This document shows positions 1 to 64,000 of a stretch of DNA of 64,000 nt, one piece after another. Numbering within the stretch: position 1 is the first letter of the stretch; every line of letters begins with the position of its first letter. Under the pieces are notes generated by a model, which was given only the letters and a program-made list of their open reading frames with translations, was not told where the DNA came from and made no database searches. Position numbers and translations under genes: made by a program. The stretch is from Chelatococcus sp. YT9 (lineage in GTDB: Bacteria > Pseudomonadota > Alphaproteobacteria > Rhizobiales > Beijerinckiaceae), in contig NZ_JAHBRW010000001.1 of the NCBI RefSeq assembly GCF_018398315.1, positions 1,546,001-1,610,000 on the forward strand, given 5' to 3'.

Positions 1-2
1 AA

Positions 3-803
3 GGCGGCTGCTATGCAAAGACCATCCGCCTGTCGCGCGAGGCCGAGCCGGACATCTACGCGGCGACCGAGCGCTTCGGAGCGGTTCTCGAAAATGTTGT
101 GCTCGATCCCTTCACCAGCGAGCCGGACTTCGACGACGATTCCAAGACCGAGAATACGCGTTGCGCCTATCCTCTGGACTTCATCGCCAATGCGAGCCCC
201 ACGGGCCGTGCCGGTATTCCCAAGAACGTCGTGATGCTGACCTGTGATGCTTTCGGCGTCCTGCCGCCGATCGCCAAGCTGACGCCGGCGCAGGCGATGT
301 ATCATTTCCTGTCGGGCTACACCGCCAAGGTGGCCGGCACCGAGAAGGGCGTCACCGAGCCTGAGGCAACGTTCTCGACATGCTTCGGGTCGCCGTTCCT
401 GCCGCGCCACCCCTCCGTCTACGGCAATCTGCTACGTGATCTCATCGGAAAGCACGGCGTGGATTGCTGGCTGGTGAATACCGGCTGGACGGGCGGCAAA
501 TACGGGATCGGGCGGCGCATGCCGATCCGCGTCACGCGCCGTCTTCTCACGGCGGCGCTCGACGGCTCGCTGAATCGTGCCGATTTCCGGCAGGATCCGT
601 ATTTCGGCTTCGCGGTGCCAACGTCGGTGCCTGGTGTCGAACCGCATATCCTGTACCCAGTCAAGACCTGGGCCAACAAGGCGGATTTCGCAGAGACGGC
701 GAAGACGCTGATCGGTATGTTCCAGAAGAACTTCGGCAAGTTCGAGGGCCACGTCGATGCCGACGTACGCCAAGCCGGGCCGCATAGCTCGCTGGCGGCC
801 TGA
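3..803 (+). CDS. pckA: Phosphoenolpyruvate carboxykinase (ATP), 3' part
   Basis: Decarboxylates and phosphorylates oxaloacetate to phosphoenolpyruvate with ATP, the first step of gluconeogenesis, in the cytoplasm. Only the C-terminal 266 residues lie in the window, about half of the usual ~535. The reading frame is open from the left edge. It starts in the conserved GGCYAK stretch and continues through VVLDP, the [15 protein letters not shown] segment, NTGWTGG and GRRMPI, all typical of the ATP-dependent family. A strong intrinsic terminator follows the TGA. Truncation is due only to the window edge. Confidence 0.96.
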
Positions 804-833
804 AGCAGGCCGATAACCGACACGCAGACAGTG

Positions 834-858
834 AAGGCCGGGGGGCCCCGGCCTTTTT
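834..858 (+). terminator. Intrinsic terminator after pckA
   Basis: A perfect 10-bp GC-rich stem (aaggccgggg/ccccggcctt, two-base loop) is followed by a run of T. It lies 31 bp after the pckA stop and just before the 3' end of the convergent SDR gene, so it may also end transcription from the other side. Confidence 0.85.
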
Positions 859-867
859 GTTGTGTTA

Positions 868-1653
868 TCAGACGGAGCGTGTCGCGCCGCCGTCCACACG
901 CACCTTCGTGCCCGTTACGTAGGATGCCCGCGTGCTTGCTAGGAAGGCGACCACATCGGCGAATTCCTGCGGATCGCCGAGGCGTCCGGCGGGAATGGTC
1001 GCGATGGAGCTCTTGGCGACCTCTTCGACGCTCTTGCCGCTCTGCTTGGCATTGGCCGAATCGAGTTCGGCTATGCGCTCGGTCGCGATCCGGCCGGGCA
1101 GCACGACGTTGACGGTCACGCCGTTGGCGGCCACTTCGCTCGAGAGTGTCTTCGACCAGCCGATCAAGGCCGAACGAATGCCGTTCGAGAGCGCCAGCCG
1201 CGGGATGGGCTGCTCGACGCCGGAGGAGGCCACGGTGATGATCCGCCCCCAACCCCTTTCCTGCATGGGTGGCAGAAGGAGCTGGGTCAGATGGATGAGA
1301 TTGGCCGCCATGGCCTCGAACTGCTTAAGCCAGCTCTCTCGGGGTGCTTCCTGAGCGGTCGCGGGCGGCGGTCCGCCGGAATTATTGACGAGAATATCGA
1401 CGCCACCGTTTGCCGTCATGGCCGTGGCGAGCGCTTCCACGCTGGCAAGATCGAAGAGATCGACCGTGGCCGGTGTCACCCGGGCGCGGACGTCGGGGGG
1501 CAGATCCGCCGTCCAGCTCGCGATCTTGTCGAGGTTGCGCGAGGCGGCAACGACATCTGCGCCCTCGACCGCCAGCGTTCGGGCAATGGCAGCACCAAGG
1601 CCACGGCTCGCACCCAGAACCAGAGCGCGTTTTCCGGACAATCCTAGATCCAT
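868..1653 (-). CDS. SDR-family protein with altered catalytic Tyr/Lys
   Basis: A 261-residue Rossmann-fold protein of short-chain dehydrogenase/reductase type. GASRGLG (residues 14-20) is the cofactor loop and NNSG (90-93) replaces the common NNAG. The catalytic Ser is present near residue 143. Aligned to FabG through the following IGWSKTL helix, the positions of YxxxK hold Ser156 and Arg160. This matches what I recall of a FabG-like SDR subgroup (cd05344) with an imperfect catalytic tetrad, so ordinary reductase activity should not be assumed. The start is supported by GGAG about 10 bases upstream of the ATG. Monocistronic and convergent with pckA. Confidence 0.85.
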   Translation of the reverse strand: MDLGLSGKRALVLGASRGLGAAIARTLAVEGADVVAASRNLDKIASWTADLPPDVRARVTPATVDLFDLASVEALATAMTANGGVDILVNNSGGPPPATAQEAPRESWLKQFEAMAANLIHLTQLLLPPMQERGWGRIITVASSGVEQPIPRLALSNGIRSALIGWSKTLSSEVAANGVTVNVVLPGRIATERIAELDSANAKQSGKSVEEVAKSSIATIPAGRLGDPQEFADVVAFLASTRASYVTGTKVRVDGGATRSV

Positions 1654-1973
1654 CGTTCCATCTCCATCTCATCGCGACCCATGTTTAACACGGTCTTAGG
1701 CCGATTGGCGCAGGATGGGAATGTCGGTCCTTCGAGAGTCCGACAAACGGGGGGATGGGGACGAGCCTGCGGGTTGTGGATGACGAAGCTGGATATGTGG
1801 AGGAAACACGTTTCGCAATGCCCGGCGCGTGATTTGCATTTCGGTTGGATGAAGTATCGGATTTTATAGATATTAATAAGAAGCAGAATAAAAAATATAA
1901 GTGATGTATTTTTCCTAAATCTCGCGAATTGGCCAATGTTGGTGGTTCGTGAAAAGTACTGGCAACTATTATT
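1654..1973. other. Divergent intergenic region, partly AT-rich
   Basis: It separates the SDR gene from the glycosyltransferase gene. About 1855-1935 is clearly richer in A and T than its surroundings and contains TATAGATATTAATAA-like sequence that could hold the glycosyltransferase promoter. No convincing small gene or RNA seen. Confidence 0.5.
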
Positions 1974-1988
1974 GTGTGGTCGATTGCT

Positions 1989-3323
1989 ATGTCTTTGTCG
2001 TCTTATTTTGGGGCAGGGGCTGCCCAAGATGTTATTGCTTCGCGTTTGCGGTCCGGTATCGGCACGCTCTGGCAACATGTTCCGGCAAACGTCCGCAAGA
2101 CAGTGCGGCTCCGAGTGGTCGGCACGCCAAGGCGCAGTGGAGCACGTCCCTCGGCGCCGGGAGGCTCGGTCTATATTGCGGGGGTTCTGGAGGGAGCTTC
2201 TCAGGCTGGCTGGTCGGCCCGGCTCATGCAGACGCTCGCCGTGGAAGCGGGGCTGCCGGTCGGGAAGATCGATATCGCCCATGCCTTTCGGACGGTCAGG
2301 GGGCGACGTGAGAAAACCCGAGCGACGGGTGCGGGAACCCTTTTTGTCCATCTGGGACCGGATCAACTCGCCTACGGCCTCTCCTATATCGAGGAAGAGG
2401 CCCTCGCGGATAAATTCGTCATCGGCTATTGCCCATGGGATCTGGAGCAGCTACCGCCCGAAACAGCGGCGCAACTCTCTCTGCTGGACGAGGTGTGGGT
2501 GCCGAGCCATTTCACCCGTCGTGCCTTTCAGGCGGCGGGTGTCCGCCGTCCGATCCGCGTCATTCCCTATATCCTCGATGTACCTCCAGCGGTTCATGCG
2601 GATCGCAAGCGCTTCGGGCTCGACGAGGACAGCTTCATCGTCGCCTCCGTCGCCAATCTCAATTCAGGATTTGCTCGCAAGAATCCGCTGGCAACCATCT
2701 CCGCTTTTCAAAGGGCGTTCTCCCGTCATGAACAAGTCACGCTCGCCTTGAAGATCAATAAGGCCGACCAGGCCTCGGCCGGCTACGCCAAGTTGCGGAA
2801 GATTGCGGAGCAGGATTCAAGGATCAAGCTGATCAGTCGTGATCTCGCGGACGACGACATGTGGCGCTTTCTCGCCAGCGCCGATGTCGTGCTGTCACTG
2901 CATCGGGCGGAGAGTTTTGGAGTGACCCTCGCCCAGGGCATGCTCCTTGGCCGTCCGACCGTCGCCACGGCCTGGTCCGGAAACCTCGATTTCATGCCGC
3001 AAAGTGGCAGCTGCCTTGTGCCTAGCCGCCTCGTTCCGGTGGAAGGCGCTGACAAGCTGGAGGGTTGCCAGGGGCAGGTCTGGGCCTCACCGGATGTGCC
3101 GGCCGCGGCGGATATTCTTCGGCGTCTGTATGGCGACCCCAATTTGCGGCTCATCCTGGGGGAGGCCGGCCGCCAAGCGGCGCGGCGCTTCATGCAGCAT
3201 CACCGCTTGCGCCTTGTCGGCGAGTTACGCAGCTGGGCCAATCCACAGCGGATATCTGCCGCCGCTGTTGCTGGTATGGCGTCGAATTTCGGCCAGGGCA
3301 ACGGCGACCGTCTGGTCGGTTGA
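1989..3323 (+). CDS. GT4-like glycosyltransferase
   Basis: A protein of about 444 residues with GT-B fold features, expected to move a sugar from a nucleotide donor to an unknown acceptor. The N-terminal half is atypical. The C-terminal half has the GT4 pattern: VASVANLNSGFARKNP, a KINKAD segment, and AESFGVTLAQGMLLG followed by GRPTVAT. In the EX7E motif the first Glu is present but the second is Gln. An ATG at 1989 is used; a GTG at 1974 is in frame, and neither has a clear ribosome site. It stands alone between two minus-strand genes and its acceptor cannot be guessed. It may belong to the same pathway as the glycan operon at 27.7-33.5 kb, but that is speculation. Confidence 0.8.
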   Translation: MSLSSYFGAGAAQDVIASRLRSGIGTLWQHVPANVRKTVRLRVVGTPRRSGARPSAPGGSVYIAGVLEGASQAGWSARLMQTLAVEAGLPVGKIDIAHAFRTVRGRREKTRATGAGTLFVHLGPDQLAYGLSYIEEEALADKFVIGYCPWDLEQLPPETAAQLSLLDEVWVPSHFTRRAFQAAGVRRPIRVIPYILDVPPAVHADRKRFGLDEDSFIVASVANLNSGFARKNPLATISAFQRAFSRHEQVTLALKINKADQASAGYAKLRKIAEQDSRIKLISRDLADDDMWRFLASADVVLSLHRAESFGVTLAQGMLLGRPTVATAWSGNLDFMPQSGSCLVPSRLVPVEGADKLEGCQGQVWASPDVPAAADILRRLYGDPNLRLILGEAGRQAARRFMQHHRLRLVGELRSWANPQRISAAAVAGMASNFGQGNGDRLVG

Positions 3324-3326
3324 AGA

Positions 3327-3359
3327 CAATCGAGCCGCGAGATCTGCGCGGCACGATTG
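3327..3359. terminator. Stem-loop between convergent genes
   Basis: CAATCGaGCCGCG pairs with CGCGGCaCGATTG (12 pairs, one A-A mismatch, 7-base loop) immediately after the glycosyltransferase stop and before the end of the opposing gene. No T tract follows, so it is terminator-like rather than a classic intrinsic terminator. Confidence 0.5.
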
Positions 3360-3379
3360 CCTGTTCCGTCGAGTCGTGC

Positions 3380-3898
3380 TCAGGAGGCGGGCGGAGCCGA
3401 GGGAGCGGCGACAGGCTGGGCGGCGAGGGCTTCGCGGAGAGCCTGCTCCTTGCTATGATCGAGCGAGGTCTTGATGACAGTTCCGCCGGTCCCACGCAGG
3501 TCTTCGAGCACCTTGTCGCCTGTGACGTTCTGCACGAGAACGAACAGGGCGGCGTTGCCCGGCTGGAGCGTCTCGCTGAGCTCCTTCATGAACTTGTCAT
3601 TGATGCCGTAGTCGGTGAGGGCGCCGCCAAGTGCCCCCGAGGCCGCGCCGATGGCTGCGCCAACGAGCGGCATCAGGAAGATGGCACCGATTAGCAGGCC
3701 CCAGATACTACCGGAAGCAGCCCCGACAGCTGTCGTGTTCATGAGCTGGTTAAGCTTCACGTGGCCGCTTTCGTTTTTTGTGGCGATAACGGCATCGCCG
3801 ATCTGGATCAGATACTCCTTCTGCAAGTTGAAGAGGCGCTGGCGAACTTCTTCTGCCTTTTGTTCGGAGGGGTATACAACGACGACGAGATCGGACAT
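3380..3898 (-). CDS. DUF1269-type membrane protein
   Basis: A 172-residue protein of unknown function. It starts with a short alpha/beta region (LVVVVYPSEQKAEEVRQRL), then a central glycine- and alanine-rich membrane hairpin (about residues 55-95), then a soluble C-terminal domain ending in a Pro/Ala tail. This is the architecture of the DUF1269 family. The start at 3898 is chosen over an upstream in-frame start because GGAG lies 8 bases before it. Single gene; the long region upstream carries its promoter and a tRNA-like element. Confidence 0.75.
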   Translation of the reverse strand: MSDLVVVVYPSEQKAEEVRQRLFNLQKEYLIQIGDAVIATKNESGHVKLNQLMNTTAVGAASGSIWGLLIGAIFLMPLVGAAIGAASGALGGALTDYGINDKFMKELSETLQPGNAALFVLVQNVTGDKVLEDLRGTGGTVIKTSLDHSKEQALREALAAQPVAAPSAPPAS

Positions 3899-4057
3899 GG
3901 GACACTCCACAGGGTGAGCGTCTGATAAGACGCGGGCGGAGCCTATCACCAAGCCAGAAGGCCCGCCAATGCTTCACTTTGCTTGGATATGCCAGCGATC
4001 ACGCTGCTCGGCATATCGGCCTGCAACATTTCGCCGTTCCATGCATTATCGAATGAG

Positions 4058-4140
4058 GTAGCCCAGGAGGACTCGAACCTACGCTGATCGGCATGGCCGT
4101 GAGCACGGCCGGTGAGACGATGCCCATGTCATACGGGCTT
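4058..4140 (-). pseudogene. tRNA-like element, probably degenerate
   Basis: Read on the minus strand, the 3' part is a good tRNA T-arm, GGTTCGAGTCC, followed by TGGGCTA. This pairs with AAGCCCG at 4134-4140 as an acceptor stem with one mismatch and one G-T pair. A GAC/GTC D-stem encloses a GG-containing loop. The anticodon arm is a perfect palindrome (GGCCGTGCTCACGGCC) that cannot form a standard seven-base loop. One T-stem pair is broken and no CCA follows. It looks like a decayed tRNA rather than a working one. Confidence 0.4.
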
Positions 4141-4233
4141 AATTATGGACCCGGTGCGTCATGCTGGCGGCTCTCGTTACGAGTTTAAACCGAAAATTCA
4201 ACGCGATCAGTTAGCGTGTATTTGGGTTAAGCG

Positions 4234-4253
4234 ATTGATGTCTGCTCATCAAT
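4234..4253. promoter_or_regulatory. Inverted repeat upstream of lipoprotein gene
   Basis: A perfect 7-bp inverted repeat, ATTGATG-tctgct-CATCAAT, ends 28 bp before the start of the small lipoprotein gene. The 7-6-7 symmetry suits a dimeric repressor site, but it could also be a hairpin in the mRNA leader. Apart from this and the tRNA-like element, the 383-bp gap 3899-4281 shows nothing. Confidence 0.4.
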
Positions 4254-4281
4254 AAGAATTGAATGTCGTGGGAGAACCTAA

Positions 4282-4542
4282 ATGAAACATCTCATTATTA
4301 TCGGGTTGCTTGCCGTAGGCTTGGCTGCGTGTAATCCGAACGATCGGACCGATCGGACCATCGGTGGTGCGGCTATCGGTGCCGGGGCTGGTGCCTTGGT
4401 TGGTGGTCTCGCGACGGGACGCGCCGGTGGCGCACTCGCAGGCGCAGCCATTGGCGGTGTCGGCGGCGCGATCGTTGGTAATGCGACAACTCCCACCTGC
4501 CGTACCTACGTCTACCGCGGTCGTCGCTATCAGGAATGCTAA
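4282..4542 (+). CDS. Small glycine-zipper lipoprotein
   Basis: An 86-residue outer-membrane-type lipoprotein. The signal peptide ends in the lipobox LAAC, with Cys16 as the lipidated residue. A glycine-zipper region of GGAAIGAGAGA-like repeats (about residues 28-67) follows, then a short basic tail with two Cys (TCRTYVYRGRRYQEC). Similar small proteins are often called 17-kDa surface antigen-like or YMGG-like; their role is envelope integrity or unknown. GGGAG lies 9 bases before the ATG and a strong terminator follows, so it is a single-gene unit. Confidence 0.85.
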   Translation: MKHLIIIGLLAVGLAACNPNDRTDRTIGGAAIGAGAGALVGGLATGRAGGALAGAAIGGVGGAIVGNATTPTCRTYVYRGRRYQEC

Positions 4543-4548
4543 GGAAGC

Positions 4549-4576
4549 GCCGGGCGGACCAGTCGCCCGGCTTTTT
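4549..4576 (+). terminator. Intrinsic terminator of lipoprotein gene
   Basis: An 8-bp stem, GCCGGGCG/CGCCCGGC, with a 7-base loop is followed by five T. It begins 6 bp after the TAA. Confidence 0.88.
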
Positions 4577-4705
4577 CAAGGCGTCTGAGATGAATCACAT
4601 TGAGGTGGATGCGTCGGCTATCCCCGGCGAACTATGGTTCGCTGGGTCCGCAGCACATTGCCGTTGGCAGCTACGGGAGTTCGTCATAGCTCCGACAAAG
4701 ATGCA

Positions 4706-5605
4706 TCAGGCCATTGGAGGGCTCTCCGCGGATAAGGAGGGCAACGGTGTGCGTAGTCTCAGTTCCGGATGCTCTTCAAATCGCTGGAGCGGTGTCATCC
4801 AGCGCCGGAGGGTCTGCGCGGCGGTAAAACGCGCCGTGAACGGGTCTTTGCCGTAGACAACCCAGGATATTGTTTCGCCTAGCTCCAGCAGCGCGAAGGC
4901 GCCGGCTGGTTCGGGTCCCGTTGTGAAGCTTTCTGTCAGCGATTGCAGCGTCAGATGGGGAATGCCATCCACGGTCGTCAGCGTGTTCCAGTGGACGTGG
5001 CCTGACAGGCATACGACGGGAACCCGCGCCCGCGACAGCACCGCCCGCGCGCGCTCGGCGCCAGGATAGGTCGAAGACGCGGGGTTGCGTTCGAAGTAAT
5101 AGTTGCCGATCTGACTATGACCCGAAACCGGGACATGGCTCATGATGGCAAGCGGACGGTCAGCGGCATCCACTGTCGCGGCGAGCCAGAGCAGGTCCGC
5201 TTCCCTCAGCACGAAGCCGCCCGGCCGATAGATCTTTGAATCCGCGGCCCAGAAGACGAGGCGCCATTCTCCAAGATCGACCACGCGATGTCCGAGGGGC
5301 TGTCCCAGGATCGCCTCGTTCTCCGCAACGGAGAGATGATCGCGATCATGATTGCCGCAAAGGTGGAAGCGTGGCGCCATTATCGGCGCGAAGGCGTCCG
5401 CCACCTCCTGCTCGAGCCTGAGGTCCGTCTCATGGTCGCGGTCGGAGATGCGGTCGCCGAGATCGATCACAGCATCCGGCCGCGCGTCGCCGACGAAGCG
5501 GCGGAATTCCTCCATCAGCGGCAGCGCCTCGACGCCAACCTTGGTGAAACTATTGTCGCCATGGTGGATGTCGGCGACGAAGGCGAGACGAAGGGCTTGG
5601 CTCAT
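4706..5605 (-). CDS. Calcineurin-like metallophosphoesterase
   Basis: A 299-residue cytoplasmic phosphoesterase expected to hydrolyse phosphomono- or diesters with two metal ions. All five family motifs are in order: DIHHGD (residues 11-16), GDRISD, GNHD, the SH of IMSHVPVSGH and GHVHWN. GAGAG lies 6 bases before the ATG. It is the last gene of the minus-strand unit containing a Dpp-type importer. A HAD phosphatase and an RpiR regulator face that unit, which suggests the imported compound carries a phosphate or is phosphorylated after entry. The substrate is not evident. Confidence 0.85.
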   Translation of the reverse strand: MSQALRLAFVADIHHGDNSFTKVGVEALPLMEEFRRFVGDARPDAVIDLGDRISDRDHETDLRLEQEVADAFAPIMAPRFHLCGNHDRDHLSVAENEAILGQPLGHRVVDLGEWRLVFWAADSKIYRPGGFVLREADLLWLAATVDAADRPLAIMSHVPVSGHSQIGNYYFERNPASSTYPGAERARAVLSRARVPVVCLSGHVHWNTLTTVDGIPHLTLQSLTESFTTGPEPAGAFALLELGETISWVVYGKDPFTARFTAAQTLRRWMTPLQRFEEHPELRLRTPLPSLSAESPPMA

Positions 5606-5655
5606 GACAGGCTCTCAAGAATGGCACAACAGCCGGTACTTCAGTGATCGGGAAG

Positions 5656-5677
5656 GGAGCCGGCGCCAGCCGGCTCC
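5656..5677 (-). other. Stem-loop downstream of binding-protein gene
   Basis: GGAGCCGGC and GCCGGCTCC pair perfectly around a four-base loop in the 79-bp gap after the substrate-binding protein gene. No T tract follows. Such intercistronic stem-loops often protect the abundant binding-protein transcript from 3' decay and lower expression of the next gene; that role is inferred. Confidence 0.55.
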
Positions 5678-5684
5678 ATAGATA

Positions 5685-7250
5685 TCACCGGGACGCGAAG
5701 TTCACGCGGCCGGCCCGGAAATCGAGCACATAGGGGATGTGGCCGGGCAGCGGCCGCCAAGCGAGCGACCGCTTCATGCCGTAGGACTCGTAGGGTTGGT
5801 AGAGCGGCAGGACTGGCGGGTCATTCTTGATCGCCTGCATCAGGTCGGCATAGGCTTGCTTGCGTTCCGCGAGATCCGTCGAGAAGCGGAATTTGTCCCA
5901 CAAAGCGATATAGGCCTCGTCAGCCTTGAAGCGTCCTTCTGAGGCGGAATTGCCAGTTGGTGCCCACATGATGCCGAACGCACCGGCGGGATCGGGGAAA
6001 TACATCGGGTTCGACCAGCCACGCGCCATCATGGTCGGGTCGGCGCCGGTCCATTGTTCGGTGACGTTGAGCTGGGTCTTGACGCCGACAGCGCCCCACA
6101 TTTCCTGAATCGCCTGCGCGGCGAGCAAGCCGTTGGTGTAATAGGCCGCCTGAATATCGTAGCGGATCGGGAAACCGTCATAGCCGGCCTCCTTGAGGAG
6201 CCCCCTTGCCTTTTCCGGATCATACTCGAAGGTGTTGAGCTCAGGCATATACAGAGGCCCAAACTGCTCAAAGCTATGCGACGTCGGCACCTTGGCCTTG
6301 CCGAACCAGAGCGCCTCATTCAGCGTCTTGCGGTCGATCGCATAGGACAGCGCTTGCCTCAGCTTCGGATTGGCCATCTTCGGGTTTTGCGTGTTGAAGA
6401 TGACGACGTGGAAGAGCGGCGTCTGCATGCCTTCGACCTTGAGCTTCTGATCGGAGGCGATCGGGTCGAGCTGGTCCGGCGGAACGTTCGTGATAAGGTC
6501 GACTTCGCCGTTCTTGAGGGCGGTCAGGCGGCCCGAAAGTTCCGGAATGCGGGTGATGGTAACCTTCTCGAAGGGGGCCTTCTCACCCCAGAACCCATCA
6601 TGGCGTTCATAGACAAGGCGCTGGTTGGGCACAAATTCGGTGATCTTGTAGGGGCCGGTGCCGACCGGCTTCAGCGCGAAGGCCTCGAAATCGGCAGCCT
6701 CGGCGATGTTCGGGTCGCCGGTCAGGCCCATGATGTATTTCTTCGGGACGATCATGCCCTGTTGCACGTTGAGCAGCGTTTCGAACAGCGGCTCGGGCTT
6801 CGTTGCGGTGAGACGGATCGTTTCGGCGTCCAGGACCTCGACCTTGGCCATATTCGGCAGGGTATCGCGCTTGCGGACCGTGTAAGGCGCGAAGGTCGAG
6901 TTGATGATGCGGTCGAAGGAGAAGACCACGTCTTCCGCCGTCATAGGATCGCCGTTGTGGAAGGTCACGCCCGGGCGAAGCTTGAGCTCGATCTCTGTCG
7001 GCGAGACCTGCTTCCAGCTCAGCGCGATGCCGGGCTGCCATACGCTCTCGGCCCGCGTGGCGTCCTTGCCGATCAGCGGGTCGAACGCGTTGAAATAGAA
7101 CTGTGAGCCGACGTTGGAGAAATCGCGGCCCGGATCGAGCCAGGGCGCCATGTTCTGGACGCCGACTTTAAGTTCCTGTGCCGCGGCAACGCCGCTGAGC
7201 GCCGTAGTCGCCAGGGCGGCGAGCGCTATCGTCTTCAGGGTCTTCAGCAT
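5685..7250 (-). CDS. ABC transporter substrate-binding protein, Dpp/Opp type
   Basis: A 521-residue periplasmic binding protein of the SBP_bac_5 family. The signal peptide ends in ALSGVAAAQ. Family features follow: WKQVSPTEIELKLRPGVTFHNGDPMTAEDVVFS, the VGTGPYKI segment, and the ALSYAIDRKTL region. The start at 7250 (MLKTLK) is chosen because an upstream in-frame start would bury the signal peptide behind 42 atypical residues. AAAGGGA lies upstream. The ligand cannot be read from sequence; the family binds peptides but also many other solutes. Two permease genes precede it. Confidence 0.92.
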   Translation of the reverse strand: MLKTLKTIALAALATTALSGVAAAQELKVGVQNMAPWLDPGRDFSNVGSQFYFNAFDPLIGKDATRAESVWQPGIALSWKQVSPTEIELKLRPGVTFHNGDPMTAEDVVFSFDRIINSTFAPYTVRKRDTLPNMAKVEVLDAETIRLTATKPEPLFETLLNVQQGMIVPKKYIMGLTGDPNIAEAADFEAFALKPVGTGPYKITEFVPNQRLVYERHDGFWGEKAPFEKVTITRIPELSGRLTALKNGEVDLITNVPPDQLDPIASDQKLKVEGMQTPLFHVVIFNTQNPKMANPKLRQALSYAIDRKTLNEALWFGKAKVPTSHSFEQFGPLYMPELNTFEYDPEKARGLLKEAGYDGFPIRYDIQAAYYTNGLLAAQAIQEMWGAVGVKTQLNVTEQWTGADPTMMARGWSNPMYFPDPAGAFGIMWAPTGNSASEGRFKADEAYIALWDKFRFSTDLAERKQAYADLMQAIKNDPPVLPLYQPYESYGMKRSLAWRPLPGHIPYVLDFRAGRVNFASR

Positions 7251-7369
7251 GACGGGGAGGTCCCTTTGCGGATGAGCGGAATGAGGCCTTGAGATCGGTT
7301 CGTGCGGACAGACTTTGGTGATGCGTGAAAGAGGCGGCGCACGGGTCTGGCGCTTGGGCGAATGGCGCG

Positions 7370-8272
7370 TCACCATCCACGCAGGCGTGGATCGAGTCGG
7401 TCACGCAGCGCATCGCCGAGCAGCATGGCGACGAGGCTCACGATGACGATGAGCAGAGCCGGCACGGCCACGATCCAGGGCGCCGAAGCCATGTAGTCGC
7501 GGCCCTGTCCGACCATGGAGCCGAGCGTCGCCGTCGGCGGCTGAACGCCGAGCCCGAGGAAGGACAGCGCCGATTCGAGCAGGATGAGGTTCGAGAAGTT
7601 CAGGCTCGCCATTACCACGACCGGCGAGATGAGGTTCGGGAGCATATGCACGGTGGCGATGCGCCAGCCGCTGGCGCCGACTGAGCGGGCGGCCTCGACG
7701 AACGGCATCTCCCTGAGGCTCAGCACCTGCGCCCGGATCAACCGCGCGAAATGCGCCCAATAGGCGATGCCGAGCACACAGATCAGCACCGTGACATCAG
7801 TGCCGGCGATCGCCACCACGAAAAGGGCGACCAGCGTGAAAGGCAATGACATCATGATGTCGACGAGGCCCATGACCAGCGCGTCGACCCAGCCGCGCAC
7901 CAGTCCGGCGAGGAGACCGAGCGCCGCGCCGAGGGCAAGGCCGAGAAGCGTGCCGAACAGGGCCAAAAGCAGCGTCAGCCGCAGGCCATGGAGGCAGCGG
8001 GAGAGGAGGTCCCGGCCGAGTTGGTCGGTCCCGAGCCAGTAGGCGGGATTGGCGCCCGCGAAGCCGACCGGAGGCTTCAACCGCGCCAGGAGTTTCTGTT
8101 GATCGGGATCGAACGGCGAAATGACAGGCGCTAGAATGGCGAGGCTGACGAACAGGAGCGCGAGCAGCCCGGCGATCGCGATGAAGGAATTGGGGCCGTT
8201 GGGCCAAGCCAGCTTGAGCCGCGGCAGGCGGCGCGTCGGAGCGGCGAGCTTGGAAGCCGTGATCTCGGTCAT
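7370..8272 (-). CDS. ABC transporter permease, DppC/OppC type
   Basis: A 300-residue inner-membrane permease with the second-permease architecture: one N-terminal membrane segment, the extended SPFDPDQQKLLARLKPP loop with the LGTDQLGRDLLSR signature, and five further membrane segments. The EAA-like coupling loop is EAARSVGASGWRIATVHMLPN. It follows the first permease after 6 bp, so the two are co-translated. No ATPase gene accompanies the set. Confidence 0.92.
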   Translation of the reverse strand: MTEITASKLAAPTRRLPRLKLAWPNGPNSFIAIAGLLALLFVSLAILAPVISPFDPDQQKLLARLKPPVGFAGANPAYWLGTDQLGRDLLSRCLHGLRLTLLLALFGTLLGLALGAALGLLAGLVRGWVDALVMGLVDIMMSLPFTLVALFVVAIAGTDVTVLICVLGIAYWAHFARLIRAQVLSLREMPFVEAARSVGASGWRIATVHMLPNLISPVVVMASLNFSNLILLESALSFLGLGVQPPTATLGSMVGQGRDYMASAPWIVAVPALLIVIVSLVAMLLGDALRDRLDPRLRGW

Positions 8273-8278
8273 GGCGGC

Positions 8279-9202
8279 TCAGGCTCCTGCGATGCGAACG
8301 CGCGGATCAGCCGCCGCATAGGCGAGGTCGATCGCGAAATTGACGAGGATCACGGTGCCGGCGACGACGAGGACGCCGAATTGCAGCACGGGGTAGTCAC
8401 GCCGCAGCGTCGCGCCGACAAGGAGGTCGCCGATGCCGTTCCAGGCGAAGACGGTCTCCACCACCACCGTGCCGGAAACGAGCGTTGTGATCTGCAGCCC
8501 GAGCACGGTGATGACCGGGATCAGCGCGTTGCGCAGCCCGTGCTGCAGGATGACCACGCGCTCGGACAGGCCCTTGGCGCGGGCGGTGCGCATGTAGTCC
8601 TCGGAGAGGACATCGAGCATGGCGTTGCGGGTGTAGCGCGTCAGCGCCGCGATGAAATAGGCCGAAAGCGCGGCTGTCGGCATCAGATAGTGCCAGAGGG
8701 TGGCCGAGCCTGCGCTGGGGAGCCAATGCAGCGTGTAGGAAAAGATGAGGAGCAGCAGGATCGCGAGCACGAAATTCGGGATCGCGTAGCCGAGGAAGGC
8801 GATGAAGAGCACGCTTTGGCCGCGGGCCTGACCGCGCCAGAGCGCCGCCAGAATGCCGAGCGGAACGCCGACCGCGATGGTGAGCACCAGTGTCGCCACC
8901 AAAAGCGATGCGCTCTGCCAGAGCCGTTCGCCGAAAATGACCGCGACCGGCCGCCGTTCCATCAGGCCCAGTCCAAAATCGCCGGAGGCGAGGGATTTCC
9001 AAAAGAGCGCGTATTGCTCGATCACCGGCCGGTCAAGGCCCCAATAGGCAATCATCTCGCCACGGGATGCCGCGTCGAGGCCTTCGGGCATCAGGAAATC
9101 GATCGGGTTGCCGGTCAGCCGCGTCGCGAGGAACACGGCCGTAACGATCGCCCAGAGCGTGATCGCCATCCGAACGAGGCGACCGCCCAGGAATGCGAAC
9201 AT
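8279..9202 (-). CDS. ABC transporter permease, DppB/OppB type
   Basis: A first-position permease of 307 residues. It has six membrane segments, the TRLTGNPIDFLMPEG periplasmic loop and the coupling loop RTARAKGLSERVVILQHGLRNALIP. The ATG at 9202 is preferred over upstream starts because GGAGGG sits 5 bases before it. It opens the minus-strand import operon 8279-4706. About 140 bp separate it from the divergent HAD hydrolase gene, so the two transcripts probably share a control region. Confidence 0.92.
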   Translation of the reverse strand: MFAFLGGRLVRMAITLWAIVTAVFLATRLTGNPIDFLMPEGLDAASRGEMIAYWGLDRPVIEQYALFWKSLASGDFGLGLMERRPVAVIFGERLWQSASLLVATLVLTIAVGVPLGILAALWRGQARGQSVLFIAFLGYAIPNFVLAILLLLIFSYTLHWLPSAGSATLWHYLMPTAALSAYFIAALTRYTRNAMLDVLSEDYMRTARAKGLSERVVILQHGLRNALIPVITVLGLQITTLVSGTVVVETVFAWNGIGDLLVGATLRRDYPVLQFGVLVVAGTVILVNFAIDLAYAAADPRVRIAGA

Positions 9203-9341
9203 CACGCCCTCCATCTCAGTCGGGATCAGGTCGGCATGCGGCTTCAGCCCATGCGACCGCCTCGTTCTCGCAGTCTTCCATGACAGGATAATGAACATTG
9301 CTCAGCTAATGATGCATTTGACACTGAGATAATATTAGTCC
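9203..9341. promoter_or_regulatory. Divergent control region of importer and HAD-rpiR genes
   Basis: The segment 9285-9340 is rich in A and T and holds several GATAAT/CTAATAT-like elements and AATGATGCATT, which is nearly symmetric. RpiR regulators often bind such short AT-rich inverted repeats between divergent genes. Exact promoter elements cannot be fixed by eye. Confidence 0.35.
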
Positions 9342-10142
9342 ATGCAAGCCTTGCTCGAAGTTGGGATGCATGCCTTGCGCGCATTGGAAGATATCAGCGG
9401 CTGCCTCGTCGATCTTGATGGAACGCTGGTGAGTGGCGGGCTGCCGCTGCCAGGTGCCGCAGATTTTCTGGACGCCTTCGCAAACCGCTGTGTCATCGTC
9501 TCGAACGATGCCGAGCACACGCCTGTGGAATTGGCGCGCAGCCTGAGGCGGCTTCGGTTGAACGTCCCCGCTGAACGCATCCTGCTGGCAGGAGCGAGCG
9601 CGCTCGATGGTGTCGCGGCCGAGCGCCCGGGCGCACGGGTTCTCATGCTGGCGAGCCGCAGTCTGATGCGCTACGCGCGCGGCAGGGGGCTAGCGCCCGT
9701 GGCCGAGCGGCCGGATTTCGTATTTCTCGGGCGGGACCGTCAATTCACGTACGAGCGGCTGGCAATTGCGGCCAATGCGGTGCGGAGCGGTGCCAAGCTC
9801 GTCGTCGCCAATCCCGATCTTGTGCATCCCGGCGTGGGTGGCCGCGTTGTTCCTGAGACTGGAGCGCTGCTTGCGGCGTTGCTGGCCTGCACAGGTCCGG
9901 TTCCCTATCGCCTCGTTGGCAAGCCGCAGCCAGCCCTCTTCGAGGCCGGTCTTGCCCTCCTCGACCTGCCGCGCCACCTCGTGGCTATGGTTGGCGACAA
10001 TCCTGCGACGGATGGGGAGGGCGCGCGCCGTGCCGGCTTGCGTTATGTGGAGATGACAGGCGGGTTTTTTCCTGACGCTGCTCGGGAGGGCGTGTGGCTC
10101 CAAGCAGAAGATGGCCTCGCCATTCCCGCAGGGGTCCCCTGA
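9342..10142 (+). CDS. HAD-superfamily (NagD-like) phosphatase
   Basis: A 266-residue HAD hydrolase of the IIA/NagD type. The nucleophile motif is DLDGTLV (about residues 24-30), a small-molecule Ser/Asn motif is VSNDAEHTP, the conserved Lys lies in VGKPQPALFE, and the acidic motif is MVGDNPATD. It should dephosphorylate a small phosphorylated metabolite. A second in-frame ATG at 9366 is possible. It lies 18 bp upstream of the rpiR-type gene and faces the import operon that ends in another phosphoesterase. Confidence 0.85.
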   Translation: MQALLEVGMHALRALEDISGCLVDLDGTLVSGGLPLPGAADFLDAFANRCVIVSNDAEHTPVELARSLRRLRLNVPAERILLAGASALDGVAAERPGARVLMLASRSLMRYARGRGLAPVAERPDFVFLGRDRQFTYERLAIAANAVRSGAKLVVANPDLVHPGVGGRVVPETGALLAALLACTGPVPYRLVGKPQPALFEAGLALLDLPRHLVAMVGDNPATDGEGARRAGLRYVEMTGGFFPDAAREGVWLQAEDGLAIPAGVP

Positions 10143-10160
10143 ACAGCGAAAGGCGCCAGC

Positions 10161-11054
10161 GTGAGTGGGATTGAGGTCGGAGACAAAACGCGAGTGCCCG
10201 CCGTCGTCGGGCTGGATGGTGTTCTTGAACGCCTGACAGCTTTGCGGGCTAGCTTGCCGCCGACTGCGGCGCGCATTGCCGATTTTTTCCTCGCCCATGC
10301 GGCGGAGGTCGTCCATATGTCGGTCACGGAGGTGGCTGAGCGTGCCGGAGCGAGCGAAGGCAGCGTCATCTCGCTATGCCAGCAACTGGGCGCGCGTGGA
10401 TTTCAGCAAGTCAAGATCGCCCTGGCGCGTGATCTCGTGCAACCCGTCCAGTTCATCCACGAGGATCTGTCGCCGACCGACGCGACCGGCACGGTGATCG
10501 AGAAGATCTTCCGCAGCGACCTGCAGGCTCTGCACGACACGATGAAGGTGCTCGATACCGGGGCGATGGAAGCGGCCGCGCACGCGATTCGCAAGGCGCG
10601 TCGGGTAGAGCTTTATGGCATCGGCAGCGCGGCGCCGATCGCCGAGGATGCCAACTACCGGCTTTTGCGCATCGGCGTCGAGGCCAAGGTGGTGGTCGAT
10701 TCGCATGTGCAGGCGATCAGCGCGTCACTGACCGGGCCTGGCGTTGCGACGATCACCATTTCCCATTCCGGCTCGACCCACGAGACCGTGACCGCGACGA
10801 AACTCGCGCGGGAAGCCGGCGCGACGACGATCTGCATAACCAATTTCGGCAAATCGCCGTTGCTGGCGTATGCCGATATCGTGCTGCATACCATGGCGCG
10901 CGAGACGCAGTTCCGAACGGAAGCAATGACCAGCCGCATCGCTCAGCTCGCCGTCATCGACGCTCTCATCGCCTGCCTGTCCCTTGCCGATTATGACAAA
11001 GCATTGACGACGATCAGCAAGACTTTCGATGTGCTTTCGACGAAGCGCTTCTAG
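10161..11054 (+). CDS. RpiR-family transcriptional regulator
   Basis: A 297-residue regulator. The N-terminal helix-turn-helix (SVTEVAERAGASEGSVISLCQQLG, about residues 54-77) precedes a SIS sugar-phosphate domain (about 130-265) with YGIGSAAPIAEDANYR and ISHSGSTHETV. SIS domains sense phosphosugars, which agrees with the two phosphatases around it. The start is GTG at 10161 with AAAGG about 7 bases upstream. It probably controls the divergent import operon and its own HAD-rpiR transcript. Confidence 0.92.
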   Translation: MSGIEVGDKTRVPAVVGLDGVLERLTALRASLPPTAARIADFFLAHAAEVVHMSVTEVAERAGASEGSVISLCQQLGARGFQQVKIALARDLVQPVQFIHEDLSPTDATGTVIEKIFRSDLQALHDTMKVLDTGAMEAAAHAIRKARRVELYGIGSAAPIAEDANYRLLRIGVEAKVVVDSHVQAISASLTGPGVATITISHSGSTHETVTATKLAREAGATTICITNFGKSPLLAYADIVLHTMARETQFRTEAMTSRIAQLAVIDALIACLSLADYDKALTTISKTFDVLSTKRF

Positions 11055-11104
11055 AATTAGATCAACAATTGAATGATTGGCGAGGCTGAGGCTCCGAAAC
11101 CTCA

Positions 11105-11140
11105 GGTCATCCCGGAAGCCGCAAATCGTCCGGGATGACC
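11105..11140. repeat. REP-like palindrome
   Basis: A perfect 12-bp inverted repeat, GGTCATCCCGGA/TCCGGGATGACC, with a 12-base spacer lies 50 bp after the rpiR-type gene. No T run follows. TCATCCCGGA-type palindromes are, from memory, common dispersed intergenic elements in Hyphomicrobiales; only one copy was noticed in this window. Confidence 0.55.
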
Positions 11141-11187
11141 GCTGTATACCATCCTCAATGCCGGGCTGGCCCAAGATCCTGAGCTGC

Positions 11188-11547
11188 CTAGGTTGTCTTC
11201 TTTGTCACGAGCGTCAATGTGCCGTCTTGGCTCAAGCTGGCCACGATGACTTGCGCTGACGTGCGCCCTTTTGATGTCAAGGCCGACTTGATTGCAGGCG
11301 TCGCTTCGATCGACGCGCGGAGCTGCTGAAGTTCGGTGGGGCTTCGTTGCGCCGCGGCGTTATTGACTTCCGTCCTCGTGGCCTCCGGCAGTTCTTCGAT
11401 GTCGAAGACCCTGACACTTCGTATCTGTGGCGCTTCCTGGGGAACCTGTTGAGAAGTGGTTGGAGGCTTTGCAGCAGGAGCTTGTGCATAAGCGACGGGG
11501 GAAAACGCGAGGGTTGTGCTCGTCGCGAGTACCATCATGAGTCGCAT
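11188..11547 (-). CDS. Small secreted protein of unknown function
   Basis: A 119-residue protein with a Sec signal peptide (MRLMMVLATSTTLAFSPVAYA, cleaved after AYA). A Pro/Gln/Ala-rich linker and a predicted helical domain (VFDIEELPEATRTEV to IKSALTSKG) follow, then a short beta-rich end (VIVASLSQDGTLTLVTKK). I do not recognise the family. It stands alone and is probably periplasmic. Confidence 0.65.
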   Translation of the reverse strand: MRLMMVLATSTTLAFSPVAYAQAPAAKPPTTSQQVPQEAPQIRSVRVFDIEELPEATRTEVNNAAAQRSPTELQQLRASIEATPAIKSALTSKGRTSAQVIVASLSQDGTLTLVTKKTT

Positions 11548-12018
11548 CGATCATTCCTCATTAGCCGTTTCAGAAGCCATCTAGGCTGCAGGCGCAATGC
11601 GAGCGCAATCTGTCAGGCGGAGGATAACTCCGTGGTGATTATGTGTTCGTTATGTGAGCGTCACAGTAAGTAATGGCAAAAATCTGTATTCAGGATTGAA
11701 TTGTTCCATGCCGCGCAAAAAAATAAAGGGATGCATATGGCCTTAGGAACAAAGGATGGACGTTGTAGGTCGTGCCTGGGTCTCACCATTGGTAACTAAT
11801 ATAAATTGCGCGAGGTGGTTGGGCGCATGTTCTCCTCCTTTGCCAAGCCTGCGCTGCAGCCGAGTCTGCACTATTCGCCTCGCGGAGCTTGTTTTGAAAT
11901 ACTATTTATAGGTCGAGACCGTGAGTAAATGCTACGTTCGCATCGTGTCTTCGTGCGGACGATGGGGTAGAGGTCTCGGCAAACAGTTTGGATATCTTTG
12001 ATATCGAGGAGTACTGCT
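11548..12018. other. Intergenic region without recognised gene
   Basis: A 471-bp gap between two small unknown genes, with several A/T-rich patches (around 11690-11735, 11800-11815 and 11895-11915) and no open frame of coding quality. It should contain the divergent promoters of both neighbours. No RNA gene seen. Confidence 0.5.
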
Positions 12019-12423
12019 ATGACCAATGGCTTCGAAAAAGTCGCCAAGTTGTTCAAGGATGCGCGTTACCAAGAGCGAAAGCATGGCGATGATGGCTACA
12101 ATCTTTATCAGGACATGACGACAAAAAAATTCTGGATCGGGACGGAAGACAACCCGCGACAGGTCTGGTTGGTCGATCCAGCCAAGATCGAGGAGGCTCA
12201 GACGAGTTCGAGTTTCAAGCACTTCATTCCATCTTACCTTCAGCCTGCCAACGAACCGCTTGTTTCTAAGGCAAGCCACCGCAGCGTGCGAGATGTTAGC
12301 GCGTCGGACCTTGCGGAACATAGCGCGGGTTTTCACGCGCCAGATGCACCAGCAAAGGATGTCGAGGTTACCGGCGTTGATCCCAACGTTGAGATCCAGG
12401 CACTCCTGATGGCCGGCTTATGA
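12019..12423 (+). CDS. Hypothetical cytoplasmic protein
   Basis: A 134-residue protein with no signal peptide or membrane segment. The N-terminal half (GFEKVAKLFKDARYQER, then YNLYQDMTTKKFWIG) looks like a small mixed alpha/beta domain with many aromatic and charged residues. The C-terminal third is Ser/Ala-rich and probably disordered. An excellent GAGGAG lies 7 bases before the ATG, which makes it likely to be real. I do not recognise the family. Confidence 0.6.
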   Translation: MTNGFEKVAKLFKDARYQERKHGDDGYNLYQDMTTKKFWIGTEDNPRQVWLVDPAKIEEAQTSSSFKHFIPSYLQPANEPLVSKASHRSVRDVSASDLAEHSAGFHAPDAPAKDVEVTGVDPNVEIQALLMAGL

Positions 12424-12618
12424 GATGCGCAAGGCGGCATCTGAAATCCGCGTCCTCGAGATGACCATTCTAGGCGGCGCTATGATTTGCCGCACCACCA
12501 ATCTAGACCCGCGGTGTGGCCCGTTCTGAAACTCCCGCCCCAATCTTGTGCGGGGATGAAAAAATGAAGACGAAAGCGACAGTTGCTCGACATCATGTCC
12601 TTTGCTCTAAGAGCGGGC

Positions 12619-13824
12619 ATGACAACGATCGCTGTTCCGGGACTACTCTCTTTCACTATCGCCATCCTGGTGTACTTCACCGGAGCGGGGCTCAATCGCT
12701 TGATCGCGCCGCTGCGCCGCTGGAACATTCCCGAGGCCGTTACCGGCGGTCTCGTCGCAGCGGTCGCGACGCTTGCTGCCTACCACGTTTTAGGCACTAC
12801 GATTGGCTTCGATCTCGAGGCGCGCGACATGCTGCTCCTCTATTTCTTCACGGGGATCGGGCTGAATGCCCGCCTGTCAGACCTTATGACAGGCGGGCGT
12901 CGGCTGGCTGTCCTGCTGGCGGTCACCATCGTTTTCCTCGTCCTGCAGAACGTGATCGCGGTCGGCAGCGTTGCCCTGCTCGGCCTGCCGGAGGGACTTG
13001 CCCCGTTCCTCGGCTCGGCTTCGTTGATCGGCGGCCATGGCACGACGATCGCCTGGGCCCCGATCATCGAGCAGCGTCTGGGAGTCTCTCAGGCCCTGGA
13101 GGTCGGCATTGCCAGCGCCACGCTCGGCCTTGTCATCGCGAGCCTGGTGGGGGGCCCAGTCGCGCGCTTGCTCATCGCGCGCTATGGCTTGAGTGGCCCT
13201 GTTGAGAAGGCCCCGATCGTCGGTCTGCCGGATGATCCGGAAGGTGGCTCACGAAGTGAGGTGAGCGCGGTAAGTCTGCTGCGGACGGTCCTGGTGCTCA
13301 ACATCGCCATTCTGATCGGCTTCGCCCTGGATGAGCTGGTGGACGAATTCGGCATCAATCTGCCGCTGTTCGTCGCTTGCCTCATGGTCGCGATCGTGAT
13401 GACGAACACCATCCCCTATGTCTTCCGGGGCCTGCTCTGGCCGACACGGACCAAGGCGCTGTCGCTCGTCTCTGACCTGTCGCTGAGCGTTTTTCTCGCC
13501 ATGTCCTTGATGAGCATGCAGCTCTGGACGCTGGGGGATCTAGGCCCTGCCCTGCTCGTGGTGCTTGGCGTCCAGACAGTTGCGGCGGTCGCTTATATCC
13601 TGTTCGTGGTGTTTCCCGCCATGGGCCGCGACTACGACGCGGCGGTGGTTTCGGCCGGGTTCAGCGGCATTTCCCTTGGCGCAACGCCTACCGCCATCGC
13701 CAATATGACCGCTGTGACGAAGGTGCATGGCGCCGCTCCTGTCGCCTTCATCATCCTGCCGCTCGTCTCCGCCTTCTTCATCGACATCGTCAATGCGGTG
13801 GCGATCGGGTTCATGGTGCGGTGA
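12619..13824 (+). CDS. gltS: Sodium/glutamate symporter, GltS type
   Basis: An inner-membrane symporter of about 401 residues importing glutamate or a related acid with Na+. It follows E. coli GltS closely: IPEAVTGGLVAAV near the start, FFTGIGLNARLSDL, the SLIGGHGTTIAWAP re-entrant loop, a second loop FSGISLGATPTAIANM and ten or so hydrophobic segments. In-frame starts exist at 12583 (TTG), 12595 and 12619; the last aligns best with GltS and none has a strong ribosome site. The substrate is by family only. Confidence 0.85.
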   Translation: MTTIAVPGLLSFTIAILVYFTGAGLNRLIAPLRRWNIPEAVTGGLVAAVATLAAYHVLGTTIGFDLEARDMLLLYFFTGIGLNARLSDLMTGGRRLAVLLAVTIVFLVLQNVIAVGSVALLGLPEGLAPFLGSASLIGGHGTTIAWAPIIEQRLGVSQALEVGIASATLGLVIASLVGGPVARLLIARYGLSGPVEKAPIVGLPDDPEGGSRSEVSAVSLLRTVLVLNIAILIGFALDELVDEFGINLPLFVACLMVAIVMTNTIPYVFRGLLWPTRTKALSLVSDLSLSVFLAMSLMSMQLWTLGDLGPALLVVLGVQTVAAVAYILFVVFPAMGRDYDAAVVSAGFSGISLGATPTAIANMTAVTKVHGAAPVAFIILPLVSAFFIDIVNAVAIGFMVR

Positions 13825-13913
13825 AGGTGGCGCCGGTCACCGAAAGGCGTTCTGGCGCAGCCATTCAGTAAAGGCGGCCGCGCGGCAATCGGATCGAGGG
13901 CCGGCCTTCTCGC

Positions 13914-13961
13914 GAAAATAAAAAAGCGGCGGTCCTGCCTGAGGCAGATGCTTCGCCGCTT
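13914..13961 (-). terminator. Intrinsic terminator of tRNA-Leu
   Basis: On the minus strand, just after the tRNA, AAGCGGCG pairs with CGCCGCTT. The loop contains a smaller CTGCCT/AGGCAG hairpin. The outer stem ends in a run of T. Confidence 0.8.
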
Positions 13962-13968
13962 GTCACAA

Positions 13969-14053
13969 TGGTGCCCAGGAAAGGACTCGAACCTTCACGC
14001 CTTGCGGCACAGGTACCTGAAACCTGCGTGTCTACCAATTCCACCACCTGGGC
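13969..14053 (-). tRNA. tRNA-Leu (anticodon CAG)
   Basis: An 85-base type II tRNA. The acceptor stem is GCCCAGG/CCTGGGC and the CCA end is encoded. The D-arm includes GGAATTGGTAGACACG, the anticodon arm is CAGGT-TTCAGGT-ACCTG with anticodon CAG, a long variable arm is TGCCGCAAGGCGTG, and the T-arm contains GGTTCGAGTCC. It is followed by its own terminator. Confidence 0.97.
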
Positions 14054-14550
14054 AGGTGGCCTTCCCATCAGGGCCGGCAGGCGCTCTTTAGAGGGTCGCC
14101 GCATCACCTGTCAACGGCATTCGTCATGCCGCGGTCATATCCAACTTACTGTCACGGGAAAACGCCCGGTGTGTGGGGAACGGCGGTGCTCTGCGGTCTC
14201 ACCATGGCATTCGCCTCCAGGAGAGGCGCGCCGCGAGACGTCTTTGCCTGACGGGCGGAGAATCCCGCCGCATCTACGCCGTTCCGTCTTCGTGGCCGCG
14301 CGAGAGCGGATATTGGTGCAGCGGTTGCATACGCATGACGGAGCCGTCGGCAGTACCGCTGCGAGGGGAAGGGCACCGTCTGTCTGAAGCGGCCTTGGGT
14401 CACGCATCGTTCGGTTGAGGGCGAAGCCTCGCAGCGACGCAATGGCACGTGTGATTTGATGGATTCTTCACTGCCGCATGGTTCCCTCCTGCGGCAAAGC
14501 GCTCTATGGAACACGTGTCGAGATCAATTCCAAACAGGCGGAGGCTTTCG
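14054..14550. other. Intergenic region upstream of NDUFA9-like gene
   Basis: A 497-bp gap with no convincing gene. The only structure noticed is a 7-bp stem, TGCCGCA/TGCGGCA, at 14472-14496 with an 11-base loop, lying in the likely leader of the next gene. The tRNA-Leu promoter should lie just above 14054 on the minus strand. Confidence 0.5.
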
Positions 14551-15555
14551 ATGACAGCGGGAGTAGTGGGGACGTCCTCACAGCTCATCACCGTCTTCGG
14601 CGGATCGGGCTTCATCGGTCGTCATGTGGTGCGTGCGCTCGCCCAGCGCGGCTATCGTATCCGTGTCGCCGTGCGGCGGCCGGACCTCGCCGGCTTCCTG
14701 CAGCCGCTCGGCCGTGTCGGACAGATCCACGCGGTACAGGCCAATCTGCGCTACAAGCAATCCGTCCAGAATGCGGCACGCGGCTCGGACGTCGTCATCA
14801 ATCTGGTTGGTGTGCTCAAGGAAGCCGGCCGTCAGAATTTCGCGGCGGTTCACAGCTTCGGTGCCCGCTCGGTGGCCGAGGCAGCCGCGACGGCGGGCGC
14901 CCGTCTTATTCATGTGTCCGCGCTCGGCGCCGATGCGCAGTCGGAATCGCTCTACGCCCGCACGAAGGCAGCCGGAGAGGCTTCGGCGTTCAGCCATGTT
15001 CCCACGGCAACCATCTTTCGTCCGTCGGTCGTGTTCGGCCCGGAGGACGGGTTCTTCAACCGCTTCGCGGCGCTCGGCAGCCGCATGCCGGTCGTGCCGA
15101 TCACTGGCGGTGCCACGCGTTTCCAGCCGGTCTATGTCGGCGACGTCGCTGAAGCCATTGCCCGCGCTGTCGACGGTGCCGTTGCGGAAGGCCATGTCTA
15201 CGAGCTCGGCGGGCCTGAGGTGAAGACACTTCGCGAAATCGTCGACTACACGCTTGGCGTCATCGGCCGTCGCCGGCTTGTCGTGGATCTGCCGAAGGCC
15301 GGCGCCTCACTTCTGGCGGGCGTCGTTGAGTTCGCCGACAAGCTTACCTTCGGTATCCTGCCGGACTATCTCGTGCTCACGCGCGATCAGGTCGCGTTGC
15401 TGGGCCATGACAATGTCGTATCGGCGACGGCCATCGATACCGGCCGCACGCTCACCGATATCGGGATCACGCCAACGCCCTATGAGGCGACCGTCCCGGG
15501 CTATCTCTGGCGTTTCCGCCGCGCTGGCCAGTTTGCCGACATTCGGGCTATCTGA
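14551..15555 (+). CDS. NDUFA9-like NAD(P)-binding protein
   Basis: A 334-residue protein of the atypical extended SDR group related to the complex I accessory subunit NDUFA9. The nucleotide-binding loop is VFGGSGFIGRHVV, with an IRVAVRRPD second strand and VINLVGVL. Later motifs include HVSALGAD, YARTKAAGE, IFRPSVVFGPEDGFFNRFA and the VYVGDVAEAI box. Alphaproteobacterial homologues are thought to act with respiratory complex I or in quinone-linked metabolism. The ATG at 14551 has GGAGG 8 bases upstream, so it is preferred to an earlier in-frame start at 14506. Confidence 0.88.
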   Translation: MTAGVVGTSSQLITVFGGSGFIGRHVVRALAQRGYRIRVAVRRPDLAGFLQPLGRVGQIHAVQANLRYKQSVQNAARGSDVVINLVGVLKEAGRQNFAAVHSFGARSVAEAAATAGARLIHVSALGADAQSESLYARTKAAGEASAFSHVPTATIFRPSVVFGPEDGFFNRFAALGSRMPVVPITGGATRFQPVYVGDVAEAIARAVDGAVAEGHVYELGGPEVKTLREIVDYTLGVIGRRRLVVDLPKAGASLLAGVVEFADKLTFGILPDYLVLTRDQVALLGHDNVVSATAIDTGRTLTDIGITPTPYEATVPGYLWRFRRAGQFADIRAI

Positions 15556-15565
15556 TCGGAACGTG

Positions 15566-16306
15566 CTAGTACGTCTGCGAGCGTTCGGGAACCCGGCCGC
15601 GCGCCGCCAGCCCCTTATGGATATGAACCATGAGGGCGACGCCGAAAAGCGGCGTGAATAGGTTGACGATGGGAATGGCCACCATCACCGCGAGCATGAG
15701 CCCGGCGATCAGGACCGTGCCGCGATTGGCGACGCGCATGGCCGCTGCTTCCGGCATGGGACGGAAGCGGCCGGCGGCGAGTTCGAAATACTCCCGTCCG
15801 AGCAGGTAGCCATTGGCCAAGAAGAAGGCCACGATATTCACGACGGGCACGAAGAACAGGATCAGCGCCACGCCGTTGACGAGCAGGGCGAGGCCGGCGA
15901 AGCGCAGGCCGTAAAGTAGCGAGCGTCCGAAGGACAATGGCTCGCCGGGTCGGTCGCCCGGATAGTGACGCTCCTCCACCAGAGCCGCCGCATCATCAAG
16001 GAAATAGCCGGCGACGACAGCCGTCACGGGTGCGATGATATAGGCAAGCCCAATGAAGATGCCCACTCCCGCGAAGAAGAAGGCCAAGCTGTCGATGAGC
16101 GGGTAGTTCGACAGGATGTCACTGCCGTCCATGAAATGGGCGATGACCCGCGTCAGGGCGAACCAAACGATCGCAAGCAGCAGGATCGTCAACCCCAGCG
16201 AACGCCACAGGAGGCGGCGGAAGCCTGGCGACAGGACTTGTGAGGCCGCCTTGATTGCAGCCTGCAGGACGAGGGAAAAGGATGCGAACAGGGGCAATGC
16301 GATCAC
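15566..16306 (-). CDS. EI24/CysZ-like membrane protein
   Basis: A 246-residue integral membrane protein with about five hydrophobic segments. Features such as FLDDAAALVEERHYPGD and NGYLLGREYFELA are typical of the EI24/CysZ family, whose CysZ member takes up sulfate in enterobacteria. The exact substrate here is unknown. It starts with GTG overlapping the TGA of the upstream dehydrogenase gene by four bases, so the two are translationally coupled. Confidence 0.8.
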   Translation of the reverse strand: MIALPLFASFSLVLQAAIKAASQVLSPGFRRLLWRSLGLTILLLAIVWFALTRVIAHFMDGSDILSNYPLIDSLAFFFAGVGIFIGLAYIIAPVTAVVAGYFLDDAAALVEERHYPGDRPGEPLSFGRSLLYGLRFAGLALLVNGVALILFFVPVVNIVAFFLANGYLLGREYFELAAGRFRPMPEAAAMRVANRGTVLIAGLMLAVMVAIPIVNLFTPLFGVALMVHIHKGLAARGRVPERSQTY

Positions 16307-17301
16307 AACATGCTGGGCAGGATACGGTTCGGCGGCTTGTGCCCATCGAGAAAGGCACGAATATTGACCATGACCTTGTCGCCCATGTCGATACGCCCTT
16401 CAAGCGTGGCCGACCCCATATGCGGCAGCAGCACCACCTTGTTGGCCTTGGCGAGGCGCAGCAGCCGCGGGTTGACCGCCGGATGATGCTGAAACACGTC
16501 GAGACCAGCGCCATGCAGCTCATTGGCTTCGAGCATGGCGATGAGGGCGGCCTCATCGATGATCTCACCACGCGCCGTGTTGATGATGACCGCGTCAGGC
16601 TTCATCAGCTTCAGGCGGCGCGCTGACAATAGATGGTAGGTCGCCGGCGTATGAGGACAGTGGATCGAGACAATGTCCATCCGCGCCAGCATACGGTCGA
16701 GGCTCGACCAATAGGTTGCGTCCAGCGCCGTCTCGGTATCTCCCGGCAGCCGGCGCCTGTTGTGATAGTTGATCGAAAGCCCGAAGGCGCGGGCTCGGGC
16801 AGCAAGGGCCTGGCCGATCCGCCCCATGCCAACGATGCCGAGGCGCTTGCCGGTGATGCGCCGCCCGAGCATCCAGGTCGGAGACCACCCAGCCCAAGGC
16901 TCTTCGTTCGGGATGATCCGGGCGCCCTCCGGCAATCGGCGGACCACCGCGAGCATGAGGGCCATGGTCATGTCGGCGGTGTCCGCCGTGAGAACACCGG
17001 GGGTATTGGTCACGGTGATGCCGCGCGCCGTCGCCGCTTCGACATCGATGTGGTCCACGCCGTTGCCGAAATTGGCAATGAGACGCAATTGCTCGCCGGC
17101 TTCGGCGAGAACGCCCTCATCGATCCGGTCGGTGATCGTGGGTACGAGAACTTCGGCCGTCTTCATCGCGGTGATCAGGTCGGTGCGCGAGAATGGCTGG
17201 TCGGTACCATTGAGCTGGACCGAAAACAGCTCGCGCATTCGCGCTTCGACCGGCTCCGGCAGACGGCGTGTAACGACGACGAGAGGCTGTGGCTTGCTCA
17301 T
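16303..17301 (-). CDS. D-2-hydroxyacid dehydrogenase with altered catalytic Glu
   Basis: A 332-residue protein of the D-isomer-specific 2-hydroxyacid dehydrogenase family, closest in pattern to glyoxylate/hydroxypyruvate reductases (GhrB/GyaR). Present are NFGNGVDHID, the NAD(P) loop GIVGMGRIG (155-163), catalytic Arg244 in NTARGE and His294 in LLPHMGSAT. The usual DVFExEP motif reads DVFQHHP, putting His273 where the catalytic Glu belongs. The start at 17301 drops an unlikely 23-residue leader. It overlaps the EI24/CysZ-like gene by GTGA. Confidence 0.88.
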   Translation of the reverse strand: MSKPQPLVVVTRRLPEPVEARMRELFSVQLNGTDQPFSRTDLITAMKTAEVLVPTITDRIDEGVLAEAGEQLRLIANFGNGVDHIDVEAATARGITVTNTPGVLTADTADMTMALMLAVVRRLPEGARIIPNEEPWAGWSPTWMLGRRITGKRLGIVGMGRIGQALAARARAFGLSINYHNRRRLPGDTETALDATYWSSLDRMLARMDIVSIHCPHTPATYHLLSARRLKLMKPDAVIINTARGEIIDEAALIAMLEANELHGAGLDVFQHHPAVNPRLLRLAKANKVVLLPHMGSATLEGRIDMGDKVMVNIRAFLDGHKPPNRILPSML

Positions 17302-17673
17302 CTTCTGGATCTCGGCCTCAGAGCGAATCCAACTTGGACTGAATCGCCCGATACAATGAAAGTCAGGCAATTGCTCGTATTTTTAGGCGGCGCAAGTCCG
17401 CAGCAGACGGATTTGCTCTAGCGGAACGGCAACCAGGTCGCAAGAGAGCGAAGCTGCGGGCGGCCGTCAAGTCGCGGCTGTGGCGCAGCGGCCTGCGCGG
17501 TTGCGCGGGCTGGTTCTGTGGAAATTGACACGGCGTGCCGGTGGGTGATGATGCATCGCAGACCCATTAGGCTGCCGTTAACGCATAACGCCACAGATTG
17601 GCGGGGCTCGTGCGTTTGCCGCATGTCTCGACCATCCCGATGTTACCTGCACCGATTTCAGACTGAGAAGACG
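17302..17673. other. Divergent intergenic region
   Basis: A 372-bp gap between the dehydrogenase gene and the SH3-domain gene, which should hold promoters for both. No gene, RNA or clear inverted repeat seen. Confidence 0.45.
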
Positions 17674-18318
17674 ATGCTGATCCAATCTGCGAACGTGATA
17701 CGCCTCGCCTGCCTTCTGATGGTTGCCGCAGTACCGATTGTTGCCATTGTGACTCACGGGACCCAGGACGCCCGGGCGGCCAGCAGCGTGCCGGCCGGAA
17801 AACCCGCCGCCAGCGCATCAGAGAGTGTCAAAGCCGAGAGCATGCAGGTGGCCGCTGCTCCCGCGCAGCCAGCGACGCCTGTCGGCACGGTGAGCGGCCT
17901 GCCCGTTCCCCGTTACGTCAGCCTGAAATCTGATCGGGTAAATCTACGGGAAGGTCCCTCCAAGGATCATCGCGTCACCTGGGTTTTCCAGCGCGCCGGA
18001 TTGCCGGTGGAAGTGACGGCCGAGTTCGAGACATGGCGTCGCATCCGTGATTCAGAAGGTGCTGAGGGTTGGGTCCTGCATAGCCTGTTGTCCGGACGCC
18101 GGACCGCGCTCGTCGCACCTTGGGAAAAGGGTCAGACCTTCGACATGCGCGATCAAACCGATGCAAATTCGCCGGTCACCGCGAGGCTCCAGGCGGGGGT
18201 CATCGCCAACGTACGCTCCTGCGACGGCACGTGGTGCAGTGTGATGGTGCGCGACGTCGCGGGCTATATGAAGCAGGACCGCCTATGGGGCGTTTATCCG
18301 CACGAACAGGTCAAGTGA
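17674..18318 (+). CDS. Secreted SH3-domain protein
   Basis: A 214-residue periplasmic protein. The signal peptide (about residues 1-35, ending DARA) is followed by an Ala/Pro-rich linker. Two bacterial SH3 repeats come next: SDRVNLREGPSKDHRVTWVF to GWVLHSLLSGRR, and a second one from TFDMRDQTDANSPV to GYMKQDRLWGVYP. Such domains bind peptidoglycan or peptides in the envelope. GAGAAG precedes the ATG at 17674; an upstream in-frame start would place 52 odd residues before the signal peptide. Confidence 0.82.
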   Translation: MLIQSANVIRLACLLMVAAVPIVAIVTHGTQDARAASSVPAGKPAASASESVKAESMQVAAAPAQPATPVGTVSGLPVPRYVSLKSDRVNLREGPSKDHRVTWVFQRAGLPVEVTAEFETWRRIRDSEGAEGWVLHSLLSGRRTALVAPWEKGQTFDMRDQTDANSPVTARLQAGVIANVRSCDGTWCSVMVRDVAGYMKQDRLWGVYPHEQVK

Positions 18319-18423
18319 CGGGAAGCACCCGACGCCGAGGTGGTGCGCCGCAGAAAGCCTTGACGCACCGGATATTCTGAAGATCCGAACCTTTCGCCTC
18401 AATCCATTGACCGGTACGCTTCC

Positions 18424-19818
18424 CTACCAGGATGGGCGTCGGCGATGGGCAACATGTTCCAGCGCGCTCAGAAAACTCGGGGCCCAGCCCGCGATGTCTG
18501 TGGTCTCGAGCCGATCCCACATCGATTGCCAACGTTGCCGCCGCTCTTCCAGCGGCATCGCGAGAGCCTGGCTCAACGCGTTGGCGGTGCCGTCCATATC
18601 ATAAGGATTGACCACCAACGCACCGTCGAGAACGCTGGCGGCGCCGGCGAAGCGCGAGATCACGAGGACGCCGGGATCCTCCGGGTCCTGTGCCGCGACA
18701 TATTCCTTGGCGACGAGATTCATGCCATCGCGAAGAGGCGTGACCACCCCGACCTTGGCGACGCGATAGAGACCGGCGAGCTCAAGCCGCGTATGCGACC
18801 TGTTGACGTAACGTATGGGCGTCCAGTTGGCTTCGCCGTAACGCCCGTTGATGCGCCCGGCGGTTTCACCGAGAGCACGCTGCATGGCCGCGTATTCCGG
18901 GATGTCGCCCCGGCTCCTGGGCGTGATCTGCAGGAAGGTGACATGACCACGCCACTCCGGTGCTGTTTCCAGCATCCGCTCGAAGGCATCAAGCCGCTGC
19001 GTCAGTCCTTTGGAGTAGTCGAGACGGTCGACGCCCATCAGCATGGGCCGGCCATTCAGGCTCTCCGCAACCTCGGTGACAAAGCGCGAACGGCTGGCGC
19101 GCTTCGCCATTTTGGCAAAGCCGAGCCTGTCGATGCCGACGGGATAGACCCCTGTCCGCAGCTCGCGTCCGGCGACTGAAAACACATGGTCCTTGCGCGC
19201 GAAGGCTCCGAGTTCCTCGACAAGGTAACGGCCGAAATTGACCGCGTCACGCTCCGTCTGAAAACCGACGAGGTCGCAGGCTGTGAGCGCATGGCCGATC
19301 TCGATGTGGTTCGGCAGTGCGAGGAAGATATCGGGCGAGGGCCACGGAATATGCTGGAAATAGCCGATGCGGTTGTTGACGCCACGCGCTCGTAAAGCCT
19401 CCGCGAGCGGGATGAGATGATAGTCGTGGATCCAGATGAGATCGTCCGGATCGATGTGCTTGATCAGGAGATCGGCGAAATAGCTGTTCACCCGCCGGTA
19501 GCCCGCAAGGTCTCGCCGCGCGAATTCAGTTAGGTCCAGCCGGTAATGCAGCAGCGGCCATAAGGTACGGTTCGCGAAGCCGTTGTAATATTCGCCGAAA
19601 TCCTCGCTGGAGAGATCGCAGAGGGCATAGGTGATCTTGCCATGCTCCACGAGCGTCGCGTCGGATTGCGGCGCTCCGATCTTGCCACTCCAGCCGAACC
19701 ACAGGCCTCCTCTGTCGGCGAGGACATCGTTGAGCGCCACGGCCAGTCCACCTGCGGCGACCCCGCTTTTCTTCGTGGGAACACCGACACGGTTGGAAAC
19801 GACCACCAGCTTGCTCAA
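18424..19818 (-). CDS. otsA: Trehalose-6-phosphate synthase
   Basis: A 464-residue GT20 enzyme that joins UDP-glucose and glucose 6-phosphate to trehalose 6-phosphate in the cytoplasm. Signatures in order are [67 protein letters not shown] and [14 protein letters not shown]. It is the last gene of an otsB-GH15-otsA unit; its ATG overlaps the stop of the GH15 gene by four bases. Trehalose gives protection against osmotic and desiccation stress. Confidence 0.97.
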
Positions 19819-21653
19819 AAGGCCTCCTCCCAGGATCGCGACAGTGACAAGGCGGCGTGGATCAGCCCCACCATGGAATAAGTCTGGGGGAAGTTACCCC
19901 AAAGCTCACCCGTCTCGACATGAATGCCTTCGGAGAGAAGGCCGAGACTATTACGGCGGCCGAGCACGTGCTTGAACAATTCCCGCGCTTCCGCCCCACG
20001 GCCAATCTTGGCCAAAGCTTCAATATACCACAGCGTACAGATCGTGAAGGCCGTCTCAGGCTTTCCGAAATCATCCTCTCCGGCATAACGGAAGAGATGA
20101 TTGCCGCGCTTGAGGCGCTTACCGATCAATTCCACTGTTGAACGGAAACGCGGATCATCCGCCCGTACCAAGCCGATGTCCGCCAGGAGTAGCAAGGCTG
20201 CATCAACATCCGTGCCACCGAATGACGAAACGAAGCTTTGCAGTTCCTCGTTCCATGCTTCCGCAAAAATTCTTGAGCGCAGCCGGTCGGCATGCTCGCG
20301 CCAATACGTTGCGCGATCGGTGAGTTCGAGCTTCAGTGCGATACGCGCAAGGCGGTCACAGGCGGCCCAGCACATGGCGGCCGAATGGGTATGGACGCTC
20401 GACAGCGTTCGGTATTCCCACAAGCCGGCATCGGGTTCGTTCCAGAGAATAGCCGCGCGTTCGCCCAGGGCCTCGAGACGATAGAACAGATCAAGATCAC
20501 CCCGCACATCCAGCCGTTCGTCGAAGAAGCACTGGGATATCGCCAGGATCACGGAACCATAGCCGTCGTTCTGCCGCTGCAGATAGGCAGCGTTGCCGCG
20601 GCGGACAGGCCCGTATCCGCGGTACCCCGGCAGCGCTTCGAGCGTATATTCGTCGATTTTGGCTTCGAACTGCAGTCCGAACAGAGGCTGCAGCTCCCGA
20701 TCCGCGCTGCGGGCCACCACATTGGCGACATAGCTAATGAAGTCTTCCATCGTCTTGGTCACGCCGAGACGATTGAGCGCGCGAACCGTGAAGAATGAGT
20801 CGCGAAGCCAGCAGTAACGGTAATCCCAGGTACGGCCACTCGTGCCGTATTCCGGGATAGAGGTGGTGAGGGCCGCAACGATGCCCCCGGTTTCCTCGTA
20901 GGCGCAAAGCTTCAGCGTGATCGCCGCGCGAATGACCACGTCCTGCCATTCGTAGGGAATCGCGAGATAGCGTACCCATTCCCGCCAGTATTGCGTCGTT
21001 TCCTCGAGGAAATGACGAAAGACCGCGCTGGGGGCTTCGTTCAGCGTTTCATCGGAGCCGAGCACGAAAGTGAGAGGCCTGTCGAGGACGAAAGCCACCT
21101 CGTCCAGGATGAGGCCTGGCGAGGCATCCGTCGTCAGCCGCAGCGTCTGCTCCCCAAGGCGGTAGCGGATGTGGTTCGAACCCCGCGTGATTTCCGGAGC
21201 GACCTGGCCAAAATCCGCGCGCGGTTTGATGCGGATCGTCACCTGTGGCGTACCGACCACCGGCTCGATCTGGCGCATGAGCATGGCAGGCCTGAAGATA
21301 CGCCCGCTGAATTTAAAGCGGGGCGCGAAATCGATCACGCGAACACGCGCACCGTCGGCTGTCTCGATGAGTGTTTCAAGAATCGCGGTATTCGGAAGAT
21401 AGCGTCGCTCAGTCTTGACGACATTCTCGATGTCGATCGCAAAGGCGCCATCGCCTTTATCGATACTGCCGAGCAGGGCGTGAAAGACGGGATCACCGTC
21501 AAGCCGGGGGTAGCAGCACCATACGATGCTTGCCTTGTCATCGATCAGTGCCGCGAGTGCGCTGTTGCCGATCACGCCAAGATCAAGATTCCCAGCCACA
21601 GGTTCGGTGCCCGCAGCCACATGGGCAGGCTCGCTCAGTTCCTCTGATATCAT
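19815..21653 (-). CDS. Glycoside hydrolase family 15 protein
   Basis: A 612-residue GH15 (alpha/alpha)6-barrel protein of the glucoamylase/trehalase group. The N-terminal beta-sandwich (about residues 20-220) has LGVIGNSALAALID and WCCYPRLDGDPVFHALL. The catalytic barrel shows TWDYRYCWLRDSFF and the late acidic segment YAGEDDFGKPETAFTICTLWY. It sits between otsB and otsA with ATGA overlaps at both ends, so it is made together with the trehalose enzymes. It may be a trehalase or act on a related alpha-glucan; the sequence does not decide. Confidence 0.93.
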   Translation of the reverse strand: MISEELSEPAHVAAGTEPVAGNLDLGVIGNSALAALIDDKASIVWCCYPRLDGDPVFHALLGSIDKGDGAFAIDIENVVKTERRYLPNTAILETLIETADGARVRVIDFAPRFKFSGRIFRPAMLMRQIEPVVGTPQVTIRIKPRADFGQVAPEITRGSNHIRYRLGEQTLRLTTDASPGLILDEVAFVLDRPLTFVLGSDETLNEAPSAVFRHFLEETTQYWREWVRYLAIPYEWQDVVIRAAITLKLCAYEETGGIVAALTTSIPEYGTSGRTWDYRYCWLRDSFFTVRALNRLGVTKTMEDFISYVANVVARSADRELQPLFGLQFEAKIDEYTLEALPGYRGYGPVRRGNAAYLQRQNDGYGSVILAISQCFFDERLDVRGDLDLFYRLEALGERAAILWNEPDAGLWEYRTLSSVHTHSAAMCWAACDRLARIALKLELTDRATYWREHADRLRSRIFAEAWNEELQSFVSSFGGTDVDAALLLLADIGLVRADDPRFRSTVELIGKRLKRGNHLFRYAGEDDFGKPETAFTICTLWYIEALAKIGRGAEARELFKHVLGRRNSLGLLSEGIHVETGELWGNFPQTYSMVGLIHAALSLSRSWEEAF

Positions 21654-22465
21654 GCAATCGCTCCGACCGGCTCCAGATTCTCGGCGCCGGCCAGAGCGAT
21701 GAATTTCCGAACGCTAGCGGGGTTGGGAAGGGACAGGTTCGCGCCCGCCTCCTCCGCTGGCCGGCCAATAACAACCGCGACGCCACCCTTCTCGCGCGCG
21801 GCCGCAAAGGCGTCCTCATCCGTTCGGTCATCGCCGAAGAACACAGGCAGGCGACCGGCAAAAGGCTCCTCACGCATGAAGGCCATCAGCGCGGAGCCTT
21901 TGTGGGCACCTGTCGTGCGCAGCTCGACGACAGCCTTGCCCGGCAACACGTCGAGCATTCCATCGCTTCCCTCAGCAAGACGGGTCAATAGCCGCTTCAC
22001 TGGAAGGCGCTGCTCGGGCGCAGCGCGATAGTGCAAAGCGATGGAGAGATCCTTATCCTCGACGAGGACGCCCGTCATGTCGTCGAGCGCCGCCATGATC
22101 GTCGCGCGCGCTGCTTCGAGCATCGGTGGCGCTCCGATCCGCTGCAGCACGCCACTGGCATCTCGCCGCTCGAGGCCGTGCAACCCCCCGATCGGAGTCA
22201 CCGCATTCTCGAAGCGCCCGTCGAGCCATTCAATGGATCGCCCGCTCAAGAGGGCAAGCGCATCGCCGTACCGGTGAGATAGGCGACGCAGGCCATCCGG
22301 CAGGTCTCGGGGAACCTCGACGGCATCGGGTGACATGGCAATCTCGATCAGCGTGCCGTCGACATCGAAAAAGAGGGCGTAGTCCGCCGGACGCTCGACG
22401 ATTGTCTTCAGCAGCGACGAGGCCGCAACAGAATCGTCGTCTGTTCTATTGACTCGAGACACCAT
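21650..22465 (-). CDS. otsB: Trehalose-6-phosphate phosphatase
   Basis: A 271-residue HAD-type phosphatase that removes phosphate from trehalose 6-phosphate. Key motifs are LFFDVDGTLIEI, LSGRSIEWLDGR, GLHGLERRD, PGKAVVELR and FFGDDRTDEDAFAAA. The ATG at 22465 with GGAAAG upstream is preferred to a TTG at 22519 that lies against the end of irr. It is the first gene of the trehalose operon and its stop overlaps the GH15 start. Confidence 0.95.
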   Translation of the reverse strand: MVSRVNRTDDDSVAASSLLKTIVERPADYALFFDVDGTLIEIAMSPDAVEVPRDLPDGLRRLSHRYGDALALLSGRSIEWLDGRFENAVTPIGGLHGLERRDASGVLQRIGAPPMLEAARATIMAALDDMTGVLVEDKDLSIALHYRAAPEQRLPVKRLLTRLAEGSDGMLDVLPGKAVVELRTTGAHKGSALMAFMREEPFAGRLPVFFGDDRTDEDAFAAAREKGGVAVVIGRPAEEAGANLSLPNPASVRKFIALAGAENLEPVGAIA

Positions 22466-22515
22466 ACTCTTTCCAGCTCCATCCGGGCCGGCTCCGGCCT
22501 CAGAAGCGTGAAAAA

Positions 22516-23019
22516 TCAAGCCTTCCGGCGCAAGCGAACGATGACGTCCACGCGCGCGACCTCCATGCCGGGAGGTGGCTCGGGAAGATCACTGACCGCG
22601 ACTGCGGGCGCCGGGATATCCAAGAGCGTGTCATCCCCTTCGAGAAAGAAGTGGTGATGGTCGGACACGTTGGTATCGAAATATGTCTTCGATCCATCAA
22701 CGGCAAGTTCCCGCAGGAGGCCAGCCTCGGTGAACTGGTGGAGAGTGTTATAGACGGTTGCCAGGGACACAGGCACACGCGCCAGCGTCGCCTCCTCATA
22801 GAGCATTTCGGCTGAAACATGCCGATCGCCCTTGGCGAAGAGGAGCCAGCCCAACGAGATGCGTTGGCGGGTGGGACGCAGGCCTGCCTTGCGCAAATGC
22901 TCACGCAGGTCGTGGACGGGGCAGCCGTGGCGCGGCGACGGTTCGGCGAAAGTCCCGTTGGCGCGCTGCGAAGTCTCTGTCGAATCGCGCGCTACGCGGA
23001 CCTGTACGGTCTCCGTCAT
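22516..23019 (-). CDS. irr: Iron response regulator Irr (Fur family)
   Basis: A 167-residue winged-helix regulator of iron and heme genes. The DNA-binding domain contains LRPTRQRISLGWLLF and VSLATVYNTLHQF, and the dimer domain holds the HHH motif at residues 121-123. A Cys-Pro in GCPV (32-35) resembles the heme regulatory motif of Bradyrhizobium Irr, through which heme triggers degradation. The position facing fabA, fabB and fabI is the arrangement I know from other Hyphomicrobiales. It lies upstream of the trehalose operon on the same strand, with a 50-bp gap to otsB. Confidence 0.9.
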   Translation of the reverse strand: MTETVQVRVARDSTETSQRANGTFAEPSPRHGCPVHDLREHLRKAGLRPTRQRISLGWLLFAKGDRHVSAEMLYEEATLARVPVSLATVYNTLHQFTEAGLLRELAVDGSKTYFDTNVSDHHHFFLEGDDTLLDIPAPAVAVSDLPEPPPGMEVARVDVIVRLRRKA

Positions 23020-23371
23020 CGTTCCACTTTCCAGATCTCAAGGGCCAATTGTCTCTATCACCTTATAACAATAAGAACTTTAGGCTTTCGCCGCAACCCG
23101 CGCGCCCCGCGGCGGGCCGATCAAATGTCCGGCAGACGTTGGCCTTGCCGATGCTACATCGGCCTTGCCACGTCATTCGCGCACAATGACATTCTGCGCT
23201 GGACAGCCGGGGGGACGGCCCGTTGCGGGAGCGGTGATTGAGCATCCTGCGCTAAAACGCTGCAGCCCCGCTTTCGGCCATCAAGGCTGTATGTTACGAC
23301 ATCGTTGAATGAGCCGGCGCAGAACGAGCCAGCCAAACGTGACGAAATGATGAAGAGGTTGCCTGAAGGAT
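23020..23371. promoter_or_regulatory. irr-fabA divergent promoter region
   Basis: A 352-bp region carrying the promoters of irr and the fab genes. At 23062-23075 there is CTTAT-aaca-ATAAG, a small inverted repeat about 45 bp before the irr start and overlapping a possible TATAAG -10 element on the minus strand. That makes it a plausible operator for self-control or for another metal regulator. No textbook iron control element was found. Confidence 0.4.
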
Positions 23372-23896
23372 ATGGAGCGGCAGTCCAGTTTTAATTACGA
23401 AGAGCTTCTGGCTTGCGGCCGCGGCGAGATGTTCGGCCCTGGCAATGCCCAGTTGCCTCTGCCGCCGATGCTGATGTTCGATCGGATCTCGGAAATCGCC
23501 GAAACCGGCGGGGCTTCGGGGAAGGGCTTGGTGCGGGCTGAGCTGGACGTCAGGCCGGACCTCTGGTTTTTCCCATGCCATTTCAAGGGTGATCCTGTCA
23601 TGCCGGGCTGCCTTGGGCTTGATGCTCTCTGGCAGCTCCTTGGCTTCTATCTCGGCTGGCTCGGAGCGCCGGGGCGGGGACGGGCGCTGGGTGTGGGCGA
23701 GGTGAAATTCGTCGACCAGGTCCTGCCGACCGTGAAAAAGGTCGTCTACGGAATCGACCTGAAGCGCGTTTTTCGTTCCAAGCTGGTTCTCGGCATCGCC
23801 GATGGCTGGCTGGAGGCGGACGGCAAGCGCATCTATCTCGCGCAGGATCTGCGTGTCGGATTGTTCCAGGTCCAGGCAGACGCACAGGGCGGCTGA
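23372..23896 (+). CDS. fabA: 3-hydroxydecanoyl-ACP dehydratase/isomerase
   Basis: A 174-residue hot-dog enzyme of the anaerobic unsaturated fatty acid pathway. It dehydrates 3-hydroxydecanoyl-ACP and isomerises the product to the cis-3 form. The active-site His70 and Asp84 lie in [17 protein letters not shown], at the same numbers as in E. coli FabA. It leads a three-gene set with fabB and fabI on the plus strand. Confidence 0.97.
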
Positions 23897-24017
23897 TCGT
23901 GTCACGCGCGCCGCGTCGTAGTCAGTCGAGAGAAGAGACTGGACTTGACGGCGCCGAGTGGCCATATCGCGGGGCAGAAATGGCCGCGAGGTCGAAGGCA
24001 AGGCAGAGGATATTGCG

Positions 24018-25235
24018 ATGAAACGCGTTGTGGTGACGGGGATGGGCATCGTCTCGTCCATCGGCAACAACACGCAGGAGGTGCTTGCATCGCTGCGCGA
24101 GGCACGCTCCGGCATCGTCTTTGCAGACGACTACGCCAAACTGGGCTTCCGCTGCCAGGTCCATGGCGCCCCCACGATGGATCCCGCCGAGGTGGTGGAT
24201 CGGCGCGCCATGCGCTTCCTTGGTGAAGGGGCGGCCTGGAACCACGTGGCCATGGAACAGGCGATCCACGATTCCGGACTGGAGCCGGATGAGGTCTCCA
24301 ACATCCGCACTGGCATCATCATGGGCTCTGGCGGCCCGTCGACGCGCACGCTCGTGGAAGCAGCCGATACGGCCCGGAGCAAGGGTCCGAAGCGGATCGG
24401 CCCGTTCGCCGTGCCCAAGGCCATGTCCTCAACGGCTTCCGCGACGCTCGCGACCTGGTTCAAGATCAAGGGCGTCAACTATTCGATCTCGTCGGCCTGC
24501 GCCACCTCGAACCACTGCATCGGTAACGCCTACGAGACCATCCAGATGGGCAAGCAGGACGTGATCTTCGCGGGTGGCTGCGAGGAGCTCGACTGGAGCC
24601 TGTCGATGCTGTTCGACGCCATGGGCGCCATGTCGTCGAAGTACAATGATCGTCCACAGGTCGCGTCACGCGCCTACGACAAGAACCGCGACGGCTTCGT
24701 CATTGCCGGTGGGGCTGGGGTGCTGGTGCTCGAGGAGCTCGAGCATGCGAGGGCCCGCGGCGCCAAGATTTACAGCGAAATCGTTGGTTACGGCGCAACG
24801 TCCGATGGTTACGACATGGTCGCGCCCTCCGGTGAGGGCGCGGTGCGCTGCATGCGCATGGCCCTGGAAAACGTGAAGGTGCCGGTCGACTACATCAATC
24901 CGCACGCCACCTCGACGCCGGTCGGCGACGAGAAGGAGATCGAAGCGATTCGCGAGGTGTTCGGCGACAAATGCCCCCCTATCTCGGCGACCAAGTCCCT
25001 CACCGGTCACTCCCTCGGCGCGACGGGGGTCCAGGAGGCGATCTATTCGCTTCTCATGATGAACAACGGCTTCATCTGCGAAAGCGCCAATATCGAGGAA
25101 ATCGACCCGCTCTTTGCCGACATGCCCATAGTCCGCAACCGGATCGACGATGCGAAGCTTGGCTGCGTACTGTCGAACTCGTTCGGTTTTGGGGGCACCA
25201 ACGCGACGATCGTCATGAAGCATGTCGATCTCTGA
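24018..25235 (+). CDS. fabB: 3-oxoacyl-ACP synthase I
   Basis: A 405-residue condensing enzyme that elongates acyl-ACP and is essential for carrying the FabA product into unsaturated fatty acids. The catalytic Cys lies in [10 protein letters not shown], and the two His lie in [11 protein letters not shown] and [11 protein letters not shown]. The start at 24018 ([10 protein letters not shown]) has GAGG 8 bases upstream; an earlier in-frame start adds 20 unlikely residues. 121 bp follow fabA. Confidence 0.97.
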
Positions 25236-25523
25236 CGCTGAGTGACGCCGTGTATCGTTCTCAGCGTACGGCGTATGTGGATTTCGGAACTTTGCCGTGC
25301 GGTTTGCCTGGCGAGGGCACGGCACCTGTGGACATCGGTTTTCAGATCAAGATTAGAGAGCGGCAGGTGGCGTAATATCAGCGCGCCGCCGCACTTGTCA
25401 TGCGTATCTGGGCTTAATTCCCGCCGTGGTCGCACGCGATGTGATCAGCTGCGGATAGCCATCATGAACTGGCTGCCTCAAGGCTGCCACGGATAACCCT
25501 ACTCGGTAGCAAGGACGTCAGGA

Positions 25524-26381
25524 ATGGTCACCACGGGACTGATGCAGGGGAAACGCGGTCTCGTGATGGGCGTTGCGAACGACCATTCCATTGCGTGGGG
25601 CATCGCCAAGGCCCTGAGCGACCATGGCGCTGAGCTAGCCTTCACCTATCAAGGCGATGCGCTCCGCAAACGCGTGGCTCCGCTCGCGGAATCGGTCGGG
25701 TCCTCGCTTGTGTTGCCCTGCGATGTCGAGGATCTTGCATCCGTGGACGGGTTGTTTGCGACCCTCCAGGAGAATTGGGGTGCGCTCGATTTTGTCGTTC
25801 ACGCGATTGCCTTTTCCGACAAATCGGAGCTCAAGGGGCGTTATGCGGACACTTCGCGTGAGAATTTCTCGCGCACCATGCTGATTTCCTGTTTCTCCTT
25901 CACGGAGATCGCCAAGCGTGCCGCGGCGCTGATGCCGAAAGGCGGCTCACTGCTTACCTTGACCTACGGCGGGTCGACCCGCGTGATGCCGAATTACAAC
26001 GTCATGGGTGTTGCAAAGGCAGCGCTCGAAGCGGGCGTGCGCTACCTCGCCGGGGATTTCGGGGCCGAGGGGATTCGCGTCAATGCCATATCGGCGGGGC
26101 CGGTGCGAACCTTGGCGGGCGCGGGCATCACCGACGCCCGGTTGATGTTCAACTATCAGCGGGCGCATGCGCCGCTTCGCCGCACTGTGACCATCGAAGA
26201 GATCGGAGGTGCGGCCGTATATCTCCTCTCAGACCTGTCGACCGGGGTGACCGGCGAGATCCATTATGTGGATTCCGGCTATAACATTATCTCCATGCCT
26301 CGGCCGGAAGTGCTTAAGGCGCAGGAGGTCGCGGAAACCGTGGCCGAGGCGGTGGCTGGCGAGACGATAAAGGCGGACTGA
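25524..26381 (+). CDS. fabI: Enoyl-ACP reductase (NADH)
   Basis: A 285-residue SDR-like enzyme that reduces the trans-2 double bond in the last step of each fatty acid elongation cycle, and the target of triclosan. Evidence is GVANDHSIAWGIAKAL near the N-terminus and the catalytic set Tyr148, Tyr158 and Lys165 in TYGGSTRVMPNYNVMGVAK. AGGA precedes the ATG. The 288-bp gap after fabB could hold its own promoter. It is convergent with the AEC transporter gene after 8 bp. Confidence 0.96.
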   Translation: MVTTGLMQGKRGLVMGVANDHSIAWGIAKALSDHGAELAFTYQGDALRKRVAPLAESVGSSLVLPCDVEDLASVDGLFATLQENWGALDFVVHAIAFSDKSELKGRYADTSRENFSRTMLISCFSFTEIAKRAAALMPKGGSLLTLTYGGSTRVMPNYNVMGVAKAALEAGVRYLAGDFGAEGIRVNAISAGPVRTLAGAGITDARLMFNYQRAHAPLRRTVTIEEIGGAAVYLLSDLSTGVTGEIHYVDSGYNIISMPRPEVLKAQEVAETVAEAVAGETIKAD

Positions 26382-26389
26382 GCCTTCCA

Positions 26390-27322
26390 CTATGGCACCA
26401 GCCATGCCACCAGAAACGAGGTGGTGATCACGGAGCCGAGCGTGGTGAGCAGGATCGCGCGGGAGGTCACGCCCGCGTCCAGCCTGTAATATTTGGCGAG
26501 CATGAAGGGGCCGGTGCCGATGGGCAGCGCACTCAGCAGAAGGGCCGTGCTCGCCCAGATATGCGGCAGCCCGAAGACGCTGAAAGCCAGAAAGCCGGTG
26601 ATCGCTGGTTGAATGAACAGCTTGAGCAGGACGACGCTCCACACCCCTCCGTGAGGAACGGCCGTTTGTCTCTCCGCGAGAAAAAGGCCGATCGTGACGA
26701 GCGCGCAGGGGCTTGCCGAGGCACCGAGTAGTTCCAGGAAACGGTCGATCGCCACGGGCAAGCCTAATCCTGACGCGGAATAGGCAGCGCCCAGAACGGG
26801 CGAGAGCATCAACGGGTTCTTCAGGAGCCCCCATGCCACCTTGGCGAGGGTGTGGACGAGGTTTGGCGTCGCGGCGCGGTCCATCTCGATGAAGACGATC
26901 GCGATGCCGAAGATGATGCAGGTCGTCATCAGCATGGCCACAGCCGCCGCCGGAAGACTCGGCGCACCGAAAGCCATCAGGGCAAGCGGCAGACCCATAT
27001 AGCCGGTATTGGGGTAGGAAGCGGCTAGCGCGTTGACGGCGCGGTCAGCAAGGCTGGCGTGGGACCGCATCGAAAACAGCATCATCAGGCCGAAGGTGGC
27101 GATCATACCCCCGCCGAATGAAAGGATATACGGCCCGTTGCCGAGCATTGCCCAGTCGGTTTGCACCATCGCGCGGAATAGCATGGCGGGCAGCGCGAGA
27201 TAGATGACGTAGCGGTTGAGCACGTCGGTTGATTGTGGCGCCAGAACATTGAGCCGGGCCGCACCGAAACCGAGGGCGATCAACGCGAACACCGGAAAGA
27301 CCGTGGCGAGAACCGTCTGCAA
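26390..27322 (-). CDS. AEC-family transporter
   Basis: A 310-residue inner-membrane transporter with about ten hydrophobic segments in the two-half arrangement of the auxin efflux carrier family. Features include ALGFGAARLNVLAPQSTDVLNRYVIYLALPA (first half), YPNTGYMGLPLALMAFG and ALLLSALPIGTGPFMLAKYY (second half). Members export or import organic anions such as malonate; the substrate here is unknown. No neighbour gives a hint. Confidence 0.85.
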   Translation of the reverse strand: MQTVLATVFPVFALIALGFGAARLNVLAPQSTDVLNRYVIYLALPAMLFRAMVQTDWAMLGNGPYILSFGGGMIATFGLMMLFSMRSHASLADRAVNALAASYPNTGYMGLPLALMAFGAPSLPAAAVAMLMTTCIIFGIAIVFIEMDRAATPNLVHTLAKVAWGLLKNPLMLSPVLGAAYSASGLGLPVAIDRFLELLGASASPCALVTIGLFLAERQTAVPHGGVWSVVLLKLFIQPAITGFLAFSVFGLPHIWASTALLLSALPIGTGPFMLAKYYRLDAGVTSRAILLTTLGSVITTSFLVAWLVP

Positions 27323-27738
27323 ACGTGGGGCTCCACAACGAACGCAGCGGAGCAGCTCTCCGGCAGCAGCCCTTTCGGAGCCACCGCGCGTGATATCGGA
27401 GGAGCATCGTCTTGAACAAACCCCGGCCGCGAGGGCAACGCAACGTCTCTACGCGATCGCGCGGAAACCGGCCAGTGCAGCGTGCGCAAGGCGGTCGCGA
27501 CATCCGCTCATGCGAGCCCATGCGATACGATCAAGTCGTCGAGCCTGTCGCCGCGGACGGGCCTGTCCCCGCCCGGCCCATCCCACTCCATGATGGCCAA
27601 TGCTTGAACCGTCGGCATCCCGGCACAAGTCAAGATGAATACCGGGATATAGGGTTGAGATCAGCCCCGAACGTATAAGAGCTATCTCCGGCTAACCTTG
27701 CGAGGAATCGCGTCGCAGCGTCCTAATCCGCCATTGAT
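27323..27738. other. Intergenic region without recognised gene
   Basis: A 416-bp GC-rich gap between the AEC gene and the end of the glycan operon. Short open frames on both strands lack ribosome sites and family features. It should hold the AEC promoter. Nothing else seen. Confidence 0.45.
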
Positions 27739-29994
27739 TCAGGTCCGCAGACAGGCAAAGGGCCGGTCGAAGGACCGCAGGGTCTGAATCCATTGCGCGA
27801 AAGCGGCCTCAACGCCACTGACCATGGCGGCGACACTGAAATGATCCTCGTAGCGCTTGCGGCCAGCACGCCCCATGCGCTCGCGCTCATGCGGCGACAA
27901 TGCGAGCTGGACCACCGCGTCGATGAAATCCTCCATATCGTCGGGATTAACGAGAAGGCCTGTCTCGCCGGGCAGCACGATATCCGCACCGCCCCCGCGC
28001 GCTCCGGCGATGACCGCTTTCCCGTGCATCATCGCCTCGACATAGACGAGCCCGAAGGACTCGTAGCGCGACGGCGCCAGAATGAAGTCCGCGCGTTCGT
28101 ACCAGGCGCGCAGTTCGTCCGCTGGCACGTTTCCGCAGAAGGTGATGCGCGCCTGTGTTTCGGGATCCGCTTTTGCGAGAAAGCGCTGCCGCAGGGTGGC
28201 GCCGGTCTGGTCAATGGGCACGTCCTCTCCCACGAAGACGAGATCGAGGTTGGGGGCGGCATCCAGCAGATGCGGTGCCGCCGCCAATAGCGCGTCAACA
28301 CCCTTGCGAGGTTCCAGCCGGCCTATGAAGACCGCCGTGACGCGGCCGTTGTCGTTCGACGGCAGCGGAGATTGGCGGCGGCGGTCGGGCACGCCGTGCG
28401 GCACGATGGTCGCCCGTTGCCCGAGCAGACCGGGGAGCTTGTACACACGCTCCAGGTCGCGAATGATCGGACCTGAATTGGACAGAAGGAACGGAGCGTT
28501 GGCGAGGATCCAGCGCTCGGCCGCGACCACCTCATCGAGCATCGTCTGCTGGATGACGTCGCCACCCTGCCAGTCAGGCTTGTGAGGCCTTGCCAGGCCG
28601 TAGGTCGTGTGGAGCGATACGGCGGTCGGCAGAAGGCCGCTCGTCAGACAGGCGAAGGGTTCGAGATCCCAGATCGGTCCGGAGACAAGATCGAGCCCGC
28701 GCAGGGAGTGGATGCGCATGGCCTCGTCGAAGCAGCGGACCGACCGTGCCTCGAGATGTCGCACCGCCGATGGCAATTTCAGCCGCGACGGAGTGATGGT
28801 GCGGCGGTGGGTCAGCCGATGCACGAAAACACCACGCTCGAAGTCCACGCTTTCACTGTGGCCCGGCGCGGCATCGGCGATCACCGAGATCTCATGCCCC
28901 TCGGCGGCGAGGCCTTCGGCGAGCGTTTGGGTCCAATTGCCGATCCCGCCCATGGGCCCAGACGTATATTGCTGCGAAAGCAGGCAAATTTTGAGCCTGT
29001 CGCCGTTGAAGCGGAGGCGGCTCGGTCTGAACACCATGGGAGCGGTCGCGGGGGGTGTCAGGGGGGTGAGCGGTGGTCGTGTCGCTGCGGCCCGGCCATC
29101 GGCCTCGCCCTGCGTGAGATCCGTGATGAGCGAAGCCTTGCGGGCGAGATCGATATGCCCCTCGCGGGCGAGCAGCGCGATGTCCCGGTTGCGGTCCCGC
29201 CGAAAGCGGAGGAGCCGCTTTTCGACCGTCGCGGCGTCGACATGATCCCGGCCGTGGCGCAGGGCGAAGTAATGGGTGCTGCGCGAAATGGCATAGAGGG
29301 ACTGGGGTATGCGCGCGGCGTTGCGAATGTGGCTTGGTGCATATTTGTGATGCACCTCCGCCTGGGGAACCGCCACGTTGCGATAACCCGCATCCATGAT
29401 GCGGAAGTTGAGATCGGTCTCCTCCAGGAGATAGCGATAATTCTCATCGAATCCGCCGAGTTCCACGACGAGGTCGCGCCTGAACGCGACGTTGGCGCCC
29501 GTTGCCGACAGCACCCGGTCCGCGCCCGGGCGCTGATCGAGATTGGCCGACTGCTCACTCATGAAGGTCTCAAGCCGACCCGTCCGGTCGCAGGTTACGA
29601 CGCGCACCTGGAATCCGACGCCTGTGTGGTCGCGAATGAAGCCGCCGGCTGCCCCGACCTGAGGGTCCTCGAACGGCCGCACAAGCGCCTCAAGCCAAGT
29701 GGGCTCAGGAATAGCGTCGTCGTCGAGGAAAGCAACGATCTCGCCGCAGGAGAGGCTGACACCGATATTGCGGGACGCCGATAGGTTGGCTGTGTCGCAG
29801 CGGGCGACCCGGATGCTGTCACCATAGGCCGCGAGGATCGCGTCCGTGCCGTCTTCGGAGGGGCCGTTGACGACGATGACCTCGAAATTCGCATAACGCT
29901 GCAATTTGAGCGCGGCCAGGGTATTGGCCAGATAGGAGGCGCGATTCAAGGTGTTGATGATCACGCTGACGGTGGGAAGCTCATGCCTTTGCAT
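27739..29994 (-). CDS. GT2-GT4 fusion glycosyltransferase
   Basis: A 751-residue two-domain glycosyltransferase. Residues ~5-230 form a GT2 (GT-A) domain with VIINTLNRASYLANTL, the AFLDDDAIPEPTW metal site and LSATGANVAFRRDL plus EETDLNFRI. Residues ~325-735 form a GT4 (GT-B) domain with SGPMGGIGNWTQTLA, VFIGRLEPRKG and an intact EX7E motif in ESFGLVYVEAM. Two different sugar transfers by one chain suggest assembly of a repeat unit. The ATG at 29994 overlaps the upstream stop (TGATG). It is the last gene of a four-gene unit. Confidence 0.9.
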   Translation of the reverse strand: MQRHELPTVSVIINTLNRASYLANTLAALKLQRYANFEVIVVNGPSEDGTDAILAAYGDSIRVARCDTANLSASRNIGVSLSCGEIVAFLDDDAIPEPTWLEALVRPFEDPQVGAAGGFIRDHTGVGFQVRVVTCDRTGRLETFMSEQSANLDQRPGADRVLSATGANVAFRRDLVVELGGFDENYRYLLEETDLNFRIMDAGYRNVAVPQAEVHHKYAPSHIRNAARIPQSLYAISRSTHYFALRHGRDHVDAATVEKRLLRFRRDRNRDIALLAREGHIDLARKASLITDLTQGEADGRAAATRPPLTPLTPPATAPMVFRPSRLRFNGDRLKICLLSQQYTSGPMGGIGNWTQTLAEGLAAEGHEISVIADAAPGHSESVDFERGVFVHRLTHRRTITPSRLKLPSAVRHLEARSVRCFDEAMRIHSLRGLDLVSGPIWDLEPFACLTSGLLPTAVSLHTTYGLARPHKPDWQGGDVIQQTMLDEVVAAERWILANAPFLLSNSGPIIRDLERVYKLPGLLGQRATIVPHGVPDRRRQSPLPSNDNGRVTAVFIGRLEPRKGVDALLAAAPHLLDAAPNLDLVFVGEDVPIDQTGATLRQRFLAKADPETQARITFCGNVPADELRAWYERADFILAPSRYESFGLVYVEAMMHGKAVIAGARGGGADIVLPGETGLLVNPDDMEDFIDAVVQLALSPHERERMGRAGRKRYEDHFSVAAMVSGVEAAFAQWIQTLRSFDRPFACLRT

Positions 29995-30707
29995 CACGAC
30001 TCTCGCATTTCAATGATGAGGTCGACGGTCGGCCAGGTGCCGGCTGTGCCGCGCCGCAGTCCAATAAGCCGGCAGCCCTGCTGCTCGAAGATCTCCAGCA
30101 CCAGCTGGGGTGACAGCTGCCTTGCCTCGCTTCGCGTCGCCGTCTCCCGGGGGGCGGCAAGGAAGAGCGACAGGCGATCGAGAAGCCGCAGGCACAGCAC
30201 AGCCCGATCGCGCATGGCGTTGCCGAGTGCTTGAGCAAGCGCGCGCACGGCTTCCGGGGTCTCGGTCCCTGACAGCGGGATGGTCGCGGCTGCCAGCGCT
30301 GCTGGCGCGCAGGCGGTGATCTGGGCCAACAGTGTGGAGCGATCCGTTGTGTTTAGATCGAGCGCGATCTGTTGGGGCGCGCTTGTCTCATCCAGCGCAA
30401 GAATGGCAGCCACGGGCGTTGCTGAGGCCTCGACCGGCCCTGCTTCCCGCACCAGGCGCGGCACGTCGTCCAGCTGCGCTGCTTTGACACCGGCGACTAT
30501 GAGCGCGAGCTGATCGAGATCGGCGCGAAGCGCCTGTACGGACGCGCCCACGACATGCAGCTCATCGGCCAGTCCGTCGAAGCTGCGCGGCGCGGGCAGA
30601 AATATCGCCTTGCCGAGCCTGACGATCCCCGTGACGACAAGGCCAGCAAAGGGAATGCGGCGAAGAAGGCGGTAAAGCCTCTTCATGGTGTCGATGGCGG
30701 CACTCAT
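29994..30707 (-). CDS. Hypothetical protein of glycan operon (237 aa)
   Basis: No family recognised. The N-terminus is basic and hydrophobic (LYRLLRRIPFAGLVVTGIVRLGKAIF), suggesting a membrane-associated helix. A region likely to form a coiled coil follows (about residues 45-75), then an Ala-rich middle and a C-terminal alpha/beta part ending LVLEIFEQQGCRLIGL. Its ATG overlaps the preceding stop by ATGA and its TGA overlaps the next start, so it is tightly co-translated between two glycosyltransferase-type genes. It might anchor or organise them; this is inference. Confidence 0.65.
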   Translation of the reverse strand: MSAAIDTMKRLYRLLRRIPFAGLVVTGIVRLGKAIFLPAPRSFDGLADELHVVGASVQALRADLDQLALIVAGVKAAQLDDVPRLVREAGPVEASATPVAAILALDETSAPQQIALDLNTTDRSTLLAQITACAPAALAAATIPLSGTETPEAVRALAQALGNAMRDRAVLCLRLLDRLSLFLAAPRETATRSEARQLSPQLVLEIFEQQGCRLIGLRRGTAGTWPTVDLIIEMRES

Positions 30708-32305
30708 GCGGGTAATACCCTGCTTGTCGCGCGGCGCGGCTCATCCCCGCACAGCAGGGCATCGACACTGGCGACCGAGGCCTCGTTCCAGGCGCTCATA
30801 TAGGCGGTGAGCTTCGGGAAGAGTTCGTTTGTTGCCGCAAGGGCGTCCCGAATCTTGCCCGCCAGATGATGCGGCTGACCCGGCCGCTCGGCCACGTAGA
30901 CGGCGCGCAAGTCCGGGTGGTCACGAAACAGGTGACAGGAAGGGCCGATCAGGCAGGGTACGCCCTCGGCTAAACTCTCGAGAGGTAACATGGGCAGGCA
31001 TTCCGAGGTCGTGATGGAGAGGGTGATCGCCGTCTTACGAAGGGCCGCCTTGAGATCCTGTGGCGCCAACGGGTCGGGAGATATCTCGCCCGTGCTGAGA
31101 CCAATCTCCTCGATCAGGGCCAGGGCACGGTTGTCGAAACCGGCACCGCTGACAGTCACGTGGCGGAGTTCGGAAAGTGCCAGCAGCGTGGCATAAGGGA
31201 GCTTCCGGTATTCCGACGATCCGGACAGCCAGATGCCGGCAGAGTCCCGTGCGCTGGTCGGACGGACGGTGGCTGGGTCGACGGCGATGCGGTTCTGCAC
31301 GAAGGTTGCATTGAACCCGAGCGAGCGCAGAAAACCGTCGAGGCCTCGCTTCACGACCCCGATGCGGCGGATATGGCCCGCTTGGGCCGCGTCGAGCCAC
31401 ATTTGAAGCAGACCCCAATCCGCGGCCTCGCCCATTTGCAGAAAACTCGAATGCCACAGCAGATCGGTCTCGATAGGCCGCCGACGGCGAATGGCCTCGA
31501 CCAGCTTGCGCATGGAGGGATCGCAACCTGACATCACAAGCTTATCGATAGGAAGATAGGCGATCCGCGCGGCGCAGGTCTCAATCTCAGCCGTCGAGAG
31601 ATCTTCCGGATGGCTGTCGTCGACCGGAATTGGAAGTGAACGGTCAAACAGATTGACCGTCGAGGCTGCTGGTCCGCGCCACCGCGGCGTGTAGAGAGCG
31701 AGCGTGACGGCCTGGGCATCGGACTGAGCCGGTGCGGCCATCGCCGTCGCGATGTGGCGATCGAGGGCACTTTCCAATGCCCTTATGCGGAGATGACGCG
31801 CGCTTGTGCGGCGCTGGCTTGTCCGAGCCGTAGGCCGTGCCGCGCCTATGCTCACGGGGCGGGCTGTCGCGTCATCGAGCGTAGCGGTCAACGGCGGAGC
31901 ATCGGCTGGCTCGATGCGGACAAGCCCCGCGTGAGGGTGGCTCAGCAGCTCGACCTCGCCGCCGGTGAAGGGCAGATGCAGCACATCGCCGGCCGCGAGG
32001 CGGATGGCGAGCGGCAGGCGAACACCATGGCCGACGCGCAGATTGCGGATGCGCTCGCCGCCGGTCGGCAGTGCCAGGGTGGCGAGATCGACAGGCCTGC
32101 CCAGGGCTGTGGTGGCCCCGGTGACGATGACGGGTTCGTCCGGCAGCCAGCGTGCCAGAAGTGAGGGCACCGGCATGACTAGGGTCTCGCCTCGCGCCGG
32201 GCGCATCGCGCGCGCCACCTTGAGGCTGGCCAGCGAAGCTGGATGCACTGCGCGTCCGGGGACACGCCGGATGAAGCGGCGGAGGAGGGAAAACTGTCCG
32301 ATCAT
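30704..32305 (-). CDS. Protein with C-terminal GT4-like domain (533 aa)
   Basis: The C-terminal ~250 residues look like the donor-binding half of a GT-B enzyme. They have RIGVVKRGLDGFLRSLGF, IWLSGSSEYRKLPYATLLALS, and TSECLPMLPLESLAEGVPCLIG, which keeps the EX7E spacing. The N-terminal ~200 residues are Ala/Arg-rich with beta-like segments and match nothing I know. It probably acts on the same glycan as its neighbours. Start ATG at 32305, two bases after the preceding stop. Confidence 0.7.
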   Translation of the reverse strand: MIGQFSLLRRFIRRVPGRAVHPASLASLKVARAMRPARGETLVMPVPSLLARWLPDEPVIVTGATTALGRPVDLATLALPTGGERIRNLRVGHGVRLPLAIRLAAGDVLHLPFTGGEVELLSHPHAGLVRIEPADAPPLTATLDDATARPVSIGAARPTARTSQRRTSARHLRIRALESALDRHIATAMAAPAQSDAQAVTLALYTPRWRGPAASTVNLFDRSLPIPVDDSHPEDLSTAEIETCAARIAYLPIDKLVMSGCDPSMRKLVEAIRRRRPIETDLLWHSSFLQMGEAADWGLLQMWLDAAQAGHIRRIGVVKRGLDGFLRSLGFNATFVQNRIAVDPATVRPTSARDSAGIWLSGSSEYRKLPYATLLALSELRHVTVSGAGFDNRALALIEEIGLSTGEISPDPLAPQDLKAALRKTAITLSITTSECLPMLPLESLAEGVPCLIGPSCHLFRDHPDLRAVYVAERPGQPHHLAGKIRDALAATNELFPKLTAYMSAWNEASVASVDALLCGDEPRRATSRVLPA

Positions 32306-32307
32306 CG

Positions 32308-33477
32308 TCAGGCCGCCGGTGATATCAGGAGCTGGGAAATCGCTTCCGTCCGGGCCGGGTTCGCGTGCGGGGTCTGTACGATGCTGTCATGCAGCATTGC
32401 CCATTGCGCATGGTAGTTGCGCGCGAGCATACAAAGCATCGCACCGAGCTCGTCGGACTGTTCCCAATACGGTGACGACATGGTAGCGGCGACCGTTTCG
32501 GGCAGCGGGACGGCACCTGGCCCAACAAGGACGAGCCCGCCTTGATCCAGGACGACGAGCGCTTCCAGATCAATGGCGCCATCTGGGAAGGGGGCCACAT
32601 AAACGACCGGCGTCCCGGCGAGCCGCGCGAGCGCGTCCTCGATCGCGAAATAGGGGAGAAGCCTTTTTCCAAGCCCGAAGGTTCTCAGCAGGGTCGCGAG
32701 ATGGCTGAGTTCCTCGGGCACGAGAATGGCCCCCACGCGGTCACCGATCTCTGCAACAGCAATGGCGACTGCTGCCGCGATGTGACCATGGGTGGGTGTC
32801 TCTCCCGAGCCGCGCCCGATTAAAAGAGCGACGCGCCCCATGCGCGGCCGCCGGCGTGCCGGAGCCGGCGTGAGCCGGCACGGGATGGCCGAGCCGCCAA
32901 GCGCCGTGATGGTTCCCGTCAACGCTTCGTCGATGGCGAGGAGTTTGAAGCGGTCGCCGGCTTGACGCTGGCAGCCGACGAGATCGCGCAGAGCGTTCCA
33001 GTCGCCGGACCGCCAGCGGATCCCCGAACTGAGAACATAGAGGATATCGACGTGGGGGATGCGCCGGACCAGGATACCCGCGACCGCCCGCGCCAGAGGG
33101 CCGTCCATCAGCACGGCGCTGGACAGCTCGGCGCTGCGCAGACAGGCTTCGACGAGCCGTGCGCTCTCGTCCCCATCGGTCAACGTGCTGAGGTCGAGAT
33201 GGATGCGTGCCGCCGGCACGGGAGGCGCCAGGTAGCGGCTCAGGGCGCGCCCACCAACACCTTCGACGATATGGCACGCAGAGCCGGCCCCTGCCGCCGT
33301 ATTGCTGCTCGTTGGCACGGTCGTGACGTCCGGGGCTTGCCCCATCGCGGCGCTGGCCTGATCAGCGGCAGCTTCGGCCACCGCCAGACGGCGCCGGCTT
33401 GAGCGCGGCACTTTTTCCGTTTTTGTAGCATGCAGCTCAGATTGAGGCGTGCACGCTGAAGGCTCGCGAGCATCCAC
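32308..33477 (-). CDS. Hypothetical protein of glycan operon (389 aa)
   Basis: First gene of the four-gene unit. After a low-complexity Ala/Ser-rich N-terminus (about 65 residues), the rest alternates hydrophobic strands and helices in a Rossmann-like way: ARIHLDLSTLT, HVDILYVLSSGIRWR, GRVALLIGRGSGETPTHGH, DRVGAILVPEELSH and TPVVYVAPFPDG. It could be a divergent GT-B protein, but no EX7E or other family motif is seen. The start is uncertain: GTG at 33477 lacks a ribosome site and ATG at 33345 is an alternative. Confidence 0.6.
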   Translation of the reverse strand: MDAREPSACTPQSELHATKTEKVPRSSRRRLAVAEAAADQASAAMGQAPDVTTVPTSSNTAAGAGSACHIVEGVGGRALSRYLAPPVPAARIHLDLSTLTDGDESARLVEACLRSAELSSAVLMDGPLARAVAGILVRRIPHVDILYVLSSGIRWRSGDWNALRDLVGCQRQAGDRFKLLAIDEALTGTITALGGSAIPCRLTPAPARRRPRMGRVALLIGRGSGETPTHGHIAAAVAIAVAEIGDRVGAILVPEELSHLATLLRTFGLGKRLLPYFAIEDALARLAGTPVVYVAPFPDGAIDLEALVVLDQGGLVLVGPGAVPLPETVAATMSSPYWEQSDELGAMLCMLARNYHAQWAMLHDSIVQTPHANPARTEAISQLLISPAA

Positions 33478-34042
33478 GGCGATCTCGTTATGGAAATGAA
33501 TAAAAAATGAATAAATAAGACAATGATATATGCAATCGAGGTTAATATATTGCTAATAATAATAAAAAAATCAATATAGTTCTTCATGTAATTTACGCAT
33601 ATTCTCGTAATTTACGTTATAATAAATAGTAATTTGATAGAGACTGTACATGTCGGATCTAAATTGATGTCGCGCGTCATAGATGCGAAACGCGAAAAGC
33701 CGTATATCGATGGTATTCTCTGATCTTAGGCGTTTTATGGAACCCTTGCGCGTGGTGGGGAATTGCGAAATGCGCAGGCTGGATAGCGTGTTGTGCTGGT
33801 CGCGCGGAGCGTATGGCGCCTTGCGAACATCGCACGGCTGGCTTATGTCGCGCGCTGGTGTCGCTGGCGCCGTCGACGTCGGGTGCGATCTGCCGTCGAA
33901 CGCATTCTTTGGCCGGGTGGAGAATCCTGGTGGAAAATGCCTGCGTTTCATGATGCCTTGCACGGGGGTTACGGCTTTTGCCCGGGATCCCGGCGTGGCC
34001 CACTTTGCGGGCCGGCACGGACGAGAAACTGAGGTTGTGAGA
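33478..34042. other. AT-rich divergent region between glycan operon and argH
   Basis: A 565-bp gap. The left part, about 33490-33680, is far richer in A and T than the rest of the window and holds palindromic repeats (separate entry). The right part, 33683-34042, stays open in the argH frame but has odd composition rich in Cys, Met and Arg, and no ribosome site. It is read here as leader DNA rather than an N-terminal extension. Confidence 0.6.
33587..33623. promoter_or_regulatory. Tandem operator-like palindromes and -10 box
   Basis: CGTAA-T-TTACG at 33606-33616 is a perfect 5-1-5 palindrome. A copy with one change, TGTAA-T-TTACG, is at 33587-33597, 19 bp away, about two helical turns. TATAAT follows at 33618-33623 on the plus strand. 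A weaker partial copy, GTAATTTGA, is at 33629. The layout suggests cooperative binding by a dimeric regulator over a promoter. Confidence 0.5.
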
Positions 34043-35482
34043 TTGACCCGCGAAACGAACGGACCGAGCGCAGATCAGCAGCCTGCGAATACGGATGGCT
34101 CAAGTGGTGGCAACGCCATGTGGGGCGGGCGATTTTCCACCACGCCAAGCGCGCTGATGGAGGCGATCAACGTCTCGATCGGCTTCGACAAGCGTCTGGC
34201 GGGTGAGGATATCACGGGCTCCCTTGCCCACAGTGATATGCTCGCCGCGACCGGCATCATCACCGAGGCGGATCGCGACGCGATCCATGCGGGTCTCGAG
34301 GCCGTCCGTGAGGAGATCACCGAGGGGCATTTCGCCTTTTCCACGGCGCTCGAAGACATTCATATGAATGTCGAGGCTCGCTTGCGCGAGATCGCCGGTC
34401 CAGCGGCCGGCCGGCTGCATACCGCGCGCAGCCGCAATGACCAGGTTGCCACCGACATCCGCCTGTTCGTGCGTGACGCCCATGACCGCGCCGACGCCGG
34501 CTTCACCGCGCTGATGCGTGCCCTTCTCATCCAGGCCGAGCAGCATGTGGCGACGGTGATGCCTGGCTTCACGCATCTTCAAAGCGCGCAACCCGTGACT
34601 TTCGGTCATCATCTCATGGCCTATGTCGAGATGATCGGGCGCGATCGCAGTCGCATGCGCGATTCCCGCAAGCGTCTCAACGAATGCCCGCTTGGCGCCG
34701 CGGCTCTTGCCGGCACGTCCTTTCCCATCGACAGGCATATGACGGCCAAGGCGCTCGGCTTTGATGGACCGACGCGTAATTCGCTCGATTCAGTGTCGGA
34801 CCGGGATTCGCTTCTGGAATACATGACGGTGGCCTCTATTGCGGCCGTCCACCTGTCGCGCCTCGCCGAGGAACTCGTGGTGTGGATGACGCCGCAGTTT
34901 GCCTTCGTGCGTCTTTCGGACCGCTGGACCACAGGCTCCAGCATCATGCCGCAGAAGAAGAACCCGGACGCGGCCGAGCTCGTGCGAGCAAAAACGGGAC
35001 GGATCTTCGGTGCGCTGATGGGCCTCCTGACTGTCATGAAAGGTTTGCCGCTCGCCTATTCCAAGGACATGCAGGAAGATAAGGAGCGTCTGTTCGACGC
35101 AGTCGATACACTCGAACTCGCGCTGGCCGCGACGGCTGGGATGATCGAGGATCTCACCGTCGATGAGGGCCGCATGGCAGCCGCTGCCGGCGCCGGTTTC
35201 TCCACCGCCACCGATCTCGCCGACTGGCTGGTGCGCGCTCTCGACATGCCCTTCCGCGACGCCCACCACGTCACAGGCCGGCTGGTCGCGGAGGCCGAAC
35301 GGCAGGGCGTTGATCTGGAAGATTTGCCTCTCGAGGCATTCACTTCGGTCGAGCCGCGCATCACCGCGGCGGTTTACGATGTGCTCGGCGTCGACAATTC
35401 GGTGAAATCGCGTACCAGTTTCGGCGGCACGGCACCTGCGCGTGTGGCGGAGCAGATCGCCTGGTGGAAGAGCAAAATCTGA
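34043..35482 (+). CDS. argH: Argininosuccinate lyase
   Basis: Splits argininosuccinate into arginine and fumarate, the last step of arginine synthesis. The fumarase/aspartase superfamily signature [12 protein letters not shown] is intact, with the N-terminal [24 protein letters not shown] and [12 protein letters not shown] also present. The start is uncertain: TTG at 34043 has GAGG 8 bases upstream and gives 479 residues; GTG at 34037 is possible; ATG at 34118 (MWGGRF) gives 454. The frame is open far upstream. The following flavoprotein gene starts 23 bp after the stop. Confidence 0.96.
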
Positions 35483-35505
35483 GCAAGGCCCGAACCAGCC
35501 CCTCC

Positions 35506-36714
35506 ATGTCGAAACGTGTTGCGATTATCGGTGCCGGCCCTGGCGGGTTGATGGCGGCGGAGCGCTTGGCCCGGAAGGGTCATTCCGTCACCGTCTTCGA
35601 GCGTATGCCAAGCCCGGCTCGCAAGTTCCTGATGGCGGGACGGGGGGGACTCAACATCACCCACAGCGAACCGCTGGCGCTTTTTCTAAAGCGATACGGC
35701 CGCTCCGAAGCTTGGTTGAAACCCGCACTGGAGCAGTTCTCGCCCCCAGATCTGCGCAGTTGGGCAGCCGATCTTGGTATCGAGACCTTCGTAGGTTCGA
35801 GCGGGCGCGTTTTCCCACGGGCCATGAAGGCTTCGCCGCTGCTGCGCGCCTGGCTCGCGCGGCTCAACGGCTTGGGCGTCGAGATCAGGTTGCGCCACAG
35901 CTGGCGCGGCTTCGACGAGGCGCGCCGGCCGGTGATCGAAGGGCCAACTGGTGAGACGGCAGCGTTCGAGACGGACGCGACGCTTCTCGCATTAGGAGGA
36001 GCGAGCTGGCCGCGCCTTGGCAGTGATGGCAGCTGGCGCCGCCCGCTCGTTGATGCCGGTGTCGCCGTGGCATCGTTTCAGCCTGCCAATTGCGGATTCG
36101 CCGTTTCCTGGTCGAGCCACATGAGCGAGCGCTTTTCGGGCGCGCCCGTCAAGCGGATCGCTCTGATGACGGGAAGCCGGCGCGTGCGAGGCGAGGCGGT
36201 CATCACCCGTCTCGGTATCGAGGGCGGGGCTGTCTATGCCCTCGCTGATGTCCTGCGCGATGAAATCGCGCGCTTCGGCAAGGCGATGCTGGTGGTCGAC
36301 CTGCGGCCCGACCTGACGGTTGATGAGCTCGCCCGTCGGCTCAGCCGCTCGCGCGGCAGTCAGTCTCTGTCTAATCATCTGCGCAAGGCGGCGGCCCTTT
36401 CGCCTGTGGCGACGGCGCTCCTCAGGGAACCCAAGGGACCCTTCCCGCAGACCCCGGATGCCCTGGCGCGGCATATCAAGGCGTTGCCGCTCGTGCTCAA
36501 CGCCGCACATCCCCTCGAGCGCGCGATCTCGACCGCTGGCGGGATCGCGCTCTCGGAACTCGACCAGCGCTTCATGCTGCGCCGCCTTCCAGGCGTCTTC
36601 GCCGTTGGCGAAATGCTGGATTGGGAGGCGCCGACAGGCGGCTACCTGCTTCAGGCGACGTTCTCGACCGCTGTCGCGGCGGCCGAGGGCGTCGATGCCT
36701 ATCTCACGACCTGA
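35506..36714 (+). CDS. BaiN/HI0933-type flavoprotein
   Basis: A 402-residue FAD-binding protein. The dinucleotide loop is AIIGAGPGGLMAAERLA at residues 6-22. RKFLMAGRGGLNITHSE, SSGRVFPRAMKASPLLRA and a C-terminal STAGGIALSELDQRF to GGYLLQATFSTAVAA follow. This is the pattern of the uncharacterised flavoprotein family TIGR03862, close to BaiN. The physiological substrate is unknown. An earlier in-frame GTG at 35464 would overlap argH; the ATG at 35506 directly precedes the FAD motif and is used. Confidence 0.88.
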   Translation: MSKRVAIIGAGPGGLMAAERLARKGHSVTVFERMPSPARKFLMAGRGGLNITHSEPLALFLKRYGRSEAWLKPALEQFSPPDLRSWAADLGIETFVGSSGRVFPRAMKASPLLRAWLARLNGLGVEIRLRHSWRGFDEARRPVIEGPTGETAAFETDATLLALGGASWPRLGSDGSWRRPLVDAGVAVASFQPANCGFAVSWSSHMSERFSGAPVKRIALMTGSRRVRGEAVITRLGIEGGAVYALADVLRDEIARFGKAMLVVDLRPDLTVDELARRLSRSRGSQSLSNHLRKAAALSPVATALLREPKGPFPQTPDALARHIKALPLVLNAAHPLERAISTAGGIALSELDQRFMLRRLPGVFAVGEMLDWEAPTGGYLLQATFSTAVAAAEGVDAYLTT

Positions 36715-36795
36715 TCAATGCGGATGCGGTTTCCGTGTCCCGAGCCGCGAAAACGCTCCTTCTCGCCTTTGATGACTCTTCGCCGGAAGGCCGTT

Positions 36796-37920
36796 TCAGG
36801 CCTTCGCCGGATTAGCCTTTGGTGGCGTCAGGCCAAATCTCTCCCCTGCCTCTGCGAAGACCTTGAATGTGGCGGGATCGATCGGGATGCCGTTGAGCTT
36901 GCGCTCTTCCTCGATACGCCATTCGCGGTCGCCGGGCGCCATCGGCGGTTCGGCGCCTTCCGCCGGCTCCATGCCGCGTAGCGACGCCAGATAGCCGGTC
37001 ATGATTCCATCATACACAGCGCGTGGCACAAAGGCGTCGGGATCGATGGCGAGGACGAACTGGCCGAGTTCGCGTGGCTTCCCGACACTATCCCAAGCAG
37101 GAATGTCCACACTCGCACGCATCCCGGTCAGCGCCGCGGAGAGGACTTCGGCAAGGCCCCCGAGACCGGCGCCCTTGAAGCCGAACAGGGCGCCGCCGAG
37201 AGGCAGCAGGCCGGTCGCGCGCTGAGAATCCGTCGTTGGCTTGCCCTCGCTGTCGACGGCCGTGTCCGGGGGCACCCCGATGCCCAGCGAGCGATAGAGC
37301 ATGACCCGGTTGACGGGAATGGAACTGGTAGCGAAATCGAGCAGCCACGGCCGCTGTCCTGCGACCGGCGCGCCAATCGCGAACGGATTTGTTCCGTGGA
37401 ACGGCAGTTTGCTCCCGTGCAGATGGACGAAGGCGTCGGTATTGCAGGTTGCCAGGCCGATCAGCCCTGCGTCGACCGCCTGCATCGGGTATGCGCCCGC
37501 GGCTCCGAAATGGTTGGAGCGCTGGATTGCGACCGCGCCGATACCTGCTTCCCGGGCAAGCGCTATCGCGTGATCCATCGCCACCGTCGCGACGAACCCG
37601 CCGTGGCCATTGTCACCATCCAGGACGCCCGCGCCCGGCCGTGTCCTCGTGAACTTCGGCCTGGGCTGCTTGTTGATGCAGTTGCCGTCGATTTCCTTGA
37701 TGTAATGGGCCAGGAGGCGAACGCCGTGGCTGTCTACGCCGAGCCGGCTGCCGTGCATCATCACGCGCGTCACGGCCTTCGAACTGGGTTCATCCATGCC
37801 GATCCGCAGGAAGACGTTTTCGACAAACGCTGCCAATTCGTCAGGCCGCACGCGCGGTTCCGCGTTGATGGCGCTGTAGCCCTTCGCCGGATTGAGATGG
37901 GACTGGTCGTTCTGGTCCAT
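36796..37920 (-). CDS. Ldh-family (malate/L-lactate type) dehydrogenase
   Basis: A 374-residue NAD(P)-dependent oxidoreductase of the Ldh_2 family, which oxidises malate, L-sulfolactate, ureidoglycolate and other 2-hydroxy or 2-amino acids. The catalytic His lies in SRLGVDSHGVRLLAHY; RSNHFGAAGAYP and HGTNPFAIGAPV are also family marks. The substrate cannot be told from sequence. Its 3' end contains GGCCTGAAACGGCC-type hairpin sequence shared with the convergent flavoprotein gene. Confidence 0.9.
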   Translation of the reverse strand: MDQNDQSHLNPAKGYSAINAEPRVRPDELAAFVENVFLRIGMDEPSSKAVTRVMMHGSRLGVDSHGVRLLAHYIKEIDGNCINKQPRPKFTRTRPGAGVLDGDNGHGGFVATVAMDHAIALAREAGIGAVAIQRSNHFGAAGAYPMQAVDAGLIGLATCNTDAFVHLHGSKLPFHGTNPFAIGAPVAGQRPWLLDFATSSIPVNRVMLYRSLGIGVPPDTAVDSEGKPTTDSQRATGLLPLGGALFGFKGAGLGGLAEVLSAALTGMRASVDIPAWDSVGKPRELGQFVLAIDPDAFVPRAVYDGIMTGYLASLRGMEPAEGAEPPMAPGDREWRIEEERKLNGIPIDPATFKVFAEAGERFGLTPPKANPAKA

Positions 37921-38113
37921 AGTGCCGCCTATCCTCGACCTTGTATTGTGTCGAACTTCACCCCTGTCGCTGATAGCCCGCAGGCCGCCTCGGCGGCAAG
38001 CGCGTTTTGGATGAGTGACATGTCAGCGCGAGGCATGTCTTGACGCTTGTTCTTGCCAGCGTTGATTATGCGCCCCCTTGCTCATCCCGGCGCGGGATGT
38101 CCCGTGTCTCTCC

Positions 38114-39070
38114 ATGCCGCGAAAGGCCTGTCCCGTGACAGTCGATCCTGATCTCGTTCCGATTCTTGCGCGCATCAAGGCGGCCCCCGCCGTCGATTAT
38201 CGCACCATGCCGATGGACGAAGCGCGGGCGATCTTCACCGCCGGACACGAGCCGTTCAATCGCGCGCCACCGCCGCTCGCCGCCGTCACGGACTTGGAAT
38301 TGCCCGGCCAGCACGGCTCGCTTCGCGCCAGGCTTTATCAGCCGACAACCGCCGATGACGCGCCGGTGGTGGTCTACGCGCATGGCGGCGGCTGGACGTT
38401 CGGCTCGGTCGATACCCATGACGGCACCATGCGCAGGCTCGCCTTGCGATCGGGCGCTACGGTACTCGGCGTCGACTATCGTCTTGCACCGGAGCACCCC
38501 TTCCCGATGCCCCTGGAGGATGTGCTCGCCGCCATCCGTTTCGTCGAGGAGGGTGGGCTCGGCCGGGTTGTTGGCGCATCACGGATCGCTGTCGCGGGCG
38601 ATTCCGCCGGCGCCAATCTCGCGCTTGCGGCCCTGCTGGCACGGCGGGACGCGGGGCTGCCACAGCTTGGCACCGCGGCCCTGTTCTACGGCTGCTACGC
38701 GCCGGACCATGGCACGGCGAGCCACGCACGCCTCGGGGATGGTACCTATCTCCTCTCGACGGCCAGCATGCAGTGGTACTGGAGCAACTTCCTCGGATCA
38801 CTGCCTCAGAACACCGATTCGCTCGCAGCGCCGCTGCGCGCCAAGCTCGATGGTCTGCCGCCGCTTTATCTCAACGCCGCCGGGCTGGACCCCTTGCTCG
38901 ACGACACCTTGACCCTCAGCGCCGCGCTGGCGGAAGCTGGCGTGAGCTTCCGTCTCGATGTGATTCCCGGTGTCGTGCACGGCTTTCTGCGCATGGCTGC
39001 GGAGCTTCCAGCGGCCGACAAGGCCTTGGCTGACGCGGGAGCGTATCTCGCTGCGCGGTGGGCCGCTTGA
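38114..39070 (+). CDS. HSL-family alpha/beta hydrolase
   Basis: A 318-residue esterase of the hormone-sensitive-lipase family. The oxyanion-hole motif is YAHGGGWTFGS, the nucleophile is in VAGDSAGANLAL, the acid lies near AAGLDPLLDDT and the His in GVVHGFLRM. It should cleave short acyl or acetyl esters. It lies 133 bp upstream of uxaC-uxuB on the same strand, so an acetylated sugar acid or pectin fragment is a possible substrate. Start ATG at 38114 is used; GTG 38135 is an alternative. Confidence 0.88.
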   Translation: MPRKACPVTVDPDLVPILARIKAAPAVDYRTMPMDEARAIFTAGHEPFNRAPPPLAAVTDLELPGQHGSLRARLYQPTTADDAPVVVYAHGGGWTFGSVDTHDGTMRRLALRSGATVLGVDYRLAPEHPFPMPLEDVLAAIRFVEEGGLGRVVGASRIAVAGDSAGANLALAALLARRDAGLPQLGTAALFYGCYAPDHGTASHARLGDGTYLLSTASMQWYWSNFLGSLPQNTDSLAAPLRAKLDGLPPLYLNAAGLDPLLDDTLTLSAALAEAGVSFRLDVIPGVVHGFLRMAAELPAADKALADAGAYLAARWAA

Positions 39071-39203
39071 TATCGGAGACAGTTTGCGTTGCGACGGAAA
39101 AAGGCTATTCCACCCCCGCACAGAACAGGCGAGGGGCGCAGCAAGCTGTGCATTTTCTGCATGTTTGTACCCAAACCCCAAAAGGGAAGGCTGGGATAGC
39201 GAT

Positions 39204-40613
39204 ATGACCCTATTGCATGACGACCGCCTGTTTCCGGCCGACGAGGCCACACGCGCTGTCGCGCGCCGGCTCTATGCCGAGGTCAAGGACCTGCCGCTCA
39301 TCTGCCCACACGGCCACACGGATCCGCGCTGGTACGCGGAGAATTCAGCATTTCCCGATCCGGCGCGCCTTTTCGTGGTGCCGGACCACTATATCTTCCG
39401 CATGCTCTACAGCCAGGGGATCCGCCTTGAGGATCTCGGCATTCCAGCGGTCGACGGCTCGGCTGTTGAGGAGGACCCCCGCAAGATCTGGCGGCTGTTC
39501 GCCAGCAACTATCATCTCTTCCGCGGCACGCCCACGCGCATGTGGCTCGATCATGCTTTCGCGACGCTGTTCGGCCTAACGGAGCGCCTGTCGGCCGACA
39601 ATGCGGACGCGATCTACGACACGATCGCAGCCAAGCTGGAGAGCGATGCGTTTCGCCCGCGTGCGCTCTTCGAGCAGTTCAACATCGAGGTCATCGCGAC
39701 GACCGAGAGCCCGCTTGACGATCTCGCGCACCATGCCGCGATCCGCGACAGCGGATGGAAAGGCCGCGTCGTCACGGCCTACAGGCCGGATCCGGTTGTC
39801 GATCCGGAATTTGACGGCTTCCGTGACAATGTCCGCCGCTTTGGCGAGATCACGGAGACCGATGTTTCCACCTTCGCCGGCTATCGCGAGGCGCATCGCA
39901 AGCGGCGCCAGGTCTTCAAGAGCTTCGGCGCGACCTCGACGGACCATGGGCACCCCACCGCCCGCACCGCGGACCTCTCCCCCGTCGAGGTCGAGGCGCT
40001 CTATGCCCGCGTCATGGCTCAGGGGCAGGCGACGCCGGAGGACGCGGAGCTGTTTCGCGCGCAGATGCTGACCGAGATGGCAGCGCTCAGCGTGGAGGAT
40101 GGACTGGTGATGCAGATCCATCCGGGTTCCCAGCGCAACCACAACCCCGGGCTCTTCGCGCGGTTCGGCCGCGACAAGGGCGCTGATATTCCGAGCGCCA
40201 CCAACTACGTGCGCGATCTCAAGCCATTGCTCGACCGCTTCGGCAACGAGCGTGACCTGACGATCATTCTCTTCACCCTCGACGAGACGGCCTATTCGCG
40301 TGAGCTCGCGCCGCTGGCCGGGCATTACCCCTGCCTGAGGCTTGGCCCCGCCTGGTGGTTCTATGACAGTCCGGAGGGCATGCGCCGCTACCGCGAACTG
40401 GTGACGGAAACGGCAGGTTTCTACAACACCGTCGGCTTCAACGACGACACCCGCGCCTTCCCGTCCATTCCCGCGCGCCATGACGTCGCGCGGCGCGTCG
40501 ATTGCGGCTATCTCGCCGAGCTCGTGGTGACCCACCGCCTGGACGAGGATGAAGCCGCCGAAGTCGCCCACGATCTCGCCTACCGGTTGGCCAAGGAGGC
40601 CTACAAGCTGTGA
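39204..40613 (+). CDS. uxaC: Uronate isomerase
   Basis: A 469-residue amidohydrolase-superfamily enzyme that interconverts glucuronate and fructuronate, or galacturonate and tagaturonate. Features include LICPHGHTDPRWYAEN, PTRMWLDHAF, SFGATSTDHGHPTA and QIHPGSQRNHNP, plus the late VGFNDDTRAF. The ATG at 39204 has GGGA upstream; a far earlier in-frame start would run into the esterase gene. Its TGA overlaps the next start as GTGA, so it is coupled to the uxuB-type gene. Confidence 0.96.
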   Translation: MTLLHDDRLFPADEATRAVARRLYAEVKDLPLICPHGHTDPRWYAENSAFPDPARLFVVPDHYIFRMLYSQGIRLEDLGIPAVDGSAVEEDPRKIWRLFASNYHLFRGTPTRMWLDHAFATLFGLTERLSADNADAIYDTIAAKLESDAFRPRALFEQFNIEVIATTESPLDDLAHHAAIRDSGWKGRVVTAYRPDPVVDPEFDGFRDNVRRFGEITETDVSTFAGYREAHRKRRQVFKSFGATSTDHGHPTARTADLSPVEVEALYARVMAQGQATPEDAELFRAQMLTEMAALSVEDGLVMQIHPGSQRNHNPGLFARFGRDKGADIPSATNYVRDLKPLLDRFGNERDLTIILFTLDETAYSRELAPLAGHYPCLRLGPAWWFYDSPEGMRRYRELVTETAGFYNTVGFNDDTRAFPSIPARHDVARRVDCGYLAELVVTHRLDEDEAAEVAHDLAYRLAKEAYKL

Positions 40614-42088
40614 CGCATCCGCCCCGTCTCAACGCCGCCCGCCTTGGTGGCTTGCCTGCCGCGATCGAACGTCCGACCTATGATCGCGCGCAGGTCCGCA
40701 GCGGTATCGTCCATCTCGGCATCGGAGCCTTCCACCGGGCGCATCAGGCCGTCTACACCGAGGACGTCCTGAAATCCGGTGATCTCGCCTGGGGCATCGT
40801 CGGCGCGAGCCTCCGCAGCCCCGACACGCGCGACGCCTTGGTGCCGCAGGACAGCCTTTACACCATCGCGGTCCGCGAGACCTCAGGCGAAAGGCTGCGT
40901 GTGGTCGGCAGCATCCTCGACGTGGTGGTCGCCCCGGAGGATCCTGAGGCCTTGATCGCCCGCATGAGCGATCCTGACGTGGCCATCATCAGTCTCACGG
41001 TTACCGAGAAGGGTTACTGCCATGACCCGGCGACCGGTCGGCTGGACGAGGCGCATCCCGACGTGGTCCATGACCTCGCCAATCCGCAGCGTCCGCGTTC
41101 GGCGCTAGGCTTCATCACGGCCGCCATTGCCCGGAGGCGGGCTGCCGGCACGCGGCCTTTCACCGTGATGTCCTGCGACAACCTTCCGGCCAACGGACAG
41201 ACTCTCAAGGGCATCCTGACCCGTTTCGCCGATCTGGTCTCGCCCGAACTCGGCCACCACGTGCGGGAGGCGATCAGCTTTCCCGACACGATGATCGACC
41301 GCATCGTGCCGGCGACGACCGATGCGGACCGCAGCCACATCGCTGGCGTGCTCGGCCTGACCGACGCTTGGCCGATCATGACCGAGCCTTTCACTCAGTG
41401 GGTGATCGAGGACCATTTTGTCTCCGGCCGGCCGGCTTGGGAGGAGTTTGGCGCCACGCTGGTGAAGGATGTCGCGCCCTACGAGGCGATGAAGCTCAGG
41501 CTGCTCAATGGCAGCCACTCGGCGCTCTCCTATCTGGGCTATCTCGCCGGATACCAGACCGTAGCCGAAGCCATTGCGGATGAGGCGATTGCGGCTTATG
41601 TCGCCGCGCTCATGGAGGATTCCACCGTCACGCTGACATTGCCCGCGGGTGCCGATGTCGCTGGCTATAAGCATTCGCTCATCGAACGCTTCCGCAATAC
41701 GGCGCTGAAGCACCGCACCTGGCAGATCGCCATGGACGGCTCGCAGAAGCTGCCGCAACGGCTGCTAGGCACGATCCGCGACCGTCTGGCGCGCGGGCTG
41801 CCGGTCGCCCGACATGCGCTCGCTGTCGCGGCCTGGATGCGGTATGTCACGGGCGTAGACGAAGCCGGTGAACCGATTGACGTGCGCGATCCGTTGGCGG
41901 CCGAGTTCAAGGCGCTTGTTGACGCCGCAGGGCGCGATGCTGACAAGCTCGCCGTTGCGCTCCTCGGCGTACGCGCGGTGTTCGGTGAAGATCTCGCTTC
42001 CAATGCCACGTTCGTCAAGGCCGTGACCGAGGCGCTGGCGAGCCTGTTCGACAAAGGCGCGAGGGCGACTGTGGCCGCCTACGGGTGA
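40610..42088 (+). CDS. uxuB: Fructuronate/tagaturonate reductase, mannitol dehydrogenase family
   Basis: A 492-residue NAD-dependent polyol dehydrogenase. The nucleotide region is GIVHLGIGAFHRAHQAVY and the catalytic Lys lies in MKLRLLNGSHSALSYLG. FTVMSCDNLPANG is also typical. Placed after uxaC, it most likely reduces fructuronate to mannonate in hexuronate breakdown. A mannitol or arabinitol substrate is possible from family alone. GTG start overlaps the uxaC stop by four bases. The next enzyme, a mannonate dehydratase, is not in the window. Confidence 0.9.
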   Translation: MTHPPRLNAARLGGLPAAIERPTYDRAQVRSGIVHLGIGAFHRAHQAVYTEDVLKSGDLAWGIVGASLRSPDTRDALVPQDSLYTIAVRETSGERLRVVGSILDVVVAPEDPEALIARMSDPDVAIISLTVTEKGYCHDPATGRLDEAHPDVVHDLANPQRPRSALGFITAAIARRRAAGTRPFTVMSCDNLPANGQTLKGILTRFADLVSPELGHHVREAISFPDTMIDRIVPATTDADRSHIAGVLGLTDAWPIMTEPFTQWVIEDHFVSGRPAWEEFGATLVKDVAPYEAMKLRLLNGSHSALSYLGYLAGYQTVAEAIADEAIAAYVAALMEDSTVTLTLPAGADVAGYKHSLIERFRNTALKHRTWQIAMDGSQKLPQRLLGTIRDRLARGLPVARHALAVAAWMRYVTGVDEAGEPIDVRDPLAAEFKALVDAAGRDADKLAVALLGVRAVFGEDLASNATFVKAVTEALASLFDKGARATVAAYG

Positions 42089-42116
42089 GGCCGCTCCGCA
42101 AGCGAGTGTCGTCTTA

Positions 42117-42145
42117 CATGTCCTCGCCCCCCCGGCGAGGACATG
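42117..42145. terminator. Strong stem-loop between convergent genes
   Basis: CATGTCCTCGCC pairs perfectly with GGCGAGGACATG around five C. It lies between the 3' ends of the uxuB-type and CPBP genes. There is no T tract on either side, so it probably blocks 3' decay or acts as a weak two-way terminator. Confidence 0.6.
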
Positions 42146-42150
42146 ATTGA

Positions 42151-43083
42151 TCAGGTCCCGGTCTGCAGCATGGGATAAACGAACAGGAAAAAATGCGCCG
42201 CATTCAGCCCGAAATGGGCGATGATGGCCGCCGGGAGGCCTCCGAAGCGGAAGGCGCAGCCGTAGGCAAGCCCAGCCAGACCCGCGAGGAGCATCCAGAC
42301 CGACCCCCCGGAAAAATGAGCAAGGCCGAATACGGCCGACGAGAGTAACAGCGCAATCCAGTCGCCGTGCCGCCGGCCTTGAAGACAACGACTGAGGCCG
42401 CCTTGCAAATAGCCGCGGAATACCACCTCTTCCATGGCAGTGACGATGAGAAGATTGTTCGCAAGCCATAGCCCGCTTGATGCCGGCCATTTGGGCGACC
42501 ACGCTGTCATCCCGGCTGCAAGAGCGATCGGCAGCGTCAGCATGATCGCCAGCGCCGCCCCCGCGAGCCCGATCGGCAGTTGGCGGAGCGCGTAGCGCGG
42601 CCTGAGCCAAGGCAGGACCAGCAGCAGCCATGCGCCGCTGAGGGGCTTGTCCAGATTGAAGTACATCGTGAAAGGCACGGCGTCGGGGGTCAGCCGTTCC
42701 GGCCCGATGATGCGCCAGTTGTTGAAGCCCGGCATCCAATGCAGGCTCAAGGCGATGGTAAGGGCAACAAACAGGCCGTGGCCGAGATAGCGTGCAAGCC
42801 TGGGGTGGCCATCGGTGACCGCATAGGCGGCTGCGATCAGAAGTATAAGGGCTATAAGGCTCGGACTGCTCAATTGGCCGGTCACCAACGCCAGGCCGTA
42901 GCTGGCGATCAGGAGACCAAACCCTGCCCCGCGGTGTATTGGCGCCAGCAGGGCAGCAATCGCGGAGAACAGAAGTATCGGCTGCAAGAGTTGCATAGGC
43001 AACATGTCCGGTGACGATCTGTTGGCGAGGATTCGGACAGCCCAGTGCATGCCATCGAAAATGGGTGGCCACGGCTTCAGCAT
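42151..43083 (-). CDS. CPBP-family intramembrane protease
   Basis: A protein of up to 310 residues with about eight hydrophobic segments. The CPBP (CAAX prenyl protease/bacteriocin-processing) catalytic motifs are AMEEVVFRGYLQ, FGLAHFSGG and HFGLNAAHF. It is expected to be a glutamic endopeptidase in the inner membrane; the substrate is unknown. The start is not clear: 43083 is the longest, and ATGs at 43005 and 42996 are alternatives. Confidence 0.85.
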   Translation of the reverse strand: MLKPWPPIFDGMHWAVRILANRSSPDMLPMQLLQPILLFSAIAALLAPIHRGAGFGLLIASYGLALVTGQLSSPSLIALILLIAAAYAVTDGHPRLARYLGHGLFVALTIALSLHWMPGFNNWRIIGPERLTPDAVPFTMYFNLDKPLSGAWLLLVLPWLRPRYALRQLPIGLAGAALAIMLTLPIALAAGMTAWSPKWPASSGLWLANNLLIVTAMEEVVFRGYLQGGLSRCLQGRRHGDWIALLLSSAVFGLAHFSGGSVWMLLAGLAGLAYGCAFRFGGLPAAIIAHFGLNAAHFFLFVYPMLQTGT

Positions 43084-43282
43084 GCGGGCGAGCCCCAGGC
43101 GCGGAAAACGAGCTATCTGGATGCTTCGACCAGATAGGGTTCTAGGAGCGCGAGAGACATCGCCGTTGTCGTTGTGATTTCGGCTGATCGTGTCGTGCGA
43201 TGGGGATTCTTTTTGTTATTTCCAAGCAGGCCAAGCCCTGTTGGCCGCAACTGAACGCCGGCTTGTGCGACAATGGAGCCGG

Positions 43283-44086
43283 TCAATCGACCGGCTTTGC
43301 CGTCACGAAGTCGATGGTGAATTGTCCGCAATCGCCAAAATCGATCACGGCCTTGTCGCCGGCCGTCACCGTATGGATTCCTGTCACCATGCCTGTCGAA
43401 ACGACGTCCCCCGCCCGTAGCGTGAAGCCCAGACGCGAGAGCCTGTTCGCCAGGAAGACCACGGCGGCGAGCGGCGTGCCCGGCACGCTGGCCGCGGTGC
43501 CTTCGCCCACGGCGGCGCCATTGACCGTGGATTTCGCGGTGAGGCTCTCCCAAGAACGGGATTGCCAACCGGCGATCTCTGGTCCCAGCACGACACCGGC
43601 ATTGCAGCCGAAATCGCTGATGATTGAGCCTGGCCCGAGATCATTGAGGTTGACGAGCGGACTGCCGGCGATTTCCGCGCCCACATGAATGCCACCGATC
43701 GCCGCCGCCACTTCCGCTGTTTCAAAGGGCTTTGCGCGCGGTGGCAGATCTTGAGCCATGACCGCGACGAACTCCGCTTCCGCTGCCGTGTAACCGTCGG
43801 TGATGGATGGCATGGTCGCGGTGCCGCCGTCCGGCACGTCGATGACGTGGTAAATCGGGCCGATCAACCGCTCCTCGGGAAAGGTTGTTCGCCAGTCCGG
43901 CTTGACCATGGCCACCTTCCAGCCGCGCAGATTCGCGGGATGGGCCTCCATGGCCGCCTTCTGAACGGCATAGGCAGTCTCGAAGCTGTCGGGCACCGCA
44001 CCAGGAAAATTCGGCAAGGCGCGGGCTTCGGCGCGGGCTTTGGCGAAAGCCAGCGCGATGGCCGCCACGGCGGATGGCTCGCTCAT
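43283..44086 (-). CDS. 2-keto-4-pentenoate hydratase-like protein
   Basis: A 267-residue protein of the fumarylacetoacetate hydrolase/2-keto-4-pentenoate hydratase superfamily. Metal and substrate features include AEAEFVAVMAQDLP, IGGIHVGAEIAGSPL, SDFGCNAGVVLG and LRAGDVVSTGMVTG. Hydratases of this type act in aromatic meta-cleavage and similar lower pathways, but no such pathway is next to it. GGAGGA lies 7 bases before the ATG at 44086, which settles the start. Confidence 0.88.
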   Translation of the reverse strand: MSEPSAVAAIALAFAKARAEARALPNFPGAVPDSFETAYAVQKAAMEAHPANLRGWKVAMVKPDWRTTFPEERLIGPIYHVIDVPDGGTATMPSITDGYTAAEAEFVAVMAQDLPPRAKPFETAEVAAAIGGIHVGAEIAGSPLVNLNDLGPGSIISDFGCNAGVVLGPEIAGWQSRSWESLTAKSTVNGAAVGEGTAASVPGTPLAAVVFLANRLSRLGFTLRAGDVVSTGMVTGIHTVTAGDKAVIDFGDCGQFTIDFVTAKPVD

Positions 44087-44114
44087 CGATCGTTCCTCCG
44101 GATCAGGAATGTTG

Positions 44115-44858
44115 TCAGCCAAAACGATGCAGGGTGGAGCCATGCCGTTTGAGCCAGGCTTCTGCCTCGTCTGTGCGGGGGCAGAGCCGGCGCGTCAAGC
44201 GCCAGAATCGCTCCGAGTGGTTCATTTCCTTCAGGTGCGCCACTTCATGGGCCGCGAGATAATCGAGCACATACGGCGGCGCCAGGATAAGCCGCCAGGA
44301 AAAGTTGAGCCGGCCCTGTGCCGAGCAGGATCCCCAGCGGCTTTTCGTGTCGCGGATGCTGATGCTGCGGGCGGGAATGCCAAGTGTCTTGGTGTGGCGT
44401 GCCACCGCCTCCGTCAAATCGCGGGTGGCCTCGCGCCGGAGGAAGTCCAGGACCCGGCGCGGCACATGCGGTGTTTCGCCGGTGACGGCGAGGATAGGCG
44501 CGCCGGCCGCGTCGACGGTCGCTTCCGGCACGCCGCGTGTCTTGGACCAGTGGACGATGCGGTGTGGCGTGCCGCGCAAAGGAACGAACGCGCCCATCTC
44601 GAAAGGTGTCCTGTCTGGAACTCGCTTCAGGCGGGCCGCCAGCCATCCGCTCTGGGCTTCGGCGAAGCGTCTTGCCGCGGCGAAGTCGCCGCGCTCCGGC
44701 AAGGTCAGGACGGCTTCTCCGGTTGCGTTCGACACACGCAGCGTGAATCGACGCGCCGCCGCGCGCCGGCGTATAGCAACCCGGAACGTCTCCGCGCCGT
44801 GGCGCACGGCAATATGGTCCGGGTCAGGAGCCGACCGTTTGAACAGACTGATGCGCAT
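44115..44858 (-). CDS. YgjP-type zinc metallopeptidase
   Basis: A 247-residue protein of the COG1451/YgjP (SprT-like, formerly DUF45) family. The zinc motif HEVAH is at residues 204-208, followed by His214, and the family mark DTKSRWGSCS is at 170-179. Cytoplasmic; no signal peptide. Function in the cell is not well known. It lies 28 bp upstream of the hydratase-like gene and may be co-transcribed. Confidence 0.88.
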   Translation of the reverse strand: MRISLFKRSAPDPDHIAVRHGAETFRVAIRRRAAARRFTLRVSNATGEAVLTLPERGDFAAARRFAEAQSGWLAARLKRVPDRTPFEMGAFVPLRGTPHRIVHWSKTRGVPEATVDAAGAPILAVTGETPHVPRRVLDFLRREATRDLTEAVARHTKTLGIPARSISIRDTKSRWGSCSAQGRLNFSWRLILAPPYVLDYLAAHEVAHLKEMNHSERFWRLTRRLCPRTDEAEAWLKRHGSTLHRFG

Positions 44859-44954
44859 GCCGATTCAGGACCGTAGCAGGTCGGCCATCAATAGCACATC
44901 AGCATGACGCTATGGATGCGACAATCGGGGGCGTCACGAGGAACAAAGAAAGCC

Positions 44955-46244
44955 TCAGGCGGCCTCTCCCTTCACTTTGGCGCGCCGCACCGGACGAACT
45001 TCGGTTGCCCGACCATTGAACTTCTCGGTGAAAGCGGTGATCTTCGGCGCGATTTCCTGGCGGAAGCGGCGGCCGTTGAACACGCCATAGTGGCCAACAC
45101 CCGGCTGCAGATGTTGAAGCTTCATCGAAGCGGGAAGATTCTTGCAGAGCTCATGGGCGGCCTGCGTCTGCCCGACACCCGAAATGTCGTCACGCTCGCC
45201 TTCCACGGTCATCAATGCCACCCGCCGGATGGCAGCAAGGTCAACAGGTTTGCCCCGGTGCTGCATCTCGCCCTTTGGCAGGCTATGCTTGACGAAAACC
45301 TCGTCGATGGTCTGCAAGTAGAATTCAGCCGTCATGTCCATTACGGCGAGATACTCGTCGTAGAACTCGCGCTGCTTGTCGGCCGAATCGCCGTCCCCGT
45401 CGACGAGGTGCTGGAACATCTCCCAGTGAGCAGTCAGGTGCCGGTCGATGTTCATCGCCATGAAGCCTGACAGCTGCAGGAAGCCCGGATAGACCTCGCG
45501 CATGAAGCCCGGCTGCGTGAAGGGCACCTTCACGATGCAATTGCGGCGGAACCAATCGGTCCCGCGCTCCTGCGCCAGGAGATTGACGGCCGTCGGCGAA
45601 CGGCGGGTGTCGATGGGCCCACCCATGTGGATCATCGACGCCGGCACGTCCGGATCGTTCTCCGCCTCCATCAGCGCGACCGCCGCGATGACCGGTACCG
45701 ATGGCTGGCACACGGCCAGCACGTGGAGGTTCGTCGCGAGTTCGTGCATCATCTCGATGACGTAGTCGATATAGTCGTCGAGATCGAAGCTGCCTTCGGA
45801 TAACGGCACGAGCCGGGCATCGACCCAATCGGTGATATAGACGTCGTGGGTGGGGAGGAACGCTTCGACCGTGCCGCGTAGAAGCGTGGCGTAGTGGCCG
45901 GAGACCGGCGCGACGATCAGGAGCTTCGGCTGGTTCAGCCGCTTGGCCTTGCCGCCCCGATCAAAATGGAGCAGCCGGCAGAACGGCTTTTGCCAGATGA
46001 TCTCCTCGCGAACCCGGCAGGTCATGCCTTCGACGACGGTTTCCTTCAGCCCGAAGGCCGGTTTGCCATAACGGCGCGTCGTGCGCTCGAAGAGTTCGCA
46101 GGCGGCAGCGACTGTGCGACCGTAGGCGGTGTAGGTGAGCGGATTGATCGGGTTGTTGAACGTCAATCTCGCCGCATCGGTGACGGCGCGGGCCGGGCTG
46201 ACAAGAGCGTGCGCGGCCTCATACCAGAAATAGGCAAAATTCAT
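44955..46244 (-). CDS. phaZ: Intracellular polyhydroxyalkanoate depolymerase
   Basis: A 429-residue enzyme that mobilises stored polyhydroxybutyrate. Cys179 in LAVCQPSVPV is the nucleophile, as in intracellular PhaZ proteins, with VAPVSGHYATLLRGTVE and PGVGHYGVFNGRRFRQ (catalytic His) also typical. There is no signal peptide. It shows that the host makes PHB granules. Monocistronic, divergent from the ActS gene. Confidence 0.93.
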   Translation of the reverse strand: MNFAYFWYEAAHALVSPARAVTDAARLTFNNPINPLTYTAYGRTVAAACELFERTTRRYGKPAFGLKETVVEGMTCRVREEIIWQKPFCRLLHFDRGGKAKRLNQPKLLIVAPVSGHYATLLRGTVEAFLPTHDVYITDWVDARLVPLSEGSFDLDDYIDYVIEMMHELATNLHVLAVCQPSVPVIAAVALMEAENDPDVPASMIHMGGPIDTRRSPTAVNLLAQERGTDWFRRNCIVKVPFTQPGFMREVYPGFLQLSGFMAMNIDRHLTAHWEMFQHLVDGDGDSADKQREFYDEYLAVMDMTAEFYLQTIDEVFVKHSLPKGEMQHRGKPVDLAAIRRVALMTVEGERDDISGVGQTQAAHELCKNLPASMKLQHLQPGVGHYGVFNGRRFRQEIAPKITAFTEKFNGRATEVRPVRRAKVKGEAA

Positions 46245-46595
46245 TCTCTACCCTCGTTGGGAGAGGTTACAGAGGAAGGCGCAACAGGGCTCGCTGCGAT
46301 GCTGCGTCGCAAAATCAAGGCGCGATCTTAACCTTATTCCTGTAATCGTTCAAACCTCGTCCACAGTGATGCAACGCACAATCGGGGCAGAGCGTTCCTC
46401 TGTGCCCGCGGCTGTAGGTTTGCCGGAACCCTCGGTGAGCTCGTGCTTCCGCGAGAGCCGGATCATGTCGTGTCGGCTTCGCGATCCCGACAGACTTTCC
46501 AAAAACCCAGCCTGAAGCTGTGCTTAGCGCTTGCGCGACGCGCCGGTAAGCGTTAGCCCGACATGCAGTCGGGCGTGCCCGGCCGGAATGGATTC
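46245..46595. other. phaZ-actS divergent intergenic region
   Basis: A 351-bp gap that should carry both promoters. Around 46310-46365 there is a stretch lower in GC content. No gene or clear operator recognised. Confidence 0.45.
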
Positions 46596-47933
46596 ATGGC
46601 CGTTAACGACACAGCAACCATACGGCGCACTGCCCAGCATCTGAGGGTCGATACCCTCGTTCGGCTGCGCTCTTTGGCTGTTGTTGGCCAAAGCGCTGCC
46701 GTGGTCGGCGTGCATTTTGGGCTCGGTTTTCCCTTTCCCTTCGCGTTCTGCTTCGTCGCCATCGCGGTGTCGGCCTGGCTGAACTTCGCGCTTCGTATCC
46801 GCTATCCGATCAGCCACAGGTTGAGCGAAAACGCGGGCTCTCTGCTGCTTGGCTACGATATCCTGCAGCTGTCTGCCTTGCTCTACCTCACGGGGGGCCT
46901 GGAAAACCCCTTTGCGATGCTTCTGCTGGCGCCCGTGATGATCTCGGCGACGGCCCTGCAACCCTGGCGGACACTGGCGCTTGGCTTCATGGCCATGGTC
47001 TGCGTCACGATCCTGGCCTTCTTCCACCTGCCGTTGCCCTGGTACCCCGGCGAGACCCTGCATCTGCCGTTCCTGTATGTGGCCGGTATCTGGTGCGCCA
47101 TTCTGCTCGGCTTGGCCTTCACTGGTGTCTACGCATGGCGCGTCGCGGAGGAGGCGCGGCAGCTTGCTGACGCGCTGGCGGCGACGGAGTTCGTGCTCGC
47201 CCGCGAGCAGCACCTGTCGCAGCTCGATGGCCTCGCCGCGGCCGCCGCTCACGAACTCGGCACGCCACTCGCCACCATCGCGCTGGTGGCCAAGGAGCTC
47301 GATAAGCTCGCGCCGAAGGACGGCCCTATGGCCGAAGACATCACTCTGCTGCGGGAGCAGGTCGAGCGCTGTCGCAAGATTCTGGGCACCCTGACGTCTC
47401 TCGGCACCGGCGAGGCGGGACCGCTCGAGCGCCTGACGCTTCGCGATCTCATCGAGGAAGTGGCGAACCCCCAGCGCTCCTTCAGCACGCCGCTCACCCT
47501 GAATGCTAGCGGCGAAGGTGCACAACCCGTCTGCCGTCGCAGCCCGGGTCTCCTCTATGGGCTTGGTAATCTTGTCGACAACGCGGTCGATTTCGCAGCC
47601 TCGGGCGTTGTGATCGACGCATCCTGGACGAAAGACACAGTGAGCGTGGTCGTTCGTGACGACGGCCCGGGATTCGCTCCGGAGGTTCTGCTTCGTCTGG
47701 GAGACCCCTATGTCACCACACGGGGATCCGACCGTCGGGGCGGTGGCGAGCCCGGCGAAGGCCTCGGCCTTGGCCTTTTCATAGCAAAGACCTTGATCGA
47801 ACGTTCCGGGGCGACGATCGAGTTCAGCAATGCGGCCGCACCGGACAGCGGCGCCGTCGTCACCGTGACATGGCCGCGGGATGTGTTTGAGCGCGATATC
47901 GATCCGCTTCCCGACGTCGGCCAATGGCGATGA
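46596..47933 (+). CDS. actS: Redox sensor histidine kinase, ActS/RegB/PrrB family
   Basis: A membrane histidine kinase of about 445 residues sensing quinone and cytoplasmic redox state. The N-terminal half has about six membrane segments with the quinone-binding GGLENPF motif. The kinase half has the H-box AAHELGTPLATI, a Cys 40 residues after the phosphorylated His (ERCRKIL, matching redox-active Cys265 of Rhodobacter RegB), DNAVDFA, DDGPGF and GLGLGLF. ATG at 46596 is preferred to 46563 on the basis of GGA spacing. The partner regulator gene follows after 276 bp. Confidence 0.93.
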   Translation: MAVNDTATIRRTAQHLRVDTLVRLRSLAVVGQSAAVVGVHFGLGFPFPFAFCFVAIAVSAWLNFALRIRYPISHRLSENAGSLLLGYDILQLSALLYLTGGLENPFAMLLLAPVMISATALQPWRTLALGFMAMVCVTILAFFHLPLPWYPGETLHLPFLYVAGIWCAILLGLAFTGVYAWRVAEEARQLADALAATEFVLAREQHLSQLDGLAAAAAHELGTPLATIALVAKELDKLAPKDGPMAEDITLLREQVERCRKILGTLTSLGTGEAGPLERLTLRDLIEEVANPQRSFSTPLTLNASGEGAQPVCRRSPGLLYGLGNLVDNAVDFAASGVVIDASWTKDTVSVVVRDDGPGFAPEVLLRLGDPYVTTRGSDRRGGGEPGEGLGLGLFIAKTLIERSGATIEFSNAAAPDSGAVVTVTWPRDVFERDIDPLPDVGQWR

Positions 47934-48209
47934 AGCAGAAAAATTGCACAATTGATGCGATTTCGGAGGCTCTGATCCTTTAGAAAAATGTCACAAATGC
48001 CTATTTCGTGATCGATCAGCATTGATCGACGTCAAAGGGGCGGCTAGGGAAAGAGATCATCGCGGCGAGGGACGCGATAAGAGAGAAGTGACAGAGCGCA
48101 GATTACGTCTAAGGCGGATCTTCCTCTTGAGCAGCATGCTCCAGCCTGGGATTGCTCTGTGGTTGAGGGCCCCAAGGTTTCGCGTGGCCCACCTGCGTGA
48201 GGTGACCGG

Positions 48210-48767
48210 ATGGTAGACTCCGAGCAGCAAACTGAGATCGAAGGCGACAACAGCCTTCTGATCGTCGACGATGACAGGCCGTTCCTGACCAGATTGGCGC
48301 GGGCGATGGAAACCCGTGGCTATGGCGTGCGCGTTGCGGAAAGTGTCGCCGAAGGCATGGCGGCCATCGATGAAACGGCACCGGCTTTCGCAGTCATCGA
48401 TATGCGCCTTGGTGACGGAAATGGCCTCGATGTCGTCACCCGCCTGAAGGAACGCCGCCCCGATGCGCGCTGCATCGTGCTCACCGGCTATGGCAATATT
48501 GCGACGGCGGTCACGGCGGTGAAGCTTGGGGCCTTCGACTACCTCGCGAAGCCGGCTGACGCCGACGAGATCCATGCCGCCCTCATGGCGCAGCAGGGCG
48601 AGCGCGCCCAATTGCCCGAAAATCCCATGTCAGCGGACCGGGTTCGCTGGGAGCATATCCAGCGCGTGTATGAACTCTGCAGCCGCAACGTGTCGGAAAC
48701 CGCGCGGCGGTTGAACATGCATCGCCGCACCCTTCAGCGGATTCTCGCCAAGCGCGCTCCGCGCTAG
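48210..48767 (+). CDS. actR: Redox response regulator, ActR/RegA/PrrA family
   Basis: A 185-residue regulator. The receiver domain has the DDD acidic pocket near residues 20-22, phosphorylated Asp64 in AVIDMRLGDG, and Lys in LAKPADADE. A Pro-containing linker and a Fis-type helix-turn-helix (SETARRLNMHRRTLQRIL) follow, the latter nearly invariant in this family. It controls respiration, carbon and nitrogen metabolism in response to ActS. A GTG/ATG start at 48210 follows GAGGTGACCGG. Confidence 0.95.
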   Translation: MVDSEQQTEIEGDNSLLIVDDDRPFLTRLARAMETRGYGVRVAESVAEGMAAIDETAPAFAVIDMRLGDGNGLDVVTRLKERRPDARCIVLTGYGNIATAVTAVKLGAFDYLAKPADADEIHAALMAQQGERAQLPENPMSADRVRWEHIQRVYELCSRNVSETARRLNMHRRTLQRILAKRAPR

Positions 48768-48857
48768 ACATTTTCAGCAATTTGAAGCGCCTGCCGCCGT
48801 CGGCCTCATCCCTGCCTTGCATCGGGGAGCGGAAGGTGGCGCGTCGCACTGATCGGA

Positions 48858-48881
48858 ATGGCCGAGACAAAGCCCGGCCAT
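48858..48881. terminator. Stem-loop between actR and mmcB
   Basis: ATGGCCG pairs with CGGCCAT around a 10-base loop in the 169-bp convergent gap. No T run; a weak terminator candidate only. Confidence 0.35.
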
Positions 48882-48936
48882 GACGACTGAGGCTCAGCGG
48901 TTTTCTCAGTTGGCAACGTAGCAGCAGGACGCTTGG

Positions 48937-49449
48937 TCAAAGCAAGGCGCTTGGCGCGCCATCCGGGTCGGTCAGGCTGTGCAGGCGTGCCGCAGCCGCC
49001 TGCGCGAAGCGGATGGTGAGCGCCTTGCGCCGTGCCGCGGCGAGTGGCACTCGCTCCGGCGAGCGGAGGATGGCAGCGCCATAGGCATCCGCAACGATGA
49101 GCCCGGCTTCCTCCGGCAGCACCTCGATCGGAAAATCCTCCGCGACCGCGAAGAACAGGTAGTCGCTGAAGGCGTGGTAGTCCCGCCATTTGTTGTCCGC
49201 CCGGAAATCGGCGAGACTCGACTTCACCTCGATGATGGTGATTTCACCCGCGGGGCTGAGTGCGATCACGTCGGCGCGCCGTCCGGAGGCCAAGGTCAAT
49301 TCGGTCACCGAAACCTGGCCGAGACCTGCCATCAGCCGGCAAACACCGCGTTGGATCTTCAGGGCGGTCGGGGATTGACGACCGTCGGTCAGACGCAGGG
49401 CCAGCGTTTCGATGCGCCAGTGGTGGATGCTGACGGTATCGTCACCCAT
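48937..49449 (-). CDS. mmcB: MmcB-family DNA repair protein
   Basis: A 170-residue protein of the MmcB family (formerly DUF1052), first linked to mitomycin C resistance in Caulobacter. It has a PD-(D/E)xK nuclease core: RADVIALSPAGEITIIEVKSS with Asp and Glu-x-Lys, then WRDYHAFSDYLFFAVAEDFP. Cytoplasmic. No alphaproteobacterial LexA box (GTTC-N7-GTTC) was seen just upstream. Convergent with actR. Confidence 0.88.
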   Translation of the reverse strand: MGDDTVSIHHWRIETLALRLTDGRQSPTALKIQRGVCRLMAGLGQVSVTELTLASGRRADVIALSPAGEITIIEVKSSLADFRADNKWRDYHAFSDYLFFAVAEDFPIEVLPEEAGLIVADAYGAAILRSPERVPLAAARRKALTIRFAQAAAARLHSLTDPDGAPSALL

Positions 49450-49558
49450 TTCGGAGCCCCAGGCTCGTAGGACCTATGGCCATACTCCGTACCATTGCCG
49501 CGTCATCTCTCTCATCGTGCATCTAATCACGGCCGCCAAGTCACGATCCATCCTCAGG

Positions 49559-50227
49559 TCACGATCGCCATGTCACTGTCGCAATTCCGGCACCCACGAG
49601 GAGGCCACCGCCGGTGCGGTTCACGGCCTTCAGCACCTTGGGGCGGCTGACGAGGCGGCGGGCCGAGGAGGCGAGCATCGCATAGCCGGCCGCGTTGAAG
49701 AACGCCAGCGTGACGAAGGTCGCGGCCAGAATGATCATCTGTGGCAGGAGCGGACGGCCCTGGTCGAGGAACTGCGGAAGAAATGCCACGAAAAAGACGA
49801 TGCTCTTCGGGTTCAAGGCTGTGACCAGCGCCGCATGCGAGAACATGGCCATTGGGCGTGCCGTTGTGGGAGAGGCGGCGCTCTGCAGTGATGGATCTGC
49901 CCGCCACAGCTTGATGCCGAGATACACGAGATAGGCGGCCCCGAGCCATTTCACGATCGTGAAGACAAGAGCGGATGCGGCGAGGATGGCTCCCAGACCC
50001 ATGAGGGAGGCAACGACGGCGATCGTATCGCCGACAGTGACCCCGAGCACGAGCGGCATCGCGGCCTGCCGACCCTGGCCAAGGGCATAGGACACCACGA
50101 GCAGGATCGTCGGACCGGGGATCAACAACACCACAGCCGACGCGGCCACGAACGCCATCCAGGCCTTCAAGCTGATCCAGCTTTGCGTATCGAGGAGGAA
50201 ATCTCCGAGAAAACCGATCTCCATCAT
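49559..50227 (-). CDS. LysE-family exporter
   Basis: A 222-residue inner-membrane protein with about six membrane segments. LysE/RhtB features are LIPGPTILLVVSYALGQGRQAAMPLVLGVTVGD, AAYLVYLGIKLWRA and ALNPKSIVFFVAFLPQF. Members export amino acids such as lysine, threonine or homoserine. AGAGG lies just upstream of two adjacent ATG codons (50227, 50224). It follows the MFS gene on the same strand after 32 bp, so the two may form one unit. Confidence 0.88.
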   Translation of the reverse strand: MMEIGFLGDFLLDTQSWISLKAWMAFVAASAVVLLIPGPTILLVVSYALGQGRQAAMPLVLGVTVGDTIAVVASLMGLGAILAASALVFTIVKWLGAAYLVYLGIKLWRADPSLQSAASPTTARPMAMFSHAALVTALNPKSIVFFVAFLPQFLDQGRPLLPQMIILAATFVTLAFFNAAGYAMLASSARRLVSRPKVLKAVNRTGGGLLVGAGIATVTWRS

Positions 50228-50259
50228 TATCCTCTGAATGATCTTCGGCAAATCGACCG

Positions 50260-51432
50260 CTATTGCCGGCCAGTTTCCGGTTTGAACCGCTTGTTGCGCA
50301 TCGCACGCGCACCACCGACGATGAGGAGACAGAGGCCGACGGTCAAGCTCAGAGCCCCGGACAGCGAGGTTGCATCGGCGACGAAGCCGAGCATCACCGG
50401 TCCGATGAGAACGCCGCCGTAGCCCAGCGTCGCCACCGCCGCCACCGCCTGCGCCGGATTCTCGGCGCTGCCGGCGCTCGCCGTGCTGAAGCCGACCGGT
50501 GCCACATTGGCAAGGCCGAGGCCCGCGACGCCGAACGCCAGAACCGCGACCAGCGGATGATTCAGGGCGATGCCGAGACCGAGGCTCCCGGCGGCGAGAA
50601 GCGCGCCGCCAGCCACCAGCATGACGGGTCCGACGCGCCTGCGGATGCTGTCGCCGAGAAAGCGCGAGATCGCCATTGCGCCAGAGAAGACAGCGAAACC
50701 GAGTCCTGCCGAGCTCGCCGGCACATCAAGGGTTTCACGGAGATAGACGGCACTCCAGTCAAGCAGAGCGCCTTCCGCCATGAAGGCGAACATGACCACG
50801 GCGCCGATTGCCAGGGTCGCACGGTCCGGCATAGCCAGCTTCGGGTCGTCACTGGTCGTGGCGGCCGTCTGCGGTTGGATGTACCGGACGGCGACCAGAA
50901 CAACGGCAGCGAAGACGATCGCAAGAGCCGCCGCTTCGATAGCGGCCGGGAGGAGGGCCAGGCTGAGACCCCCCAGCCCTGCGCCCACCAGACCGCCGAG
51001 GCTCCACATGCCGTGGAGAGAAGACAGAATGGGACGGCCGAACTGATGTTCAACGGCGGTGCCATGGGCGTTCATGGCAACGTCCATCGCACCGCCGGAC
51101 GCTCCGAAGAGAAAGAGCACCGCGAAAAGCGCCGCCGTCTGAGGCATGACCGGCAGAAGCGCGAGGAGAATGCTGAAAGTAAGGCCCGTGGCGCCAAGCA
51201 CCCGCCTCGCGCCGAAGCGCGCCAGGCCGACGCCGCAGGCGGGCATGGCGATGAGCGCGCCGGCCGCCAGGGCCAGAAGCGCGAGACCGAGCAGGGAGGG
51301 AGACAGATCGTGAACCGTCTTGATGACTGGGATATGGGCCGCCCAGGCACCGAACACGGCACCATTGACCAGGAACAATACCGCGGTGGCCATGCGGTCC
51401 CGGCGCAAGCCAGGCGATTCGACGCGCAACAT
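50260..51432 (-). CDS. MFS transporter, YbjJ-like
   Basis: A 390-residue major facilitator with twelve predicted membrane segments. FGASGGAMDVAMNAHGTAVE after segment four is a recognisable mark of the YbjJ-like group, with ISRFLGDSIRRRVGP as the loop motif of the second half. The substrate is unknown. The TetR-family gene at 51655 is divergent and may control this gene and the LysE gene. Confidence 0.87.
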   Translation of the reverse strand: MLRVESPGLRRDRMATAVLFLVNGAVFGAWAAHIPVIKTVHDLSPSLLGLALLALAAGALIAMPACGVGLARFGARRVLGATGLTFSILLALLPVMPQTAALFAVLFLFGASGGAMDVAMNAHGTAVEHQFGRPILSSLHGMWSLGGLVGAGLGGLSLALLPAAIEAAALAIVFAAVVLVAVRYIQPQTAATTSDDPKLAMPDRATLAIGAVVMFAFMAEGALLDWSAVYLRETLDVPASSAGLGFAVFSGAMAISRFLGDSIRRRVGPVMLVAGGALLAAGSLGLGIALNHPLVAVLAFGVAGLGLANVAPVGFSTASAGSAENPAQAVAAVATLGYGGVLIGPVMLGFVADATSLSGALSLTVGLCLLIVGGARAMRNKRFKPETGRQ

Positions 51433-51654
51433 GGCGAGGCTCTACATCTTGCAAGGCTCGACGTCTTGATGGTTTGTGAGGGAGCCCTATTTTTCCGCCC
51501 GCCGCAAGGGTGCATGCCGTCGGCGCTGCATTGCGAACCACGCAGTTGACATTCCCAAGGATCCGATCGGCCCCTTGCGATCAGCCGCTTTGTCTGCGAG
51601 GGAACGGCTCTCGCTACGATTTTTGCGAGGTCTCGTGCGTGGAGCCGACAAGCA

Positions 51655-52326
51655 ATGACGACTGACAATGACGCGGTGGTGCCGCGCCGGCGAGGCTATA
51701 CAGGCACCTCCCGCGATCCCGACCGCACGAGCCAGGCGATTCTCATGGCTGCCACGCGAGAGTTCGCGGATAAGGGAATCGGCGGGGCGCGGGTCGATGC
51801 GGTCGCAGAGCGAGCCGGCGTCAACAAGCGCATGATCTATCATTACTTCGGGGACAAGCAGCGCCTCTACATGGCGGTGCTGGAGGAGGCCTATGCGGGA
51901 ATTCGTTCCGCCGAGGCCGCGCTCAAGCTAGAAACGGCAGATCCGGAAGATGGCATCCGCCGGCTCACCGCCTTCACGTGGCAATATTTCCTGGATAACC
52001 CGGAATTCTTGAGCCTGCTCGCCACGGAAAACCTGCATAAGGCCGAGAATCTCAAGGAATCGGCCAAGGTGCTGAGCCTGCATTCGCCATTCATCGAAAA
52101 GCTGCGCGAGCTTCTCGACAAAGGCGCGGCACAGGGCCGTTTTCTGCCGGGCCTCGACCCGGTCGATGTCTATATCAGTATCGCCTCGCTGGCGGCATTC
52201 TACCTCTCCAACCGCCACACACTCTCGACGATTTTCGCCCGCGACCTCGCAGCGCCGGAGCGCCTTGCCCATTGGGGCGAGCATATCGTGCACGTGGTCC
52301 TCTCATCACTTCGTGTCGGGAAATGA
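51655..52326 (+). CDS. TetR-family regulator (first of a paralogous pair)
   Basis: A 223-residue repressor-type protein. The N-terminal helix-turn-helix includes FADKGIGGARVDAVAERAGVNKRMIYHYFG (about residues 38-67). The C-terminal ligand domain contains ATENLHKAENLKESAKVLSLHSPFI and SIASLAAFYLSNRHTLSTIF. The same landmarks recur in the TetR gene at 53028-53789. It is divergent from the MFS gene, its likely target. GGAG lies upstream of the ATG. Confidence 0.9.
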   Translation: MTTDNDAVVPRRRGYTGTSRDPDRTSQAILMAATREFADKGIGGARVDAVAERAGVNKRMIYHYFGDKQRLYMAVLEEAYAGIRSAEAALKLETADPEDGIRRLTAFTWQYFLDNPEFLSLLATENLHKAENLKESAKVLSLHSPFIEKLRELLDKGAAQGRFLPGLDPVDVYISIASLAAFYLSNRHTLSTIFARDLAAPERLAHWGEHIVHVVLSSLRVGK

Positions 52327-53027
52327 TGAGAGGACCTTTAATGTAGATTTTAAATTCGATTATGAAATGCATTGGTTATTGCAATTTCTATATTTTGAAA
52401 ATCACACCAACGCTCGAATTTCGGTATAAAGATTATATGTCAGTAACGCTCGGCATTTGTTTCCGAACGTATAAGTGTGAAGCTGGAGCTATAGAATCGA
52501 CCAGCGTCTCCTCGGGGGCCAAGCGGGTCTTTCAAATCTGGTGTCTTCCTCCGTTCGACATTTTTTTGGCATCCTTGCGTTAAGCGGGTGCGCCTGATTT
52601 TTTGCCGTGTCCAGACGCCGCTTTGTTATCGGCCCAGATTAGATCGCTAAGTAATGCCCGCGTGCCGCAGCTTTTCAAAGGAAAGAAATAGAGGAGATAT
52701 ATGGATCTCTGCTCATAGCTCACCTCGATGAAAGTGTATCATCAAGATAAACGAATTGATGTCAATTTTGTGAATATGAAATTATATCAGATAAATAATA
52801 ATTGTCTAATATATCTACTGTACATTGCTTATCGAGCGAGCTTGCTCGGAACATTCAATGTGCGGGAGGCTGTTTCTGTTAGCGCCATGATCGGGTCGAT
52901 CTGACTGCTTCGTTCGCCGGTGTCATCTGCGGCTCGTTCCAGCGGGTCGGAAAGGCGCCGGATCTCGGCAGCCCTTGGTGCGTGGCAAGCCGCAGGGCCC
53001 AGGGTTAGGAGCCCCTGGTATTGTCCG
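52327..53027. other. AT-rich gap between two convergent TetR genes
   Basis: A 701-bp stretch. About 52335-52440 and 52700-52850 are strongly AT-rich, unlike neighbouring DNA. An inverted sequence around GAGCGAGCTTGCTC lies at 52835-52850. A 73-codon open frame (52362-52583) has no ribosome site or familiar features and is not called. Since both flanking genes point inward, no promoter is needed here, which makes the length odd. Confidence 0.5.
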
Positions 53028-53789
53028 TCAAGCCCTGAGCGAGGCGAGGATCAAGTCGGCGACATGGGCGCGTCGCGCCCCGATCTCCATCTTGCCAGGG
53101 AAGTTGCGGTCGAGGATCACCGAAAGGGTGTGTATGTTGGAGAAGTAGAAATAGGAAAGCCCGGCAATCGAGATCCACAATTGGGCGGGGTCTACCCCCG
53201 TGCGAAAAAGGCCCGCTGCAACGCCCCGGTCCAGGATCTCGCTGATCATTCCGATCAGCGGTGAATGCATCTCCTTCACACGCGATGACGTCTTGAGATG
53301 CCGGGCCTGGTGCAGGTTTTCGCTGTTGAGCAGATTGATGAAGACGCGATCGCCGACAAAGGCGTCAAAGGTGAAAGTGACGAGGCGCCGCATGGCCTCT
53401 TCCGGCGCAAGACGGCCCAGATCGAGCTTGACCTCGGCCACGCGCGCGCGCTCGTAAGCCGCTTCGAGAACAGCGAGCCACAGGCCGCGCTTCGAACCGA
53501 AATAGTGATAGATCATTCGCCGGTTGGCCTGGGAGCGGCTCGCGATCGCGTCGATGGATGCGCCGGAGAAGCCGCTGGCCGCGAATTCGACCGTCGCGGC
53601 CGCGAGGATCTTGGCGCGAGTGGCCTCAGGATCACGCGTGCGCGGCGGTTGCCCAGTCTCAACCTTCGCAGTCTCAACCTTCGCAGTCTCGACCTTTGCA
53701 GGTTTGGCCTTCGCGGGCTTGGTCGATGTGGTTCTTGATTGCACCGCCTCGGCCGCGGTCTTTGTGTGCTCCGCCCATTCAAGCGACAT
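53028..53789 (-). CDS. TetR-family regulator with repetitive N-terminal tail
   Basis: A 253-residue regulator. Residues ~1-50 form a low-complexity Lys/Ala/Pro/Glu tail that includes three AKVET-type repeats. Then comes the helix-turn-helix FAASGFSGASIDAIASRSQANRRMIYHYFG and a ligand domain with SENLHQARHLKTSSRVKEMHSPLI. It is paralogous to the protein at 51655. GGAGGG lies 8 bases before the ATG at 53789, inside the end of the enolase-type gene, so it is probably the last gene of the importer operon and its regulator. Confidence 0.88.
   Translation of the reverse strand: MSLEWAEHTKTAAEAVQSRTTSTKPAKAKPAKVETAKVETAKVETGQPPRTRDPEATRAKILAAATVEFAASGFSGASIDAIASRSQANRRMIYHYFGSKRGLWLAVLEAAYERARVAEVKLDLGRLAPEEAMRRLVTFTFDAFVGDRVFINLLNSENLHQARHLKTSSRVKEMHSPLIGMISEILDRGVAAGLFRTGVDPAQLWISIAGLSYFYFSNIHTLSVILDRNFPGKMEIGARRAHVADLILASLRA
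53656..53700. repeat. Three tandem 15-bp repeats inside TetR gene
   Basis: GTCTCAACCTTCGCA occurs twice exactly and a third time with two changes, end to end. On the coding strand they give the Ala-Lys-Val-Glu-Thr repeats of the N-terminal tail. In-frame length suits copy-number change without frameshift. Confidence 0.85.
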
Positions 53790-55164
53790 TCGTATGGCCC
53801 TCCACCTGCGTGAGGCTCGCCCAGTCTGGCGTCGCCCCACTGGCGAAGCCCGGCGTAAAGAGCGGGGCAGTGGGGAGTTCCCCCGCGCCTACGGCCAGCA
53901 CGAAAGCATCGCCCTGACGTTCGTAGAGGCCAGGCATCGCCGCGGCGAACCTGGCGGCCTCGGCGGTCGGCGCCGTGCCAAAGCCGCGGACGTAATGGTG
54001 GCCGTTGCGTTCCACATGGCTGATTCCGAGGCAGGCGACCAGCGCTGTATCCTGCTGTACGCCGAGCCCGGCCTGGCAGGTGAGGTCTTCGCCGGAGACG
54101 AACCAGTGCCCGGCCGCGCCGTCGCGACGGTTCCAGGCCGCCGCCCGCGCGGCGTTGATCAACGACTTGTAAAGGCCTTTGCAGGTCTTTGATGAAACAC
54201 CGCGATAGCCGAGCGCCGCCGCTTTGGGGAAGGCGTCATAGCCGCCGTCGGCTTCGTCGATGATGAAAGGAATGTCGCCCGCGTCCTCGATTGGGGTTAA
54301 AAAGGTGGCGGCGCGGTCAAGGGGCTGCTCAATATAAAGAAGCCTGGACTTAAGCCGGCTGAGGAACGGCTCTTTCCGCAGGGCGGTGGTCAGTTCAGCC
54401 AGGCGGGATCTGTCATATTGCTCGTTTGCATCGAGGCTTGCCAGGAAGTCAGGCACGAGCGCCTCGAGAACCGGCGCCAACGCGCGGAGCCGCGCGCAAT
54501 CCGCTGCCACATCGCCGCTCAGCTTGATCTTGAAATAACGAGGCCGCGCATCGCCAAGTTCGTCCGCCAGCGCATCAGGCGCATCCACAAAGCCGATCGT
54601 GTGGCGAAGACTGACACGAGGCTGAGGGGTGATACCCTGGAGGAATGTATCGATATCCTCCTGCGCCACGTCATTGGTGAGCCGGCTATCGAGTCCGATG
54701 GCATTGGTGCGGAGACCTGTGGCGAGATCGAGTCCGCCGAGCTTCAGGACACCATCGACAATGGCCTTGTCGATCAGCGCCGGGCCGTAAGCACCTGCGA
54801 GGGAGGGAAGGCCAAGCTCGCCGGTCGCCCTGATCTGCTGCTGATAAACCCTGGCATGATGACCGAAGGCGCTCTCCGGGGTGTTCGCAGCCCTGCGATA
54901 GAGACCTGCCGCGGTCGTAAGGCTCAATCGAAGGTCGGCGATGGTGTCTGCCGGGGTCTTGGCCGGGTCCTTGTCGAACCATTTCGGCATCATCATCTCG
55001 GCTGCGACACCGACAGCGCTGCTTCCGTCTCCACTGCTCAGACGCACCCGGACAAAGGCTTGCGGAGCTTCCGTCACCGTCACGGCGCCGAAGCGAAATG
55101 GCAGGCGGAACGCCATGGGGCGTTCGAAAAGCGCAATGTCGTCGATGGTAACGCGAAGGCTCAT
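53779..55164 (-). CDS. Enolase-superfamily (mandelate racemase/MLE type) protein
   Basis: A 461-residue protein. Landmarks of the superfamily barrel are visible: KIK at residues 212-214, Asp245 in SLDANEQYD, Glu279 in YIEQPLD, Asp303-Glu304 in IIDEADGGYD and Lys326 in SSKTCKG. These match the usual base pair and three metal-binding acids. It is longer than the typical ~380 residues. It should abstract a proton next to a carboxylate (racemisation, dehydration or cycloisomerisation). It follows an ABC importer operon by 7 bp, so its substrate is probably the imported compound. Confidence 0.82.
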   Translation of the reverse strand: MSLRVTIDDIALFERPMAFRLPFRFGAVTVTEAPQAFVRVRLSSGDGSSAVGVAAEMMMPKWFDKDPAKTPADTIADLRLSLTTAAGLYRRAANTPESAFGHHARVYQQQIRATGELGLPSLAGAYGPALIDKAIVDGVLKLGGLDLATGLRTNAIGLDSRLTNDVAQEDIDTFLQGITPQPRVSLRHTIGFVDAPDALADELGDARPRYFKIKLSGDVAADCARLRALAPVLEALVPDFLASLDANEQYDRSRLAELTTALRKEPFLSRLKSRLLYIEQPLDRAATFLTPIEDAGDIPFIIDEADGGYDAFPKAAALGYRGVSSKTCKGLYKSLINAARAAAWNRRDGAAGHWFVSGEDLTCQAGLGVQQDTALVACLGISHVERNGHHYVRGFGTAPTAEAARFAAAMPGLYERQGDAFVLAVGAGELPTAPLFTPGFASGATPDWASLTQVEGHTNVA

Positions 55165-55171
55165 AATGCTC

Positions 55172-55990
55172 TCAGTCGAGATGCCCGCGCGCGTAGAAAT
55201 GCCCGCGAATGGTCTGGGTCAGCGAACTGAACAGGGGATTGCCCATGTCTTCGAGGCGGCGCGGGCGCGGCAGCTCAACGTCGTAAATAGCGGCGATCGT
55301 CCCGGGCCGCTCCGACATGACGACGACGCGATCGGCAAGGAAGACGGCTTCCGGGATGGAATGCGTGATGAGCAGGATCGTCTTGCGCGTTTCCTGATGG
55401 ATGCGCTGCAGCTCGAGGTTCATGCGCTCGCGCGTCAAGGCATCAAGCGCGCCGAAAGGTTCGTCCATCAGCACGATCTTCGGATCATGCACCAGCGCGC
55501 GGCAGATGGACGTGCGCTGCTGCATGCCACCCGACAATTGCCAGGGGTATTTGTTTTCAAAACCCTCCAGGCCGGCGGTCTTGAGGAGCTTGCGCGCCCG
55601 CTCAAGATGGGAGGCGCGGTCGAGCTTCCGCACCTCGACAGGCATCATCACATTGCGCAGCACAGAACGCCAAGCGAGCAGAACCGGGCTCTGGAACACG
55701 ATGCCAACGTCATCTGGCGGCTCTGTGACGGCCTTGCCTTCTATAAGGATCTCGCCGGCAGTCGGCGGGATCAGGCCGGCGACAAGCTTGAGCAAAGTGG
55801 ACTTGCCGCAGCCGGAGGGGCCCACGACGGCGACGAACTCGCCGTCGTGGATGTCGAGATCGATTGGCTTCAACGAGGGTACGTCGCCATCGCGAGTGCG
55901 GTAAGTCTTCTGCAGACCTCTGACCTCGATAAGCCGCCGTTTGGCCTTTGGCTCATCCATTCCGTTCACCACTCTCAACGACAGCGACAT
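55172..55990 (-). CDS. ABC transporter ATPase, SsuB/TauB type
   Basis: A 272-residue ATPase. Walker A is GPSGCGKSTLL, the Q-loop is near FQSPVLLAWRSVLRNVMMPVE, the signature is LSGGMQQR and Walker B is IVLMDEPFGALD. This fits the nitrate/sulfonate/taurine import family. GGGGGAGG immediately precedes the ATG. It energises the permease and binding protein encoded upstream. Confidence 0.94.
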   Translation of the reverse strand: MSLSLRVVNGMDEPKAKRRLIEVRGLQKTYRTRDGDVPSLKPIDLDIHDGEFVAVVGPSGCGKSTLLKLVAGLIPPTAGEILIEGKAVTEPPDDVGIVFQSPVLLAWRSVLRNVMMPVEVRKLDRASHLERARKLLKTAGLEGFENKYPWQLSGGMQQRTSICRALVHDPKIVLMDEPFGALDALTRERMNLELQRIHQETRKTILLITHSIPEAVFLADRVVVMSERPGTIAAIYDVELPRPRRLEDMGNPLFSSLTQTIRGHFYARGHLD

Positions 55991-56060
55991 ACGTCCTCCC
56001 CCGGCGAGCCTGTTGATCTCAATCCATGGTCTGTACTTCGTGAGACCTTGGGCGATTTAC

Positions 56061-57074
56061 TCAGCCGCCAGCGGCCTTTGGCAAGTAATCGCGGCTATAG
56101 AAGCTCTTTACGTCGTTCTTGGCAGAAGCCTCGAGGCCACCATACTCAACAAGCAGATTGACGGAATCGATCATGTTCTGGTCGGTGACGTGGAAAGGTG
56201 GCAGGTTCTTGGTCTCCGCCGTGCGATAGAGCGGGATGGTGAGCTCGAACCCTTCCTTGAGCGTCCCCGGCTGGCCGGCCTTGGGCAGGGCCTTGAGGAT
56301 AGCCTGGACGGCCCCGTCCGGATCCTTTTCCGCGGCGAGAATGGCCTTGGTGGTGGCGGCCATGAAGCGTCGCGTCAGGTCCTCGTTCTTCTTGAGGAAG
56401 TCGCGATTGGCAATAATGCCGGAGGACACCAGGTGAATGCCGTAATCTGCGAACATGATGGGAAAGACGTCCTTGCCGGTCGCATCCTTGATTTTCATGC
56501 TCTGGTCCATCGAATAGCCGAGAAGGGCATCCGCCTGGCCACTGATGACAGCGTTAAGCTTGGTCTGTGCGTCGCCGGAGAGGATTTTCATCTCGTTCTC
56601 CTTCAGACCGGCGCTCTTGAGAAAGAGCGGCCAGATCTGCGACATGGAATCGCCCGGCGTGGTTGCGATGGTCTTGCCTTTCAGGTCTTCCGGCTTGCGC
56701 ATGTTCTTGTCAGAAAAGCCCATGACCGACATGGGGCTTGTCTGCAGCAGCACACCCGGCGACGTGACCGGCGCGCCCTTGGCCGCGGCGCGGATCATGG
56801 TGGCCACGTCGGCATAGCCGAAGGTTGCCGTATTGGCCGCTACCGCCTGGATGGTGACGGCGGAGCCGCGACCTTCCTGGATGTCGAGGTCGATGCCCTC
56901 GGCGGCATAGAAGCCCTTCTCCTTGCCATAGTAGAACGGCGCGTGCTCACCGTAGACATACCAATTGAGCATCAGCGTGACCTTGTCGGCCGCTGCTGCG
57001 GGAAGAACGAACGAGGGAGCCGCCAATGCAGCGGCGCCTGCGAGTATCGATTTAAGAACAGATCGTCTCAACAT
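56061..57074 (-). CDS. ABC transporter substrate-binding protein, SsuA/NMT1 type
   Basis: A 337-residue periplasmic protein. The signal peptide ends in VLPAAAA. The NMT1/THI5-like fold is marked by VTLMLNWYVYGEHAPFYYGKEKGFYAAEGIDLDIQEG, GKTIATTPGDSMSQIWPLF and VISGQADALLGYS. Members bind thiamine precursors, sulfonates, taurine or aromatic compounds; the ligand here is open. GGAGGA lies 7 bases before the ATG. Confidence 0.92.
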   Translation of the reverse strand: MLRRSVLKSILAGAAALAAPSFVLPAAAADKVTLMLNWYVYGEHAPFYYGKEKGFYAAEGIDLDIQEGRGSAVTIQAVAANTATFGYADVATMIRAAAKGAPVTSPGVLLQTSPMSVMGFSDKNMRKPEDLKGKTIATTPGDSMSQIWPLFLKSAGLKENEMKILSGDAQTKLNAVISGQADALLGYSMDQSMKIKDATGKDVFPIMFADYGIHLVSSGIIANRDFLKKNEDLTRRFMAATTKAILAAEKDPDGAVQAILKALPKAGQPGTLKEGFELTIPLYRTAETKNLPPFHVTDQNMIDSVNLLVEYGGLEASAKNDVKSFYSRDYLPKAAGG

Positions 57075-57141
57075 AACTCATTCCTCCGGTAATGGCGGTC
57101 CGCCTTCTCTGTGGCGGTTACGCAAGTGGACTTAATGGGCG

Positions 57142-57948
57142 TCAAGCAGTTGCGAAGAATTCCTGCCGCTGGCTGGCATGCCAGGGGATAGCGAAGCGCT
57201 CGATCAGATCGACGACCCAGAACAGGATGACGCCGATCGCTGCGAGCAGCACGAGCGCCGCGAACATCGTCGGCAGTTCGAAATTGCCGATCGAGCGCTG
57301 CAGCACGAAGCCAAGTCCCGAATTGGCGCCGACGAACTCGCCGACCACCGCGCCGACAACGGCAAGCGTCACGGAAACCTTGAGGCCGGCAAATATCGCC
57401 GGCATGGCGTGGGGAAGCTTCACCATCACGAAGGATTGCAACCACGAGGCTTTCATGGCGCGGGCGAGATCCCGCATGTCCGGATCGAGAGACTTGAAGC
57501 CCTGCACGCCGGAGACGATGACGGGAAACACCCCGAGCAGAAAGGCCGAAATGACCTTCGGCGTCATGCCAAAGCCGAACCACACCACGAAAAGCGGCGC
57601 GATGGCGACCTTCGGGATTGATTGAGAGAAAACCAGCAACGGATAGAGATAGGACTCGATCGTGCGCGATCCCGCGATGAGCATCGCAAGCGGTATGCCG
57701 ATGGCCGCCGACAGCAGGAAGCCCCCGATTGTCGCGAGCGTGGTCGGCACGCTTTCGGCCAAAAGCATCGGCCCCTCAGCGCGGAAAGCCTTGATGACGT
57801 CAATCGGCGCCGGGATCAGGTAGGGCGGAATATTGAGCAGCCTGACCGTGACGTCCCAGAGCACGATCAAGAGAACGAGCAAGCCAAGCGGCCTGACCCA
57901 GGGCGAATCCACAATGCGAGCGAGCGTACGGACCGACGTGGTCGCCAT
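57142..57948 (-). CDS. ABC transporter permease, SsuC/TauC type
   Basis: A 268-residue inner-membrane permease with six predicted segments. The coupling loop reads MRDLARAMKASWLQSFVMVKLPHAMPAIFAGLKV. GGAGG lies 7 bases before the ATG. First gene of the importer operon that continues with the binding protein, ATPase, enolase-type protein and TetR regulator. Confidence 0.93.
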   Translation of the reverse strand: MATTSVRTLARIVDSPWVRPLGLLVLLIVLWDVTVRLLNIPPYLIPAPIDVIKAFRAEGPMLLAESVPTTLATIGGFLLSAAIGIPLAMLIAGSRTIESYLYPLLVFSQSIPKVAIAPLFVVWFGFGMTPKVISAFLLGVFPVIVSGVQGFKSLDPDMRDLARAMKASWLQSFVMVKLPHAMPAIFAGLKVSVTLAVVGAVVGEFVGANSGLGFVLQRSIGNFELPTMFAALVLLAAIGVILFWVVDLIERFAIPWHASQRQEFFATA

Positions 57949-58486
57949 CCAGTAACCTCCACCAGAGCGTTTCCCAGACTGCGCTTTCCGCGCATGTTGT
58001 AACTAACTGGTGATTTACTCAGGCGGACGCACGGGTGTCAAGCGAACGAGCGAGGACCTCGACCAAAGTCGTAGGTGACGCCCTCTGCCGCTAACGCTGG
58101 AGCCGCGTTCTCGGCGCGACGGCACATGGTGCGCGTCCGTCGCTCTTCCCTCTGGATCTCGTTCCCGTCGCTGCGCGACGCCGGCAATGACGCGCTGCGG
58201 ATGAAAAAAGGGGAACCGCCGCCCGCTGAGCCCTCCCTCCAGCGGAGAGCGGCCTCGCGCCAGCGAGGTCGGGTGGGGCACCCCGGCCGGAAAAGGTAAG
58301 CGTGTTGCCCGTCCGGCCTGGTCAAGCACCAGAGCCACCACCGGGCGCCCGAGGCGCACCTCCCCACAGCGGGATCAGCGCGTCGCCAATGCAGCGTGCC
58401 ATACCCGGCGGGCCGCGCTGCAGGCCGGGAAGGGGATCCATGGAAATGGGAACTCAGAGAACGAGGCCGACCGCTCGCCGATCCGC
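57949..58486. other. Non-coding GC-rich region
   Basis: A 538-bp gap between the importer operon start and the end of the M81 gene. The middle (about 58205-58300) has CCTCCCTCCAGCGGAGAGCG followed by GAGGTCGGGTGGGGCACC. This wording I associate with dispersed non-coding repeats in Hyphomicrobiales, from memory only. Open frames there overlap on both strands and look non-coding. Confidence 0.45.
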
Positions 58487-59974
58487 TTACATATCGTCGA
58501 GCGGATACAGCGGACGCGTCACATTCATGAGCTTGAGGCGGCGCAGGTTGCAGGCGCTGGCGCCCGGGGTGTCGCCGGCGAGGATGCGCGCGGCGAAGGG
58601 GGCATAGGATACGCGGAAATGCGAGGGCGACTTGGCGAAAGCCAGCGCCGGATAGCGCAGGTCGAGACCGAAGGCCGTATAGACGCCGGTGTCCCATTCA
58701 AAACCGCCGAGGCTGCGCAGCACGAGCCTGATCGCGCCGATGTGGACCACTGCGGTTGGCCCCTGGTGCGTCTCCAGCCCCGCCGCACCCGCATCGCGCA
58801 TGACATAGGTCCCGTCAGAGAGGCTGCGCACGATGCCGGTGATCTCGACCGGCTCGCCCGCTGACAGGGAATGGCCGACCGAGAGCGTCACCTTGGCACC
58901 GGGGCCGGCGGCGAAGGCTTTCTGCACGGCGGGCGCATCGCGCAGCGTGATATAAGTCATGCGCTCGGCCTTGTCGGCGCCGAGGGCCAGCAGCCGTTTC
59001 AGGATGGTGGGATCGTCGGCGGGGGCCCCGCTGGTCGGCGCGTCGCCACCATCGCCTACGACGGTAAGCCCGGGCGAACCCAGCCCGATGCGAATGACTT
59101 CGTCGATCGGTATGAGATCCGGCTCGAAGTCGCCGCGCGCCGCCCAGGCGAGATCGGCGAGGTGGTTGGCCGCGCCGGCCGCCGCCCCGCTGTCGCCATC
59201 GGCGCAGACGAGGGCCGCGAAGCCGAGATCCGGGACGTCGAGCCAAGGCTGAACGGGGAACAGCGAGGCGTGCAGCACATTGGCGTCCCGCTCCTCCGCT
59301 CGGCGGGCTTCGGCGACGATGGCTGTCAGCGGGCCGTCGTCGGTCCGGCAGCGCACCGGGCTCAGCAGGAGAGGACGTTTTGCGAAGGCCATGACCGGGC
59401 GGCGGCGCCCCGCGAGCACCTCCATCATGAGGTCAGCGACCCGCACCCCCGTGTCGAACATGTCGATATGGGGATACTCCCGATAACCGATGAGGAAGAC
59501 GTTCGGCTGCAGCATGCGTTCGGTGATATGGCCGTGCAGGTCGAGCGACACCCCGATGGGCAGGTCTGGATGCGCCGCGCGCACGCGCTCCAGGATTTCG
59601 CCTTCGGCATCGCCATTGTCCTCGACGGCCATGGAGCCGTGCAGCGCCAGGAGGATTCCGTCGAGAGGACCGGCGTCACGAAGGCGCTGCAACAATTCCC
59701 CGAGGATAGCCTCGAAGGTGTCGCGGGTCAGTGCCCCGCTCGATGCTGCATGGGTGGCGAGCAGGGGGACCGGCGTCGCACCCGCCGCCGCGAGCACGCT
59801 GAGAAAACCCGGCACCTCGACGCGGGCGGTGCCGTAGCCCGTGAGAACATCTGCGCCGCGTCTGAGATAGTGCGCCTCGAAATCGGCCACTGTCGTGGGG
59901 GTTGGCGAGAAGGTGTTGGTCTCCTGCATGAAGCAGCCGACCGCTATTCTTTTGCCCGCGCCATTCCCCGCCAT
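58487..59974 (-). CDS. M81-family metallopeptidase (MlrC-like)
   Basis: A 495-residue protein of peptidase family M81, named for microcystinase MlrC, which cleaves linear peptides. The N-terminal domain shows GCFMQETNTFSPTPTT, GILLALHGSMAVED, GVSLDLHGHITERM and GYREYPHIDMFDTG, giving the expected Asp/His zinc ligands. The C-terminal domain begins near VVGDGGDAPTSGAP. These genes commonly sit beside dipeptide-type importers and here a binding protein is encoded 2.5 kb away. The ATG at 59974 has GAGAGG just upstream; a start six codons earlier is possible. Confidence 0.92.
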   Translation of the reverse strand: MAGNGAGKRIAVGCFMQETNTFSPTPTTVADFEAHYLRRGADVLTGYGTARVEVPGFLSVLAAAGATPVPLLATHAASSGALTRDTFEAILGELLQRLRDAGPLDGILLALHGSMAVEDNGDAEGEILERVRAAHPDLPIGVSLDLHGHITERMLQPNVFLIGYREYPHIDMFDTGVRVADLMMEVLAGRRRPVMAFAKRPLLLSPVRCRTDDGPLTAIVAEARRAEERDANVLHASLFPVQPWLDVPDLGFAALVCADGDSGAAAGAANHLADLAWAARGDFEPDLIPIDEVIRIGLGSPGLTVVGDGGDAPTSGAPADDPTILKRLLALGADKAERMTYITLRDAPAVQKAFAAGPGAKVTLSVGHSLSAGEPVEITGIVRSLSDGTYVMRDAGAAGLETHQGPTAVVHIGAIRLVLRSLGGFEWDTGVYTAFGLDLRYPALAFAKSPSHFRVSYAPFAARILAGDTPGASACNLRRLKLMNVTRPLYPLDDM

Positions 59975-60006
59975 CGGCCTCTCCCCTCTCATCGTTCAGT
60001 GTGCCG

Positions 60007-61341
60007 TTACAGGCTCATCTCGCTCTTGACCTCACGCGCGGCGCCGGCGACGGCAGCGAGTGTTTCGTCAATGACGGCATCGTCATGCTCGCTCGAGAGG
60101 AACCACGCCCCGCGTTCCAGCGCACGCACGCCCCGTTTCAGCAGTGCCGTGGTGAAAGCCACATAGGCCTGACGATTGACGCGGGTGAGATCGCGATAGT
60201 CGCGTGCGGGCTCGCTCAGCCCGAGGGCCACGTGGAACACCTGCGGATAACCAGCCACCGAGGCCGGTATGCCGGCTTCGGCGAGAGCATCGCGCATGCC
60301 GTTCATCAGACGGGTGCCGCGGGTTTCCAACGTGGCGAACAGCTCCGGTGTCAGCGCCTTGAGCGTCGCGACGGTAGCCGCCATCGAGAGGCACTGCGCA
60401 TTATAGGTGCCGCCATGGACGACGCCGCCCGTCGCGAAGAGGTCGAGCAGGTCGGCACGGCCGGCCAGTGCGGCCACGGGGAAGCCGTTGGCGATGGCCT
60501 TGCCGAAGGTGGCGAGATCCGGGGTTACGCCGAAGCGCTTCTGGGCGCCGCCTGGCGAGAGGCGGAAACCTGTGATCACCTCGTCAAAGATCAGAATGGT
60601 GCCTGTCCGGGTGCAGGCTTCGCGCACGCCTTCGAGATAACCTGATGCGGGGTGAATGGCGCCGGCGTTGCACATGGCCGCTTCCATGATGACGCCGGCC
60701 ACGTCGCCCTTGGCGAGCCGCGCTTCGAGCCGCTCCAGATTATTCCACGCCATCACCTCGATACCGCCGGCGGCCTCAGCCTCCTGGCCGACGCTGCCTG
60801 CGACCGGCACAGGCGCATCCTCGGGTCCCGCGGCGTTGAGGGCCGGCGCTGTCGACCACAGAATATTGTCGAACCAGCCGTGATAGTGGCCCTCGAACTT
60901 GAGAATGATGCGGCGGCCGGTTGCGGCCCGCGCCAGCCTGAGCGCGCCTTGCACGGCTTCTGATCCGGAGGAGCCGAAGCGCACGCGCTCGGCACAGGGC
61001 ACCATTTCGCAGACCCGCCGCGCGGCCTCTGTTTCCACCGCGCTCTGCCCGGCGAAGAGGATGCCCCTGTCGGCTTGTGCCTTCACCGCATCGCGCACGC
61101 CGGCGGGGCTGTGGCCGAGGATCATCGGCCCCATGCCGAGGTAATAGTCGATCAGCCGGTTGCCATCGATATCGAACAGGTAAGGCCCCTCGCCGCGCTC
61201 GAAGACGAGCGGCGTCGGCGCGATGCCGAGGCGGAAGTTGCTGCTGACACCGCCGGGCAGCCATCGCATGTTGTCCTTGATCTGCCGGGCTGAACCATCG
61301 AACGAAAGGGGCGAACGGGAGATAGATGAGCTGGCGGACAC
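60007..61341 (-). CDS. Class III aminotransferase (glutamate-1-semialdehyde aminomutase-like)
   Basis: A 444-residue PLP enzyme. The pattern is GVSSNFRLGIAPTPLVFERGEGPYLFDIDGN, RFGSSGSEAVQGALRLARAATGR, HYHGWFDN, FDEVITGFRLSPGG and the PLP Lys in TFGKAIANGFP. It resembles HemL, but the setting beside an M81 peptidase, an IclR regulator and an importer points to catabolic transamination of an amino acid. GTG at 61341 with GGGAAA 8 bases upstream is used; the frame is open further upstream. 32 bp separate it from the M81 gene. Confidence 0.88.
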   Translation of the reverse strand: MSASSSISRSPLSFDGSARQIKDNMRWLPGGVSSNFRLGIAPTPLVFERGEGPYLFDIDGNRLIDYYLGMGPMILGHSPAGVRDAVKAQADRGILFAGQSAVETEAARRVCEMVPCAERVRFGSSGSEAVQGALRLARAATGRRIILKFEGHYHGWFDNILWSTAPALNAAGPEDAPVPVAGSVGQEAEAAGGIEVMAWNNLERLEARLAKGDVAGVIMEAAMCNAGAIHPASGYLEGVREACTRTGTILIFDEVITGFRLSPGGAQKRFGVTPDLATFGKAIANGFPVAALAGRADLLDLFATGGVVHGGTYNAQCLSMAATVATLKALTPELFATLETRGTRLMNGMRDALAEAGIPASVAGYPQVFHVALGLSEPARDYRDLTRVNRQAYVAFTTALLKRGVRALERGAWFLSSEHDDAVIDETLAAVAGAAREVKSEMSL

Positions 61342-61475
61342 GATCGGCGTTTCCCACGGTTGTGCATCGTAAGCCAAGCAGACCAAAGCTCCATTTTCTT
61401 GTAAAGGAACATTGGTTTCGTCCCGCGGAAAAATCTGGTATCGCAGATGTGCTCTGTCGGACAAGGACGAAGACG

Positions 61476-62285
61476 ATGCCAACAACGCCCAACAATTACA
61501 TCGTGCAGCCCGTCTTCAAGGCGCTGAGGGTGCTGGAGCTGGTCGCCGAGAAGGGGCACGACGTCTCGCTGACCGAGGTAGCCTCTGAACTCAAGATGCC
61601 CAAGACGACCGTCTTCCGTTACCTTCAAACGCTGACGGCCGCCTCCTTCCTGCGCCATGATGCGCAGAAGGATCGCTATGGCGTGGGCGGCCGTTTCCGC
61701 AGTCTCGCTCGGATCGACAAGAGCCTGCATGGCTTGAGGACGTTGGCTTTGCCGGAAATGCAGCGGCTGCTCGACATCTTCAACGAGACGATCAATCTCG
61801 CCATCGTCTCGGAGGGACACGTGGTTTATGTCGAGATGCTGGAGGCCAAGCGTGCTCTGCGGATGCAAGCTCGCTTGGGAGATCGCCATCCCATGCACTC
61901 GACCTCTCTCGGCAAGGCAATCCTCGCCTTTCTGCCCGAAGACGAGCGCAAGAGCTTTCTGGCGACGCCGCTGGATTTGAAGACGATCAATACCGTCACG
62001 GACCGCATGGCCCTGTCGAGGCAGCTCGCCGACATCAGGCGCCGTGGCTATGCGATCGAGACCGGCGAGAACGAGGATGGCTCCATGTGCATCGGGGTGC
62101 CGATCTTCGATGAGGATGCTTACCCCGTCGCGGCGCTCAGCCTCTCGGCGCCAGAGCGCCGCATGAGCACCGAGATCACGGTGGAGGCGGTGGCCATGCT
62201 GCGCAAGGCCGCGGCAGCGGTTTCCACGGCGCTCGGCTATGCTCCGGAAGCGAGGCCGGCACCGTCCTCAGCTGCGGCGGGTTGA
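61476..62285 (+). CDS. IclR-family transcriptional regulator
   Basis: A 269-residue regulator. The N-terminal winged helix includes FKALRVLELVAEKGHDVSLTEVASELKMPKTTVFRYLQTL. The C-terminal effector domain has HPMHSTSLGKAILAFLPEDE and GYAIETGENEDGSMCIGVPIFDE. AAGGA precedes the ATG at 61476, which is chosen over an earlier in-frame start. It is divergent from the aminotransferase gene and upstream of the binding-protein gene, so it probably controls both. Confidence 0.93.
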   Translation: MPTTPNNYIVQPVFKALRVLELVAEKGHDVSLTEVASELKMPKTTVFRYLQTLTAASFLRHDAQKDRYGVGGRFRSLARIDKSLHGLRTLALPEMQRLLDIFNETINLAIVSEGHVVYVEMLEAKRALRMQARLGDRHPMHSTSLGKAILAFLPEDERKSFLATPLDLKTINTVTDRMALSRQLADIRRRGYAIETGENEDGSMCIGVPIFDEDAYPVAALSLSAPERRMSTEITVEAVAMLRKAAAAVSTALGYAPEARPAPSSAAAG

Positions 62286-62304
62286 AACCGAAGGTTTTCG
62301 GTTT
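62285..62304 (+). terminator. Stem-loop at the end of the IclR gene
   Basis: AAACCGAA pairs perfectly with TTCGGTTT around four bases, starting on the last base of the stop codon. T-rich sequence follows (TTTGCGTTT). A modest intrinsic terminator, or an operator for the next promoter. Confidence 0.5.
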
Positions 62305-62332
62305 GCGTTTCGCGTGAAGAAACACCGCGTTC

Positions 62333-62361
62333 TTGACACGAACCGGAGCCAGTCCCTAGCT
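62333..62361 (+). promoter_or_regulatory. Sigma-70-type promoter of binding-protein gene
   Basis: TTGACA at 62333-62338 and CTAGCT at 62356-62361 are separated by 17 bp. This fits the housekeeping promoter pattern of alphaproteobacteria, where the -10 box is often CTA-rich. It lies about 80 bp before the start of the next gene. Confidence 0.55.
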
Positions 62362-62441
62362 TCGGGGCAATGCGTCCATCCGCGCATGCTCAAAAACCGC
62401 GGCGTCCTGGATGGTCCGAGCAGCAGAGGGAACCTTGGATC

Positions 62442-64000
62442 ATGGAAACGTTACGACGTTCTTCGACGACGCGGCGCGGGTTTCTGCAGTCCGTGGGAGG
62501 TGCGGCGACCTTGGCGGCCGCGGGTGGATATCCTGAGTGGGTGTTCGCGCAGACACGCAGCGGCGTGTTGAATGCCATGCTCAATGTGGAGCCGGCGACC
62601 CTCAACTACGCTCTGCTCAATACCAGCGTCATCCAGTCCGTATGTGGATCAATCAACGAGTCGCTTCTTCTGTTCGACTGGCAACTGAAGCCACAGCCTA
62701 ACCTTGCGCGTAGCTTCGATATTTCGCCCGATGGTCTCGTCTATACTTTCGAGCTGGAGCCGGATGTCAAATGGCATGACGGCAAACCCTTCACATCACG
62801 AGACGTGGTGTTCACCTGCGCGAAGATGCTGCGTGAACTCAATCCACGCAGCCGGGCGGCGATGGATCGTTGTGAATCCATTACGGCAGAGGGTGACCAC
62901 AAAGTCGTATTCAAGCTGAAGGAACCCTTTAACGCCTTTATTCTGGCCTTCATGGCGTCGACTGGGCCGATGATGCCGGCTCATATCTATGAAGGCACGG
63001 ATTATCGCAACAACCCCGCGAATACAGCGCCGATCGGCACTGGGCCCTTCAAGTTCGCCCAATGGTCTAAGGGCAATTTCATCAAGCTCGTGCGCAATGA
63101 TAACTACTGGCGCAAAGGCCAGCCCGGACTCGACGAAGTGAACTTCCGCATCATCGCCTCGGCTGAGCAGCGTGCCGTTGCGTTAGAGACAGGCGCGGTC
63201 GACATGGCCTTCGGCGATGATCTCGACCCGATCGACGTGCCGCGCTTCCGCGAGAATCCCGGCCTCGTGATGGTGCAGAATGCCTATGACGCGGTCGGCG
63301 AGATCACGCTGATGGAGATCAATCAGCGGACGGCGCCATTCAACGACCGTCGCTTCCGGGCAGCGATCATGCATGCCATGGATCGCAACTTCCTGGTGGA
63401 TCAGCTGAATTTCGGCCTCGGCCGCGTTGCGGACAGCCCGATCTTCTCCACCGTTCCTTACTACGATCCCAAAGTTCTGACCCAATACGAATATTCCCCT
63501 GACAAGGCCAAGGCGTTGCTCGACGACATGGGGCTGAAGCCCGGCGCGGGCGGTGTCCGCCACAAGTTCTCGGTTCTGATGCTTCCGAACCAGGATGGTC
63601 CGTGGCGTCGGGCCGGCGAATATTCGAAACAGGCCCTCGCGGATGTCGGCCTCGACGTGGAGCTGCAGTCGACGGACGTCGCCACATTTTACAAGCGAAA
63701 CGGCGATTGGGACTACGACGTGATGTGGAACAGCTACGGGCAGTTCGGCGATCCCGCCATCGGCATGTCGCGCTTCTTCCTCTCGAACAATATCCGCAAG
63801 GGCGTTCCGCAGACGAATACCCAAGGCTATTCGAATCCGAAGGTCGATGAGCTTCTCCAGAAAGGTGCCACGGCCGTCAAGCGTGAGGACGCGCAGGCCG
63901 CCTATAGCGAACTGCAGAAGATCCTGACCGAGGACGTCGCGATGTTGTGGATGTATGAACGCCGCAAGCCGCTCTTCCACGCCAAGAAATTCAAGGATGT
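62442..64000 (+). CDS. ABC substrate-binding protein, Dpp/Opp type, Tat-exported (partial)
   Basis: The first ~519 residues of an SBP_bac_5 family protein; the 3' end is cut by the window edge. The N-terminus has a twin-arginine signal (TTRRGFLQSVGGAATLAAA). LEPDVKWHDGKPFTSRDVVFT, PIGTGPFKFAQW and FRAAIMHAMDRNFL follow. AGAGGG precedes the ATG. With the M81 peptidase, aminotransferase and IclR genes it suggests uptake and breakdown of a small peptide or amino acid derivative; permeases and ATPases probably lie beyond the edge. Confidence 0.93.
   Translation, partial: METLRRSSTTRRGFLQSVGGAATLAAAGGYPEWVFAQTRSGVLNAMLNVEPATLNYALLNTSVIQSVCGSINESLLLFDWQLKPQPNLARSFDISPDGLVYTFELEPDVKWHDGKPFTSRDVVFTCAKMLRELNPRSRAAMDRCESITAEGDHKVVFKLKEPFNAFILAFMASTGPMMPAHIYEGTDYRNNPANTAPIGTGPFKFAQWSKGNFIKLVRNDNYWRKGQPGLDEVNFRIIASAEQRAVALETGAVDMAFGDDLDPIDVPRFRENPGLVMVQNAYDAVGEITLMEINQRTAPFNDRRFRAAIMHAMDRNFLVDQLNFGLGRVADSPIFSTVPYYDPKVLTQYEYSPDKAKALLDDMGLKPGAGGVRHKFSVLMLPNQDGPWRRAGEYSKQALADVGLDVELQSTDVATFYKRNGDWDYDVMWNSYGQFGDPAIGMSRFFLSNNIRKGVPQTNTQGYSNPKVDELLQKGATAVKREDAQAAYSELQKILTEDVAMLWMYERRKPLFHAKKFKD

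Follow-up and report, generated by a model that had tools for sequence, protein, structure and literature searches.

The window, a 64-kb stretch of DNA from Chelatococcus sp. YT9, contains four coupled genes on the minus strand. The first gene (32308..33477) encodes a 389-aa protein (P0004) whose low-complexity N-terminus (residues 1-75) is followed by a possibly Rossmann-like alpha/beta region. The second (30704..32305) encodes a 533-aa protein (P0003) with an N-terminal domain of no known family and a predicted C-terminal GT-B half (residues ~200-510), and the third (29994..30707) a 237-aa protein (P0002) with a predicted basic amphipathic N-terminal helix, a short hydrophobic stretch, and a coiled coil at approximately residues 46-79. 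The fourth (27739..29994) encodes a predicted 751-aa bifunctional GT2-GT4 glycosyltransferase (P0001). All four ORFs were found where the initial annotation had placed them, and the junctions, read from the sequence, consist of a 2-base gap between 32308 and 32305, an ATGA overlap at 30704-30707, and a TGATG at 29994. The last gene yields 751 residues from its ATG and 752 from a GTG located one codon upstream. No Pfam or NCBIfam family was detected above the cut-off in the 389-, 533-, and 237-aa proteins.

All four reading frames were intact in each of the four Chelatococcus genomes examined, at synonymous distances of 0.34-1.0. Across these genomes, dN/dS was 0.03-0.06 for the 751-aa protein, 0.09-0.16 for the 533-aa protein, 0.14-0.24 for the 237-aa protein, and 0.18-0.24 for the 389-aa protein. 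Because dN/dS was 0.03-0.24 at such distances, these results indicate that all four genes are functional and under purifying selection. The 389- and 237-aa proteins were the fastest-evolving products of the operon, with rates about 4-6 times that of the 751-aa protein. The gene order, whose conservation the initial annotation had proposed to examine, was identical in all four genomes, as were the neighbors of the operon (argH and genes for an HI0933-like flavoprotein, an AEC-type transporter, and FabI). In searches that included a sample of 297 genomes of the order, the full four-gene order was found solely within Chelatococcus.

An AT-rich intergenic region (33478..33682), presumed to be a promoter, lies upstream of both the operon and argH. 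Its GC content is 28%, and it holds the lowest-GC 200-base stretch of the window (26.5% versus about 62%); the region upstream of the operon was AT-rich (GC 0.30-0.32) and partly conserved in sequence in all four Chelatococcus genomes. In alphaproteobacteria, MucR-type silencers typically act on AT-rich promoters of this kind (PMC8857273), which would make this region a candidate target. A promoter and terminator scan gave scores no better than those of shuffled sequences. The adjacent argH ORF (33683-35482) has approximately 145 extra N-terminal residues ahead of the conserved argininosuccinate lyase domain, and the true argH start probably lies downstream of the annotated one. Elsewhere in the window, a 273-aa ORF of no family (23294-24115) is partly antisense to the start of the ORF at 23958-25235; it is likely spurious, although its frame is kept within the genus.

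The initial annotation had described the 751-aa protein as a GT2-GT4 fusion, and both domains were confirmed by Pfam (PF00535, residues 11-177, 1.2e-27; PF00534, residues 548-715, 1.3e-33). The motifs of both domains were intact, namely the acidic DDD of GT2 at residues 92-94 and the EX7E of GT4 at residues 646-654. Relatives with ~35-41% identity were present in seven other genera (G028, G034, G050, G302, G324, G296, and G138, the last cut by the contig end). In the even sample of the order, the protein was found in 7 of 297 genomes, the source genome included, and this sporadic distribution therefore suggests that the gene was spread by horizontal transfer. Plasmid searches with the 751-aa protein and the relatives' coiled-coil methyltransferase as queries returned nothing useful.

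The gene directly upstream of the GT2-GT4 gene in G034, G302, and G324 specifies a coiled-coil protein with a class I methyltransferase at its C-terminus. The corresponding gene lies one gene further upstream in G050, and in G138 the C-terminal part of such a protein was located ~1.9 kb upstream, at the contig end. A profile of this coiled-coil methyltransferase matched 4 of the 297 order genomes, all of which were among the 7 containing the GT2-GT4 protein. A GT4-domain protein is encoded downstream of the GT2-GT4 gene in G034, G050, G302, and G324. Exporter genes were also present near some relatives, in G324 and G034 on the same contig and accompanied by GDP-sugar genes, with some gene types in these two assigned by eye: in G324, Wzm and a short Wzt-like ATPase are encoded ~10 kb away, separated from the GT2-GT4 gene by genes for Gmd and a second SDR, and in G034 Wzm and a Wzt-like ATPase lie ~20 kb away, accompanied by Gmd, an SDR, and a ManC-like gene, the dTDP-sugar-type genes being nearer to the GT2-GT4 gene than the exporter. 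The relative in G296 stands beside a polysaccharide-export lipoprotein and an exporter-type ABC ATPase. In G028, a weakly TPR-like protein is encoded upstream instead of the coiled-coil methyltransferase. The G028 locus (L014:1-9000) also contains PAPS-forming sulfate-activation genes and a Stf0-type sulfotransferase gene flanking the GT2-GT4 relative, suggesting a sulfated glycan.

The N-terminal 190 residues of the 533-aa protein gave no match. Residues ~200-510 were similar to the C-terminal half of a 738-aa E. coli glycosyltransferase (tblastn 3e-13, 23.6% identity), the gene for which lies in a plasmid-borne cluster with wzm and wzt of the O89/O101/O162 family and, by its position, corresponds to werR (PMC13168486). 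The initial annotation had described a GT4-like C-terminal half joined to an unfamiliar N-terminal half. A profile comparison with the E. coli O101/O89/O162 enzyme by hhalign gave a probability of 98.8% and an E value of 7e-17. The protein has an EX7E motif at residues 435-443, and the motifs EC-PM--LE, W-G, H---Q, and YRK were kept in its alignment with L040, L041, L042, P0009, and P0010. On sequence similarity, the C-terminal half is a member of the GT-B family of the first E. coli O101/O89/O162 glycosyltransferase.

This GT-B half also matched proteins in two genomes of another taxonomic family and at a second Chelatococcus locus, and in each case the 533-like gene is followed by one for another two-domain transferase, of GT4-GT2 order (the GT2 part assigned by Pfam and the GT4 part by eye). 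The second Chelatococcus glycan locus (L042:5396-9682; G000:C1:139.4-143.7 kb) consists of two genes inserted between unrelated ones of housekeeping type; one encodes a fusion of a methyltransferase with a 533-aa-like GT-B part, the other a GT4-GT2 fusion. The methyltransferase fusion was present in all four Chelatococcus genomes; that of C. asaccharovorans shared 57-58% identity with the other three, far below the identity of the 751-aa protein.

The 237-aa gene occupies the slot of the coiled-coil protein upstream of the GT2-GT4 gene. Residues 1-18 of its product are predicted to form a strongly amphipathic basic helix (helical moment 0.75), and the heptad run comprises 10 hydrophobic a/d positions, a number reached by 1 of 5000 shuffles. 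The run was present at equal length in all four Chelatococcus genomes. When the protein was compared with the WbdD type, both the membrane-type amphipathic helix and the coiled coil were predicted, and no methyltransferase, kinase, or transferase terminator domain was detected above the Pfam and NCBIfam cut-offs. We considered whether the protein is a degenerate coiled-coil methyltransferase, which appeared plausible by eye; this candidate failed in hhalign and scored below shuffles with the profile of the relatives' methyltransferase. Alignment of the C-terminus with the coiled-coil methyltransferases against shuffles gave z values of about -1.3 to 1.4. We therefore refer to the 237-aa protein as a putative membrane scaffold, linked to coiled-coil scaffolds by architecture, not by demonstrated ancestry.

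No convincing relative of the 237-aa protein outside Chelatococcus was found in the samples searched, nor of the 389-aa protein in the 297 order genomes; weak profile matches of both in other genomes covered short, unrelated stretches and resembled chance. AlphaFold models of the two orphans, built from four-sequence alignments, had pLDDT values of 39.9 (389 aa) and 35.6 (237 aa), too poor for claims about the fold. The initial annotation had called the 389-aa protein Rossmann-like; alternation of helix and strand was seen at residues 100-190, in a low-confidence model. In a Foldseek search, GT-B enzymes headed an insignificant list (best E 0.011, LanGT2), and in VIA-align BshA scored Z 5.7 amid unrelated Rossmann folds, which was not significant. 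Smith-Waterman comparison with the GT-B half of the 533-aa protein gave z 4.8-6.0 within the same genome; the sister genomes were weaker (z -1.2 to 3.7), and hhalign was negative. A paralogous relationship to that half is possible, and the 389-aa protein is perhaps a Rossmann-like, divergent or inactive GT-B partner.

The initial annotation had stated that no transporter, polymerase, or sugar-nucleotide gene accompanies the operon. For glycan exporters, polymerases, and sugar-nucleotide genes this is true locally, but such genes are present elsewhere in the genome. At C1:1252807-1254396, some 320 kb away from the operon, lies a stand-alone Wzm/Wzt pair; against models of galactan export, its products reach 208 and 296 bits, short of the equivalog cut-offs. 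Wzm was 94-97% conserved among all four Chelatococcus genomes, and the carbohydrate-binding Wzt_C domain was not found in any of them. The idea that terminator loss is tied to a Wzt lacking this domain was unsupported: G324 and G034 keep the methyltransferase, yet their Wzt-like proteins are short (250-253 aa). A WecA-like transferase and a WbpM-like dehydratase are encoded ~25 kb from the Wzm/Wzt pair, and none of the exporter, initiating transferase, and sugar-nucleotide genes is linked to the operon. Exporter genes were linked to the GT2-GT4 gene only in the relatives G324 and G034; linkage of exporter and transferase genes is usual, not universal, in Wzm/Wzt-dependent O-antigen systems. 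A separate EPS-like locus at C1:334-350 kb encodes a WecA-like transferase together with flippase-like and Wza-like proteins, the last two assigned by eye. Among the papers searched, none dealt with Chelatococcus LPS.

In Klebsiella and E. coli, it is established that polymerase and terminator can be joined on a coiled-coil membrane scaffold: the lipid-linked O-antigen chain is extended in a membrane complex, and the coiled-coil holder often bears the terminator (PMC11231755, PMC13168486). The E. coli O101/O162/O89 cluster (werR, wzm, wzt, a coiled-coil methyltransferase gene, and werT; PMC13168486) resembles the Chelatococcus operon in that its first glycosyltransferase is related to the GT-B half of the 533-aa protein, its transferases are dual-domain, and its coiled-coil protein is proposed to form a complex with them. 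In contrast, the Chelatococcus genes are dispersed, the 533-aa protein differs in its N-terminal part, where the E. coli relative has a GT4 domain, no methyltransferase is part of the coiled-coil protein, and the GT2-GT4 fusion and the 389-aa protein are additional. The Klebsiella O3/O4/O7/O12 systems (WbdA/WbdD, WbbB; PMC11231755) likewise have multi-module transferases gathered by a membrane coiled-coil protein with an amphipathic helix, whereas the Chelatococcus operon has no detected terminator domain, a short coiled coil (~30 residues), no Wzt carbohydrate-binding domain in the genus, and no sequence homology to WbdD that we could find. The cassettes of G034, G050, G302, and G324 share a homologous full-length GT2-GT4 protein and a coiled-coil protein at or next to the upstream slot; their coiled-coil proteins, however, carry a methyltransferase and an ordinary GT4 follows downstream, whereas in Chelatococcus the remaining genes of the operon, for the 389- and 533-aa proteins, lie upstream. 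The second Chelatococcus locus pairs the same GT-B family with a two-domain transferase of opposite domain order, but has its own N-terminal methyltransferase and no visible 237- or 389-aa homologue.

Overall, the operon probably encodes a complex that extends the chains of a surface polysaccharide. The polymer is most likely the O-antigen of LPS, synthesized in the cytoplasm before a Wzm/Wzt ABC transporter exports it. We favor this reading because relatives of the 751-aa protein adjoin coiled-coil methyltransferases and exporters, because the GT-B half of the 533-aa protein has a relative among E. coli O-antigen enzymes, because the source genome has a conserved Wzm/Wzt pair as well as WecA-like and WbpM-like genes, and because the 237-aa protein has coiled-coil and amphipathic features. 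With GT2 and GT4 in the 751-aa protein and the GT-B half of the 533-aa protein, two or more glycosyltransferase modules are predicted, and these enzymes would alternately add sugars to an undecaprenyl-linked chain. The amphipathic helix of the 237-aa protein would dock at the membrane and its coiled coil would hold the enzymes together, as in O-antigen systems, in a scaffold lacking a recognizable chain-terminating domain; the 389-aa protein would be a fast-evolving partner, perhaps an inactive GT-B subunit. We infer that the operon works with the remote Wzm/Wzt pair as a complex held by this scaffold, and infer likewise its sugars and final product. A terminator might come from the second locus, in the form of the methyltransferase in its 533-like fusion, or the chains may be uncapped. 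A more specific version, which we regard as unlikely, is a terminator-less complex in which the 237-aa scaffold has no capping domain, the 389-aa protein is a dead GT-B paralogue that activates or gates the 533-aa protein, and chain length is set by scaffold stoichiometry or export alone.

The EPS-like locus at C1:334-350 kb could be the real partner of the operon, and enzymes with GT2 and GT4 domains likewise take part in making EPS, capsule, and core; both points count against an O-antigen. The remoteness of the exporter, initiating-transferase, and sugar-nucleotide genes, the negative homology tests between the 237-aa protein and the coiled-coil methyltransferases, and the unplaced 389-aa protein also weigh against the favored reading. 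The operon might then make or decorate a secreted exopolysaccharide or capsule exported by that locus, with its WecA-like, flippase-like, and Wza-like proteins, or by a capsule-type exporter, as the setting of the G296 relative beside an export lipoprotein and an ABC ATPase, typical of capsule systems, would allow. We consider this somewhat unlikely, given the kinship of the 533-aa GT-B half with an O-antigen enzyme, the two GT2-GT4 relatives that lie with Wzm/Wzt, and the operon's lack of linkage to the EPS locus. Three or four transferase-like proteins with no dedicated polymerase, local exporter, or terminator domain could also build a short, non-polymeric oligosaccharide, such as the LPS outer core or a protein or lipid glycan. 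This seems quite unlikely, since relatives of the 751-aa protein adjoin coiled-coil methyltransferases, typical of chain-length control, and neither an oligosaccharyltransferase nor a carrier protein was seen near the operon. That the 389- and 237-aa proteins are functionless, decaying remnants would agree with their rapid evolution and their lack of a recognized catalytic domain; it is highly improbable, given that the frames stay intact in all four genomes although dS reaches 1.0, that dN/dS is 0.14-0.24, and that gene order and heptad run are preserved.

On the O-antigen chain-extension reading, the operon is most likely a familiar type of machine in an unusual form rather than a new kind. 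The initial annotation had proposed a novel surface-glycan or glycoprotein machine. A coupled surface-glycan module is supported, with two proteins (389 and 237 aa) unknown outside the genus; "novel machine" is too strong, as both recognizable glycosyltransferases are of known types, one being related to the E. coli O101/O89/O162 O-antigen enzyme, and as genes for relatives of the 751-aa protein cluster with those for Wzm/Wzt exporters. No result points to a glycoprotein. A match to a characterized glycan pathway, or an order kept in no relative, had been named as speaking against novelty; half of this applies, through the two recognizable glycosyltransferases.

If the O-antigen reading is right, the polymerase-scaffold logic of enterobacterial ABC-exported O-antigens would extend to an alphaproteobacterial genus with dispersed genes. 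The operon would provide a natural case of a coiled-coil scaffold lacking a recognizable terminator, useful for studying chain-length control without capping. An unclassified GT-B family would also be tied together across distant Pseudomonadota, joining the Chelatococcus 533-aa protein with the E. coli O101/O89/O162 enzyme.
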